A stretch of 46,298 nucleotides of DNA from Bacteroidales bacterium. Its GTDB lineage: Bacteria > Bacteroidota > Bacteroidia > Bacteroidales > UBA3824. Every line of letters starts with the position of its first letter. Within the stretch, counting starts at the first letter, position 1. The position numbers and the translations under genes were made by a program. Shown here in pieces: positions 1-46,298 of the stretch. Location: contig JAFXUC010000030.1 in NCBI GenBank assembly GCA_017535325.1, positions 1 through 46,298 of the forward strand, in the 5' to 3' direction. The notes under the pieces are model-generated. The model was not told the DNA's origin. It was given only the letters and a program-made list of their open reading frames with translations, and did no database searches.

Positions 1-273
1 GCAAAAAATACTATCGAAAATGATACAGTAAATATAGGAAATAATACTGAAAGATATATAGATAATAATTTAGATAGTGATAATTTTAATAATGAAGAAT
101 TAAGTTTTGATATCGAAATAAATGAAGATAATAATCTAAAGCCTAATCAAAAAGAAATATGTGATGATTCTTTTGAAGATAAAAATAAAGAAAATGAGAT
201 TTCAAGAGTTGAAGAATGTGATATAGAAAAGGAATATTTAAAAAATGAAACAAAATATGATATACAAGAATGG
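1..273 (+). other. Foreign-looking AT-rich segment with open reading frame (probable chimeric end)
   Basis: By hand count this stretch holds 57 G or C in 273 bases (about 21%), far below the rest of the window. Frame 1 is open from the first base to the stop at 316-318 and is dominated by Asn, Glu, Asp, Lys and Ile, like proteins of very AT-rich genomes (some protists, mollicutes or clostridia). Composition and codon use switch abruptly near 271-274, exactly where the peptidase gene on the other strand loses its family sequence. The simplest reading is an assembly or ligation chimera; a real insertion or transfer cannot be excluded. No product can be named. Confidence 0.75.
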
Positions 274-550
274 CATAACCTTCCGTCACAAGCACCGTCG
301 GACAGTCAAATCCCCTGAAACCGACGATAACACGCTGCTTGAAAGTGCCTTTTTGAGGATTTTTGTGGTCAATGTTTTGTGTAAAATAGATTACATATTT
401 TTCTTTAAAAACATTGGATTGAAGAATTTCTATGTCCGAAACTCCTTTCAGACTTTTCAGTTTCTGCAGGAATTCGGGTACTTCGGAATCCTGCGCAAAA
501 ACACCGCCACATAAAAGCGCGAAAATTAAAAGCGTTAAAATTTTTTTCAT
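272..550 (-). CDS. Secreted S37/PS-10-type tripeptidyl aminopeptidase, 3' truncated at the junction
   Basis: About 93 codons remain. The start at 550 is chosen because MKKILTLLIFALLCGGVFAQ is a clean signal peptide; an in-frame ATG at 580 lies upstream, but a TAnnTTTG promoter at 588-595 leaves a normal leader to 550. The mature part has the N-terminal block of the PS-10 (Peptidase_S37) family: an IDHKNP..GTFKQR stretch followed by PTVLVTEGY, which in the family leads into the catalytic alpha/beta-hydrolase domain. After GY the frame becomes low-complexity AT-rich sequence unlike a peptidase, so the catalytic domain is absent. The family removes N-terminal tripeptides outside the cytoplasm. 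Family assignment is from recalled motifs. Confidence 0.7.
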
Positions 551-565
551 TTCTACTTTATTTTT

Positions 566-573
566 TAAATTTG
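566..573 (+). promoter_or_regulatory. -7 element TAAATTTG for the GH5-like gene
   Basis: A perfect TAnnTTTG match placing transcription start near 580, about 28 nt before the ATG at 608. The -33 element is weak. Together with the mirrored element at 588-595 it forms an inverted repeat with a 14-nt spacer. Confidence 0.5.
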
Positions 574-587
574 AAACCACAAAATTA

Positions 588-595
588 CAAATTTA
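588..595 (-). promoter_or_regulatory. -7 element TAAATTTG for the truncated peptidase gene
   Basis: On the minus strand the sequence reads TAAATTTG, a perfect match to the Bacteroidota -7 consensus TAnnTTTG. It sits about 38 nt upstream of the start at 550. It mirrors the plus-strand element at 566-573. Confidence 0.55.
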
Positions 596-607
596 ACGTT
601 AATCAAA

Positions 608-3151
608 ATGAAAAAAATAGCACTTTTTTTTATATTGCTTTTTACTTTTTGCAGCGCAATGGCGCAAAACAGCAAAACTTTTCCTTTATACGTTGACAGT
701 CAGGGAGTTCTAAGGCGGACAAGTACGGGAAATGAGGTCTCTTATTGCGGGACTAACTATACTCTGCCGTTTGCGCACTCTTTCAGGGCTGCTGATTATT
801 TGGGCACCAACCGTTTTAAGGCGATTGACAATGACGTTTACCATTTTGCACGGCTCGGTTTCAACGCTTTCCGTCTCCATCTCTGGGACGTTGAAATTTC
901 TGACCATGACGGCAATCTCATTGAAAACGAGCATCTTAAAGTGTTGGATTATTTAGTCAAAAAACTTGAAGAAAGACATATTGACATAGTTTTTACTTTG
1001 CAGACCAATTTCGGTAACGGGTATCCCGAAAAAAACGAAAAAACCGACGGCTTTACTTATTTTTACGACAAATGCGCGGTTCATTCTGACCCACAGGCAG
1101 TTAAAGCGCAGGAAAACTACGTCATGCAACTTGCAAAGCATGTCAACAGTTTTACGGGAAAGAGTTATCTGTCAGACAGTTGCATTGTGGCTTTTGAAAT
1201 CAACAACGAGCCTTGCCATTCGGTGTCCGTAGAAGACACAAAAAACTACATAAACAGAATGATAAAAGCCTTGAAATCAACCGGTTATAACAAGCCGATT
1301 TTTTATAATGTCAGTCATAACAAGGAGTTTGTAAGCGCGTATTTTCAGACGGAAATCGACGGCGGAACTTATCAATGGTATCCGACGGGACTTGTTTCGG
1401 GCGGCGAACTCAGTTTCAATTATTTGCCATATATTGACGAATATAAAATTGATTTTCAAGATGTTGACGGTTTTAAAAACAAGGCGAAAATCATTTACGA
1501 ATTTGACCCCGGCGACATTCTTGACACGTATCTTTATCCGGCGGTAATCAGGAGTTTCCGTTCTGCGGGTTTTCAGTGGATAACGCATTTTGCTTACGAC
1601 GCAACATTTTTGGCGTGCTACAACACTGATTATCAGACACATTACATGAATTTGTTGTATTCTCCCGGCAAAGCCATCGGTCTGAAAATAGGATGCGAAG
1701 TCGCAAAAACAGTCCCGATGTACGCCAAAATTCAACCGTATCCAGACGACACCGTATTTTACAATACGACAGTCAGTTACAAAAGGAATCTCGCGGTTTT
1801 CAACAGCGGTGAAAAATTTTTCTACACCAACACCAACGAGATTGCCCCAAAAGACGAGAAAAAGTTGAAAGAGATTTGCGGGCTCGGAACGTCAAAACTT
1901 GTAAAATACGACGGCACAGGCGCGTATTTTCTTGACAAATTGGACAAAGGCGTCTGGCGTTTGGAAGTTTTGCCCGACCAGGTAATTGTAAATGACCCGT
2001 TTGAAAAAACGTCGCTGAAAAAGAAAGTCGGCGTTTTGGTCTCGGATTTCAGGAAAATGGAGTTTTTTTTGCAGGATTTGGGCGGAGATTTTTCTGTTGA
2101 AAAAATCACTGAAAACGCTGATTTTAAACAAAATAAGAATGAACTTTCGGTTTTGCCGGGCGTTTACATTCTGAAAAACCAAAAATCCAAAGCCAAAATT
2201 GACAAAAATTTTTGCTATAATAATATAAAGGTGTCGGAATTTTTTGCGCCTGAAACTAACGTTGATAAAATTTATTTGGTTCATACGCCTGAACCCTGCC
2301 ACGAAAAAGGCGGGCCTTTGGTGCTGAAAGCAAAAATTGTTTCCCCGCAAGTAATTGATTCAGTGGTAGTTTATCCAAGCGACATTTCTTTTTGGCGGGA
2401 CAACAACAAGTCAATAAAAATGCAAAAAACATCGTACTACGATTATGCGGTTACGATTCCCGAAAATTGGTATTATAAAGGTGTTTTCGGATATTATATT
2501 TTGGTGTATTCGGGCGGGAAATGCACGACTTATCCCTCTGAAAATCAAGCAAATCCTTTGGATTGGGACGCCGACGAAAAGGAATTTTTTTCAACACATA
2601 TAGAAGACAAAACCGATAACATAATTTTGATAGCCTCGGCCGCCGACGATGAAAAAGTTTTTGCAAAAATTTTTCCCGACTGGGGTAACACTCATGTTAC
2701 AAAATCTTCTAACATGCCGTTTTCGCAAAATTCGCTTTACATCTATTCCGAGCCGAAAGAAGAAATTATGTCGGTGATTTTCAAAGACATACGCGGCATT
2801 ATAAAAACCAGAGAAAACGGCATTAAAAACGTCAAAAAATTAAAACTGATGTTCCAGCCGCTTCAAGAGCCTCAGACTTTCAATATCGGTTTTACCGACT
2901 CGGACGGATTTACTTTCACAAAAGAGGTAAAAATTGAAAAAAATCAGGAGATTTTAGAGATTTTTTTAGAGGATTTACAGCAGTCGCCGACATACTTTTT
3001 GCACGGAATTTTTCCGAGTTTTTCAAAAAATGCGTTTTTTGCGCAGAAAAAAGCAAAATTTTCTGTTGAAAATTCCGAAATTTTTGAAATCATCACTCCC
3101 AAAAGTAAAGACAAATTGTCATTTGGCTTTATCGGAGCATGGTTGGAGTAA
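608..3151 (+). CDS. Secreted GH5-like glycoside hydrolase with long C-terminal beta-rich region
   Basis: An 847-residue protein with a signal peptide ending at AQ (residues 1-20), so exported. Residues about 25-410 look like a clan-A TIM-barrel hydrolase: FEINNEP places a Glu (E201) where GH5 enzymes have the acid/base, and IIYEFDPGD puts a second Glu (E298) in a position suitable for the nucleophile. The barrel is followed by about 430 residues of probable beta-sandwich modules of unknown role. Substrate cannot be read; beta-glucan or mannan are typical for the clan. No T9SS-type C-terminal domain is evident. It is divergently transcribed from the peptidase gene and preceded by TAAATTTG. GH5 is the best guess; another clan-A family is possible. 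Confidence 0.65.
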   Translation: MKKIALFFILLFTFCSAMAQNSKTFPLYVDSQGVLRRTSTGNEVSYCGTNYTLPFAHSFRAADYLGTNRFKAIDNDVYHFARLGFNAFRLHLWDVEISDHDGNLIENEHLKVLDYLVKKLEERHIDIVFTLQTNFGNGYPEKNEKTDGFTYFYDKCAVHSDPQAVKAQENYVMQLAKHVNSFTGKSYLSDSCIVAFEINNEPCHSVSVEDTKNYINRMIKALKSTGYNKPIFYNVSHNKEFVSAYFQTEIDGGTYQWYPTGLVSGGELSFNYLPYIDEYKIDFQDVDGFKNKAKIIYEFDPGDILDTYLYPAVIRSFRSAGFQWITHFAYDATFLACYNTDYQTHYMNLLYSPGKAIGLKIGCEVAKTVPMYAKIQPYPDDTVFYNTTVSYKRNLAVFNSGEKFFYTNTNEIAPKDEKKLKEICGLGTSKLVKYDGTGAYFLDKLDKGVWRLEVLPDQVIVNDPFEKTSLKKKVGVLVSDFRKMEFFLQDLGGDFSVEKITENADFKQNKNELSVLPGVYILKNQKSKAKIDKNFCYNNIKVSEFFAPETNVDKIYLVHTPEPCHEKGGPLVLKAKIVSPQVIDSVVVYPSDISFWRDNNKSIKMQKTSYYDYAVTIPENWYYKGVFGYYILVYSGGKCTTYPSENQANPLDWDADEKEFFSTHIEDKTDNIILIASAADDEKVFAKIFPDWGNTHVTKSSNMPFSQNSLYIYSEPKEEIMSVIFKDIRGIIKTRENGIKNVKKLKLMFQPLQEPQTFNIGFTDSDGFTFTKEVKIEKNQEILEIFLEDLQQSPTYFLHGIFPSFSKNAFFAQKKAKFSVENSEIFEIITPKSKDKLSFGFIGAWLE

Positions 3152-3230
3152 ACGTAAGTTATTGATAATCAACACCCGATTTTTAAAAGTGTTAAAAGTT
3201 GTAAAATCATAAAAAAAAGTTGCTCAAAAA

Positions 3231-3262
3231 TTTGCACGGATAAAAAAAATGTTGTTACTTTG
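3231..3262 (+). promoter_or_regulatory. Promoter of candidate small RNA 1 (TTTG-N20-TTACTTTG)
   Basis: TTTG at 3231-3234, a 20-nt spacer, then TTACTTTG at 3255-3262 (one mismatch to TAnnTTTG). Spacing matches other promoters in this window. Predicted start is near 3268-3270. No protein-coding frame follows, so the transcript would be non-coding. Confidence 0.55.
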
Positions 3263-3268
3263 CAGTGT

Positions 3269-3388
3269 AATAATTAAGGAACATTTGATGTGATTCAATT
3301 ATAAATGTTAAAATTTTTTGAGTTAATAGTTTGATTTTAGGTTGTTATTTGTATTTGGGGTGTTGTTGTGATAACAACACTCCTTTCT
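3269..3388 (+). ncRNA. Candidate small RNA 1
   Basis: Inferred transcript of about 115-120 nt between the promoter at 3231-3262 and the hairpin at 3357-3383. It has no convincing ORF. It could form a 7-bp stem (3280-3286 with 3303-3309), then a single-stranded U/G-rich stretch (3321-3356) that closely resembles the body of the second unit at 3491-3526, then the terminator-like hairpin. I do not recognise a known RNA family. It could be a trans-acting sRNA or a leader whose gene has been lost. Confidence 0.4.
3357..3388 (+). terminator. Hairpin ending candidate small RNA 1
   Basis: An 11-bp stem with one G-U pair: left arm 3357-3367 and right arm 3373-3383 around a 5-nt GTGAT loop, followed by TTTCTT. 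The U-tract is short, so termination is likely but not strong. The minus strand has no U-run, so it acts on plus-strand transcripts. Confidence 0.5.
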
Positions 3389-3457
3389 TAAAAAAAAAAG
3401 AAACAAAACAACAGAAACAAACAATAAAACTAAAATTTTGACGTTTTACATTTAAAA

Positions 3458-3488
3458 GTTGAAAAATATATTATTTTTCATAGTTTTG
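3458..3488 (+). promoter_or_regulatory. Promoter of candidate small RNA 2 (GTTG-N19-TAGTTTTG)
   Basis: GTTG at 3458-3461, a 19-nt spacer and a perfect TAnnTTTG match (TAGTTTTG, 3481-3488). Predicted start near 3494-3496, about 70 nt before the terminator at 3528-3563. Confidence 0.5.
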
Positions 3489-3494
3489 TTAGGT

Positions 3495-3563
3495 TAATTA
3501 GTTTGTTTTAGGTTAATTTTTGGTTTTAAAGAGAGTTCTTATTTTTAAGGGCTCTCTTTTTTT
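3495..3563 (+). ncRNA. Candidate small RNA 2
   Basis: Inferred transcript of about 70 nt from the promoter at 3458-3488 to the strong terminator at 3528-3563. Its body repeats the sequence of unit 1 (3321-3357) imperfectly, and TTAGGTTAAT occurs at 3489-3498 and 3508-3517. No ORF of note. The downstream gene (3591-4037) is on the other strand, so this is not an attenuator for it. Family unknown. Confidence 0.45.
3528..3563 (+). terminator. Intrinsic terminator of candidate small RNA 2
   Basis: A stem of about 14 bp with two G-U pairs (AAAGAGAGTTCTTA paired with TAAGGGCTCTCTTT) and a TTTT loop, followed by seven Ts on the plus strand. The minus strand has only three Ts after the stem, so it is directional. 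Confidence 0.75.
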
Positions 3564-3590
3564 ATGCAGGCACTCTCCTGCCGCCGAATT

Positions 3591-4037
3591 TTATGCTGAA
3601 ATTAATTCATTATATTTCGGAATTTCTTTTAAAAATTCATATTTCTTTGTATCTTTGTCAAGTTTTATACAGTAATGGGTCAAACCGTTGGTCAGCATCA
3701 AAAAACGCGCTTGTAGTTTTATATTATAACGCGCTATTTGACTGAATGTTGACTGGTTGATTTCTATGGCCGGGGCTTTACATTCAACTACCGCAACGAC
3801 ATCGCCCGAATTGGAAAAAACGGTTATGTCGGTGCGTTTTACGGTGTTGAAAAGCCTCAAAGCGGTCTCCGTTGACATCAAACTCTGCGGAAAGCCTTTT
3901 TCCTCGATAAGAAAACGGACAAAATGCTGTCTGACCCATTCCTCCGGCGTAAGACGGACGTATTTCTTACGGATAATGTCAAAGATTTCACCGTCTTTGA
4001 CCGAAAAATTATATGAAGGTAAATTTAACTGCTGCAT
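3591..4037 (-). CDS. Stand-alone HsdR N-terminal-type (HSDR_N_2) restriction nuclease-fold protein
   Basis: A 148-residue cytosolic protein resembling the N-terminal domain of type I restriction R subunits (HSDR_N_2). PD-(D/E)XK-type residues are visible: RTDITVF supplies the Asp and VVECKAP the E-x-K pair. No helicase domain follows, so it is an orphan domain, as is common in Bacteroidota; its role is unknown. The start at 4037 (MQQLNLPSYNF) is preferred over 4070 because a TAATTTTG -7 element lies at 4059-4066, giving a short leader that excludes the longer start. It is divergent from the AMP nucleosidase gene. Confidence 0.75.
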   Translation of the reverse strand: MQQLNLPSYNFSVKDGEIFDIIRKKYVRLTPEEWVRQHFVRFLIEEKGFPQSLMSTETALRLFNTVKRTDITVFSNSGDVVAVVECKAPAIEINQSTFSQIARYNIKLQARFLMLTNGLTHYCIKLDKDTKKYEFLKEIPKYNELISA

Positions 4038-4058
4038 AACGATTTTAACAAAGCGGCG

Positions 4059-4066
4059 CAAAATTA
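4059..4066 (-). promoter_or_regulatory. -7 element TAATTTTG for the HSDR_N gene
   Basis: Minus-strand TAATTTTG matches TAnnTTTG and implies a leader of about 15 nt before the start at 4037. It decides the start against the upstream in-frame ATG at 4070. The -33 element is unclear. Confidence 0.45.
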
Positions 4067-4087
4067 ACAAAAAAAATTGTAAAAACT

Positions 4088-4867
4088 ATGAGAACAAAAG
4101 AAGAAATTGTAAATAACTGGCTGCCAAGATACACAGGCAGAGAGTTGAAAGATTTTGACAAGCATATTCTGCTCACTAATTTTCAGAATTACTTGGAAAT
4201 GTTTTCCAAGGAGTTCAACGCGCCGATTGTCGGTCTTGACAAAAACATGCCCAACGTCTCGGCTGAGGGAATCACGCTCATAAACTTCGGAATGGGCAGC
4301 CCTAACGCGGCGACAATCATGGACCTCCTCTCGGCAATAGAACCCAAAGCCGTTCTCTTTCTCGGAAAATGCGGCGGATTGAAGAAAATCAATAAGTTGG
4401 GCGACATCATAATCCCGATTGCTGCAATCCGCGGCGAAGGTACTTCAAACGAATACTTACCGCCCGAAGTACCCGCTCTGCCGGCGTTTTCGCTTTTGAG
4501 GGCATCTTCCGCAATCGTCAGGGACTCAGGACACGACTACTGGACAGGAACGGTCTACACCACAAACCGCAGAGTTTGGGAGTGGGACGACGATTTCAAA
4601 AACTACCTCAGAAAAATCCGTACAATGGGCGTTGACATGGAAACGGCGACACTTTTTACCGTCGCTTTCAAAAATTCGATACCTTGCGGCGCACTGCTTT
4701 TGGTCTCTGACCAGCCGATGATTTCTTCGGGCGTCAAGACAAGGGAAAGCGACAACGCCGTTACAAAAAATTTCGTACAGGACCATCTCCACATCGGAAT
4801 AAAATCCTTGCAGGAAATTATCAACAACGGTATGAGTGTTAAGCATTTAAGATTTGACGAGGAATAA
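4088..4867 (+). CDS. amn: AMP nucleosidase
   Basis: A 259-residue protein of the purine nucleoside phosphorylase fold, matching the short Bacteroidota form of AMP nucleosidase, which hydrolyses AMP to adenine and ribose 5-phosphate. Visible blocks are INFGMGSPNAAT, LFLGKCGGLK (phosphate/ribose loop) and GVDMETATLF, where M184-E185 are the ribose-binding residues typical of the fold; LLVSDQP carries the base-binding Asp. The stop codon shares one base with the holA start, implying translational coupling. It cannot be fully separated from other nucleoside phosphorylases by eye, but GKCGGLK and the length favour AMN. Confidence 0.88.
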   Translation: MRTKEEIVNNWLPRYTGRELKDFDKHILLTNFQNYLEMFSKEFNAPIVGLDKNMPNVSAEGITLINFGMGSPNAATIMDLLSAIEPKAVLFLGKCGGLKKINKLGDIIIPIAAIRGEGTSNEYLPPEVPALPAFSLLRASSAIVRDSGHDYWTGTVYTTNRRVWEWDDDFKNYLRKIRTMGVDMETATLFTVAFKNSIPCGALLLVSDQPMISSGVKTRESDNAVTKNFVQDHLHIGIKSLQEIINNGMSVKHLRFDEE

Positions 4868-5880
4868 TGGCAAAATTAGCGGCGACTTTTGAGGGCATAA
4901 TGTCGGACTTAAAAGCAAAAAAATATCTTCCGGTTTACTTTTTGCAAGGCGACGAACCCTATTTCATAGACAAAATTGCGTCTTACATCGAAGATAATGT
5001 CCTGAACGAAACGGAGAAAATCTTCAATCAGTCAGTAGTTTACGGCAAAGATGTTGACGTACGGAGCGTTGACGCTTTGGCAAAAAGTTTTCCCGCGATG
5101 GCGCAAAACAGGGTTGTCATCGTAAAAGAGGCTCAGGATTTGAAAAAAATCGAAGACCTCGTTTTTTACGCCGAAAAACCGCTGAAATCAACGCTGCTCG
5201 TAATTTGTTACAAATACAAAAAACTCGACTCCCGCAAAAAAATCTGCGCCGCAATCGAGAAAAACGGCGTGCTGTTTACCTCGGCAAAACTTTACGAAAA
5301 CAAAATCCCCGCGTGGATAGACTCTTACGTCAAAAGCGCGGGCTTTACTTGCGACGAAAAAGTCAAAAACCTTTTGACGGAATATCTCGGAACGGATTTG
5401 TCGAAAATCGCAAACGAGATTGACAAACTTTTTATCACAAAACAACAAGGCTCCGCAATAACGCTTGACGATGTTCAAAACAACATCGGAATCAGCAAGG
5501 ATTACAACAATTTTGAACTTCAAAACGTTATCGGCAGGGGCGACGTCGCAAAGGCGGCAAGAATCGTAGACCATTTTGCAAAAAACCAAAAAGACAACCC
5601 GCTTGTTCTGACAATAACCTCGCTTTACGGATTTTTTTCAAAAATGCTTGTCTATTGGCAGTACAAAAGTCAGGGCGCGCAAAAGCAGGCGGCGATGATG
5701 GGTTGCAGTCCGTTTTTTTTGAAGGATTACGACACCGCGTCAAGACGGCTCAGCCTTCAAAAAGTTGTCAAATGTATCTCATTATTAAGGGAATACGATT
5801 TGAAAAGCAAGGGCGTCAACAATGTTTCGACAGATGCCGGAGGCCTGCTCGAAGAACTGATTTTTAAAATTATGCATTAA
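4867..5880 (+). CDS. holA: DNA polymerase III subunit delta
   Basis: A 337-residue protein of normal HolA length. The N-terminus LPVYFLQGDEPYFID is the hallmark opening of the delta subunit, followed by an AAA+-like domain (to about residue 200; NEIDKLFIT is typical), then the helical collar domain that joins the clamp-loader pentamer (about 210-337). It opens the beta clamp during replication. It starts inside the amn stop codon (TAATG), so the two genes form a coupled pair. No terminator is obvious after the stop at 5880. Confidence 0.9.
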   Translation: MAKLAATFEGIMSDLKAKKYLPVYFLQGDEPYFIDKIASYIEDNVLNETEKIFNQSVVYGKDVDVRSVDALAKSFPAMAQNRVVIVKEAQDLKKIEDLVFYAEKPLKSTLLVICYKYKKLDSRKKICAAIEKNGVLFTSAKLYENKIPAWIDSYVKSAGFTCDEKVKNLLTEYLGTDLSKIANEIDKLFITKQQGSAITLDDVQNNIGISKDYNNFELQNVIGRGDVAKAARIVDHFAKNQKDNPLVLTITSLYGFFSKMLVYWQYKSQGAQKQAAMMGCSPFFLKDYDTASRRLSLQKVVKCISLLREYDLKSKGVNNVSTDAGGLLEELIFKIMH

Positions 5881-5994
5881 TTTTTTGCAAAAAAATTTGG
5901 ATTTGGCGTATTTGTTGCTTAATTTTAAGCAGAATTTGTTTCATGCAAATTTAGTTAAGTAACTGATAATTAAAATTTTAACAAAAATATAGAG

Positions 5995-8136
5995 ATGAAA
6001 TCACGCTTTCATTTTACCGTAAAACTAAAACTAATAGTAGGATTCTCAGTTTTGGGAATACTGCTTTTCGTTATGTTCAAGACTTTGAGCGATGCGCAGG
6101 AAGGCAACGCCGACAAACTCTCTGAAAATATCGATTTGAATTATCCGTCAATGCTTTACACGGAAAAATTGAAGGATTTGATTCAAGAATCGCAGTTTTT
6201 GGTAACAAAATGGACACTCAAAGGCGACGTTCATGACACGAAACTTTTGAACGAAATAGAGTCGTGCCACGGCGAACTCTACGATTCTTTGCGCTCAAAA
6301 ATCGTAGGCTTTGTTGACAAAGACCGCTGGAGCGACAAAAACAAGGATTTGTATTTCAAACTCACGGCTACTGTTGACACGCTGTTTTCGCTTCAAGGCG
6401 ACGTGCTTGACAACCTGAGCAACGAAGAAAAATTTGCCGATGCCACAAATTATTCCTTCACGAAATTCAACCTGCTTGAAGGCGAACTCTCAAACTGTTA
6501 CAAAAGGTCTTTCAGAATGGCGACACAACTCTCAAACCAGTTTTTGAACGCTTCAAGAAACATCCTCGAAGAGACTGACTATCATTTGGACGAGGCGCAC
6601 TACACGTTGCAATACAGCGTGTTGGCGTTTTTCGGACTGATGATTATAATTGCCTTTATACTTGGACATTCGCTCGTAACGCCGGTCAACTACGTAAAAG
6701 ACAAAATCGTTGAAATGGCAAAAGGTTCGTTGCCGGAGGTTACGCCGCTGAAAAACAACGACGAAATCGGTGAAATGTCAGAGGCTCTTAAAACTCTGGT
6801 TTCCAATCTTAAAGAGACTTCACAGTTTGCAATCAACATCGGTGAGGGCGACTTTTCAACGGCTTTCAAACCGCAGAGCAAACAGGACGTGCTTGCAAAC
6901 TCACTGCTTGTCATGCGCGACAACCTCATCAAAGCCGACAAAGACGCAGAGCAGCGAAAGATAGAAAACTCGCAACGCAACTGGGCTTCACAAGGTTTGG
7001 CTGAGTTCAACGAAGTGTTAAGAAACGCCGGCGACGATATGCAGGTGCTTTCTAACCGCGTCATCGAAAAACTCGTCAGATTTCTTGACGCAAACATGGG
7101 CGGAATATACATTGTGGACGATTCAGACGAAAACGACATTCACCTCGAACTTACCGCTTTCTACGCCTACGACCGTCTGAAATACGTAAAACAAAGAATC
7201 GAAATCGGCGAAAACCTTGTAGGTCAGTGTTTCAGGGAAAACGAAACGGTTTACTTGACTGACTTGCCAAAAGGTTACGTACACATAAGCAGCGGTCTCG
7301 GCGAGGCTGACCCGACGTGCCTTGTTATCGTGCCGCTGAAAGTCAACGCCGAAACTTACGGTATTGTAGAACTTGCATCGTTCCAAGTAATTGAGAAATA
7401 CCAAGTTGAATTTATCGAGAAAATCGGTGAAACGATTGCGGCTTCTATCGCAAACGTTAAAATCAATATGAACACTCAGAAACTTCTTGAAGAGTCGCAC
7501 CAAAAATCAGAGCGTCTGGCTCAGCAGGAGGCGGAAGTGCATAAAAACATCGAAACCCTCAAATCTCAAATCGAAAGCCTTCAAGACCAGAACAAGCGCG
7601 AAACGATTAAGTATCAGAAACTTCACGACGATTTTGAGAATCAGGCGGAAACCAATTCGTCGGTTATTCAAAAACTCAACGAAAAGAACGAACAACTCAA
7701 AAACGATTATATGAAGCACCAGTTCATTTTGAACAATTCGGCGGGATATTACGAACTCGACCCGCAGGGTTTCTTCGTTTTGATGAACAACAGGCTTTTG
7801 AACTCTATTGACATGCCGATCAACGAAATAGAAAACCACGACATACGCTCGTTTATGACGGGTCAGGACGTGGAAAACTTCAATGCTATACTCGGCAAAC
7901 TCTCGGAAGGACTTATCCACACAGGCACTACAAAATACGTTTTTGACGGCAAAACAGTCTATTTGCACGAGACTTTCACACCGTTTAGAGACGAATACAA
8001 CGTCCTGATAAAAATCTGCGTAATCGCCCAAAACATCACGCAAAACGTCAACCGTACCGCCGAATTGGAACGTCAGGTCAACGACCTGAAAGCCGACAAC
8101 GAAATCTTAAACGCAAGAATTTTGGGATTGCAATAA
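5995..8136 (+). CDS. Membrane sensor with HAMP, GAF, coiled-coil and PAS domains but no output domain
   Basis: A 713-residue inner-membrane protein. TM1 (about 11-29) and TM2 (about 207-227) bracket a helical extracytoplasmic sensor of about 175 residues. HAMP follows (about 228-280, with the NNDEIGEMSEAL motif), then a second helical segment, a GAF domain (about 340-490), a long coiled coil (about 490-575) and a PAS domain (about 575-690). No histidine kinase, diguanylate cyclase, methyl-accepting or phosphatase domain is present, so it must pass its signal by protein contact. Two SpoIIE phosphatases lie downstream and are plausible partners. It converges on the small gene at 8137-8355; the hairpin at 8163-8199 could also end its transcript. 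Ligand unknown. Confidence 0.8.
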   Translation: MKSRFHFTVKLKLIVGFSVLGILLFVMFKTLSDAQEGNADKLSENIDLNYPSMLYTEKLKDLIQESQFLVTKWTLKGDVHDTKLLNEIESCHGELYDSLRSKIVGFVDKDRWSDKNKDLYFKLTATVDTLFSLQGDVLDNLSNEEKFADATNYSFTKFNLLEGELSNCYKRSFRMATQLSNQFLNASRNILEETDYHLDEAHYTLQYSVLAFFGLMIIIAFILGHSLVTPVNYVKDKIVEMAKGSLPEVTPLKNNDEIGEMSEALKTLVSNLKETSQFAINIGEGDFSTAFKPQSKQDVLANSLLVMRDNLIKADKDAEQRKIENSQRNWASQGLAEFNEVLRNAGDDMQVLSNRVIEKLVRFLDANMGGIYIVDDSDENDIHLELTAFYAYDRLKYVKQRIEIGENLVGQCFRENETVYLTDLPKGYVHISSGLGEADPTCLVIVPLKVNAETYGIVELASFQVIEKYQVEFIEKIGETIAASIANVKINMNTQKLLEESHQKSERLAQQEAEVHKNIETLKSQIESLQDQNKRETIKYQKLHDDFENQAETNSSVIQKLNEKNEQLKNDYMKHQFILNNSAGYYELDPQGFFVLMNNRLLNSIDMPINEIENHDIRSFMTGQDVENFNAILGKLSEGLIHTGTTKYVFDGKTVYLHETFTPFRDEYNVLIKICVIAQNITQNVNRTAELERQVNDLKADNEILNARILGLQ

Positions 8137-8355
8137 TTAATACTTCATTATAAGAAAAAAAGAAAGGAGGCTGTCATCATAATGTGAACAGCCTCCTTTT
8201 CTGTAACGGTTGCGGTCATAAACCTTTTTGGATTTTTCCACTCTAAGCGGCCGCGTAGAAATCAATTTTCCGTGCAGCGTAATTTCACGTTCCCTGTCCG
8301 CCTTCTTTACGGCGGTTAAATAGTCAGGGGCTTTTGCTTTTTTCTTCTTGCCCAT
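8137..8355 (-). CDS. Small basic protein with an in-ORF terminator; candidate tmRNA-regulated ribosome-rescue factor
   Basis: A 72-residue, strongly basic protein (MGKKKKAKAPDYL at the start; KSKKVYDRNRYRKGG at 41-55) with a hydrophobic tail (LLSFFLIM). I believe similar small proteins with SKKVYDR motifs exist in other Bacteroidales, but could not check. The striking feature is a 12-bp hairpin at 8163-8199 followed by a T-rich tract that lie inside the frame: the stem begins at codon 53, the T-tract covers codons 64-67 and the stop is only at 8137-8139. Terminated or cleaved mRNA would lack a stop codon, as in E. coli arfA and B. subtilis brfA, whose products release stalled ribosomes when tmRNA fails. 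The basic K-x-K-K-x-Y-x-R run recalls ArfA's KGKGSYxRK only loosely. Function is inference; reality of the gene is likely. Confidence 0.7.
   Translation of the reverse strand: MGKKKKAKAPDYLTAVKKADREREITLHGKLISTRPLRVEKSKKVYDRNRYRKGGCSHYDDSLLSFFLIMKY
8155..8199 (-). terminator. Strong intrinsic terminator inside the small basic ORF
   Basis: Perfect 12-bp stem AAAGGAGGCTGT (8163-8174) with ACAGCCTCCTTT (8188-8199). On the minus strand it is followed by TTTCTTTTTTTCTT, a strong U-tract ending before the stop codon. On the plus strand it is followed by TTTTCT only, so it is weaker for the sensor gene ending at 8136. Confidence 0.85.
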
Positions 8356-8400
8356 TTTTCTTTAAATGTTTAATTGAATTGTTTATCAGATGAATCAGTC

Positions 8401-8423
8401 AGAGCCGCAAACATTGCGGCTCT
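8401..8423. repeat. REP-like palindrome, 10-bp stem with 3-nt loop
   Basis: AGAGCCGCAA (8401-8410), loop ACA, TTGCGGCTCT (8414-8423): a perfect GC-rich stem with no U-run on either side. It lies in the leader of the small basic gene and downstream of the SpoIIE gene. It resembles short palindromic intergenic repeats I recall from Bacteroidota genomes, but only one copy is in this window, so dispersal cannot be shown. Confidence 0.45.
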
Positions 8424-8441
8424 ACATAGGGAACGACACTA

Positions 8442-8449
8442 CAAAAATA
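8442..8449 (-). promoter_or_regulatory. -7 element TATTTTTG for the small basic gene
   Basis: Minus-strand TATTTTTG matches TAnnTTTG. The transcript would start near 8435 and carry an 80-nt leader containing the palindrome at 8401-8423. No good -33 element was found. Confidence 0.4.
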
Positions 8450-8461
8450 ATGCCGTATTAT

Positions 8462-10681
8462 TTAGGATAATTTTACACCGATAACCGTTGTATCGTCCAT
8501 TTGAATATGGTCGCCACGCCACTCGATAAAAGTTTTGCGCAGATGTTTTTCCTGCCAGTCAAAAGGCTTGTCGATATTTTCGGTCAGGATTTCGCGGAAA
8601 CGCTTTGCCATAAGTTTTCTGCCTAACGGTCCGCCGAACTGGTCTTGATAACCGTCGGAATAAATGTAAAATGTCGTCGGAACGGTAATGTCAAACTCGT
8701 GGCGCGTAAAAATCCTCTGAGCCTCTTTCTGCATACCGCCGATGGAATTGTGGTCGCCGTTGATTTTTTCGATTTTGCCGTTCTGAATAAGAATCAAAGG
8801 ATTCTTTGCTCCGGCATACGAGAGTTTGTGCGCAGCCTTGTCAATAACGCAAACAGCCGCGTCCATGCCGTCGTTGTTTTCGGTGGTCTCCTGCTGCAAC
8901 ATCGTCCTGACAAGTTTGTGCAGTTCGTTAAGAATAAGGTCAGGCTCTGTAATCTTCTGAATGTTAATAATCTGATTCAACAAAGCATCGCCCAACATAC
9001 TCATAAACGCACCCGGAACACCGTGTCCCGTACAGTCGATAATCGAAACTATAAGTTTGCTTGCCTCGTCCTCGTCAACGTCCTTGCGGCGGAAAAGCGA
9101 CGGCGGTCTTTGGATTTTAACCTCAGAAAACCAATAAAAATCGCCGCTGACAGCCTCTCTCGGATAAAAATACACAAAACCGTCAACAAAATGCTTTTTA
9201 ATAAAATCCGGATTCGGCAAAGACGCCTTTTGAATACGCGCCGCATAATTGATTGAGGAAGTAATCGACTGATTGATTTCCTCAATTTCACGGTTGCGGA
9301 AACTGATTTCCTCGTTTGCCTTGTCAACGATTTCCTTTTGCCGGAGAATCTCGTCGTTCTGACGGTTGATCTCTTCGTTCTTGTTGGTAAGCAACGCGTT
9401 AACCTTCTTAATCTTGCGCGAATTGAAAAAGACGTACAACATAAACAAAACCACCAAAACGGCAATTATAATTATAACCGTGGTCATAATCCTGCTTTTT
9501 TGAAGCGTCTGCTCGTAAATGGCAAGTTCTTTTTCCTTTTCCTTAGTGGTTATCGAGACTTGAAGTTCAGAAAAACTTTCCGCTTTTTTAGCCTCGTGAA
9601 GCGAATCGTTAACAATAGTATAACGCGAAAGATAGTAATACGCGCTGTCAGTTTTTTTGCGCTTGTTAGCAATGTCGGCAAGCAACAATAAAGCGTCCGC
9701 CTTTTCTGCAAGCCACTGGTTGGCATCGGCAAGCGAAAGTGCCTCCATTGCCTTTTTCTTGGCATTTTCGGTGTCGCCTTTTATGAAACTGAGTCTGCCG
9801 AGACGGTTGTTGACAGCCGCAATATAAGTAATCGTTCCGAAAACCTGAAAAATATTGCCCGCACGGGTAAACATCATCACGGCTTCGTTGTAGTTTTCGT
9901 TTTTGACGTGCATTTCGCCCAAAATATAATACGTCTTTGCCATTTCGTAACGGTCGCCGGCAAGACGGTATTTTATAATGGCGTTGTTAAGACACTGGTC
10001 TTCTTTTTCGTACTCCTCGTTTTGGTCATGAACAGATGCCATATAACGGTAAGTTTCGGCTACAAGTGTCTGGTTTTTAATATTTTGACTGATAGTTAAA
10101 GCGTCGTTGAAAAAGGTCATCGCCTTGTCGTACTGATAACGGTTGAGTTCCACTTTTCCGATTCTGTCCATCGCGCTCGCGTGTCCGTCGTCGCAGGAAA
10201 ACACCTTGAAAATACTGTCGGCTTTTTCATAATTGCTCATCGCAACGTCCTCCACGTTTTGAATAAAATACGTGTCGCCGTATTTCAAAAGCGCGTATGC
10301 GGACTTTACGCTCTCGCCTTCGGTAAGATAAATGGAATACGCCTGAAAATAATGCTCCATTGCCAAATAAAACACTTTCTGCTCAAAGTATATATCTGCA
10401 AGGGCTTCCGACCAAAACGCTTGAAGGTTTTTGTCGTCATCTGTAATTGCGAGTTGCAACGCCTGACCCGCATATTCCAAAGCAAGGTAAGCGTCAGAAA
10501 TTTTGGTTAAATCGTACAGTTTTTTCAGGATTTCGAGATTTTCGCTGTTAGGTGCGCCCAACTCGTAGTTTTTCTGCAAACGTGCGTCCAAACTGTCAAG
10601 CATACCGTCCTTTGTGTCTGCGGCACAAAACAGGGAAATCAGACAAAAAACTGCCGTTAAAATATATTTTGTAAATTTCAT
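8462..10681 (-). CDS. TPR-TM-SpoIIE (PP2C-type) serine phosphatase
   Basis: A 739-residue protein. Signal sequence (MKFTKYILTAVFCLISLFC), an extracytoplasmic array of tetratricopeptide repeats (about 30-360), one TM helix (about 396-418), a signalling coiled coil (about 420-480) and a C-terminal SpoIIE phosphatase domain. Metal-binding motifs are present: SGDFYW, IIDCTGHGVPGAFMSM, DGMDAAVCVID, YSDGYQDQFGG and MDDTTVIGV. These enzymes dephosphorylate Ser/Thr on STAS-type antagonists in partner-switching pathways; no such partner is in the window. The start at 10681 is chosen because the upstream ATG at 10723 lies beyond the TATATTTG promoter at 10710-10717. It is a paralogue of the protein at 14082-16331. 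Confidence 0.88.
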   Translation of the reverse strand: MKFTKYILTAVFCLISLFCAADTKDGMLDSLDARLQKNYELGAPNSENLEILKKLYDLTKISDAYLALEYAGQALQLAITDDDKNLQAFWSEALADIYFEQKVFYLAMEHYFQAYSIYLTEGESVKSAYALLKYGDTYFIQNVEDVAMSNYEKADSIFKVFSCDDGHASAMDRIGKVELNRYQYDKAMTFFNDALTISQNIKNQTLVAETYRYMASVHDQNEEYEKEDQCLNNAIIKYRLAGDRYEMAKTYYILGEMHVKNENYNEAVMMFTRAGNIFQVFGTITYIAAVNNRLGRLSFIKGDTENAKKKAMEALSLADANQWLAEKADALLLLADIANKRKKTDSAYYYLSRYTIVNDSLHEAKKAESFSELQVSITTKEKEKELAIYEQTLQKSRIMTTVIIIIAVLVVLFMLYVFFNSRKIKKVNALLTNKNEEINRQNDEILRQKEIVDKANEEISFRNREIEEINQSITSSINYAARIQKASLPNPDFIKKHFVDGFVYFYPREAVSGDFYWFSEVKIQRPPSLFRRKDVDEDEASKLIVSIIDCTGHGVPGAFMSMLGDALLNQIINIQKITEPDLILNELHKLVRTMLQQETTENNDGMDAAVCVIDKAAHKLSYAGAKNPLILIQNGKIEKINGDHNSIGGMQKEAQRIFTRHEFDITVPTTFYIYSDGYQDQFGGPLGRKLMAKRFREILTENIDKPFDWQEKHLRKTFIEWRGDHIQMDDTTVIGVKLS

Positions 10682-10709
10682 TTTACTTAATAAGGATAAA
10701 ATACTCTGC

Positions 10710-10717
10710 CAAATATA
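10710..10717 (-). promoter_or_regulatory. -7 element TATATTTG for the first SpoIIE phosphatase gene
   Basis: Perfect TAnnTTTG match on the minus strand, with a start expected near 10703 and a leader of about 22 nt. It rules out the in-frame ATG at 10723 as the start. Confidence 0.55.
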
Positions 10718-10767
10718 CAACATATTTTATGCCTTAAAACCGTTTTCCGGCGTTTTTTTTTATAATT

Positions 10768-11251
10768 TTATTTTAAACCGCTGTAAATCAAACAAGTAGC
10801 ATAACAAGCAATGCCCTCTTCCCTGCCCGTAAAACCGAGTTTTTCTTCCGTTGTCGCCTTTATGGAAACGTTGTCCGAGTCCGTGTCCATAACCTTTGAC
10901 AAAACTTCGCACATTTTCGGGATATAATCCTTTATTTTCGGCTTTTGAAGACAAATCGTGCAGTCGATGTTTGAAATTTCATAACCCGCCTGACGGATAA
11001 TTTTGCAGACTTCTTTGAGCAGGAGTTTTGAGTCTATTCCCTTAAATTTTTCGTCGTTGTCGGGAAACCAGTAACCGATGTCCCGCTTGTTTGCCGCACC
11101 CAAAAGCGCGTCGCAAACCGCATGAATAAGACAATCCGCGTCGGAATGTCAGCGCGCCTTTTGTATGTTCTATTTTGATGCCGCCGAGCCAGAAGTCGAG
11201 CCCTGATTCAAGGCGGTGAACGTCATAACCGAAACCTGTACGTATTTTCAT
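10768..11251 (-). pseudogene. ispF: 2-C-methyl-D-erythritol 2,4-cyclodiphosphate synthase, frameshifted
   Basis: Two reading frames together make a full IspF of the MEP isoprenoid pathway. The first part from 11251 reads MKIRTGFGYDVHRLESG...WLGGIKIEHTKGAL, with the metal-binding DVH. The second frame gives HSDADCLIHAVCDALLGAA (zinc His, family core), DIGYWFPD, then ATTEEKLGFTGREEGIA to the normal end. The switch lies at 11146-11150. Family alignment expects GAL-T-HSDAD; the DNA has one base (A) between the Leu and His codons where a whole codon is expected, consistent with loss of one CA from ACACAT. Since ispF is normally essential, a sequencing or assembly error is as likely as a real lesion. 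It starts 7 nt after the LRR gene, so it is in an operon with it. Confidence 0.85.
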
Positions 11252-11258
11252 TTTTTTT

Positions 11259-12377
11259 CTACAATTTAGCAAAAGGATATTTTTTTCTGACTTTTTCTTT
11301 TTCGCCCTCAGCCAAAGAATTGTCCTGCAAATCCAACATCATAAGATTTTCAAGTTTGTACAATTCCGCAGGCAGAACTTTCAATTTGTTGCCCGAAAGA
11401 TTGAGTTTTGCGATATAAGACCACGAACTTATATTCTTCGGCAAAACGGAAAGTCCGTTGCCGGAAAGGTCAAGTTCCTGAATCATTTTAAGACCGCTGA
11501 CAGAAGCCGGAATTGAGGAAATCTGGTTGCGGCTCAAATCCAACATCTGCAAAAACGCCATTTTTCCGATGTTTTTCGGAAACTGCTTAATCTGGTTGCC
11601 GCTGAGGTTGATATACGGCAAATGCGAAAGTTTGCATATATCCTCAGGGATAACGGAGATTTTGTTGCCGTGGGCGTCAAAAATCATAAGCGACTGACAA
11701 TCACCGATATTGGAGGAAAAAGTCTCAATTTCATTGTCGGAGACATCAAGACTTTGAAGCCCCATAAAACCGCCCGGACAAATATGGAAAAAATTAATTT
11801 TGTTGTTGTTTGCCGAAAGGTTGGTAAGCGTAAAAATCAAGCCGAGATTCTCCGGCAGGCTTTTCAAACGGTTTTCGTCAACCACCAAATCCATAAGATT
11901 CTCCAAACCGGAAACCTCTTCGGGCAGACTTTCCAAAAGATTTTGTCCGACATTGAGCATCAAAAGGTTTTTCAGTTCGCCGATAGAAGCAGGCAAACTG
12001 CTGATTTTGTTTTCGTTAAGAGACAGATATTGAAGATTGGCGAGTTGAGAAATATCTTCGGGAACCTCCGTCAGGGCATTGTTCCAAAGGTCTAAAACCT
12101 GAATGTTCGGAAACAGGAAAACCTCCGGGGGAATTTCCGTGAGATTTTTTTCCGAAAGGTTGAGTTTTATCACCCTCTCAGGATTTACAATAGCCTCTTC
12201 AATTGATGTAAATTCGTATGCGTCAGGCAAAAACTCCTCCGCCAAAAGTCCGTTGTCGTCAAGATACTGCGGAAGAATTTTGCCGTCTGAGCCAAACCAT
12301 TTTTCGTTCTGCGCACTCAGTCCCGCACAAAACACGGCATTAAAAATTATAACGGTTAAAATTTTTTTCAAGTTCAT
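11259..12377 (-). CDS. Secreted leucine-rich repeat protein
   Basis: A 372-residue protein with signal peptide MNLKKILTVIIFNAVFCAGLSAQ. From about residue 65 it is made of roughly 12 tandem 23-residue leucine-rich repeats of the pattern LxxLxLxxNxLxxLP, ending with a C-terminal KEKVRKKYPFAKL cap. Such proteins form solenoids that bind other proteins; no catalytic domain is present. The N-terminal 45 residues before the repeats are unassigned. It is followed 7 nt later by ispF, so the two are co-transcribed, without an obvious functional link. No sorting signal beyond the signal peptide is visible, so periplasmic or outer-surface location is open. Confidence 0.85.
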   Translation of the reverse strand: MNLKKILTVIIFNAVFCAGLSAQNEKWFGSDGKILPQYLDDNGLLAEEFLPDAYEFTSIEEAIVNPERVIKLNLSEKNLTEIPPEVFLFPNIQVLDLWNNALTEVPEDISQLANLQYLSLNENKISSLPASIGELKNLLMLNVGQNLLESLPEEVSGLENLMDLVVDENRLKSLPENLGLIFTLTNLSANNNKINFFHICPGGFMGLQSLDVSDNEIETFSSNIGDCQSLMIFDAHGNKISVIPEDICKLSHLPYINLSGNQIKQFPKNIGKMAFLQMLDLSRNQISSIPASVSGLKMIQELDLSGNGLSVLPKNISSWSYIAKLNLSGNKLKVLPAELYKLENLMMLDLQDNSLAEGEKEKVRKKYPFAKL

Positions 12378-12474
12378 CTTACTTTTTTAATTATTTAACA
12401 AACCAAGGCGCGGCACGCCTTTCCCTTATTCTGAAAAAACGCACCGCACCGTAAAAATATTGCATCCCAATTTT

Positions 12475-13929
12475 TTATTCCAAACCAAAAGCATAATATG
12501 CCGCCTGACCGCTCGGGTAAACGCCGCCGAGATAAACTCCGCCCTTGATTCCGGCAACAATTTTCTCAATGTCGCCGATTGATTTTACGGGCGTGTTGTT
12601 GATTTCGGTGATGATAAAGCCCTTTCTGATACCCGCGCTCAAAAGTTTGCCGGAGCGTAAATCAGTAACCTGAACGCCGTTTCTCAAATTCAACTTTCTA
12701 AGGTCCGAGGACGAAAGTTCCTCAAAAGACGCGCCCAAAACCTCCATGACTTTTTGTTTGCGCATCGCCATGCCGCTGTCAGCATTTTTGAAAGTGATGG
12801 TGGTGTTCTGAATTTTGCCGTCCCTTACAAACGAAACCTCTGTATTGTCGCCCGGACGGAAACGGTTTACCTGCTCTTGAAGTTGTGCAACGGTGTTGGT
12901 GTTTTTGCCGTCAACAGAAATAATGATGTCGCCTTTTTTAAGACCCGCATCGTCTGCCGACGAGGCTTCAAGCACCGACTCTATATAAACGCCGTTAATC
13001 TTTGCAAGATTGTTTTCTTTCGCGATTTCGGGTGTCAGGTCAGAAATTCTGATTCCGAGCAAAGCCCTCTGAACCGCACCGTATTCCATCAAATCTGCAA
13101 CCACTTTTTGAACAATGCTTACCGGAACTGCAAAAGCGTAACCCGTAAAACTGCCCGTCTGTGAGGCGATTGCAGTGTTGATTCCCACCAACTGTCCGTT
13201 GGTATTGATAAGCGCGCCGCCCGAATTGCCCGGATTAACAGCCGCGTCGGTCTGAATAAACGACTCTATCGCGCCCGCCTTGTGGTCAAGAATGTTGATG
13301 TTTCTTGCCTTTGCGCTGACAATGCCCGCCGTAATTGTTGAAGTCAGGTTGAACGGGTTGCCGATTGCCAAAACCCACTCTCCTATTTTAAGGTTGTCGC
13401 TGTTTCCGATAGGAATAACAGTCAAAGAATCCGCCTCAATTTTCAAAAGAGCAATGTCCGTTGCAGGGTCAGTGCCGATTAAACGCGCCTCGTAACTGCG
13501 CCTGTCGTTAAGGACAACTTCAATCGAAGTGGAGTTTTCGATAACGTGGTTGTTGGTTACAATGTAACCCTCTTTCGAGATTATCACGCCCGAACCCGAA
13601 GCCTGTGAAGGCTGCTGCTGCATTTCAGGCAAGCCGAAAAAGTATTGGAAAAAAGGATTGTCGTAACCCTGGTTTTCCTGAACATATTTTGTTTTAACAT
13701 GTACCACGCCGTCGATGCATTTTTCAGCCGCCGAAGAAAATTCCGTAGGCTCCGCCGCAGAATATACAGCCGGCAGGGAGGCAAAACTTGTATTTTCGAT
13801 TTTTGCCTGCTCTTTTTCAGGCTCACTGCCGTCGCTTACCGCCTTTGAAATTCCGTAGCCGGCAACACCGCCCAAAAGACCGGTTGCAAACACCGCAACC
13901 AAAATTTTGAAATTCAATGTCTCTTTCAT
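12475..13929 (-). CDS. degP: HtrA/DegP-type periplasmic serine protease
   Basis: A 484-residue S1C protease with an N-terminal signal or anchor (about 8-30). The catalytic triad is complete: H128 in VTNNHVI, D158 in TDIALLK and S236 in NPGNSGGAL. A PDZ domain follows (about 280-380, with LLGIRI and GLKKGDII), then a shorter, degenerate second PDZ (about 395-480, with GFIITEINNTPV). Family function is folding-stress protease and chaperone in the periplasm. An unusually strong Shine-Dalgarno (AGGAGG at 13938-13943, 8 nt from ATG) and a promoter at 13984-14014 fix the start. No clear terminator follows; only a weak 6-bp hairpin at 12405-12421. Confidence 0.93.
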   Translation of the reverse strand: MKETLNFKILVAVFATGLLGGVAGYGISKAVSDGSEPEKEQAKIENTSFASLPAVYSAAEPTEFSSAAEKCIDGVVHVKTKYVQENQGYDNPFFQYFFGLPEMQQQPSQASGSGVIISKEGYIVTNNHVIENSTSIEVVLNDRRSYEARLIGTDPATDIALLKIEADSLTVIPIGNSDNLKIGEWVLAIGNPFNLTSTITAGIVSAKARNINILDHKAGAIESFIQTDAAVNPGNSGGALINTNGQLVGINTAIASQTGSFTGYAFAVPVSIVQKVVADLMEYGAVQRALLGIRISDLTPEIAKENNLAKINGVYIESVLEASSADDAGLKKGDIIISVDGKNTNTVAQLQEQVNRFRPGDNTEVSFVRDGKIQNTTITFKNADSGMAMRKQKVMEVLGASFEELSSSDLRKLNLRNGVQVTDLRSGKLLSAGIRKGFIITEINNTPVKSIGDIEKIVAGIKGGVYLGGVYPSGQAAYYAFGLE

Positions 13930-13937
13930 AATTCATT

Positions 13938-13944
13938 CCTCCTG
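13938..13944 (-). promoter_or_regulatory. Strong Shine-Dalgarno site of the HtrA gene
   Basis: CAGGAGG on the minus strand, 8 nt before the ATG at 13929. Most starts in this window have A/T-rich leaders without such a site, as is usual in Bacteroidota, so this one is exceptional and suggests high-level or special translation. Confidence 0.65.
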
Positions 13945-13983
13945 TTAAATAATTTTTTTTTAGTCATTTTTTTTAATCCGCTG

Positions 13984-14014
13984 CGAAGATAAAGCAGTAT
14001 TTTTTAATGTCAAA
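13984..14014 (-). promoter_or_regulatory. HtrA promoter (TTTG-N19-TATCTTCG)
   Basis: -33 TTTG at 14011-14014 and -7 TATCTTCG at 13984-13991 (one mismatch to TAnnTTTG), 19 nt apart, on the minus strand. Leader of about 48 nt. Confidence 0.6.
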
Positions 14015-14081
14015 ATTATTTAACACGGATTAATATTTTTTGAACGAAGTTTAATGTTTAAGCCCGTTTAATAAAATTTGT

Positions 14082-16331
14082 TTAAAAGGTCTTTGCTGAA
14101 ATGCCAATCAACAGAATATCATCAGTTTGCGGCACTCCAAACGACCAGTTGTCTATTGTTTTTTCGATTTCCGCGCGTTGAAAATCCGCATTTTCAGTGC
14201 CGATTTTCACCAGAAGTTCCTTCAAGCGTCTCGGCTGAAATTTGGTCTCCCTGCCGCTTTCCGTCTTTCCGAACTGGTCTATAATTCCGTCAGAAAACAT
14301 ATAAAGAGACTCCGAACCGTCAAGCGGTATTTCATGGTCTGAAAAATTGCCTACGTGGTCTTTGTCAAGCGCAATCGGCATTCTGTCGGGTTTTATCTCT
14401 GTTACAGCACCGTCTTTTAAAATCCACAACGGACGGTAAGCACCGGAGTATGAAACCTTTTTTTCTTTCGGGTCAAAAATACAAAGCGCAATGTCAAGAC
14501 CGTCATGAACCTTGTCGCCGTCAACCGTGCTTGACAAAGCCGTAACGATTCTGTCTCTGAGCAAATCCAAAACGAGACCCGCGTTAACGGTTTCGGGATT
14601 GATTTTTGCGACCACGCCGTTCAAAACCGCCGTTCCGAGCATACTCAGACACGCTCCCGGAACGCCGTGTCCCGTACAGTCGGCAACCGCCACGAATTTT
14701 AAGCCGCCGATTTTTGTCGCCCAGTAAAAATCCCCGCTGACAATATCCAAAGGCCGCCAAAGCACAAAACTGTCTTCAAACAACTCTTTCATAAAAGCCT
14801 TTGAGGGAACGATTGACTGTTGAAGTTCGCCCGCGCTTTCAAGATTGCACATGATATTGGCGTTGGCCATACAAAGAAAATTTTTCTGACGCTCAATTTC
14901 CTCGGTCTGGGATTGAAGTTCCTCGCTCTGAACGGTAATTTCAAGATTCAACTGCGCGAGTTCGGTGTTGGCGGAAAGAATTTCCTCATGCTGCGACAAG
15001 AGAATTTTATTACGTTTTCTGTCTTTCACAAAAAAGAAAACAAGCAAAACGATAATCAGGCAACTTCCCGAAACTGCTATAATCCAAATAAGAATTACAA
15101 ATTCGTTATGCTTTTTGGTTTCGATGATATGGCGGCTGTTGTCTTTCAAAGCGTTGTCATATTCCGAGAGAAAAATATCTATGTCGGTGATTTCGCTCTT
15201 AACGTCAAGTTTTACGCCGTATTCGCTGACATAGAGACGGTTGCGCAGAATCATCTCTTTTTCAATGTATTCCTCCCATTTTTGATAATCCTTGGTGCTT
15301 ACATAAAACAAAAAGTAAATTCTTGACAGTATTTGTCTTTGAGAAAACGAAAGCGTAGTTTTGGCGGAAAAACTGTCCAAAAGTTCAAAAGCGTGGCTGT
15401 AATTGCCCGCCAAAACGCTGTGTGCCGCCTTTACTAATTCAAGATTTTCGTCAAACTCCTTGAATTTCATCAATTCAATATATTTTTTGCAATGCTCGTA
15501 ACAGATAACGCTGCTGTCAGCCAAATTCCAGTCGCCGGTCAAAACCGACATTTCGGCATAATGCAACGCCAAATCAAAATTCTCGTTGACCAAAAACAGA
15601 TAGTCAGAAGTCTCGGAACTCAGATACCTCGCTTTAAGGAAATAATCTTTTGCGATATTTCTCCTCAGAGTATCATAAACCCTCGCATCATTGCTGATAC
15701 AAAGACCGATACCGTAATAATCACGCGCAAGATTTTTCAAGTTTCCCGTCCGCATATCCAAATCCATCGCCTTGACGAAGTAATTTTCAGCGGTTTTGTA
15801 AAGGCGGAAGTCGATACACGAATTAGCGAGTCCGCGGTAAACCATTCCGACTCTTGAAGAATCGCCTGCACGCGCAAAAATCCTCAGCGCGTCCATAGCG
15901 TTGTCCATGCCCTTTTGGTAATCGTTAAGGGCGAAATATGAATTGCCGAGACACATCAAAGAATGAGCCTTTCCGACAGAATCGCCGGTCAACTCATGCA
16001 ACTGACACGCCACCTTATAATACTGTCCCGCCTCCAAGTACTGTCTTTTTTGAAATTTACACCAGCCGGCAATATCGGCGGAATTTGCGGCAAGGTCTTT
16101 TCTTTCAAGTTTTTTTGCAAGACGCAAAGCCATTATGGAATACTGCTCCACAATATCAAGGTCAGGGTGGTTGACCGCCAAAAACTGCATCAAGTTATAT
16201 TTTTCGATGTCATCGGGCATGGTTTTTACGGCAACGACAAGACTGTCGAAGTCTTTCTTGGGATAGTTGTCCGCCAAAAGATTCAAGGGCATTACAACGG
16301 CAAGAAAAATCCAAACCGTTATAATGCGCAT
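14082..16331 (-). CDS. Second TPR-TM-SpoIIE serine phosphatase
   Basis: A 749-residue paralogue of the phosphatase at 8462-10681 with the same plan: signal sequence (MRIITVWIFLAVVMPLNLLA), TPR-like helices to about residue 400, a TM helix (about 413-435), a coiled coil and a C-terminal PP2C/SpoIIE domain with SGDFYW, VAVADCTGHGVPGACLSML, DGLDIALCIFD, FSDGIIDQFG and TDDILLIGI. It lies directly downstream of the nucleoside permease gene (stop at 16366) in the same direction. The alternative start at 16355, 8 residues earlier, leaves a 10-nt gap to the permease gene and cannot be excluded. The partner protein is unknown; the HAMP/GAF/PAS sensor nearby is a candidate. Confidence 0.87.
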   Translation of the reverse strand: MRIITVWIFLAVVMPLNLLADNYPKKDFDSLVVAVKTMPDDIEKYNLMQFLAVNHPDLDIVEQYSIMALRLAKKLERKDLAANSADIAGWCKFQKRQYLEAGQYYKVACQLHELTGDSVGKAHSLMCLGNSYFALNDYQKGMDNAMDALRIFARAGDSSRVGMVYRGLANSCIDFRLYKTAENYFVKAMDLDMRTGNLKNLARDYYGIGLCISNDARVYDTLRRNIAKDYFLKARYLSSETSDYLFLVNENFDLALHYAEMSVLTGDWNLADSSVICYEHCKKYIELMKFKEFDENLELVKAAHSVLAGNYSHAFELLDSFSAKTTLSFSQRQILSRIYFLFYVSTKDYQKWEEYIEKEMILRNRLYVSEYGVKLDVKSEITDIDIFLSEYDNALKDNSRHIIETKKHNEFVILIWIIAVSGSCLIIVLLVFFFVKDRKRNKILLSQHEEILSANTELAQLNLEITVQSEELQSQTEEIERQKNFLCMANANIMCNLESAGELQQSIVPSKAFMKELFEDSFVLWRPLDIVSGDFYWATKIGGLKFVAVADCTGHGVPGACLSMLGTAVLNGVVAKINPETVNAGLVLDLLRDRIVTALSSTVDGDKVHDGLDIALCIFDPKEKKVSYSGAYRPLWILKDGAVTEIKPDRMPIALDKDHVGNFSDHEIPLDGSESLYMFSDGIIDQFGKTESGRETKFQPRRLKELLVKIGTENADFQRAEIEKTIDNWSFGVPQTDDILLIGISAKTF

Positions 16332-16365
16332 TTCATGTCCGAAAAATTTTACCATCAAAAAAATA

Positions 16366-17610
16366 CTACTCTGTTTTATGTTTATATTTAAAAAGCAACG
16401 CAAACAAAACCGCAACCGTCAAGGCGTAGGCGGCAAAAACAAACCACGAAGTCTGCCAGCCCTGCCAAATTGCCATGGGTTCAGTCTCTGAATATACGTT
16501 TGCATTTATGATTTTTTGCGCTATCAAAGTGCCGATTGTCGCGCCTATGCCGTTGGTCATCAGCATAAAAAGCCCCTGAGCCGACGAGCGTATGTTTTTG
16601 TCTGTCTCCCTGTCAACAAACAGAGAACCCGAAACGTTGAAAAAGTCGAACGCCACACCGTAAACAATGCAACTGAGAACAAACAGCCAGACACCGCCGC
16701 CCGGATTTCCGAGTCCGAAAAACAAAAACCTCAAACTCCATGCGACCATCGCAATCAAAACAACCCGCTTGATTCCGAATTTCTTTAAGAAGAAGGGAAT
16801 GAGCAGGATACACAAGGTTTCTGAAATCTGTGAAAGCGAAATCAAAATATTTGCGTGTTTTACGCCGAAAGTGCCGGCAAACTCCTCAATCGCACCGAAA
16901 CTCGTTATAAACGGGTTTGCATAACTGTTTGTGATTTGCAAGGCAACGCCCAAAAGCATCGAGAAAATAAAAAACATCGCCATTCTTTTGTCGGCAAAAA
17001 GTTTGAAAGCGTCAAGTCCAAGCATTGCGGCAAAAGATTTTTTGCCTTCCGAGGTTTTGATTTCGCATTTCGGGACAAAGTTGGCGTATCCGGCAAGCGC
17101 AATGCCCAAAATTCCTGAAACCAAAAACTGTTTTGAATTGTCCTGAAAGCCCAACAGGTCAACAACCCACATCGTGGCTATAAAACCTACCGTACCCCAG
17201 ACCCTGATCGGCGGAAAATCTTTCACTGTATCCATTCCCGACTTGTCCAAAGCATTGTAAGCCACTGAATATGAAAGCGAAAGACTCGACATATAAAAGC
17301 CTATTCCGATGAAAAAACAGCCGTACATTGCAGGAAAATTAATTTCACCGCTGCCGAAATTCCAAACGCCAAACATCGCCAGCGCACTTATAAAATGACA
17401 TATCTGGTAAAGTCTCTGCGCCTGAATAAAACGGTCGGCAACCATTCCGATTATTGCGGGAAAAAACAGCGATACAATGCCCTGTGTCGCATAAAAAGTA
17501 CCGATATTTTCTCCGTAACCGTTTGCACCGAGAAAAGTTCCCATCGAAGTAAGATACGCTCCCCAAACAGCGAATTGGAGAAAATTCATTATTGACAGTT
17601 TAATCTTCAT
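16366..17610 (-). CDS. NupG-type nucleoside:H+ symporter (MFS)
   Basis: A 414-residue polytopic protein with about 12 TM helices. The opening MKIKLSIMNFLQFAVWGAYL and the segment IRVWGTVGFIATMW are characteristic of the nucleoside:H+ symporter branch of MFS (NupG/XapB). It imports nucleosides across the inner membrane. The start at 17610 is preferred over 17637 because the family begins MKxKL, and because the longer start lies only 5 nt inside the -7 element at 17635-17642. It heads a two-gene unit with the downstream SpoIIE phosphatase. Exact substrate is unknown. Confidence 0.85.
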   Translation of the reverse strand: MKIKLSIMNFLQFAVWGAYLTSMGTFLGANGYGENIGTFYATQGIVSLFFPAIIGMVADRFIQAQRLYQICHFISALAMFGVWNFGSGEINFPAMYGCFFIGIGFYMSSLSLSYSVAYNALDKSGMDTVKDFPPIRVWGTVGFIATMWVVDLLGFQDNSKQFLVSGILGIALAGYANFVPKCEIKTSEGKKSFAAMLGLDAFKLFADKRMAMFFIFSMLLGVALQITNSYANPFITSFGAIEEFAGTFGVKHANILISLSQISETLCILLIPFFLKKFGIKRVVLIAMVAWSLRFLFFGLGNPGGGVWLFVLSCIVYGVAFDFFNVSGSLFVDRETDKNIRSSAQGLFMLMTNGIGATIGTLIAQKIINANVYSETEPMAIWQGWQTSWFVFAAYALTVAVLFALLFKYKHKTE

Positions 17611-17634
17611 AATTTTCAACAAAATTTTGAAAGC

Positions 17635-17666
17635 CAAATTTAAAGAGTTTTTACCATTTATGCAAA
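17635..17666 (-). promoter_or_regulatory. Nucleoside permease promoter (TTTG-N20-TAAATTTG)
   Basis: -33 TTTG at 17663-17666 and a perfect -7 TAAATTTG at 17635-17642, spaced 20 nt. It sits immediately downstream of the secDF terminator, as expected for a new transcription unit. Confidence 0.75.
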
Positions 17667-17670
17667 AAAA

Positions 17671-17712
17671 AATAAAAAAAACCGGAGCAAAACTTTAAAG
17701 TCCGCTCCGGTT
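17671..17712 (-). terminator. secDF intrinsic terminator
   Basis: Stem AACCGGAGC (17680-17688) with GCTCCGGTT (17704-17712), followed on the minus strand by eight Ts, an A and more Ts. It lies 23 nt after the secDF stop. Confidence 0.9.
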
Positions 17713-17734
17713 ATAATAATAATTTACATAAATA

Positions 17735-20700
17735 CTATTTTTTAGCAGCCTCAGAGTCGCCGCCCTTGAACTTTTTGAGCAAGTCGTATGTAATCGGCGA
17801 AGCGATACATACTGATGAATAAGTACCGACAATAATACCGAGCAACAATGCAAATACAAATCCTCTGATTACCTCACCGCCGAAAATAAAGATTACGAGC
17901 AATACGAACATTGTCGTAACTGAGGTGTTGACGGTACGGCTCAACGTAGAGTTGATTGCAAGGTCGATATTGGTCTTCAAGTCTCTGTTGGTGTGGAGAC
18001 CGATAAACTCTCTTACACGGTCAAACACAACCACGGTATCGTTGATAGAATATCCGACAATCGTAAGGATAGCCGCGATAAACGACTGGTCGATTTCCAT
18101 TGAGAACGGAAGCAGCGAACTGAACAGAGAGAAGACACCCAACACGATAATCGTATCGTGAATCAAAGCCGCCGTTGCACCCGCACCGTACTGCCAGTTC
18201 TTGAACCTTACGAGAATGTAGAGGAACATTACGATAAGCGAGAACAAAATTGCCCATACAGCCGACTGTTTGATGTCGTCCGCAATCGTAGGACCGACCT
18301 TTGAAGAAGACTGGAAACCGTAGTTTTCAACGGCATTGCTGTCGTTTGCCTTCGGAGAGCCGTTTACGATTACAAAACCTTGAAGGAACATATCACGGGT
18401 GATATTCTGTGTTTTGTAAAGCGACTTCAAGTTGTCGTAAAGCATGGTCTGGATTTCAGAATCCACGTTTTCGCCTTCGTCTTCAATACGGTATTTTGTG
18501 ATGATTTTTACCTGATTGTCAGAACCGAAAGTCTTAACCTGAGGAGCAGTACCCATGGGAGCGGCAAGTTTGTCAGCAACGTCAACCGTAGAAACAGGAG
18601 CGTCGAACCTTACTACAAAAGTACGGCCGCCGACAAAGTCAACGCCTTTGTCAAAACCTTTGGTGAACATCGATGCAAGGCTGATTACAATAGCAACAGC
18701 CGAGATGATGTAATAAGTTTTTTTCTTGTCGATGAAACTGATTTTCGTGTTTTTCAACGCGAACTCGTTTCCTGAATACCAGAAAGTAATGTCTTTGTTT
18801 TTGTTCAACAGGTAATCGAAGAACAAACGTGTTACAAAAATTGCCGTTACGAGGGTGGTGATAATACCGATTACCAACGTTGTGGCAAAACCCTGAATAG
18901 GACCGTGTCCGAAAATGTAAAGGATAATACCGGTCAATAAAGTCGTACAGTTACCGTCGAGAATTGCCGAGTAAGAGTTTTTGTAACCGTCCTGAATAGC
19001 AAGTTTCAAGCCCTTGTTGTTGTGAAGTTCCTCACGGATACGCTCATAAATAATAACGTTGGCGTCCACTGCCATACCCATTGTGAGGACGATACCGGCG
19101 ATACCGGGGAGCGTCAAAACCGCACCGAGAGATGCCAAAACGCCGAACAAGAAGAACACGTTGCAAACCAAAGCAATAGCCGAGGCAACGCCCGCCATTC
19201 TGTAATAGAAAATCATGTAAACAATCACAATCAAGAATGCGCCTACAAACGACCACATACCCTGATTGATTGTAGCCTGTCCCAAAGAAGGTCCTACGAT
19301 TTCCTCTTCGATAACTTTTGCCGGAGCAGGAAGTTTACCTGACTTCAAGATGTTAGCCAAGTCTTTTGCCTCGGTAACGGTGAAGTTACCGGTAATCTGA
19401 GAGTTTCCGCCGGAGATTTCAGACTGAACGGTCGGATAAGAATATACGTAGTTGTCAAGAACGATTGCAACCTGACGGCCGATGTTAGCCTTAGTGATTC
19501 TTGCCCAAGTTCTTGCGCCTTCGCCGTTCATTGTCATCGAAACCATTGCAGAGCCGCCTTTGCGCTCGTCAAACTCCTCACGTGCGTTTGTAATAGCATC
19601 GCCGTTCAAAGGAGCAGTGCCGTCAAAGTTAGTTGACTTAATGGCAACAAGTTCGTAGAAAGACTGAGAAGCGTCTCTGTCCATCGGTTTGACGCACCAG
19701 TAAAGTCTCAAATTGTCAGGCAACAAAGCCTTAACTTTCGGAGCGTTCAAATATTTGTTGACCGTAGCCGTATCTTTATAGTTGGCGTAACCTACTGCCG
19801 CACCGCCTACAAGATTGTTGTTCTGGTCAAGAACGGGATGAAGAACCGCAAACAATGGGTTCTCTTTTGCAAACATTTCGTAAGACTGGTTTTGAGCCGA
19901 AGCAGAATCTGCATTGTCGATAAGGCTCAAACCGGAAGAATCCGCATTTGAAATAAGCGAACTTGAAGAATCACTTGCAGATACAACGCTTTCAACATTG
20001 TTGTCAAAATCGTATTTTGCGTCGATAAGTTGCTTGATTTTTGCGTTGGCAGCCGTAATGTTTGACCAGATTTCGGTAACGTCGTATGTTTCCCAAAATT
20101 CGAGGTTGGCAGTTCCTTTAAGGAGGTTTTTAACCCTTTCAGGGTCTTTTACGCCAGGAAGTTCTACCAAAATTCTGCCCGTCTGACCGGTCAAAGGCTG
20201 AATATTAGGCTGTGTAACGCCGAATCTGTCGATACGGGTACGCAAAACGTTGAAAGAGTTTGCAATAGCAGCCTCAGATTCTTCCCTCAAAACTTTAAGC
20301 ACGTCAGCGTTTGTAGAGTTGAAGGTTACTCTGTTTTTCAAATTTTCATTAACGTAGAAAATAGAAGCGAGTTTTCCGTGGGGTGCAACCTCCTCGTAAG
20401 CCTTTCCGAAAAGCGAAATGAAATCGTCCTGAGAGTTTTTCTGTCTTTCTTTTGCAAGCGACATCGCTTTGAGAAAAGTGGAATCTTTGCTGTGTTCCGA
20501 CAAAGCGTTAACGACATCCGGAACAGAAACTTCCAAAATGACGTTCATACCGCCTTTAAGGTCAAGACCGAAATTCAATTCGTTTTCCAAACATTCCTTG
20601 TAAGTGTACCCAAAAAACACCTTCTGTGAACCGATAGAGTCCAAATATTTAGCCTCTTTGTCAGGATCTCCCGCCGCAAACTTCGCAGCCTTGGATTTCA

Positions 20701-20791
20701 CATTAGAGGTTACCACCGAAAACGAGAGGTGGAACAAACACGCGAGTGCCAAAGCAACCGCGAGGACTCTGATTAATCCTTTATTTGACAT
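17735..20791 (-). CDS. secDF: SecD-SecF fusion protein, protein translocase subunit
   Basis: A 1018-residue single-chain SecDF as found in Bacteroidota. The SecD half begins MSNKGLIRVLAVALALACLF (TM1) and carries the signature NFGLDLKGGMNVILEV, the large periplasmic P1 domain, then five TM helices including GMAVDANVIIYERIREE (around residue 574). The SecF half starts near residue 690 with FVGGRTFVVRF and includes YSINDTVVVFDRVRE (around residue 920), the conserved Asp region used in proton-driven substrate pulling. It assists SecYEG by using proton-motive force. It has a perfect promoter upstream and a strong terminator downstream, so it is a single-gene unit. An acidic/Ser-rich insertion lies around residues 262-300 of the SecD periplasmic part. 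Confidence 0.96.
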   Translation of the reverse strand: MSNKGLIRVLAVALALACLFHLSFSVVTSNVKSKAAKFAAGDPDKEAKYLDSIGSQKVFFGYTYKECLENELNFGLDLKGGMNVILEVSVPDVVNALSEHSKDSTFLKAMSLAKERQKNSQDDFISLFGKAYEEVAPHGKLASIFYVNENLKNRVTFNSTNADVLKVLREESEAAIANSFNVLRTRIDRFGVTQPNIQPLTGQTGRILVELPGVKDPERVKNLLKGTANLEFWETYDVTEIWSNITAANAKIKQLIDAKYDFDNNVESVVSASDSSSSLISNADSSGLSLIDNADSASAQNQSYEMFAKENPLFAVLHPVLDQNNNLVGGAAVGYANYKDTATVNKYLNAPKVKALLPDNLRLYWCVKPMDRDASQSFYELVAIKSTNFDGTAPLNGDAITNAREEFDERKGGSAMVSMTMNGEGARTWARITKANIGRQVAIVLDNYVYSYPTVQSEISGGNSQITGNFTVTEAKDLANILKSGKLPAPAKVIEEEIVGPSLGQATINQGMWSFVGAFLIVIVYMIFYYRMAGVASAIALVCNVFFLFGVLASLGAVLTLPGIAGIVLTMGMAVDANVIIYERIREELHNNKGLKLAIQDGYKNSYSAILDGNCTTLLTGIILYIFGHGPIQGFATTLVIGIITTLVTAIFVTRLFFDYLLNKNKDITFWYSGNEFALKNTKISFIDKKKTYYIISAVAIVISLASMFTKGFDKGVDFVGGRTFVVRFDAPVSTVDVADKLAAPMGTAPQVKTFGSDNQVKIITKYRIEDEGENVDSEIQTMLYDNLKSLYKTQNITRDMFLQGFVIVNGSPKANDSNAVENYGFQSSSKVGPTIADDIKQSAVWAILFSLIVMFLYILVRFKNWQYGAGATAALIHDTIIVLGVFSLFSSLLPFSMEIDQSFIAAILTIVGYSINDTVVVFDRVREFIGLHTNRDLKTNIDLAINSTLSRTVNTSVTTMFVLLVIFIFGGEVIRGFVFALLLGIIVGTYSSVCIASPITYDLLKKFKGGDSEAAKK

Positions 20792-20849
20792 TGTTAAACG
20801 TTTATTTTTATATTTTTTTATTATGCATTGCGTATACTTTTAGCGGCTG

Positions 20850-20880
20850 CAAAGATAAATATTTTTTTTAATATCACAAA
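20850..20880 (-). promoter_or_regulatory. secDF promoter (TTTG-N19-TATCTTTG)
   Basis: -33 TTTG at 20877-20880, a 19-nt spacer and a perfect -7 TATCTTTG at 20850-20857 on the minus strand. Leader of about 50 nt to the ATG at 20791. Confidence 0.8.
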
Positions 20881-20914
20881 AAATTGACATTAACTTTAAT
20901 AAATTTTTTTTAAT

Positions 20915-20959
20915 AAAAAAAACCGGAAATCCCGCGCTGAAAAAACGCAGGATTTCCGG
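20915..20959 (-). terminator. Terminator of the helicase/coiled-coil unit
   Basis: Stem CCGGAAATCCCGCG (20923-20936) with CGCAGGATTTCCGG (20946-20959), one mismatch, followed on the minus strand by eight Ts. It lies just downstream of the stop at 20991. Confidence 0.88.
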
Positions 20960-20990
20960 CTCGAAACTTTATAATTCAAAACAAAAATGT

Positions 20991-21662
20991 CTATTTGAAC
21001 TTCAAATACAAAAACGCCGAAAAACCAATCAAACCGATTAACAAAACAATTACCGTCCAAAGCAAACCTTTCAAGGAAGAAATAGCGGCTGAGTTTTTTT
21101 GCGACTGTTTAAAAGCCTGATTGTCAGTGATAACCTTATTAATTTTTTCCAGTTCCTCATTGTTGGATTTCTGACCTTGAATTGCCTCGGAAAGCAAAAC
21201 GCTCAGTTTTTCAAACCTTGCAGGAAAATCCACCGCCCCGATTTTGTCCTTCAATTCCGTCGTACTCTGGGCAAGTTCGAGGTAAGAGTTTAGAAGTTGG
21301 TCGGTTTTTTCCGCCTGATTCAGATAAGAGGATTTTACAAGTTCGATTTTTTTCAACGCCTCCTCAGCATTGTTTTTGAGAACCGACGACTGCTCCGACA
21401 CGAGGTTTTTAACAGAGTTTTCCGCCGTTGAAGCCACCGAGGCTATCTTTTGAGAAGTTTCGGTATTGATTTGGTCAATGTATTTCTGGTAAAGGGAAGT
21501 CAGTTTGTCCAAATTACCGGCAAACTCCTTGTGAATGGTTTTTGCCTCCTCTATGACCGCATCAGAGGCCTTACCCGCCTCGGAAATCATCTCAGAGGCA
21601 GACTTCAAACTTTCAAGTTCGTTTTGCAACTGCAACAACTCGTTGTTAATCAATTCTTTCAT
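20991..21662 (-). CDS. Tail-anchored coiled-coil protein
   Basis: A 223-residue protein that is almost entirely helical coiled coil (residues 1-195, rich in E, K, S, A, N, Q heptads) with a single C-terminal TM helix (about 201-220, LLWTVIVLLIGLIGFSAFLY) and a short KFK end. There is no signal peptide, so the coil is predicted to be cytoplasmic and held at the inner membrane. It resembles chemoreceptor-like or ApoE-like coiled coils only in composition. It begins 36 nt after the helicase-like gene and shares its terminator, so both are likely one transcript; it may be the helicase's membrane partner. No family recognised. Confidence 0.75.
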   Translation of the reverse strand: MKELINNELLQLQNELESLKSASEMISEAGKASDAVIEEAKTIHKEFAGNLDKLTSLYQKYIDQINTETSQKIASVASTAENSVKNLVSEQSSVLKNNAEEALKKIELVKSSYLNQAEKTDQLLNSYLELAQSTTELKDKIGAVDFPARFEKLSVLLSEAIQGQKSNNEELEKINKVITDNQAFKQSQKNSAAISSLKGLLWTVIVLLIGLIGFSAFLYLKFK

Positions 21663-21698
21663 ATCGGTATATCGTTTTTTATAAAGTTCTAAAAAAAA

Positions 21699-24600
21699 TT
21701 ATAAAACCTCGCGGGTTTTTAAGACCCCGGCATTAAACTTTTTAAGCCAGTTCAGTTGTAGTTTCATAGACAAAATACATTCCGATTCGTCTTTCAAATC
21801 AAAATTTTCTTCGCTGATTTTTTTTGTCAACTTGTTGAAATCCTCTACAAACTGCTCCGTCTTTTCTGTATGTCTCAACTTGTCAAGACCCTCGCTGATA
21901 GTCTGATACGCCTCATAACGGCCTTCTCTGTCGAATTGCGACAAAGTAAACAGACGGCAGTATCCGTAGACTATCTTGTCGGCAAAACCGCGCCTTAAAA
22001 TATCATGGCTGTCAACCGAGGCCTGCAAACTCAGAAGTTCGTTGATATTGCCGTCGGTCTTGGAGACCGCCTTTATAATACCGTCAACATCCTTCGGGAA
22101 AGCCTCCTCTTCGTCCTCAAACAAATATCCGCATTTGTAGCGCGAAACAAAATAGTTTTGAAGATTTTTGGAGAAAACCTCCTCTGAAAAACTTCCGTCT
22201 TTCTGCTCTTGAAGCACTCTTTTGAAGAAATTTCCCGAATCTTTTGCCGCCCTTTCGTAAAGAGGATAAACCTCGGCATAGAAAAAGTCTATCAAAACGC
22301 CGGCATATTTTTCTATCAGAAGATATTTTTCCTCGTCAATGTCCGAAAGATACAAAAGCACTTTTTCTTTCGTAAGATTTCTCTGCAAAACAGGCAGAAG
22401 TTTCATCCTGTAAAAATCCTTGTTGTGCTTTGTCATAAAGACTTCGGTCTCTTCTTTCGCTGAATTTATCAGATAATCGTCTATTAAGTCTATTTCTTTT
22501 AACCTCGAAATCGCTCTGAGAGTATCCCTGCGGTTGCGGAATCTTTCGTAAAACGCCTGAAATTCAGTACGTTTTCCCTCGCCGAGATTTTTTACCCTGA
22601 CATTGTACAACTTTGCAAGCAGTTTTTCAAAAGCCTCATAACTGCGGCTCTGATTGTAACAACGCCTCAAAGCGGTAGTAGTAATGTCAGTTTTTAAAAT
22701 TGTGTTCAAAAACTGAGCCGCCTCAAAAAAACTGTTGTTATAAAAAGGTATGACAACAGAAGTTTTGCCGCCCTCTTCCACCAAATCAAGCGCGGTCTGA
22801 ATACCGTTGCCTTCTTCCGCCTCGTTCTCGTTTTCCATAACGGAAAGAAAAACAAGCGGATTTTCGGTGTTAAGTTTTATCAAATCAAAGATATATGTCT
22901 GAATTTTTTCGGCGATTGTCTTATCGTAACTCATCTCCGGCATGTTAAGTCCGCCGGTCTTGAAATTGATAAAACCAAGACTTTTGGTCTTGTCAGAAGA
23001 ATATATGTACAACTGATAAGGATTGAAACTCGGCTCCGCATCTATCTGAATGTCAATGTTAAACTCGTTGTAAACCGCGTCAATTATCGTCTGACGGAAA
23101 GAATACCTCGGAAAAACAACGCCGTCGAGAATTTCCTTAATCACGGCTTTTTCTTTGTCGGGACCCGGATTCTGCGATTGCAGACGTTGAAGGTTAGTTA
23201 CCGTGTCAAAGTCTGTAACAGATTCGTTTTCAACGGTTTTCATACTGCCGGAGGAATCTCTGACGGTTTCAAAACCCGAAAAATTTCTGTCAACAGTGTT
23301 GATAAACAAATCAGCCGTAACAGTTTTGTCCTTTGCACCGCGGAGGTTCATTCTGCAAAAAGCGTCCAACGAAACAGGCGGCTCAAAATAAATTACGTTT
23401 GTAAGTTTTTTTACCCTGATACCCGTTCCGGCAGACTGAGCCGCTGCAAGCACGGAGGTTTCTCCTGAAATAAACTTCTCGCACGCCTTCATTCCCGAAA
23501 CCGCCTCCGAACTTGTGATGTCGCGGTCCAACTCCACGATGTCGCCGGCATAATAACCGGTTTCCAAACCGCTGATTTTATAATCCTTGTCGTCAAAGGG
23601 ACACTTTTCCGAAAAGATTACAGCCGTGGGATTTTTGGCGTTTGAAATAATTCTTTCCGCTTCCGCCTGCTTTACTTTACGCGCATACGCGCCCAAATCG
23701 TCGGTATTGCCCGCGCCTTTCAACTGAACCTCATGCACAAAAAGGCTGACTTTTCCGGCAGGCTCGTCAGAAATAACAACCCTTTCGGTTTGAAGTTTTT
23801 GCGAAATCTCGTTAATAATGTTAGCCTCCTTGGTCCACGTAAACGCGCCAGTCCTCAGAATGTTGATGTTTTCGTCGGAAAAATTTCCCGCGATTATATT
23901 CTTAATATCCTGATAATAAGAGCGGAAGTCAAAAGTTTGAAGACAAACCCTCTGCGCCTCGTCCACCATCACAAAATACACGGGAATTTTTCGGGAGTCA
24001 ATTCTCTTAAAAATATCCCTGATGTACGGATCGTGTACCAAAGACGGCGAAAGAAACGTTACTATGCTTTTGCCGCTGACAATATCCCCGACAGCCAAAT
24101 CCCTGTCGTAAGAATTTTGCAAAGCGGGATTTACATAATAGTCGGTTTCGATTCTGCGCTCCCTAAGCATATTGAACTGCATGTCCATAACGGCAAGCGT
24201 CGGCGAAAGTACAAAACTGTAACCGGGTTTCATCAAGGCGGCAAAAAGCGCAATCAAAGTTTTGCCCGTGGCAGGCGGCGAAACATGAAGCACATTCTCG
24301 CCGTTGAGCAAATAAGCAATGCTCTGAGCCTGATAATCCAAGAAACTGTTTTTTCCGAAAATATTTTTCAGGAAAAACTTCAAAGCCTCTTCCTGCTCAA
24401 AACTTTTTTCAACCTCCGGCGAAGTATCTTCGTCCTCCTCATCGGAAGAGTCTTCGTCATAAGCAGAGGTTTCTTTACGCAAAGGAAGGTTGATGTCGTA
24501 ATATATGTAATTGTTAAACAGAAGTTTGGTTTCGGCAACGGGAAGTTTTGCAGAGCGTATCAAAGCATATTTTTTTGCTTTTGTCTCAACAATCTTTTCG

Positions 24601-25814
24601 TCAAAACCGCTGCGTGCCAAAACCGAAATGTCTATCAGCAAATCGTATTCTTTTGGAGAGTCAAACTCCGAAATGTTTTCTCTGCTGCCCTGATAAAGCA
24701 GATTCAACTCGGTAGAAGCAAACTCGTCAGAAAAATAAATGTCAAGTTTAACATTCGGGAACACCCTGCCGAGGTTTTCAAGCGTAAAAAATTTGTTGAA
24801 ATGCTGCTTCAAATCCTCAACCGCCAAAAAAGCGCAAGGCACGTCCCTTTCGATAACGCCGATTTTCCAACTTTTGGCATCCAAGGGCAGCGCACCCGAA
24901 TTAACAGCCTCCAACAAAACTTTCTGTATTCTGGCAATCGCAAAAGGCGTAAGCGCGATTTGCAAAGCCTCGATACCGTCCTCTGTATTATAAAGCGGTG
25001 TATTGTAATTTTCTCTGATAATATCGAAATACGGACTCTGCGTGAAAAAAGAGAGTTCGTCGGTCTTGTGCGAGAGAATATCCATTTTACGGATAACCAC
25101 CCTGCCGTCAATACCCAAAGGATTGAGCAAAGCCGAAACCGCGTCTTCGGTAATCCAGTCAGTGGTATCCACCATGGAATCGTCGGTATTGAACTTATAA
25201 GTAAGTGTCAGCGACGAATTTTCGGCGTAGGGCGCGGAAAAATTCAAATCACATTTTTCATTCAAAAATGTATACGACGGATTGGCTTTCAAAGCCTCAA
25301 TATCGCGGCGGAGTTTTTTTGAGTTCTTTACAATACTCTGAAAATCACAGTCTATGTTTGCAAACTGAAAAATATAATCTCCCTGAGAAAATACAGCCCC
25401 GTAGGTCAGAAAGTCGTAAATCATTTCTAAACGCGGGTCGGTACTTTTGATTCTTTTTGCCTTGATTCTCGGCTCTATAATGTGCAAAGCCTTGAAAACC
25501 AAGTCCTGAACCTCGCGTTTTGGCATTTCACGGTAAATACCGCCCTCCGGCGAAATTCTTTTCATCGTCTTGCCGATGGTAGTAGAGAGAATGTCCTCCA
25601 CAAACTGCGAAGCATACGCCGGAGTACCCCTTGAAACAATATTGTACAAAACAGCAACAGCCGCATCCGAGGATTCGTCCGTCATATTGATATTTGTCTC
25701 TACATCAAAATATGACAATTGCTCCAAAAGCGGCTCCACTTTGTCTTTCATGAAACCGTTTGCTTTGAGAGTCTCTATTGCGCTTGTAAAATATCCCGCT
25801 TTGAGTTGTAACAT
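21699..25814 (-). CDS. Large superfamily 2 helicase-like protein of unknown family
   Basis: A 1371-residue protein. Residues 1-480 have no domain I recognise and end in an acidic linker (DEDSSDEEDEDTSPEVE). A helicase core follows: motif I SPPATGKT (K518), motif II MVDEAQ (D618-E619) and a C-terminal RecA-like lobe with TAVIFSE and AAQSAGTGIRV...VIYFEPPVSLDAFCRMNLRGAKD, resembling motifs V-VI of RecQ/DEAD proteins but with R-GAKD in place of GRAGR. About 550 further C-terminal residues are unassigned. The start at 25814 is set by a perfect promoter at 25848-25879, which excludes the upstream ATG at 25901. Co-oriented with the tail-anchored coiled-coil gene. Defence, repair or DNA-partition roles are all possible; none is shown. 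Confidence 0.75.
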   Translation of the reverse strand: MLQLKAGYFTSAIETLKANGFMKDKVEPLLEQLSYFDVETNINMTDESSDAAVAVLYNIVSRGTPAYASQFVEDILSTTIGKTMKRISPEGGIYREMPKREVQDLVFKALHIIEPRIKAKRIKSTDPRLEMIYDFLTYGAVFSQGDYIFQFANIDCDFQSIVKNSKKLRRDIEALKANPSYTFLNEKCDLNFSAPYAENSSLTLTYKFNTDDSMVDTTDWITEDAVSALLNPLGIDGRVVIRKMDILSHKTDELSFFTQSPYFDIIRENYNTPLYNTEDGIEALQIALTPFAIARIQKVLLEAVNSGALPLDAKSWKIGVIERDVPCAFLAVEDLKQHFNKFFTLENLGRVFPNVKLDIYFSDEFASTELNLLYQGSRENISEFDSPKEYDLLIDISVLARSGFDEKIVETKAKKYALIRSAKLPVAETKLLFNNYIYYDINLPLRKETSAYDEDSSDEEDEDTSPEVEKSFEQEEALKFFLKNIFGKNSFLDYQAQSIAYLLNGENVLHVSPPATGKTLIALFAALMKPGYSFVLSPTLAVMDMQFNMLRERRIETDYYVNPALQNSYDRDLAVGDIVSGKSIVTFLSPSLVHDPYIRDIFKRIDSRKIPVYFVMVDEAQRVCLQTFDFRSYYQDIKNIIAGNFSDENINILRTGAFTWTKEANIINEISQKLQTERVVISDEPAGKVSLFVHEVQLKGAGNTDDLGAYARKVKQAEAERIISNAKNPTAVIFSEKCPFDDKDYKISGLETGYYAGDIVELDRDITSSEAVSGMKACEKFISGETSVLAAAQSAGTGIRVKKLTNVIYFEPPVSLDAFCRMNLRGAKDKTVTADLFINTVDRNFSGFETVRDSSGSMKTVENESVTDFDTVTNLQRLQSQNPGPDKEKAVIKEILDGVVFPRYSFRQTIIDAVYNEFNIDIQIDAEPSFNPYQLYIYSSDKTKSLGFINFKTGGLNMPEMSYDKTIAEKIQTYIFDLIKLNTENPLVFLSVMENENEAEEGNGIQTALDLVEEGGKTSVVIPFYNNSFFEAAQFLNTILKTDITTTALRRCYNQSRSYEAFEKLLAKLYNVRVKNLGEGKRTEFQAFYERFRNRRDTLRAISRLKEIDLIDDYLINSAKEETEVFMTKHNKDFYRMKLLPVLQRNLTKEKVLLYLSDIDEEKYLLIEKYAGVLIDFFYAEVYPLYERAAKDSGNFFKRVLQEQKDGSFSEEVFSKNLQNYFVSRYKCGYLFEDEEEAFPKDVDGIIKAVSKTDGNINELLSLQASVDSHDILRRGFADKIVYGYCRLFTLSQFDREGRYEAYQTISEGLDKLRHTEKTEQFVEDFNKLTKKISEENFDLKDESECILSMKLQLNWLKKFNAGVLKTREVL

Positions 25815-25847
25815 ATCGCATAAGTTTTTATACGTACTACCTAATTG

Positions 25848-25879
25848 CAAATTTAATGCTTTTTTTTCAAAGCCGCAAA
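25848..25879 (-). promoter_or_regulatory. Promoter of the helicase unit (TTTG-N20-TAAATTTG)
   Basis: -33 TTTG at 25876-25879, 20-nt spacer and perfect -7 TAAATTTG at 25848-25855, minus strand. Leader of about 27 nt to the start at 25814. Confidence 0.75.
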
Positions 25880-25956
25880 ATATTTTTTCAATAAAAAACA
25901 CTTATTCTATATTAACTGTATAAAAATACAACTTAACAAAAAGTTTATACAAAAAA

Positions 25957-25988
25957 TTTGGTACATATATTGTAACTTCATACATTTG
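25957..25988 (+). promoter_or_regulatory. Promoter of the 47-residue membrane peptide gene (TTTG-N20-TACATTTG)
   Basis: -33 TTTG at 25957-25960, 20-nt spacer and perfect -7 TACATTTG at 25981-25988. Start near 25995, leader of about 46 nt. It is divergent from the helicase promoter about 80 nt away. Confidence 0.8.
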
Positions 25989-26040
25989 TAACAAGAAAAA
26001 TAAATCAATTATAGTCTAACATTTTTAAAACTTTACTATT

Positions 26041-26184
26041 ATGGGTACAACATTATTATTTTTGGCAACTTTGATTGTTGCCGTGGCAATGGCTGTTGTT
26101 AACGGCATTTCCAAAACCGATAACTTCAAGAAACACGGAGACTCGTTTTCCGTAGAAGCGGAAAGTTTGGTATTCAGAAACTGA
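26041..26184 (+). CDS. 47-residue single-TM peptide with its own promoter and terminator
   Basis: ATG at 26041 and TGA at 26182-26184 encode 47 residues: a hydrophobic helix (residues 4-21, TLLFLATLIVAVAMAVVN) followed by a charged cytosolic or periplasmic tail (SKTDNFKKHGDSFSVEAESL). It is framed by a textbook promoter (25957-25988) and a perfect 15-bp terminator (26226-26268), making a complete monocistronic unit. Size and layout recall small membrane regulators or type I toxin peptides, but no antisense RNA promoter was found and no family is recognised. It is divergent from the helicase gene. Confidence 0.7.
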   Translation: MGTTLLFLATLIVAVAMAVVNGISKTDNFKKHGDSFSVEAESLVFRN

Positions 26185-26225
26185 TTCCAAAAACGCATAA
26201 TCACTCATATTTTTGTATATTTTTT

Positions 26226-26268
26226 GAATATCGTTTAAGTATTTCACTTAAACGATATTCATTTTTTA
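26226..26268 (+). terminator. Terminator after the 47-residue peptide gene
   Basis: Perfect 15-bp stem GAATATCGTTTAAGT (26226-26240) with ACTTAAACGATATTC (26246-26260), loop ATTTC, then ATTTTTTAT. An upstream T-run mirrored on the other side could make it work in both directions. Confidence 0.85.
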
Positions 26269-26284
26269 TACATAAAACACGTAT

Positions 26285-26327
26285 AAAAAACCGGGCGCAA
26301 ACTTTTAATAAAAAGTTTTGCGTCCGG
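26285..26327 (-). terminator. Terminator of the Nif3/zinc-ribbon/lipoprotein operon
   Basis: Stem arms 26291-26306 and 26311-26327 (CCGG...GCAAA with TTTGC...CCGG, one mismatch and a small bulge), followed on the minus strand by six Ts. It lies about 50 nt after the lipoprotein stop. Confidence 0.78.
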
Positions 26328-26375
26328 CTAAAACTAAAAAATTATGAAAACTTATAACAATCTTGAATGTTTTTT

Positions 26376-26831
26376 TTAATTTCCGGCAACAGATTTTTTA
26401 GAAATAACGCCCGATGACAACGAGGCTTCCACCGTTTCCGATTCTTCTTCATCCTTATCAAGGATTTCGTACTTTATCTTTATCGTCTGATAACCGTTGG
26501 AAATCGTACCCGTACCGTTTTTAACCTCAAACTGCGAATTAAGGCCGCCGCCGAAAGTAAGCGTTGTACCCGAAACCTCCGCCTCCATAGATGCGCTTTG
26601 ATTGTGGAAATTGCTGATTGTGATTTTCGTGTCCGAAATTTTTGAAATCTTCACATCAAAAGTTCCGCTGAACTCTCCCGTAGACTGATCCGTATTCCAA
26701 GTCCATTTGCCTTCAAGGTCTTTTGTAGAATAAGCGTAATTCGGTGCGTCTTCCGAACATGACACCGCAACAAACGACACCGGCAAAAACACAGCCGAGA
26801 GAATCAATAGTTTTTTAAAAAATCTTTTCAT
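26376..26831 (-). CDS. Lipocalin-like lipoprotein
   Basis: A 151-residue lipoprotein. The type II signal peptide MKRFFKKLLILSAVFLPVSF ends in a VAVSC lipobox (Cys25), followed by SED, acidic residues near the lipid anchor as in surface-exported Bacteroidota lipoproteins. The mature part reads as alternating beta strands with LEGKWTWNTD near the start, a pattern common in small lipocalin-like domains. No catalytic residues are evident. It is the last gene of a tight operon, starting 7 nt after the small acidic gene. Ligand or role unknown. Confidence 0.8.
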   Translation of the reverse strand: MKRFFKKLLILSAVFLPVSFVAVSCSEDAPNYAYSTKDLEGKWTWNTDQSTGEFSGTFDVKISKISDTKITISNFHNQSASMEAEVSGTTLTFGGGLNSQFEVKNGTGTISNGYQTIKIKYEILDKDEEESETVEASLSSGVISKKSVAGN

Positions 26832-26838
26832 AGTTCTT

Positions 26839-27048
26839 TTATAAATTAAAATTAGTTTTCAAAATCTCTGCCTGTTGCAACAAATCTTCCTCGTCAAGAA
26901 GACTTTCGGACGACAAATCCTGAAAGCCGGAGGGCTTTGGAGCAATCTTGTCAATGTCAAAATTCTCCAACTCTCCGACTTCAAAATCTTCATCATCGTC
27001 CACAAACGAAGAATATTTTGCAAACAAATTACCGTTTTCAGTTTCCAT
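26839..27048 (-). CDS. Small acidic protein of unknown function
   Basis: A 69-residue, strongly acidic cytosolic protein (FVDDDEDFEVGELENFD, SLLDEEDLLQQAE) with no signal peptide, TM helix or cysteines. It begins 12 nt after the zinc-ribbon gene and ends 7 nt before the lipoprotein gene, so the tight spacing supports a real gene. No family recognised. Its acidity suggests an adaptor or nucleic-acid-mimic role, but that is only speculation. An overlapping 82-residue frame on the same strand was rejected. Confidence 0.6.
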   Translation of the reverse strand: METENGNLFAKYSSFVDDDEDFEVGELENFDIDKIAPKPSGFQDLSSESLLDEEDLLQQAEILKTNFNL

Positions 27049-27060
27049 ATAATTACTTTT

Positions 27061-27846
27061 TTATTGTTGCATACTGTCTGCAATCTCGTTTGCCAAAGCC
27101 TCATCAATCAGGATTCTTCCGCAGTACTCGCAAACGATGATTTTTTTGTGAGAAGCCACGTCAAGTTGTCTCTGAGGCGGTATCTTGTTGAAACAGCCGC
27201 CGCACGCGTCTCTTTGTACGGGAACGATAGCAAGACCGTTTTTAGCCGCGCCGCGTATTCTCGTATAAGCGTTAAGAAGACGGTCTTCGATTTTTTTAGC
27301 GTAAATGCCGCGTTTTGACTTCAATACCTGCTCGTCTTTCTGAGTGTCGGCTATAATCGACTCCAATTCCGCCTTGCTGCGTACCAAGTCTTTCTGACGG
27401 TCCTCATGACGGTCTTTTGAATCCTTCAAGAGGTTTTTCTTTGTTGTCAACTGTGTTTCCGCCTCTTTGATTTTTTTCTCGCAAAGGTTGATTTCAAGAT
27501 TCTGAAACTCAATTTCCTTGCTTATGGAATCGTATTCCCTGTTGTTACGAACCTGCAACTGCTGTGTCTGATATTTTTTTATAGCCTCTTTTGCAGCCAC
27601 AATGTCGTTTTTTCTCTTGGCGATTTCGCTCTGACAAGCGGTAATTTCCGTCTCGATTTTGGCGATTCTCGTTTCAAGTCCCACCAATTCGTCTTCCAAA
27701 TCTTGAACCTCCAACGGAAGTTCGCCGCACAAACGGTGAATTTCGTCAGTTTTGGAGTCAATCGACTGCAAAGAATACAATGCGCGGAGTTTGTCCTCGA
27801 TACTTACCTCGGAATTGTCCGCTTTCTGCTGAGTAGATGTTGTCAT
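27061..27846 (-). CDS. Coiled-coil hairpin protein with C-terminal C4 zinc ribbon (CT398-like)
   Basis: A 261-residue protein: an antiparallel coiled-coil hairpin (about 15-190) with the typical VRNNREYDSISKEIE turn region, then a C4 zinc ribbon with C215/C218 (CGGC) and C239/C242 (CEYC) embedded in IPPQRQLD. This matches the conserved family found next to Nif3-like genes in many bacteria. A structural link to sigma-54 or secretion has been proposed for the chlamydial member CT398; the role here is unknown. It begins 4 nt after the Nif3 gene, so the two are co-translated. Confidence 0.88.
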   Translation of the reverse strand: MTTSTQQKADNSEVSIEDKLRALYSLQSIDSKTDEIHRLCGELPLEVQDLEDELVGLETRIAKIETEITACQSEIAKRKNDIVAAKEAIKKYQTQQLQVRNNREYDSISKEIEFQNLEINLCEKKIKEAETQLTTKKNLLKDSKDRHEDRQKDLVRSKAELESIIADTQKDEQVLKSKRGIYAKKIEDRLLNAYTRIRGAAKNGLAIVPVQRDACGGCFNKIPPQRQLDVASHKKIIVCEYCGRILIDEALANEIADSMQQ

Positions 27847-27850
27847 TATT

Positions 27851-28642
27851 TTATAAATATTTTATAGGATTCGTATTAATATCCGAAATTTTCACCGCAA
27901 AATTAGTAAATTTTTTTTGAAGTATGCACTTAAAAATGTTTTTTATTCCGATTTCTGTCTCAAAATGTCCCAAATCGGCTATCAAAATCTTTTTGTCAGC
28001 CTCAAAAAACTTATGATAGGTGAAATCTCCCGATAAAAAAACGTCCGCTTTTTGTCTTACGGCTTCTTTCAAAAGAAAACTTCCCGAACCCGGACAAATC
28101 GCGATTTTTTTTACCGACGGTTTTATTATTTTAGTATAACGTATTGCCCCGCAGTTAAATACGGTTTTTACGTTTTTCAAAAAGTCAAACGTTGAAACTT
28201 CCTTCGGCAACTCCCCTATTCCGCCCGCGCCACATTCAAAATCCTCGTTTTCCAAGAGTTTCAACATCTTAAACTCTTTGATTCCGAGTTTTTCAAACAT
28301 AACACCAACCGTTCCGAGGGGCATTGCATCGGCGTTTGTATGCGCGCAATAGATTGAAACGCCGTTTTTGACAGCCTTCAAAACAATTCTTCCGACAAAC
28401 GTTTCAGGGGTAATATTCAATAGCCCGCGGCCGAAAATCAGCGGGTGATGCGCCACAATAAGATTGCAGCCCAAGGCTATCGCCTCATCCACAACTTCTT
28501 CTGTAACATCAAGAGTTACAAGACATTGCGTAATCTGTCCGTCTCCGGCGAACACCTGAACGCCGGCGTTATCGTAGTCTTCCTGCAACCTTTTCGGGAA
28601 AACCCTTTCCAACTCCGAAACTATCTCCGTAAACTGCGGCAT
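27851..28642 (-). CDS. Nif3-like dinuclear metal-binding protein
   Basis: A 263-residue protein of the Nif3/YbgI family (often labelled GTP cyclohydrolase I type 2 on weak evidence). Metal ligands are visible in LIVAHHPLIF (His pair), YCAHTNAD (His and Asp) and the C-terminal LGHFETE (His and Glu). It is the short form without the PII-like insert of longer members. The start at 28642 (MPQFTEIV) is chosen over 28666, because the latter overlaps the -7 element at 28664-28671. It heads the four-gene operon continuing to 26376. The true substrate of the family is unknown. Confidence 0.88.
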   Translation of the reverse strand: MPQFTEIVSELERVFPKRLQEDYDNAGVQVFAGDGQITQCLVTLDVTEEVVDEAIALGCNLIVAHHPLIFGRGLLNITPETFVGRIVLKAVKNGVSIYCAHTNADAMPLGTVGVMFEKLGIKEFKMLKLLENEDFECGAGGIGELPKEVSTFDFLKNVKTVFNCGAIRYTKIIKPSVKKIAICPGSGSFLLKEAVRQKADVFLSGDFTYHKFFEADKKILIADLGHFETEIGIKNIFKCILQKKFTNFAVKISDINTNPIKYL

Positions 28643-28663
28643 AAAACATAAAAAAAATGTCTG

Positions 28664-28695
28664 CAATTATAGCACAAATATTTGAAAAAAACAAA
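28664..28695 (-). promoter_or_regulatory. Promoter of the Nif3 operon (TTTG-N20-TATAATTG)
   Basis: -33 TTTG at 28692-28695 and -7 TATAATTG at 28664-28671 (one mismatch), 20 nt apart on the minus strand. Divergent from the promoter at 28715-28722. Confidence 0.55.
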
Positions 28696-28714
28696 GTTTT
28701 TTTGAAGTTTTTTG

Positions 28715-28722
28715 TAAATTTG
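28715..28722 (+). promoter_or_regulatory. -7 element TAAATTTG for the PorE-like gene
   Basis: Perfect TAnnTTTG match; start near 28729, so the ATG at 28747 is used rather than the in-frame ATG at 28657. Confidence 0.55.
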
Positions 28723-28746
28723 CCGTTAAAAATCGTTATAAAAAAT

Positions 28747-31164
28747 ATGAGAAAAATTACGTTACTTCTTTTAGGAACAATATTTTCCGCAAACGCTTAT
28801 TCACAGGCTTTGAAACAGGGTTTTGACAATCTGCAAAAAGGCAATCTGGCTCAGGCTCAAAAAGTCTTTGACAAGGCTCTTGACAAAGGCACGGAAACCG
28901 TTGCAGCGATGTACGGCAAAGGCTGCATAGTTACCGACAGCAGTTTTTCCGGCTTCAACAATATCAAAGGTTTCAGGCTTCTGCGCAACGCTTACGACCG
29001 TTTCAACCGTCTTAATCCGAAAACAAAAGAAATTTTTCAGTCGGCTTACGGCATTGACCAGAACGTCATATATAATAAAATGTGCAAGGTTGCCCAAAAC
29101 GAACTGAATTTAATAAAACAGAAAAAAAATCTTCAAGATTTGCAGTGGTTTGTCCAGAATTATGACGGCGCAGACCCGCAGGTAAAAGAGGCAAAAAATT
29201 ACGAGGCTGAAATCAAATGGCAAAATCTGGAAAGCCACGCCGATTTCAGAAGTTACCAGAGTTTTGCGGCTGACTATCCCGAATCGCCGTATGCCGGAAC
29301 CGCCGCAAAAAAATATGAAACCATGTGGAAAGAAATCTGCCGTAAGGCATACTCGGAAGGCGAAATTTCAAGCATCACGGCATTTGAAAAGCAGTATCCC
29401 GATTATCCGTTTTATACGGAAGCCGACAAAAACCAGAAACAACTCGCCGAATATGCCGAAAAATTAAAATTTCATCTGAAATTTACCGAAGAATACACAC
29501 CTTATTATAAGGAATACATCGAAAAAGCCGCGCCCAACGAGTTGGCATTTGTGGCACTTCAACGGCTGATTTCACCGTATTTGGAATGGGGACGTTTTCA
29601 AGAGGCGGCAAAAGTTTTGCAGGATTACAGACAACTTTTTCCGAACAAGTCAAAAGACATTGACAAAATCACCGCGATACTCAACTCGCCGTCAAAGAAA
29701 TACACTTCTACGCCTTTTCCGAGTACCGTCAACACAGACGCCATGGAATACGCCCCTGTAATCACGCCCGACGGCAAAACGCTGTATTTCTGCGGTTACG
29801 GCCGCAAAGACAACGCCGGAATGGAAGACATTTTCGTTTCAAAATTCGAGAGCGGCAAATGGCAGCAGGCGGAACTTTTTCCGCAGTTCAACACCCCGAT
29901 AGGCAACGAGGCACCGCTCGCGGTTTCGCCGGACGGCAATATGCTGCTGATTTACAAAGACTCCAACATTTATTACACAGAAAAAACTTTGCGCGGCTGG
30001 ACACCGCTGAAAAAAATGGAAAGTCTCAACACCGATTTTTCATGGGAGGCTGACGCGTCTTTTACCGCTGACGGCAACGCGATATTTTTTATCTCCGACC
30101 GAAAAGGCAACACAGGAAATTACCATCAGCACGAAAAGAATTTTCACGGCGCGTTCAACGGCAACACCGACATCTACGTCTGCGTAAAACAGTCCGACGG
30201 CACTTGGAGCGAGGCGGTCAACATCGGGACAACCGTCAACACGCCTTTTGCTGAAAGAAGTCCCGTTTTGGCGTCCGACATGAAAACCCTGTATTTTTCC
30301 TCTGACGGACATTACGGCTTGGGCAAACTTGACGTCTTCAAATGCGAAAGACTGTCCGATACCTCGTGGACTGAGTGGTCAGAGCCTGTAAACCTCGGTA
30401 AAGAAATCAACACAGCCTCCGACGACTACAACTACATAATTTCGACCGACGGCACAAAAGCCTATTTCAGCAAGATAACCGCCTCTGCCGCAAACATCTG
30501 CACAATAGACCTGCCGAAAGAAATGCGCCCCGAAATCATCGCCTCTGTTACGGGAAGGGTTACCGACGACAAGGGCAACATTTTAGCCGCAAAAATCAAA
30601 TGGGAAGACTTGGAGACCGGCAAACTTCTCGGCAACCTTCAATGCGAGCCGTCAACGGGAAAATATTTCATCACGCTGCCTCCGGGAAAAAATTACGGCT
30701 ATTACGTTGAATATGAGGGCTTTTACCCGGTTTCAGGCAACCTCAACACAGAAAAACTGAAAGAAGGCAAAAACATTGAACACAATATCGTAATGCATTC
30801 GATAACAGACATTTTGACGGGAAAAATTTCAATCCGCCTTTCAAACATATTTTTCGATACCGACAAATACGATTTGAAACCCGAATCTTATCCCGAATTA
30901 AAACGTCTTGCGGACTTCATACAAGAAAGACCGGAGATAAAACTTGAAATTTCGGGACACACCGACAACGCAGGTTCGTTGCAGCACAACAAAATGCTTT
31001 CAGAAAAACGCTCCGATGCCGTAAAAAAATACTTGGTATCTCTCGGCTGTAAAGAAAACAACATAAAATCAATTGGTTACGGTTCAGAAAAACCTGTTGC
31101 GCCCAACACCACCGAAGAAGGCAAAGCCCAAAACCGGAGAGTGGAATTTAAGATTTACGAATAA
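28747..31164 (+). CDS. PorE-like outer-membrane/peptidoglycan protein (TPR, beta-propeller, CRD, OmpA)
   Basis: An 805-residue exported protein (signal peptide MRKITLLLLGTIFSANAYSQ). Domain order: TPR-like helical region (about 20-310), PD40/WD40-like propeller (about 320-595, with repeats of the PDGKTLYF and ADGNAIFFISDR type), a carboxypeptidase-regulatory-like sandwich (about 599-690, VTGRVTDDKGN) and an OmpA peptidoglycan-binding domain (about 693-805, FFDTDKYDLKPES, SGHTDNAG, SEKRSDAVKKYL, NRRVEF). This is the same order as PorE of the type IX secretion system, which links the T9SS ring to the cell wall, but many Bacteroidota OmpA-propeller paralogues share it. No other T9SS gene is in the window. 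The start is supported by the promoter and the signal peptide. Confidence 0.82.
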   Translation: MRKITLLLLGTIFSANAYSQALKQGFDNLQKGNLAQAQKVFDKALDKGTETVAAMYGKGCIVTDSSFSGFNNIKGFRLLRNAYDRFNRLNPKTKEIFQSAYGIDQNVIYNKMCKVAQNELNLIKQKKNLQDLQWFVQNYDGADPQVKEAKNYEAEIKWQNLESHADFRSYQSFAADYPESPYAGTAAKKYETMWKEICRKAYSEGEISSITAFEKQYPDYPFYTEADKNQKQLAEYAEKLKFHLKFTEEYTPYYKEYIEKAAPNELAFVALQRLISPYLEWGRFQEAAKVLQDYRQLFPNKSKDIDKITAILNSPSKKYTSTPFPSTVNTDAMEYAPVITPDGKTLYFCGYGRKDNAGMEDIFVSKFESGKWQQAELFPQFNTPIGNEAPLAVSPDGNMLLIYKDSNIYYTEKTLRGWTPLKKMESLNTDFSWEADASFTADGNAIFFISDRKGNTGNYHQHEKNFHGAFNGNTDIYVCVKQSDGTWSEAVNIGTTVNTPFAERSPVLASDMKTLYFSSDGHYGLGKLDVFKCERLSDTSWTEWSEPVNLGKEINTASDDYNYIISTDGTKAYFSKITASAANICTIDLPKEMRPEIIASVTGRVTDDKGNILAAKIKWEDLETGKLLGNLQCEPSTGKYFITLPPGKNYGYYVEYEGFYPVSGNLNTEKLKEGKNIEHNIVMHSITDILTGKISIRLSNIFFDTDKYDLKPESYPELKRLADFIQERPEIKLEISGHTDNAGSLQHNKMLSEKRSDAVKKYLVSLGCKENNIKSIGYGSEKPVAPNTTEEGKAQNRRVEFKIYE

Positions 31165-31174
31165 AAAAACAAAG

Positions 31175-31214
31175 AGGGAAACCGCAGGAAGGAACTCTCA
31201 GCGGTTTCCCTTTT
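31175..31214 (+). terminator. Terminator of the PorE-like gene
   Basis: 11-bp stem AGGGAAACCGC (31175-31185) with GCGGTTTCCCT (31201-31211), then TTTT. It begins 10 nt after the stop. Confidence 0.88.
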
Positions 31215-31344
31215 AAAAATAGAGGGATATAAAAATAAAGAGTTATTTTCTTCTTAAAATTTACGGCTGCAAGATAACAATTTTTTTACAAAAAAATAAA
31301 AAAAAACGACTTTTTTTGCAAAAAATTAATATTCGGTACTTTTT

Positions 31345-31797
31345 TTACAATTTCGGATAACCGATTTTACATTCGATGATAAAACAGCCCGGAAATTTGT
31401 CCTCAACTTGTTTTTTCAGCCGCATTGCTTCGAGCCTTGAACGGCAGTTTCCCGCGTGAACTTTAAAATAAGGTGCTTCATAAACGATAGTAGCCTCTTC
31501 GTCCTGAAAATCCCGCTTAAAATCTTTCACCGTGTTTTCGGCTTTTTGCTGAGCGTCGGAGCCGGAGCCGAAAAAAATCTGAACGCTGTATCCGTATGCC
31601 TGACGTTTTTTGTTTCCGGCGATGATGTTTTTTTCGACGGCTTTAAGGTCTGAATCACAATGTATTCTGACAGTTGCCGTGGAATTGTCGTCCGGAAAAA
31701 TATCCAAGTCCGAAATGTCATAAATTGCCTGCTGAGCCTTCAACCCGAACGGCAAAACGCTTAACAACAAAAATATTGATAAAACTTTTATTTTCAT
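31345..31797 (-). CDS. Exported SPOR-domain protein
   Basis: A 150-residue protein with signal peptide MKIKVLSIFLLLSVLPFGLKA and a C-terminal SPOR-type domain (about 68-148: YSVQIFFGSGSDAQQKAE, then PYFKVHAGNCRSRLEAMRLKKQVE and FIIECKIGYP). SPOR domains bind denuded glycan strands of peptidoglycan at division sites. The short linker (about 22-65) has no known domain. It is divergent from the ThiL-like gene, with interlocking promoters between them. Whether it is periplasmic or outer-membrane associated is not evident. Confidence 0.82.
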   Translation of the reverse strand: MKIKVLSIFLLLSVLPFGLKAQQAIYDISDLDIFPDDNSTATVRIHCDSDLKAVEKNIIAGNKKRQAYGYSVQIFFGSGSDAQQKAENTVKDFKRDFQDEEATIVYEAPYFKVHAGNCRSRLEAMRLKKQVEDKFPGCFIIECKIGYPKL

Positions 31798-31813
31798 TTG
31801 TCCAAAAATTGAT

Positions 31814-31821
31814 TAAATTTG
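31814..31821 (+). promoter_or_regulatory. -7 element TAAATTTG for the ThiL-like operon
   Basis: Perfect TAnnTTTG match with a start near 31828 and a leader of about 35 nt to the ATG at 31863. Confidence 0.5.
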
Positions 31822-31826
31822 CAAGG

Positions 31827-31834
31827 CAAAATTA
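31827..31834 (-). promoter_or_regulatory. -7 element TAATTTTG for the SPOR gene
   Basis: Minus-strand TAATTTTG, about 30 nt upstream of the start at 31797. It lies just downstream of the plus-strand -7 element at 31814-31821, so the two initiating polymerases would overlap. Confidence 0.5.
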
Positions 31835-31862
31835 CATAATTTTTTTGTAACTTTAATAAAAA

Positions 31863-32918
31863 ATGAAAGAAGAATTACACAACGAAAATACATCAATTCC
31901 GTACGGCAAAAACGGTTTGGTGAAAAAAATCAAAGAAAAAACCGTAAAATACAACTCTCAAACCCTGTTTGGTATCGGCGACGACGCTTCGGTTTCGGAC
32001 TTTTCGGGCGGCAAAAAAACACTTTTAAGAAGTCTTATTTTTGCCGAAGGTATACACTTCGACCTTACTTACACACCGCTCAAACATCTCGGTTACAAAG
32101 TTGTAACGGCAGCCGTTTCAAGCATTTACGCCATGAACGCCAAGCCTTTGCAGATTACGGTTTCGCTTGCTGTCAGCAATGTCGTAATGCAGGCGCACAT
32201 ACTCGAATTTTTTGACGGCGTACACGCGGCGTGCAAAAATTACAAAGTCGATTTGTTAGGCGGCGACCTTACAACCTCACGCAAGGGAATCACGATTGCG
32301 GTAACCGTTACGGGCGAGGCGGATGAAGAAGAAATCGTTTACCGCAGCGGCGCAAAACCGACTGATTTGCTTTGCGTTACGGGCGATTTGGGCAGCGCGT
32401 ACTTAGGTCTTCAACTTTTGGAAAGAGAAAAAGCACTCTTTAACGCAAATCCCGAAACACAGCCGCAACTTTCCGGTTATGACTACATTCTCAAACGTCA
32501 GTTAAAACCCGAAAGTCCCAAAGAGTTGACGGATTATTTAAAGAAAAAAGAGGTAAAACCCACGTCAATGATTTCGCTGTCAAGCGGTCTTGCAAGCGAA
32601 ATTATAAATATATGCAATGCTTCAAACATGGGCTGCGAGATTTTTCAGGAAAGAATCCCCGTTGCCCCCGAAGCCGAAAAAATGGCAAAAGAGTTTAACA
32701 TCGACCCCGTAATTGCAGCCCTCAACGGCGGTGAAGATTACGAACTCCTGTTCACGATTGAGTTGAAAAATTATGAGAAAATAAAAAACAACGATATGTT
32801 TTCTATTATCGGTTCTATCAACGCAGTCGATAAGGGAAGAAATATTGTCATGAAAGACGGTTCGATTATAACCTTGGAGCCGTCAATTAACAATCAAACT
32901 TTTCAAAATGTACAGTAA
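31863..32918 (+). CDS. Thiamine-monophosphate kinase homologue lacking several catalytic aspartates
   Basis: A 351-residue PurM/ThiL-fold protein that follows Bacteroidota ThiL along its whole length (GIGDDAS, EGIHFDLTYTPLKHLGYK, IYAMN, GGD, YRSGAK, GDLGSAYLGLQLLEREKALF, LNGGEDYELLF). ThiL phosphorylates thiamine phosphate to the diphosphate using ATP and Mg. However, family Asp residues are replaced: L58 where TTDLL has Asp, S87 in VSSIYAMN (family SDIYAMN), and S238 and S241 in SLSSGL (family DISDGL). D40/D41 and the GGD Asp remain. It is therefore either inactive or repurposed. Its last 11 nt overlap the spoIID-like gene, so it is coupled to cell-wall genes. The thiL symbol is withheld for this reason. 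Confidence 0.85.
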   Translation: MKEELHNENTSIPYGKNGLVKKIKEKTVKYNSQTLFGIGDDASVSDFSGGKKTLLRSLIFAEGIHFDLTYTPLKHLGYKVVTAAVSSIYAMNAKPLQITVSLAVSNVVMQAHILEFFDGVHAACKNYKVDLLGGDLTTSRKGITIAVTVTGEADEEEIVYRSGAKPTDLLCVTGDLGSAYLGLQLLEREKALFNANPETQPQLSGYDYILKRQLKPESPKELTDYLKKKEVKPTSMISLSSGLASEIINICNASNMGCEIFQERIPVAPEAEKMAKEFNIDPVIAALNGGEDYELLFTIELKNYEKIKNNDMFSIIGSINAVDKGRNIVMKDGSIITLEPSINNQTFQNVQ

Positions 32919-34197
32919 CTATTATGACAAAGAGCCGGTTATGATGATCGGTTTAGGAAGTTATGACAAAGAAGTAACTCTCAAATCGTCATTAGGAAGA
33001 ACTTTTACCGTGCGTATTGACGGCAAAAAGGTTGTTTTGAATGATTCTGACGACAAAAACGACCAGGTTTATCTCATAGACAATGACGATGACGAAAATT
33101 TTTACATGGAAGTTCCCGACATCGAAATCGGCAAAGGTTTTCACTGGTCAAGGAAGGAGAATCAGCGTTTCAAAGGCGGTTTTCTTTTCAGAATTATTGA
33201 TAACAAACTGCTGTTAATCAATATGATACCGATTGAATTATATTTACAGTCGGTGATTTCGTCAGAGATGAACGGCGACTGTCCTTTGGAGTTGCTGAAA
33301 GCGCACGCAGTGATTTCGCGCTCTTGGGCTTTGAGGCAGATTGATAAGATTCCGTATTTAGGAACACCTTACGTAAGCGACTGTGAGATAAGTACTTGGT
33401 ATGACAGCGGCGTTCATAAATACTTTGACGTCTGTGCCGATGACCATTGTCAGCGTTATCAGGGCATAACCCGCGCCATAAATCCGAACGTAAAAAAAGC
33501 CGTCAAAGCGACCTGCGGCGAAGTTTTGATGTACAATGACGAAATCTGCGACGCGCGTTTTTCAAAATGCTGCGGCGGTGCGACCGAACTTTTTGAAAAC
33601 TGCTGGCAGGACAAACATTTCAACTATTTGGAAAAAATTGACGATTTTTCAGAGAATTTTACGCCGGATTTGACCGTCGAGGAAAACGCCGTCAAATTTA
33701 TAAAATCCTCGCCCGAAGCCTATTGCAATACTGACGGCAAAAAAATTCTGTCAAAAATACTTAACTCTTACGACAGCGAATATTCCGACTTTTACCGTTG
33801 GAAAGTTTTTTACACTTTTGAGGAATTGTCTGAAATTGTAAAAGAAAAATCCGGCGAAGATTACGGCTTGATTACAGATTTGACACCTCTCAGCCGCGGC
33901 ACTTCGGGCAGAATTTACCGTCTGAAAATTACCGGCGAAAAAAAGACAAAAATCGTCGGCAAAGAGTTGGAAATAAGACGGTTGCTGTCAAAATCGCACC
34001 TTTATTCGTCGGCGTTTACGGTTGAAAAGTCCGAAAAAGGCTTTACTCTCTACGGTGCGGGCTGGGGACACGGCGTAGGTCTGTGTCAAATCGGCGCGGC
34101 TGTCATGGCTGAAAACGGCAAAAAATATAAGGAAATTTTAGCGCACTATTATAAAGGTGCGAATTTGCAGAAAATTTATGTCGGAAACAAGAAATAA
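32908..34197 (+). CDS. SpoIID/LytB-domain protein, cell-wall lytic enzyme family
   Basis: A 429-residue protein with the SpoIID domain over most of its length: IELYLQSVISSEMNGDCP (catalytic Glu region), LKAHAVISRSWALRQ, FSKCCGGATELFENCW and the C-terminal GWGHGVGLCQIGAAVMAE...YKEILAHYYKGA. SpoIID proteins are lytic transglycosylases acting on denuded peptidoglycan; the B. subtilis member works with SpoIIP. No signal peptide is evident at the N-terminus, so export is unclear; this is notable for a wall enzyme. It overlaps both neighbours (11 nt with thiL-like, 20 nt with the AmpG-like gene), so it is translated in one operon with a muropeptide permease. Confidence 0.88.
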   Translation: MYSNYYDKEPVMMIGLGSYDKEVTLKSSLGRTFTVRIDGKKVVLNDSDDKNDQVYLIDNDDDENFYMEVPDIEIGKGFHWSRKENQRFKGGFLFRIIDNKLLLINMIPIELYLQSVISSEMNGDCPLELLKAHAVISRSWALRQIDKIPYLGTPYVSDCEISTWYDSGVHKYFDVCADDHCQRYQGITRAINPNVKKAVKATCGEVLMYNDEICDARFSKCCGGATELFENCWQDKHFNYLEKIDDFSENFTPDLTVEENAVKFIKSSPEAYCNTDGKKILSKILNSYDSEYSDFYRWKVFYTFEELSEIVKEKSGEDYGLITDLTPLSRGTSGRIYRLKITGEKKTKIVGKELEIRRLLSKSHLYSSAFTVEKSEKGFTLYGAGWGHGVGLCQIGAAVMAENGKKYKEILAHYYKGANLQKIYVGNKK

Positions 34198-35440
34198 AAA
34201 GGCGGCTCTTTGGGTGCCGTCCCTGTATTTTGCGGAAGGTCTGCCGTATATGGCGGTGAATATTTTGAGCGTGATTTTTTACAAAGTCATCGGTCTTGAC
34301 AATGATGAAATCGCCTTTTATACAAGCAGTTTCTATATTCCGTGGCTGATAAAGCCGCTGTGGTCGCCGCTTACGGAAATGTTCAAAAACTCAAAATTTT
34401 GGGTAACGTTTTGTCAGTTTTTGTGCGGAATTTTGTTTGCGGGGGTGGCATATTTTATTCCCGCTGACAATGCCGTAAAATATACTCTGGTGTTTTTCTG
34501 GGTTGCGGCTTTTGCCTCGGCGACTCACGACATTGCGGCTGACGGCTTGTATATCAAGGCGTTGGATAAAGATACGCAGGCTTTTTGGGTCGGAATCAGA
34601 AACACTTTTTACAGACTTTCGATGATTTTTTGCCAAGGCGGTTTGGTGATTTTGGCAGGAGAGTTGACAGACAAATATCAAGACGCAAAGTTTGCATGGC
34701 AAATTGTTTTCGCGATTTTTGCGGGGCTGATGGCGTTGCTTGCTGTCTATCACAAGTTTACGCTGCCGCTCGGAGAAGAAAAACAGGACGGAGAAAAGGA
34801 CAAAAATTTTCTGAAACCTTTTGTAACGTTTTTCAAAAAAGACGGTATCTTGTTGATAATCGGCTTTTTACTGCTTTACAGGCTGAGCGAGGCGCAACTG
34901 ACGAAAATTGCGCCGCTGTTTCTTTTGGATTCGCTTGAAAACGGCGGTTTGGAGTTGTCAACAAGTGAGTTAGGCTTTATAAACGGCACGGTAGGGCTTA
35001 TTGCGATGATTTTGGGCGGAATTTTAGGCGGAATTTTCATCGCGAACCAAGGCCTTAACAAGTCGCTGATAATTATGATTTTAGCCTTGAATTTGCCGGA
35101 TTTGTTTTATGCATACATGGCGTGGGCTCAGCCGCAGAATTTTTTTGCGGTCTCGTCGATGGTTTTCATTGAACAGTTCGGTTACGGGTTCGGTTTTACT
35201 GCGTACACAGTTTATATGATGCAAATTTCAGCGGGCGAAAATTCAACTTCGCATTACGCTGTCTGCACGGCTTTTATGGCGGCTGGAATGATGTTGCCGG
35301 GAATGGTCAGCGGATATTTGCAGACGCTTTTCGGTTACAAAATGTTTTTTGTCTGGGTGGTTTTGTGCGCTGTGCCGTCGGTTGCAACAGCACTGAAAAT
35401 CAAAAAACTTCCTCCAACCTCACCAAATCACCACCTTTGA
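34178..35440 (+). CDS. AmpG-like muropeptide permease (MFS)
   Basis: A 420-residue MFS protein with about 12 TM helices. It opens with LWVPSLYFAEGLPYMAVNILSVIFYK and carries ATHDIAADGLYIKAL, both characteristic of AmpG, which imports anhydro-muropeptides for recycling. The start at 34178 (MSETRNKK) is preferred over 34157. Its position right after the SpoIID-type transglycosylase fits a turnover-and-recycling pair: SpoIID frees anhydro-muropeptides and AmpG imports them. Its last 41 nt overlap the 3' end of the opposing DUF1703 gene, and no terminator lies between them. Its final residues (KLPPTSPNHHL) are not typical and come from the overlap. Confidence 0.85.
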   Translation: MSETRNKKAALWVPSLYFAEGLPYMAVNILSVIFYKVIGLDNDEIAFYTSSFYIPWLIKPLWSPLTEMFKNSKFWVTFCQFLCGILFAGVAYFIPADNAVKYTLVFFWVAAFASATHDIAADGLYIKALDKDTQAFWVGIRNTFYRLSMIFCQGGLVILAGELTDKYQDAKFAWQIVFAIFAGLMALLAVYHKFTLPLGEEKQDGEKDKNFLKPFVTFFKKDGILLIIGFLLLYRLSEAQLTKIAPLFLLDSLENGGLELSTSELGFINGTVGLIAMILGGILGGIFIANQGLNKSLIIMILALNLPDLFYAYMAWAQPQNFFAVSSMVFIEQFGYGFGFTAYTVYMMQISAGENSTSHYAVCTAFMAAGMMLPGMVSGYLQTLFGYKMFFVWVVLCAVPSVATALKIKKLPPTSPNHHL

Positions 35441-37145
35441 AAATCATTACGATTTTGTGAAGTTTTGAAGACCCTATCATCTTGACAATCTGTTTGTCAG
35501 ACGAATAAACCGCCAACTGCGCTTTTGCCGCTTCAAATGCGTCGGTTTCGTCCTGAGGTTCGCATGTGGTTTTAACATACTTAAATTCAACAAGATAACA
35601 GTGGTTGACAAAGTTGAATCTTTTGTCCGGCAAGAGAAAAATGTCGCCGTAACCGTGAGCAAGTTCAATTTCGGGTTTCATAAGGTAATACGGATTCATG
35701 CCCAAATATGCCATATAAAAGCCCTGAATCGTTCTTTCTCCTTCGATTGAATTGCGGTTTACGGAAGCATTTTTGTAAGCCACGGCAATAAAAGTCAGCA
35801 TTTCTTTGTAATTGCCGTCTATTGCGGCATTGTCAAAAGAGGCTCTAAGTTCGCTGTTGTCAACAGATAAATATTTGTCGTACTCGCTTTGTAAATATCT
35901 GTAATAGTGCATTCTGACGTTGTTGTTTGGAATCGAAAGTTTGCAGCTGACACCGCGTGTACCTGTTATCGTCAACATTCCGTAATAGTACAAAAGACTG
36001 ATGAAATTTCTTAAATTGACAACCTCCGACGCCGGAAAATGACCGATAATATTTTCGTATACAAAACCGTTGTCGATGATTTTCATAATTATCGCGTTGC
36101 GGCGGAGATTTTCGTTGTCCTTTTCAAGACGGATAAGATGATCGAGTTTCGGATAGTCAATCATCGCGTTGGGAACGTACATGTCCTCAGGAAATTTATG
36201 TTTCGTGATGTAATGCGAAATATAATATGTTGTTATCATTCCATTGAACATTTTCGGTTCGTTCTCATTAAAACTGTCGTATGAAAAACAATAATTGTTG
36301 CACCACGGACGCATAATTTCGATAAAGTCATCAATGAAATTTTCGCCGTCGGCTTTTATTAAACCCGCTGAAATATAATATTTTACCATTTCGCGGACAT
36401 CGTTTTCTGAAAAACCGAACATCTGATTGTATTCCGGGAAATTGGAAGCATATTCCGCAATGTTGAATCCGCTTGTCAAATCGTCCAAAGTTACAGGAGA
36501 AACTCCCGTTATAAAAATTCTATCAAAATTTCCCTTGAACTTTTTGAATACATCTCTGTAAAAACCTTCGCCGTGAGTGATTGATTTATATATGTTTTCG
36601 CCTTTCAAAGTCCAAACGGTGTTCGTAAAATTATCGTACTCGTCAAGAATTAAATAAAGGTGGTTGCCGTACATTTTGGCGCGGCGGGCAATCATGTTGA
36701 TTTTTTCGGACGTGAAATCCTCGTTCTTGATGTCGGCGGCAAAACCGGGATAATACATATCCTCGTATTTCATTGCGAACTCGTCAAGACGGTTGTTGCA
36801 ATATTTGTAAAAACTTGTCGTAAGGTTGTCGTATTCACAAGAAACCTGCGAAAAGTCAAGGCTAATCACCCGATAATAATTCCGCCATTTTGTAGGGTGT
36901 TCGCCGATATACAAACCCGAAAACAGCATATCAAAATCGTTCTTTGCCTTTACGTCGTAATAACTCTCCAACATACTCAGAAAGAGACTTTTACCAAATC
37001 TACGGGGACGGACGATAAGCATATAACTGCTGTCCCGCTCAATCTTTTCGATATAAGCAGACTTGTCAACGTAATAATAATTTTCGCGGCGTATACGCGC
37101 AAAATCGTTTATGCCTTGTGGCAGAAGTTTTATTTCGTCGTTCAT
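35400..37145 (-). CDS. AAA-ATPase-like / PD-(D/E)XK nuclease (DUF1703) protein
   Basis: A 581-residue cytosolic protein of the widespread AAA-ATPase-like plus PD-(D/E)XK nuclease (DUF1703) family. N-terminal INDFARIRRENYYYVDKSAYI is the family hallmark, followed by Walker A RPRRFGKS and Walker B LILDEYD, with FITGVSPVTLDD as sensor region. The C-terminal nuclease part has AHGYGDIFLLPD (Asp) and CYLVEFKYVK (E-x-K). The family is found in many near-identical copies in anaerobes and may have mobile or conflict roles; the biological function is unknown. The start at 37145 (MNDEIKLLPQG) fits the TAAATTTG element at 37170-37177. Its 3' end overlaps the AmpG-like gene by 41 nt. Confidence 0.9.
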   Translation of the reverse strand: MNDEIKLLPQGINDFARIRRENYYYVDKSAYIEKIERDSSYMLIVRPRRFGKSLFLSMLESYYDVKAKNDFDMLFSGLYIGEHPTKWRNYYRVISLDFSQVSCEYDNLTTSFYKYCNNRLDEFAMKYEDMYYPGFAADIKNEDFTSEKINMIARRAKMYGNHLYLILDEYDNFTNTVWTLKGENIYKSITHGEGFYRDVFKKFKGNFDRIFITGVSPVTLDDLTSGFNIAEYASNFPEYNQMFGFSENDVREMVKYYISAGLIKADGENFIDDFIEIMRPWCNNYCFSYDSFNENEPKMFNGMITTYYISHYITKHKFPEDMYVPNAMIDYPKLDHLIRLEKDNENLRRNAIIMKIIDNGFVYENIIGHFPASEVVNLRNFISLLYYYGMLTITGTRGVSCKLSIPNNNVRMHYYRYLQSEYDKYLSVDNSELRASFDNAAIDGNYKEMLTFIAVAYKNASVNRNSIEGERTIQGFYMAYLGMNPYYLMKPEIELAHGYGDIFLLPDKRFNFVNHCYLVEFKYVKTTCEPQDETDAFEAAKAQLAVYSSDKQIVKMIGSSKLHKIVMIFKGGDLVRLEEVF

Positions 37146-37169
37146 AACCGTATGCGGAATTAGTTTTTG

Positions 37170-37177
37170 CAAATTTA
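37170..37177 (-). promoter_or_regulatory. -7 element TAAATTTG for the DUF1703 gene
   Basis: Minus-strand perfect match, giving a leader of about 18 nt to the start at 37145; the in-frame ATG at 37172 lies inside the element and is excluded. Confidence 0.5.
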
Positions 37178-37207
37178 TGAAAGTTTTTTTAATAGAAAAA
37201 AACTTTT

Positions 37208-37215
37208 TACATTTG
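37208..37215 (+). promoter_or_regulatory. -7 element TACATTTG for the AsmA-like gene
   Basis: Perfect TAnnTTTG match only 7 nt before the ATG at 37223, so transcription would begin at or next to the start codon (leaderless or nearly so). Confidence 0.45.
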
Positions 37216-37222
37216 CAGTCAA

Positions 37223-40200
37223 ATGGAAGACGAAAAACACGATATACAAACCGAAAAACAACCGGTGAAAAAACGCGGCAGATTAAAGCGTCTGATAAAA
37301 ACGCTCTTAATTATTGCCGTGATTCTTAGTGTGTTGCAATATGTTTTCTATTACTACGCCCTGCCGATAATGAAAGACGGACTCTGCAATATCGTCAACA
37401 GGTCGAGCAACGGATTATATTCCATGAATTTTGACGGTTTTAGAATTAATTTCCTGTCAAAAAGTTTTGAAATAGACAATTTTTCACTTTCGGCAGATAC
37501 GGCTGTCTATCTCAAAAGAATCAGCGAAAAAGATTATAACAAAGGTATTTACAATATTTCAGCAAAAAAGATAGCCGTCAAAAACGTAAGTTTTTTCGCT
37601 CTTTTAAGAGACAGACTGAGAATCAACATAATAGAACTCGAAAACCCGAAAGTAAGCCTCGTTGCAAAACCTAAGAAAAGCGAAGGCAAAAAATACGACG
37701 CTGTTCACAACGACTTGTTTCCGGCAATAGAACCGTTTCTTAACGCTCTGATTGTCAATTCTATAAAAATAAATGACGGATATTTTGACTTCAACACGAA
37801 AGTCGAAAACGAAAAGCGGAACATCGAAGTTTCAAAAATAGACATCACGTTAAAAAAATTCTATCTCGACAAAGAGGAACATCAAAAAAGAAATACTCTG
37901 TTTTTTTCAAAAACAATAGAATTAAATTCCGAGAACTATGACATAATTCTCGGCGACAGCATTCATACGCTAAAAGCCTCTAAACTCTACGTAAACACCA
38001 AAGACTCAATAATTTACGCCAAAGACGCAAAACTCGCCGCCGACGGGGCAAAAGCCAACACAAACATCTCAAACAACAAATTCAACGTCGGGCTTAAAAC
38101 CCTGAAAATCACCGGACTTGACATCAACAAGGCGTATTTTGAGAAAATCGTCAACCTGAAAAACGTCATTATTTCAGAGCCGTCAATAGAATTTTTGCAG
38201 GCTGGAAAAATGAACAAAAAGACAAAAAAGTTTGAAAAATTTTCAAGCAACTTTTACCCGCTTATTCAAGGGACTCTGAAATCCGTCGCGGTGGACACGC
38301 TCAAAATTGAGGACGCAAAACTCAGAATCACAAAAGCGGCAACGCCTCAAAAACCGACTTACACCTCAGAAAAAATCAATATCTTTTTGGAAAAATTTCT
38401 GCTGGATTCTTTGGCGTACAAAAACAGGGAGAAAATTTTGTACTCCGACAATATCGGTGTCAAAATCGCTGATTATCAAATGTTTCTGCCTGACAACAGA
38501 CACAAGTTTTCTGCAAAAAATATTCTTGCCTCAACCAAGGAAAAAAGCCTGAGCGCAGACAAAATAATTATCCGTCCGACCTATAAAACCGCCGACTCAA
38601 CCTTAAAAGAAATGAACATCAAAATCCCGAAAGTCGAGATTTCTGATATCGACATCATAAAGGCTTATAACACAGGCGATTATCATGCCGCAACGGTAAA
38701 AATAATTCTGCCGGAGATAGAGACAAAAAGTTTTATTGACACCGCCAAAAACAATGCCGCTCCCAAACACAATTTGGTGTCGGCACTCTCGGACGAGTTT
38801 TTTAAATCGCTGAAAATCAGAAATGTAATAATTTCAAAAGGCAGTGTTGACGTTACTTCAAAAACCGCGATTAAGGAAGACAGCCTCAGACTTTCGGGCA
38901 AAATGACGCTTAATCTCAGCAATTTTACGATTAACAAAAAAACACTTACCGAGGGCACTCTGCCTTTTCTGACCACAAACGTCAACCTGCAACTTCAAGA
39001 CTTGGTGATGAAAACCCCGAAAAATTTTCATACGCTAAGATGCCGTGAATTTTCAGTTAACACCCGGAAAGACAAAGTGTTAATAGAAAAATTTACTTAC
39101 ACTTACGACCGGGATTCGTCAATTATCGAAACAATGAAAAGGCTCAAAAAGTCGTCAACGATTGATATTTCCGTAAGTAAGGCGGAATTTACAAAAATTC
39201 AACTTCTCGATATATTTTTCAAACAGGAAATCCGTTTTGAAAAACTGCTTGTCACAAAGCCGCAAATCCACATCAACATATATCCGCAACTGAAAACAAA
39301 TACTCCTGTGCACGACACTTTAAAAATAGAGAGGGATTCGCTGCAAGATTCTGTTTATCAGTTGTATACGGCGTTTGACAGACTTGTGGCTGACGTTTTG
39401 CCTCAGAGGTTGAACCTTATAAAAGCCGACACTCTGATTACCGATTCAAGCATTTTGGCGTTTGGTTTCCGCGACACGCTCAACAACAAACTCGCCTCCA
39501 CCGCCTCGAATTTCAAATTTTTTACCGAAGGATTCTTTTTCAGCAAAGACAGCATTTCGTCCGAGAAAAAAATCATGCTCGCAAAGGATTACGAATTGGA
39601 CATCAACAACTTCGAGTTTTTGATGCCCGACCGCGTGCATTTGGTGAGGACGGGAAACATCAACCTGTCAACCAAAAAGAATTTCTTTAAAATAAAAACG
39701 CTTTTGCTTTCGGAACGTCCAAACAGAAGATTTTTGCCGAAAAATCTCATAAACGTCTATATTCCAGAACTTTACATCGAAAACGCCGATTTTAAGAAAT
39801 TTGCCGAAACGGGCATACTTCCGGCTGAGGTTTTCAAGTTTGACAATGCTTCCGTACTGCTCGCCAAAAACGTTGATTTTAAGGCGGATACAACCGTCAA
39901 AACCGAAAAAAAACAAAGCAAAAGCCCGGTAAAAGGCGTCAGAATCGACAGCGTTTCAACATTTAATTCCGTCTTCGGATTTTTCCGGGGCGACGAGGAA
40001 GAAATGTTCAAGACGGAGGTCGTGAAAACTGAGTTCGATTTGACGGTCAAAAATTTCAGCATCGACAGCGCGAATTTTCAAAAAACCGGCTACATCATGG
40101 ATTTTGAAAAACCGTTTATCGACCTTGAAAGTTTCAAATTCGTCCTCAAAGATTCGAGCCAAATCACCACGCAAAAAGCCGTTGAAAAAAACGACAGTCT

Positions 40201-41656
40201 CAAAGTCGGCGGATTTTTCTGGGGAATGCCCGACAACCCGAAACACACAACCGTTACCTGTCCCGACATTCTGCTTACAAACGCAAATTATTTGGACCTG
40301 ATGTTCAAAAAGAAAATCACCGGCAGATTTATGGACATGAAAAGTCCGAAAGTCGAAATTTTCCCCGGCAACAAAAAAAGCAGTTTGGACACTGTCCTGT
40401 ACAAAATGTTCAACACAATCGCTTTTGAGGTTGACACCCTGACTTCAAAGGATTTTTCCATGGACATCAATCTCAGGGACAACAAGCCCAAAATAGAACT
40501 CCGTAACATGGATTTGAATATTTCGGAACTCAACACTCTGAAATACAAGGATTTTGACATTCCGGGCAGACTCGTTTTGGCGGGAATTGACGACCACACT
40601 TTTTATATGAAGGACAGCGTTTTTAAGTTGAATTTTCCCCGTGCGGTGCTTAATCCTAACACTCACACCGTCTGGATTAAAAACATGGATTTCCGTCCTT
40701 ACACCAACCGTTACGACTTTTGCAAGGCGTTTGACATTTCGCGCTCGGCGACCTTCATCACCTGCGAAAACGCCGTCGCAAAAAATTTTGACTGGAAAAC
40801 CGCAATCGAGAAGAAAACCCTCAACATGGATTCTTTGTATTTGGACAAAATTTCGTTTCTCGCTTACGGCGACAATGCCAAGCCAAACGGCACGGAAGTT
40901 CAGCCGACTTTGTTGCAATGGCTGGACAGGATTCCGTTTTTCCTGAATGTCAAAACCGCAAAAATCTCTGACACGTATCTTGCAATCGAACAGTCAAACC
41001 CCGCCGCCTCAGTGCCGGGAATAATGACTATCAACGACATAAACGGTTATATTTACAACCTTTCAAACGACGAAAGCCAAATCAGATACACCGACACGAT
41101 GTCTTTTGTGATGAAAGGTCTTCTGATGAACAAGGCCGCCGTTTCCGGTTCTTTCAAGTATCCGAGAAGTTCCATGACAGAGGAGTTTGACTGCAAAATC
41201 AAGGTGGATTCAGTGTATTTGCCGGTGTTGAACCCGTTTTTGGAAAATTCGCTTTTTGCAAAAATCAACGACGGAACGCTTTATTCCGCCAACATTATGT
41301 TCCATTCCGACAATATTTCCTCAAAAGGCATTTCGTCGTTTGAATACAGGGATTTGAAAGTCGCGTTAAACAAAGCCGACAGCGTTCAGGAGAAAAAGCG
41401 CAAACTGCTTTCTTTTCTTGTCAACATGTTTGTAAAAAAGAAAAACACGAAAAAAATCGGCTACATATACGCTGAGCCGGATTCTACGCGCAGTTTTACG
41501 TCCTACTGGGTAAAATCCATTCTCTCAGGCGTCAAGGCGACAATGGGCTTTGAGTCAAAAGAGCAAAAAGACGAAAGAAAACTCGCGGAAAAGTTTAAGG
41601 ACGCTTTTGCAAGAGGCAAACAGCGAAAAAAACTTAAAGAAGCGGAGAAGGAATAA
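37223..41656 (+). CDS. Giant AsmA/TamB-like membrane-anchored protein
   Basis: A 1477-residue protein. A basic cytosolic N-terminus (KKRGRLKRLIK) precedes one TM helix (about 28-50), then more than 1400 residues of repetitive amphipathic beta strands of the kind VxxxxFxLDSxxY and SxxKIxIxxVxxxN, ending in a basic tail (KQRKKLKEAEKE). This is the pattern of AsmA-like / repeating beta-groove proteins thought to bridge the envelope and carry lipids. Near the N-terminus, MNFDGFRINFLSKSFEIDNF resembles the AsmA opening. The exact family (AsmA, TamB or DUF748) cannot be fixed by eye. It stands alone between the DUF1703 gene and the FKBP operon, which has its own promoter. Confidence 0.7.
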   Translation: MEDEKHDIQTEKQPVKKRGRLKRLIKTLLIIAVILSVLQYVFYYYALPIMKDGLCNIVNRSSNGLYSMNFDGFRINFLSKSFEIDNFSLSADTAVYLKRISEKDYNKGIYNISAKKIAVKNVSFFALLRDRLRINIIELENPKVSLVAKPKKSEGKKYDAVHNDLFPAIEPFLNALIVNSIKINDGYFDFNTKVENEKRNIEVSKIDITLKKFYLDKEEHQKRNTLFFSKTIELNSENYDIILGDSIHTLKASKLYVNTKDSIIYAKDAKLAADGAKANTNISNNKFNVGLKTLKITGLDINKAYFEKIVNLKNVIISEPSIEFLQAGKMNKKTKKFEKFSSNFYPLIQGTLKSVAVDTLKIEDAKLRITKAATPQKPTYTSEKINIFLEKFLLDSLAYKNREKILYSDNIGVKIADYQMFLPDNRHKFSAKNILASTKEKSLSADKIIIRPTYKTADSTLKEMNIKIPKVEISDIDIIKAYNTGDYHAATVKIILPEIETKSFIDTAKNNAAPKHNLVSALSDEFFKSLKIRNVIISKGSVDVTSKTAIKEDSLRLSGKMTLNLSNFTINKKTLTEGTLPFLTTNVNLQLQDLVMKTPKNFHTLRCREFSVNTRKDKVLIEKFTYTYDRDSSIIETMKRLKKSSTIDISVSKAEFTKIQLLDIFFKQEIRFEKLLVTKPQIHINIYPQLKTNTPVHDTLKIERDSLQDSVYQLYTAFDRLVADVLPQRLNLIKADTLITDSSILAFGFRDTLNNKLASTASNFKFFTEGFFFSKDSISSEKKIMLAKDYELDINNFEFLMPDRVHLVRTGNINLSTKKNFFKIKTLLLSERPNRRFLPKNLINVYIPELYIENADFKKFAETGILPAEVFKFDNASVLLAKNVDFKADTTVKTEKKQSKSPVKGVRIDSVSTFNSVFGFFRGDEEEMFKTEVVKTEFDLTVKNFSIDSANFQKTGYIMDFEKPFIDLESFKFVLKDSSQITTQKAVEKNDSLKVGGFFWGMPDNPKHTTVTCPDILLTNANYLDLMFKKKITGRFMDMKSPKVEIFPGNKKSSLDTVLYKMFNTIAFEVDTLTSKDFSMDINLRDNKPKIELRNMDLNISELNTLKYKDFDIPGRLVLAGIDDHTFYMKDSVFKLNFPRAVLNPNTHTVWIKNMDFRPYTNRYDFCKAFDISRSATFITCENAVAKNFDWKTAIEKKTLNMDSLYLDKISFLAYGDNAKPNGTEVQPTLLQWLDRIPFFLNVKTAKISDTYLAIEQSNPAASVPGIMTINDINGYIYNLSNDESQIRYTDTMSFVMKGLLMNKAAVSGSFKYPRSSMTEEFDCKIKVDSVYLPVLNPFLENSLFAKINDGTLYSANIMFHSDNISSKGISSFEYRDLKVALNKADSVQEKKRKLLSFLVNMFVKKKNTKKIGYIYAEPDSTRSFTSYWVKSILSGVKATMGFESKEQKDERKLAEKFKDAFARGKQRKKLKEAEKE

Positions 41657-41661
41657 AAAGA

Positions 41662-41693
41662 TTTGCAAAGTAAACCGAAAATCACTAATTTTG
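41662..41693 (+). promoter_or_regulatory. Promoter of the FKBP-comB-mnmA operon (TTTG-N20-TAATTTTG)
   Basis: -33 TTTG at 41662-41665, 20-nt spacer, perfect -7 TAATTTTG at 41686-41693. Leader of about 34 nt to 41734. Confidence 0.8.
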
Positions 41694-41733
41694 CGCGAAA
41701 TTTCTCAGTAAAAAATTAAAAAAGAAAACTACC

Positions 41734-42231
41734 ATGAAAAAAATTTTTTTGTTGCTTTTGACGTTTTCGGTCGCGCTCTTTGCCTGCAAAAAAGAAACGC
41801 AACTCGAAGAAGACCTTGACGATATAAAATCCTACATCAAAGCCCGTAACATCAACGCCGAAAAAACAAACAACATCTATTACGAAGTTGTTAAAGAAGG
41901 CACAGGCGAGGAGTGCGAGGCCGGCGACACGGTGGCTTTTAAGTTCAAAATGTGCAAACTCAACAAGCCGGATTCCATAATGTCGTCTTCTTTGGACAAG
42001 GCACTCACATATATTCTGCCGGCAACAATTCCTGATTTTTCAACAGATTCCGACATCTGTCTGCCGGGCTTTCAGATTGGAATTACAAAAATGAAAGAAG
42101 GCGGAATTTCAAGGTTTTACGTTCCCTCGTCTTACGCTTTCGGAAGCACAAAAATCGGCGGCGAAGAATACGTAAACCTTATTTACGAGGTGGAACTTTG
42201 CGAAATCAAACATTATGACACCAGACATTGA
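41734..42231 (+). CDS. FKBP-type peptidyl-prolyl isomerase lipoprotein
   Basis: A 165-residue lipoprotein: signal peptide MKKIFLLLLTFSVALFAC with lipidated Cys18, then an FKBP domain (about 50-160). Core elements are NNIYYEVVKEGTGEECEAGDTVAFKFKMC at the start, LPGFQIGITKMKEGGISRFYVPSSYAFG and a final LIYEVELCEI strand. FKBP lipoproteins catalyse proline isomerisation of envelope proteins. Some expected active-site aromatic and YG..G residues are altered, so activity may be low. It is the first gene of an operon and overlaps comB by 17 nt. Confidence 0.85.
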   Translation: MKKIFLLLLTFSVALFACKKETQLEEDLDDIKSYIKARNINAEKTNNIYYEVVKEGTGEECEAGDTVAFKFKMCKLNKPDSIMSSSLDKALTYILPATIPDFSTDSDICLPGFQIGITKMKEGGISRFYVPSSYAFGSTKIGGEEYVNLIYEVELCEIKHYDTRH

Positions 42232-42943
42232 CATAGTTTTTGCGCCGGATTTATACCGTTACCACAAAAAACATTTCAACATAGTTTTGATTGATGTTTT
42301 GCGGTTTACCTCGTCGATGACAACGGCTCTTGCAAACGGCGCACTCTCAGTGGAGACCTTTGCCGACGAAGACATGCCGCTGAAACTCAAAAAAGAGCAA
42401 GACTATATTATTTGCGGCGAATACAAAGGCGAACAACTTGAAGGTTACGACTTCAACAATTCGCCGGTGGATATGACAAAGGAAAACGTCTTCGGCAGAA
42501 AGTTGGCGTTTTGCACCACCAACGGCACTTATACGCGCTCCGTCATTTACGATTATGACCAAATCTTAGCGGGTTCGTTTCTGAACTTTTCGGCTCTGAC
42601 AAAAAGACTCAAAAACGACTCAAAACCCGTAACCCTCGTTTGCAGCGGCAGCGCGAGAAAACCTGCCGTCGAAGATGTTATTTTTGCGGGCAAGGTTGCG
42701 GAATATTTAATTGAAGACTGCGGTTTTTGTTTCAGCGAAGACTCGGTAAGCATGGCAGTCAGCCTCTATAAAACCTCAAAAGGCAGGGAAAAGGATTTCG
42801 TTTTGGAGTCCGCGCCCTCAAAAGCCTCAATCGTAAAAAAACAACCGAAATATGCGGCTGATTTTGACTTCGTGTTTCAGAACGACATTTTTGACATTGT
42901 TCCCGAAGAGACGTCAGCCTTTAAATTTGAAGCAAGAAAATGA
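42215..42943 (+). CDS. comB: 2-phosphosulfolactate phosphatase-like protein
   Basis: A 242-residue protein matching the ComB family: VLIDVLRFTSSMTTALANGA (first active-site strand with Asp), YDFNNSP (substrate loop), AFCTTNGT (third motif) and LVCSGSARKPAVEDVIFAGKV. ComB is a Mg-dependent phosphatase, known from coenzyme M synthesis, that hydrolyses 2-phosphosulfolactate. In bacteria without that pathway the true substrate is unclear. It overlaps the FKBP gene upstream by 17 nt and the mnmA start downstream (ATGA), showing tight translational coupling. Confidence 0.87.
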   Translation: MTPDIDIVFAPDLYRYHKKHFNIVLIDVLRFTSSMTTALANGALSVETFADEDMPLKLKKEQDYIICGEYKGEQLEGYDFNNSPVDMTKENVFGRKLAFCTTNGTYTRSVIYDYDQILAGSFLNFSALTKRLKNDSKPVTLVCSGSARKPAVEDVIFAGKVAEYLIEDCGFCFSEDSVSMAVSLYKTSKGREKDFVLESAPSKASIVKKQPKYAADFDFVFQNDIFDIVPEETSAFKFEARK

Positions 42944-44124
42944 GCAAAAAAGTAGTTATAGGACTCTCAGGCGGCGTTGACAGCGGCGTTGCGGCGTATC
43001 TCTTAAAACAGCAGGGCTACGATGTCCACGCTTTGTTTATGATCAACTGGAAAAACTCGTCGGTTACGCTTTCGGGCGACTGCACTTGGGAAGAAGACCA
43101 GATGGTGGCAAAAATGGTGGCAAAACAGTTGGACATTCCGCTTCACGTTGTGGACTCCTCGGAGCGTTACCTCTCGCACGTTGTGGATTATATGTTTGAC
43201 GAGTATGCCAAAGGCAGAACGCCGAATCCGGACGTATTGTGCAACAGGGAAATCAAGTTTGAAATTTTCAACCAATACGCCAAAGAACTCGGCGCAGACT
43301 ATGTTGCAACGGGACATTACTGCCGCCGCGACACGGTTACCGGCGCAGACGGCAAAGAATATTCAAGGCTTCTTGCCGGCGACGACCCGAACAAAGACCA
43401 GAGTTATTTTCTTTGTCAGATGAGTCAGGAGCAGTTGAAAAACGTGCTGTTTCCCGTCGGCGAAATCATCAAACCCGAAGTAAGAAGAATTGCCGCCGAA
43501 CAAAACCTCGCCTGCGCAAAACGTAAAGATTCGCAAGGCATTTGTTTTGTCGGCAAGGTAGACCTTCCCGTTTTCCTTCAACAAAAACTCAAAGCCAAAG
43601 AAGGCAACATCGTGGAAATGACTCCCGACGCTTTTGTTTACCGTCTGAGGCACGACGACCCGGAGGATTACAGAGCTTTGTCAAAGCCGTATGTTTATAC
43701 CGAGGACGACGGTTTTATAATCGGCAAGCATATCGGGGCGCAGTATTACACAATCGGTCAGAGAAAAGGTCTTAACATCGGCGGACACAAAGAGCCCGTT
43801 TACGTTTTGGCAACCGACATCGAAAAAAACATTATCTATATCGGCATGGGCGACAATCACCCCGGACTTTTCCGTAAAGCCTTGTTTATCAGACATGACG
43901 AAATCCATCTCGTCCGTCCTGACAAAGCGCTGAAAACGGGTGAAAGACGGCGTTACAGAGTCCGTATCCGTTACCGTCAGCCTTTGCAAGACGCCGAACT
44001 GATAATGGAAGAAGAAGGACTTTACATTCTTTTTGACCAGGCGCAAAAAAGCGTTACTCCCGGACAGTTTGCGGCATGGTACGAAGGTGCTGAATTAGTG
44101 GGTTCAGGGCCGATTTTTAATTAA
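42940..44124 (+). CDS. mnmA: tRNA-specific 2-thiouridylase MnmA
   Basis: A 394-residue protein. It has the PP-loop SGGVDS (residues 10-15), the tRNA-binding NPDVLCNREIKF with active-site C101, the GHY motif in ATGHYCRR, DQSYFL, SQGICFVG with the second cysteine C202, and the C-terminal beta domain (GQYYTIGQRKGL-like segment and QAVTPGQ-type end). It thiolates U34 of Lys, Glu and Gln tRNAs using persulfide sulfur. Full length with all motifs, so likely functional. Its start overlaps the comB stop as ATGA. Confidence 0.95.
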   Translation: MSKKVVIGLSGGVDSGVAAYLLKQQGYDVHALFMINWKNSSVTLSGDCTWEEDQMVAKMVAKQLDIPLHVVDSSERYLSHVVDYMFDEYAKGRTPNPDVLCNREIKFEIFNQYAKELGADYVATGHYCRRDTVTGADGKEYSRLLAGDDPNKDQSYFLCQMSQEQLKNVLFPVGEIIKPEVRRIAAEQNLACAKRKDSQGICFVGKVDLPVFLQQKLKAKEGNIVEMTPDAFVYRLRHDDPEDYRALSKPYVYTEDDGFIIGKHIGAQYYTIGQRKGLNIGGHKEPVYVLATDIEKNIIYIGMGDNHPGLFRKALFIRHDEIHLVRPDKALKTGERRRYRVRIRYRQPLQDAELIMEEEGLYILFDQAQKSVTPGQFAAWYEGAELVGSGPIFN

Positions 44125-44150
44125 TAATTGCAAAAAAATACTAAAAAAAC

Positions 44151-44180
44151 TTGATTATTCACAATTAAGTAATATCTTTG
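44151..44180 (+). promoter_or_regulatory. Promoter of the lipoprotein/esterase unit (TTG-N19-TATCTTTG)
   Basis: -33 TTG at 44151-44153, 19-nt spacer, perfect -7 TATCTTTG at 44173-44180. Leader of about 25 nt to 44212. Confidence 0.7.
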
Positions 44181-44211
44181 CGCATTATAAAACTTTTTTT
44201 ACTAAACTATT

Positions 44212-45186
44212 ATGATGAAACGATATTATAACGCCATAGCATTGGGAATTTTGCTAATTGGTTTAACATTAACAAGTTGCGGAGGTTCCGGCAACACCGC
44301 ACAAAACGCGGCACAAAACATTAACACAGAAGAAGAAATCACTGTAAATGTTGATTTTGAGGCTTACGGACTTACAAAAGATTTTTTGGCGAAATATGAC
44401 ACTTTGAAAATTGCCGACTTCGGAGACCTGATTCAGAGTTTCCCTTCACCCGTGGAGGTATCGGCAATCATCAAGGACTCAAAAGTCAAATACGACCACA
44501 ACTATCTGTTTAACACGGGTATAAGTCAGAATTTTGAGACCACTTACAAAAAATCTTTGGGTCTTGGAGTCTATTGTGCCGACTTGGGTTACCTCAACGT
44601 TTACGACCAGACGGGCGACGTTTTGGAATATTTGGTAACAATCCGCAAACTTACCGACGACCTCAAACTCGGTCAGTTTTTTGATTTTGCCGCTTTGAAA
44701 CGCATCGCAACCAACAACAACAATCTGGATTCGCTCCTTATTCTCAGTACGATGAGTTATTACAAGATGGACGAATATCTGCGTACAAACGACCGCGCAA
44801 ACGTCAGCGCGCTTATGGTTACGGGCGTTTGGACGGAGTCGCTCTATCTCGCTTCAAAAGTCTATCTCGAAAAAGAAAACAAGCGCATGAAAGACCACAT
44901 CGCAAGTCAGAAATACATTCTTGACGAGTTGATGGCGATTTTGATTCACTACATGGGCAACGATTTGAATTATGTGAAACTCGTTTCGGCTTTCAAAGAA
45001 TTGGCAAAGGCTTACGAGCCGGTTGTGATAGAGACCATTGAAGGCGAGGACAAAACGGAGGAAATCAACGGACACACCGTTACCACGCAAGGCTCCAACA
45101 CCATCATAACGGTTTCCAACGAGCAGATGATTCAGATTTGCAAGGCTGTTGAAACTTTGAGAAAGAAAATCGCGGAGGCATTGTAG
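44212..45186 (+). CDS. Hypothetical lipoprotein, mostly helical
   Basis: A 324-residue lipoprotein: signal peptide ending LTLTSC with lipidated Cys23, then a low-complexity GGSGNTAQNAAQN linker. The rest is predicted mainly helical (for example LGLGVYCADLGYLNVYDQTGDVLEYLVTIRKLTDDL and a long C-terminal helix), with a short beta hairpin near INGHTVTTQGSNTIITV. I recall similar periplasmic lipoproteins in Bacteroidota but no named family. The two consecutive ATGs at 44212 and 44215 are both possible starts. It is followed 8 nt later by the esterase gene, so the two are likely co-transcribed. Function unknown. Confidence 0.78.
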   Translation: MMKRYYNAIALGILLIGLTLTSCGGSGNTAQNAAQNINTEEEITVNVDFEAYGLTKDFLAKYDTLKIADFGDLIQSFPSPVEVSAIIKDSKVKYDHNYLFNTGISQNFETTYKKSLGLGVYCADLGYLNVYDQTGDVLEYLVTIRKLTDDLKLGQFFDFAALKRIATNNNNLDSLLILSTMSYYKMDEYLRTNDRANVSALMVTGVWTESLYLASKVYLEKENKRMKDHIASQKYILDELMAILIHYMGNDLNYVKLVSAFKELAKAYEPVVIETIEGEDKTEEINGHTVTTQGSNTIITVSNEQMIQICKAVETLRKKIAEAL

Positions 45187-45194
45187 AAAAAGAC

Positions 45195-46298
45195 ATGAAA
45201 AAAATTCTCTTTCTTCCGGCTCTTTTGCTGAGTGTTTGCAGTGCGTTTGCGCAGACGGAAATTAAGCCGCAAAATCAGGCGGTTTTTACCGAAGGACGTG
45301 TTATCAGCAAGGCTGACTGCGTTTCGTTTTGCTATCCGGGAACAAAATTCTCGCTGAAATTTTCCGGCACATCAGCCGAAGTAAAACTGAAAGCAAACGC
45401 CGGATATTACGTTTACAGCGTTGACGGCAGCAGTTACAAAAAGTTTTCGACTTATACCGCTGATTCTTTGGCAAAGGTTTTTACTTACAAATTGGCCGAA
45501 AACTTAAACAGCGGCGAACATACCGTCAGCGTGATGCTTGTTTCGGAAGGCTTGTTTTGCAAACCGGAATTTTACGGTTTTGTGTTGAACAGCGGCGCAA
45601 AAGTCTTGAAATACGACACAAAAAAACGTGTTAAAATAGAATTTATCGGCAATTCCATAACCTGCGGCTACGGCAACGAGGCAAAAGGCAGAGACGACAA
45701 ATTCAGCGATTCGACCTCAAACTTTGCAAAATCCTTTGCGGGCGTTACGATTCAGAATCTCAACGCAGTATCAATGGTTGTAGCGCGTTCGGGCATAGGC
45801 ATTTACAAGAATTACGGCGACAAAAAAAGCGGTTCGGAATATCCGATGCCGAGAGTTTACGAAAACGCCCTTATCAACGATACGGTAACAAAATGGGAGT
45901 TTTCAAAATGGAAACCCGATGTTGTGGTTTTGGGGCTCGGAACAAACGATTTGAGCGAAAACAACTACGATTACGAAAAATTTGCTTTGGCGTACATCGC
46001 ATTTGTCAAAAACATCAGGAAACATTATCCAAGCGCAAAAATCGTGCTTTTGAACTCGCCGATGCTGCATTATCAGCAGAGTCAGGATTTGCTCAACGTG
46101 ATTACAAACTCAAAATCGGCAATGAACGTTTTGCAGGATACAAAAATTTACCGCTTTGATTTTCAGGAGTTGTCTGACGACCCGGCGGATTACGGTGCAG
46201 ACTGGCACCCGTCAGCCAAAAAAGCCAGCGAAATGGCAAGGTATCTGAGTTACTTCATCAAAACGGACGTTCTTAAAAAGAAAGAAAAAGAGAAAAAA
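45195..46298 (+). CDS. Secreted CE2-type SGNH esterase, open at the right edge
   Basis: The frame is open from the ATG at 45195 to the last base (368 codons, no stop). Signal peptide MKKILFLPALLLSVCSAFAQ; N-terminal beta-sandwich (about 25-140); then an SGNH hydrolase domain with FIGNSITCGYG (nucleophile S154, with Asn where GDS has Asp), LGLGTNDLS and DWHPS (D336, H338). This is the carbohydrate-esterase family 2 layout, which removes acetyl groups from xylan or other glycans. The C-terminal KKKEKEKK run suggests only a few residues are missing. Together with the GH5-like enzyme it points to polysaccharide breakdown. Confidence 0.85.
   Translation, partial: MKKILFLPALLLSVCSAFAQTEIKPQNQAVFTEGRVISKADCVSFCYPGTKFSLKFSGTSAEVKLKANAGYYVYSVDGSSYKKFSTYTADSLAKVFTYKLAENLNSGEHTVSVMLVSEGLFCKPEFYGFVLNSGAKVLKYDTKKRVKIEFIGNSITCGYGNEAKGRDDKFSDSTSNFAKSFAGVTIQNLNAVSMVVARSGIGIYKNYGDKKSGSEYPMPRVYENALINDTVTKWEFSKWKPDVVVLGLGTNDLSENNYDYEKFALAYIAFVKNIRKHYPSAKIVLLNSPMLHYQQSQDLLNVITNSKSAMNVLQDTKIYRFDFQELSDDPADYGADWHPSAKKASEMARYLSYFIKTDVLKKKEKEKK

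Follow-up and report, generated by a model that had tools for sequence, protein, structure and literature searches.

ArfA (YhdL, PF03889), the ribosome-rescue factor of Gammaproteobacteria and some Betaproteobacteria, is expressed from a gene in which an RNase III site and/or a terminator takes the stop codon off the mRNA, and its N-terminus is reported to be unstructured (excerpts of PMC6881298). In BrfA (YqkK) of Bacillus, confined to a subset of Bacillaceae according to the same excerpts, an intrinsic terminator lies within the ORF and about 62 of 71 residues are made; the protein consists of a charged N-terminal helix followed by a basic tail (excerpts of PMC6881298 and PMC8012679). The terminator, the dependence on smpB and the use of RF2 have been demonstrated for BrfA, and the same design is cited for ArfA (PMC6881298, in excerpt). 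The same paper reports that factors of this kind are poorly compatible across species. ArfT of Francisella, reported in F. tularensis and F. hispaniensis only, is short and basic towards its C-terminal end, and is reported to possess no terminator before its stop (PMC6299226). ArfB (YaeJ, NF006718) also serves as a backup rescue factor and has an RF-like catalytic domain of its own (model of 140 positions). In a survey of 15,259 genomes, the 1956 genomes of the FCB group included 1426 with arfB, 404 with rqcH and none with arfA (Callan et al. 2024, PMC11633108, Table 1), an indication that some Bacteroidota lack any known backup of trans-translation.

The gene described here is situated in a Bacteroidales window (the whole stretch of DNA analysed, 46,298 nucleotides) and encodes a small basic protein. 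Like E. coli K-12 ArfA it has 72 codons, and like ArfA it has a basic stretch after the middle, KSKKVYDRN/K here and KGKGSYMRK in ArfA, the KGKGS motif being absent. A hairpin with a T-tract, predicted to terminate transcription, takes the place of the RNase III site and/or terminator of ArfA. Unlike ArfA, it belongs to another phylum and has a predicted N-terminal helix. Membership in ArfA was rejected by sequence: PF03889 matched none of the 25 members of profile A1 at E up to 10 (most weak matches being removed by the HMMER filters), and hhalign of profile A2 against 14 enterobacterial ArfA sequences gave a probability of 4% with E 0.011, while BLASTP gave 15.8 bits. The likeness to BrfA extends to the terminator in the ORF, here predicted from sequence and fold, and to the charged helix, likewise predicted, followed by a basic tail. 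It was drawn from the description of BrfA. Searches of the PDB set with profiles A1 and A2 at E up to 10 returned no chain of that name; no rescue-factor chain of the PDB was matched by sequence or by fold. ArfT, likewise compared by description, resembles the short members of the family. With ArfB the family would share the backup role, but the 72-aa protein matches no RF-1 domain. Titles and abstract openings in the open-licence literature gave no description of such a rescue factor in Bacteroidota. The protein family is new, its proposed functional class and regulatory design are already known, and no such factor was found described in the phylum.

A small conserved gene under purifying selection

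The candidate rescue-factor ORF occupies 8137..8355 on the minus strand and runs over 72 codons from an ATG start to its only stop, TAA at 8139-8137. A single-sequence search of 5.8 billion proteins with the 72-aa protein gave 62 candidates, 60 relatives being at E <= 0.01. A profile built from 24 of these relatives together with the window's protein recognised at least 1585 relatives among the 8000 candidates scored. The family core, YxxAVKKADRExEIxxHGKxISTRPxRxxKSKKxYxR, is kept across alignments A1 and A2. In 21 loci from the window's genus and near it, compared over a 35-codon core each, pN/pS was 0.19 with a mean pN of 0.14 and a mean pS of 0.75, the latter near saturation, and pN was lower than pS in 209 of 210 pairs. 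The ORF is thus a real, conserved gene under purifying selection. No family of Pfam or NCBIfam matched the window's protein at E up to 1, and Pfam gave stray matches to one member each among the 25 family members, the best at E 0.027.

Two segments of the protein are conserved in both alignments. The charged segment YLTAVKKADREREITLH (codons 12-28; 8272..8322, minus strand) is predicted to form a helix; in the AlphaFold2 model of A1 the helix covers 12-28 with block pLDDT values of 84 and 88, in a model with a mean pLDDT of 66 and a pTM of 0.33. Foldseek comparison of this model with the PDB returned four matches at E 7.6-8.2, which were read as meaningless. The motif KSKKVYDR (codons 41-48; 8212..8235, minus strand) is the best conserved basic motif. 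Its residues K43, K44, Y46 and R48 are invariant in A1, and K44 and R48 in A2; it is proposed to act as a tail for the mRNA channel.

The family seems at home in Bacteroidales so far. In a Bacteroidota sample it was matched in 4 of 392 genomes, three being known Bacteroidales carriers and the fourth (G646) giving a weak match of 23 positions. No relative was found on viral contigs searched with A1 or in a plasmid collection searched by tblastn. One divergent relative (L081, from genome G255) has LKAARKKSREEEI and then KGDKKKHARGGKHKK at the position where others have KSKKxYxR, and may belong to a branch of its own or to another family. Genome G012, with 8% contamination, contains two different family genes (L009 on C274 and L017 on C285), which could be a genuine pair or the product of a mixed assembly.

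A hairpin and T-tract inside the reading frame

Codons 53-65 of the gene form a 12-bp hairpin (8163..8199, minus strand), in which 8199-8188 (AAAGGAGGCTGT) pairs with 8174-8163 (ACAGCCTCCTTT) over 12 pairs; it is recognised by sequence and fold, and by compensatory changes in relatives. It is followed by an 11-nt T-tract, CTTTTTTTCTT (8152..8162, minus strand), also present in relatives, which is the predicted 3' end of the transcript. Together they span codons 53-68 and lie entirely ahead of the only stop. Folding of the 66-nt stretch gave -21.1 kcal/mol, compared to -9.55 +/- 2.42 kcal/mol in 200 shuffles (z -4.8; none of the 200 as stable). The hairpin and T-tract are predicted from their sequence to end transcription and, as they precede the stop, the message is likely to be without a stop codon. 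The last codons and the stop (8137..8151, minus strand) are accordingly expected to be missing from the mRNA; the length, sequence and frame of this tail differ among close relatives.

These sequence facts on the gene and hairpin are solid, and the nonstop design of the gene is very likely. They agree with the first-pass annotation of this DNA in the position of the ORF and in its anatomy, a frame of 72 codons with hairpin and T-tract before the only stop. That annotation had also described a hydrophobic tail encoded past the hairpin, as in full-length ArfA, which proved wrong: the tail is a reading of the 3' arm and the T-tract, and the sequence after it is unconserved.

Position of the terminator across the family

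A terminator was defined as a single hairpin of 18-38 nt with at least 6 bp and a folding energy of -11 kcal/mol or lower, followed by at least 5 T in 8 positions, at least 2 of them in the first 4. The span scanned ran from 25 nt before the end of the core to 130 nt past the stop, and the hairpin was classed as before the stop if the stop followed the stem by 8 nt or more. Carriers were taken from 295 Bacteroidales genomes of at least 90% completeness, in which profiles A2 and A1 found the same 25; one locus (L059), outside the motif filter of the script, was added to the carrier set by hand. By this rule the hairpin lies before the stop in 16 of 25 carriers, the window gene included, after the stop in none, and nine have no terminator. 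The 16 represent 11 families (f1, f3, f5, f9, f19, f24, f49, f57, f58, f71 and f99) and their hairpins differ in sequence, so the in-frame hairpin ahead of the stop, which had been noted for the window gene, is kept in most surveyed members. In the nine others (f20 three times, f31, f71, f78, f99, f102 and f105) an ordinary stop follows the core at a distance of 27-39 nt. A homologue with the hairpin after the stop would speak against the design; the single case is one of these nine (L080), where the hairpin is short and under the threshold. In one locus of the wider set (L025) the stop falls within the T-tract and the case is ambiguous.

As control, ORFs of at least 150 aa from the window and from L024-L057 and L062-L081 were scanned by the same rule over a span that began 100 nt ahead of the stop and reached 130 nt beyond it. 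One of the 203 ORFs, in L038, was a family gene and was dropped. Among the remaining 202, 155 had no terminator, 44 had it after the stop, two before it, and in one the stop was in the tract. The difference between 16 to 0 in the family and 3 to 44 in the control is significant by Fisher's test at p 2.6e-12, with related sequences treated as independent. A terminator ahead of the stop is a trait of the family. Control by a nonstop message is not universal in it, since nine of the 25 members end at an ordinary stop and show no terminator under the rule. Several short ordinary-stop members (L042, L045, L049, L054, L063 and L069, from named Dysgonomonas and from family f20) are situated closely upstream of a co-directional ORF of about 315-330 codons in an operon-like arrangement.

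Proposed function and alternation with ArfB

The reading preferred here, to which we assign a probability of about three in four, is that the gene encodes a small basic backup rescue factor whose mRNA is likely nonstop, whose product would be tagged and destroyed by tmRNA-SmpB and would accumulate only when trans-translation fails. By analogy with BrfA, RNA polymerase would release the message around 8155, giving a product of about 66 residues. Ribosomes would stall at the stopless 3' end, and the product would be tagged with GENYDYALAA and degraded. When tmRNA is short, untagged protein would accumulate and enter the stalled ribosome. There the basic KSKKVYDR tail would occupy the empty mRNA channel, and a release factor would be recruited by the preceding conserved charged segment, for which a helix is predicted at 12-28. 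The protein has no RF-1 domain of its own. The host possesses the partners that such a course would involve, namely a tmRNA encoding the above tag, SmpB, and two RF-1-domain proteins with the motifs RISPFN (L022) and RVPQT (L023). From the SPF and PxT motifs, L022 is presumably RF2 and L023 RF1. Neither ArfB nor RqcH was found over the cut-off in the host.

Co-occurrence across genomes points in the same direction. Among the 295 Bacteroidales genomes, ArfB was over the NF006718 cut-off in 85 and the family was present in 25, and none contained both (hypergeometric P 1.3e-4). Counted by genus, ArfB was found in 56 and the family in 18, with one genus (g49) having both in different genomes (P 0.007). 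The exclusion of ArfB is therefore strong by genome and modest by genus. In f5, f19 and f49, genomes with ArfB and carriers of the family are found side by side. In the window's genus, the family was detected in 13 of the 18 genomes, among them all 8 good-quality ones, and ArfB over the cut-off in none. RqcH, searched by NFACT_N, was over the cut-off in 0 of 295 genomes, with two weak matches. Neither ArfB nor the family was found in 185 of 295 genomes, which shows that the need for one of them is not general. Genomes without ArfB, the family and RqcH over the cut-off either have trans-translation as their only path or possess further undescribed factors. A search for the codon pattern of KSKKxYxR in 21 non-carriers of carrier families and two carriers gave 32 places, of which 30 were read, and the core was recognised in the known gene of G165 alone; the pattern is not a sensitive test, as it missed the known gene of G242.

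Rescue is the most likely function, as suggested by the design of the gene and its alternation with ArfB. The reading draws on design, charge, size and co-occurrence, since the family has no sequence link to ArfA and no match among rescue factors of the PDB. The first-pass annotation had suggested a candidate rescue factor with a nonstop design, and this gained support from the hairpin before the stop in 16 of 25 members, from ArfB never occurring together with the family and from the absence of RqcH over the cut-off in the 295 genomes. Short basic proteins often bind rRNA, and the protein might have another job as a small ribosome- or RNA-binding protein, for example in hibernation or assembly, being controlled by tmRNA through its nonstop design and having no part in rescue. 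Such a role would suit the nine members without the nonstop design and the 185 genomes with neither the family nor ArfB, and rescue activity is itself deduced for the family. However, the alternation with ArfB fits a rescue factor and not an unrelated protein, and the genes of the same design met in the literature, arfA and brfA, are rescue factors (excerpts of PMC6881298). We consider this other role unlikely, though it is the best placed of the alternatives.

A broader form of the preferred reading, that the family is a missing RF-dependent rescue factor of Bacteroidota, so far of Bacteroidales, is probable with somewhat less assurance than the backup role itself. According to it, the factor has no detectable kinship to ArfA, reached the nonstop, tmRNA-policed design independently, swaps with ArfB from genome to genome and has short, always-on versions in Dysgonomonas and its kin. 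If true, the family fills part of the backup gap in Bacteroidales, where ArfB is found in 85 and RqcH over the cut-off in 0 of 295 genomes. It would also add to the rescue factors that are produced from nonstop messages, suggesting a recurring regulatory design for which the protein is invented afresh. The family offers a sequence handle on what Bacteroidales rely on when trans-translation fails.

Genomic neighbourhood

The gene is flanked by two genes which are not considered part of the system. Upstream lies a protein with TPR and SpoIIE phosphatase domains (8462..10723, minus strand), distant relatives of which (33-35% identity) occur within 3 kb in only three of 81 loci (L024, L028 and L029); in L029 the SpoIIE-domain relative is directly upstream of the family gene. 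On the other side, a convergent HAMP/GAF protein with a sub-threshold PAS match (5995..8136, plus strand) is found beside the gene in the closest relatives only (L002/L024 and L005). The possibility of an operon partner was examined by tblastn of five window neighbours in L001-L081 and rejected; HolA and the GAF gene were found in the closest relatives only. No partner is proposed, as the neighbours are restricted to the closest relatives and the SpoIIE-domain protein to the three loci named.

The stop of the convergent gene abuts that of the ORF (8136-8139). In E. coli, arfA and the convergent mscL share 4 bases at the 3' end of the latter, similar to the abutting stops in the window, and this resemblance is probably a coincidence. 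The arrangement also allows another explanation of the hairpin, namely that a terminator common to two convergent genes overlaps the 3' end of the ORF by chance and has no regulatory meaning. The end of the convergent gene, at 8136, is indeed one base away from the stop of the ORF, a weak T-tract follows the hairpin on the plus strand, and among 29 relatives whose hairpin precedes the stop, 15 face a convergent ORF as their next long one. In the other 14 (for example L003, L006, L028, L064, L067 and L070-L073) the next long ORF is co-directional, which makes an accidental shared terminator unlikely, and terminators stood before the stop in 16 of 16 family cases against 3 of 47 in control ORFs, one stop in the tract counted among the three. 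Chance overlap is thus quite improbable, clearly more so than another role of the protein. A palindrome, GAGCCGCAATGTTTGCGGCTC (8402-8422, minus strand), stands in the gap that separates the small gene from its SpoIIE-domain neighbour and has no T-tract after it.

Conservation of the hairpin as RNA

The terminator reading of the hairpin can be compared with conservation as peptide. Open frames were counted at 20 loci, all chosen for an open frame 0: the hairpin could also be read through without a stop in frame 1 at 16 of them and in frame 2 at four. An open frame at the hairpin is thus not in itself improbable, given frame 1 in 16 of 20, and the test is weak. Stem sequences differ by clade, with TCCGGA, GGCAGG and GAGAGGG types. 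Two relatives (L033 and L034) read through the hairpin in a different frame that likewise lacks a stop, giving SNTTMAVSFF and EIVQVMMTISFF compared to SNYDDSLFF. Past the hairpin, even near-identical genes such as the window's and P0001 encode protein ends of different length and sequence. That the longer read-through protein is the true product and the hairpin a conserved coding sequence rather than a terminator is scarcely credible, since the hairpin sequence, conserved as it is among close relatives, is read in different frames, is followed by sequence unrelated in length and letters, and has stems that differ between clades.

Covariation was analysed in seven stems of one type with equal length and register, L028-L033 of the same type being left out. 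Five of the 12 pairs never vary among the seven stems, and double changes occur at six. The number of pairs with double changes was matched in 1 of 500 shuffles. Further pair types numbered 7 against 8.5 in shuffles and were thus not raised, in the opposite direction to the other measures. In the seven stems 97.6% of cells pair, which 0 of 500 shuffles equalled, and sliding the stem partner lowered pairing to 40-65%. Judged from these sequences, the hairpin is conserved as RNA and not as peptide.
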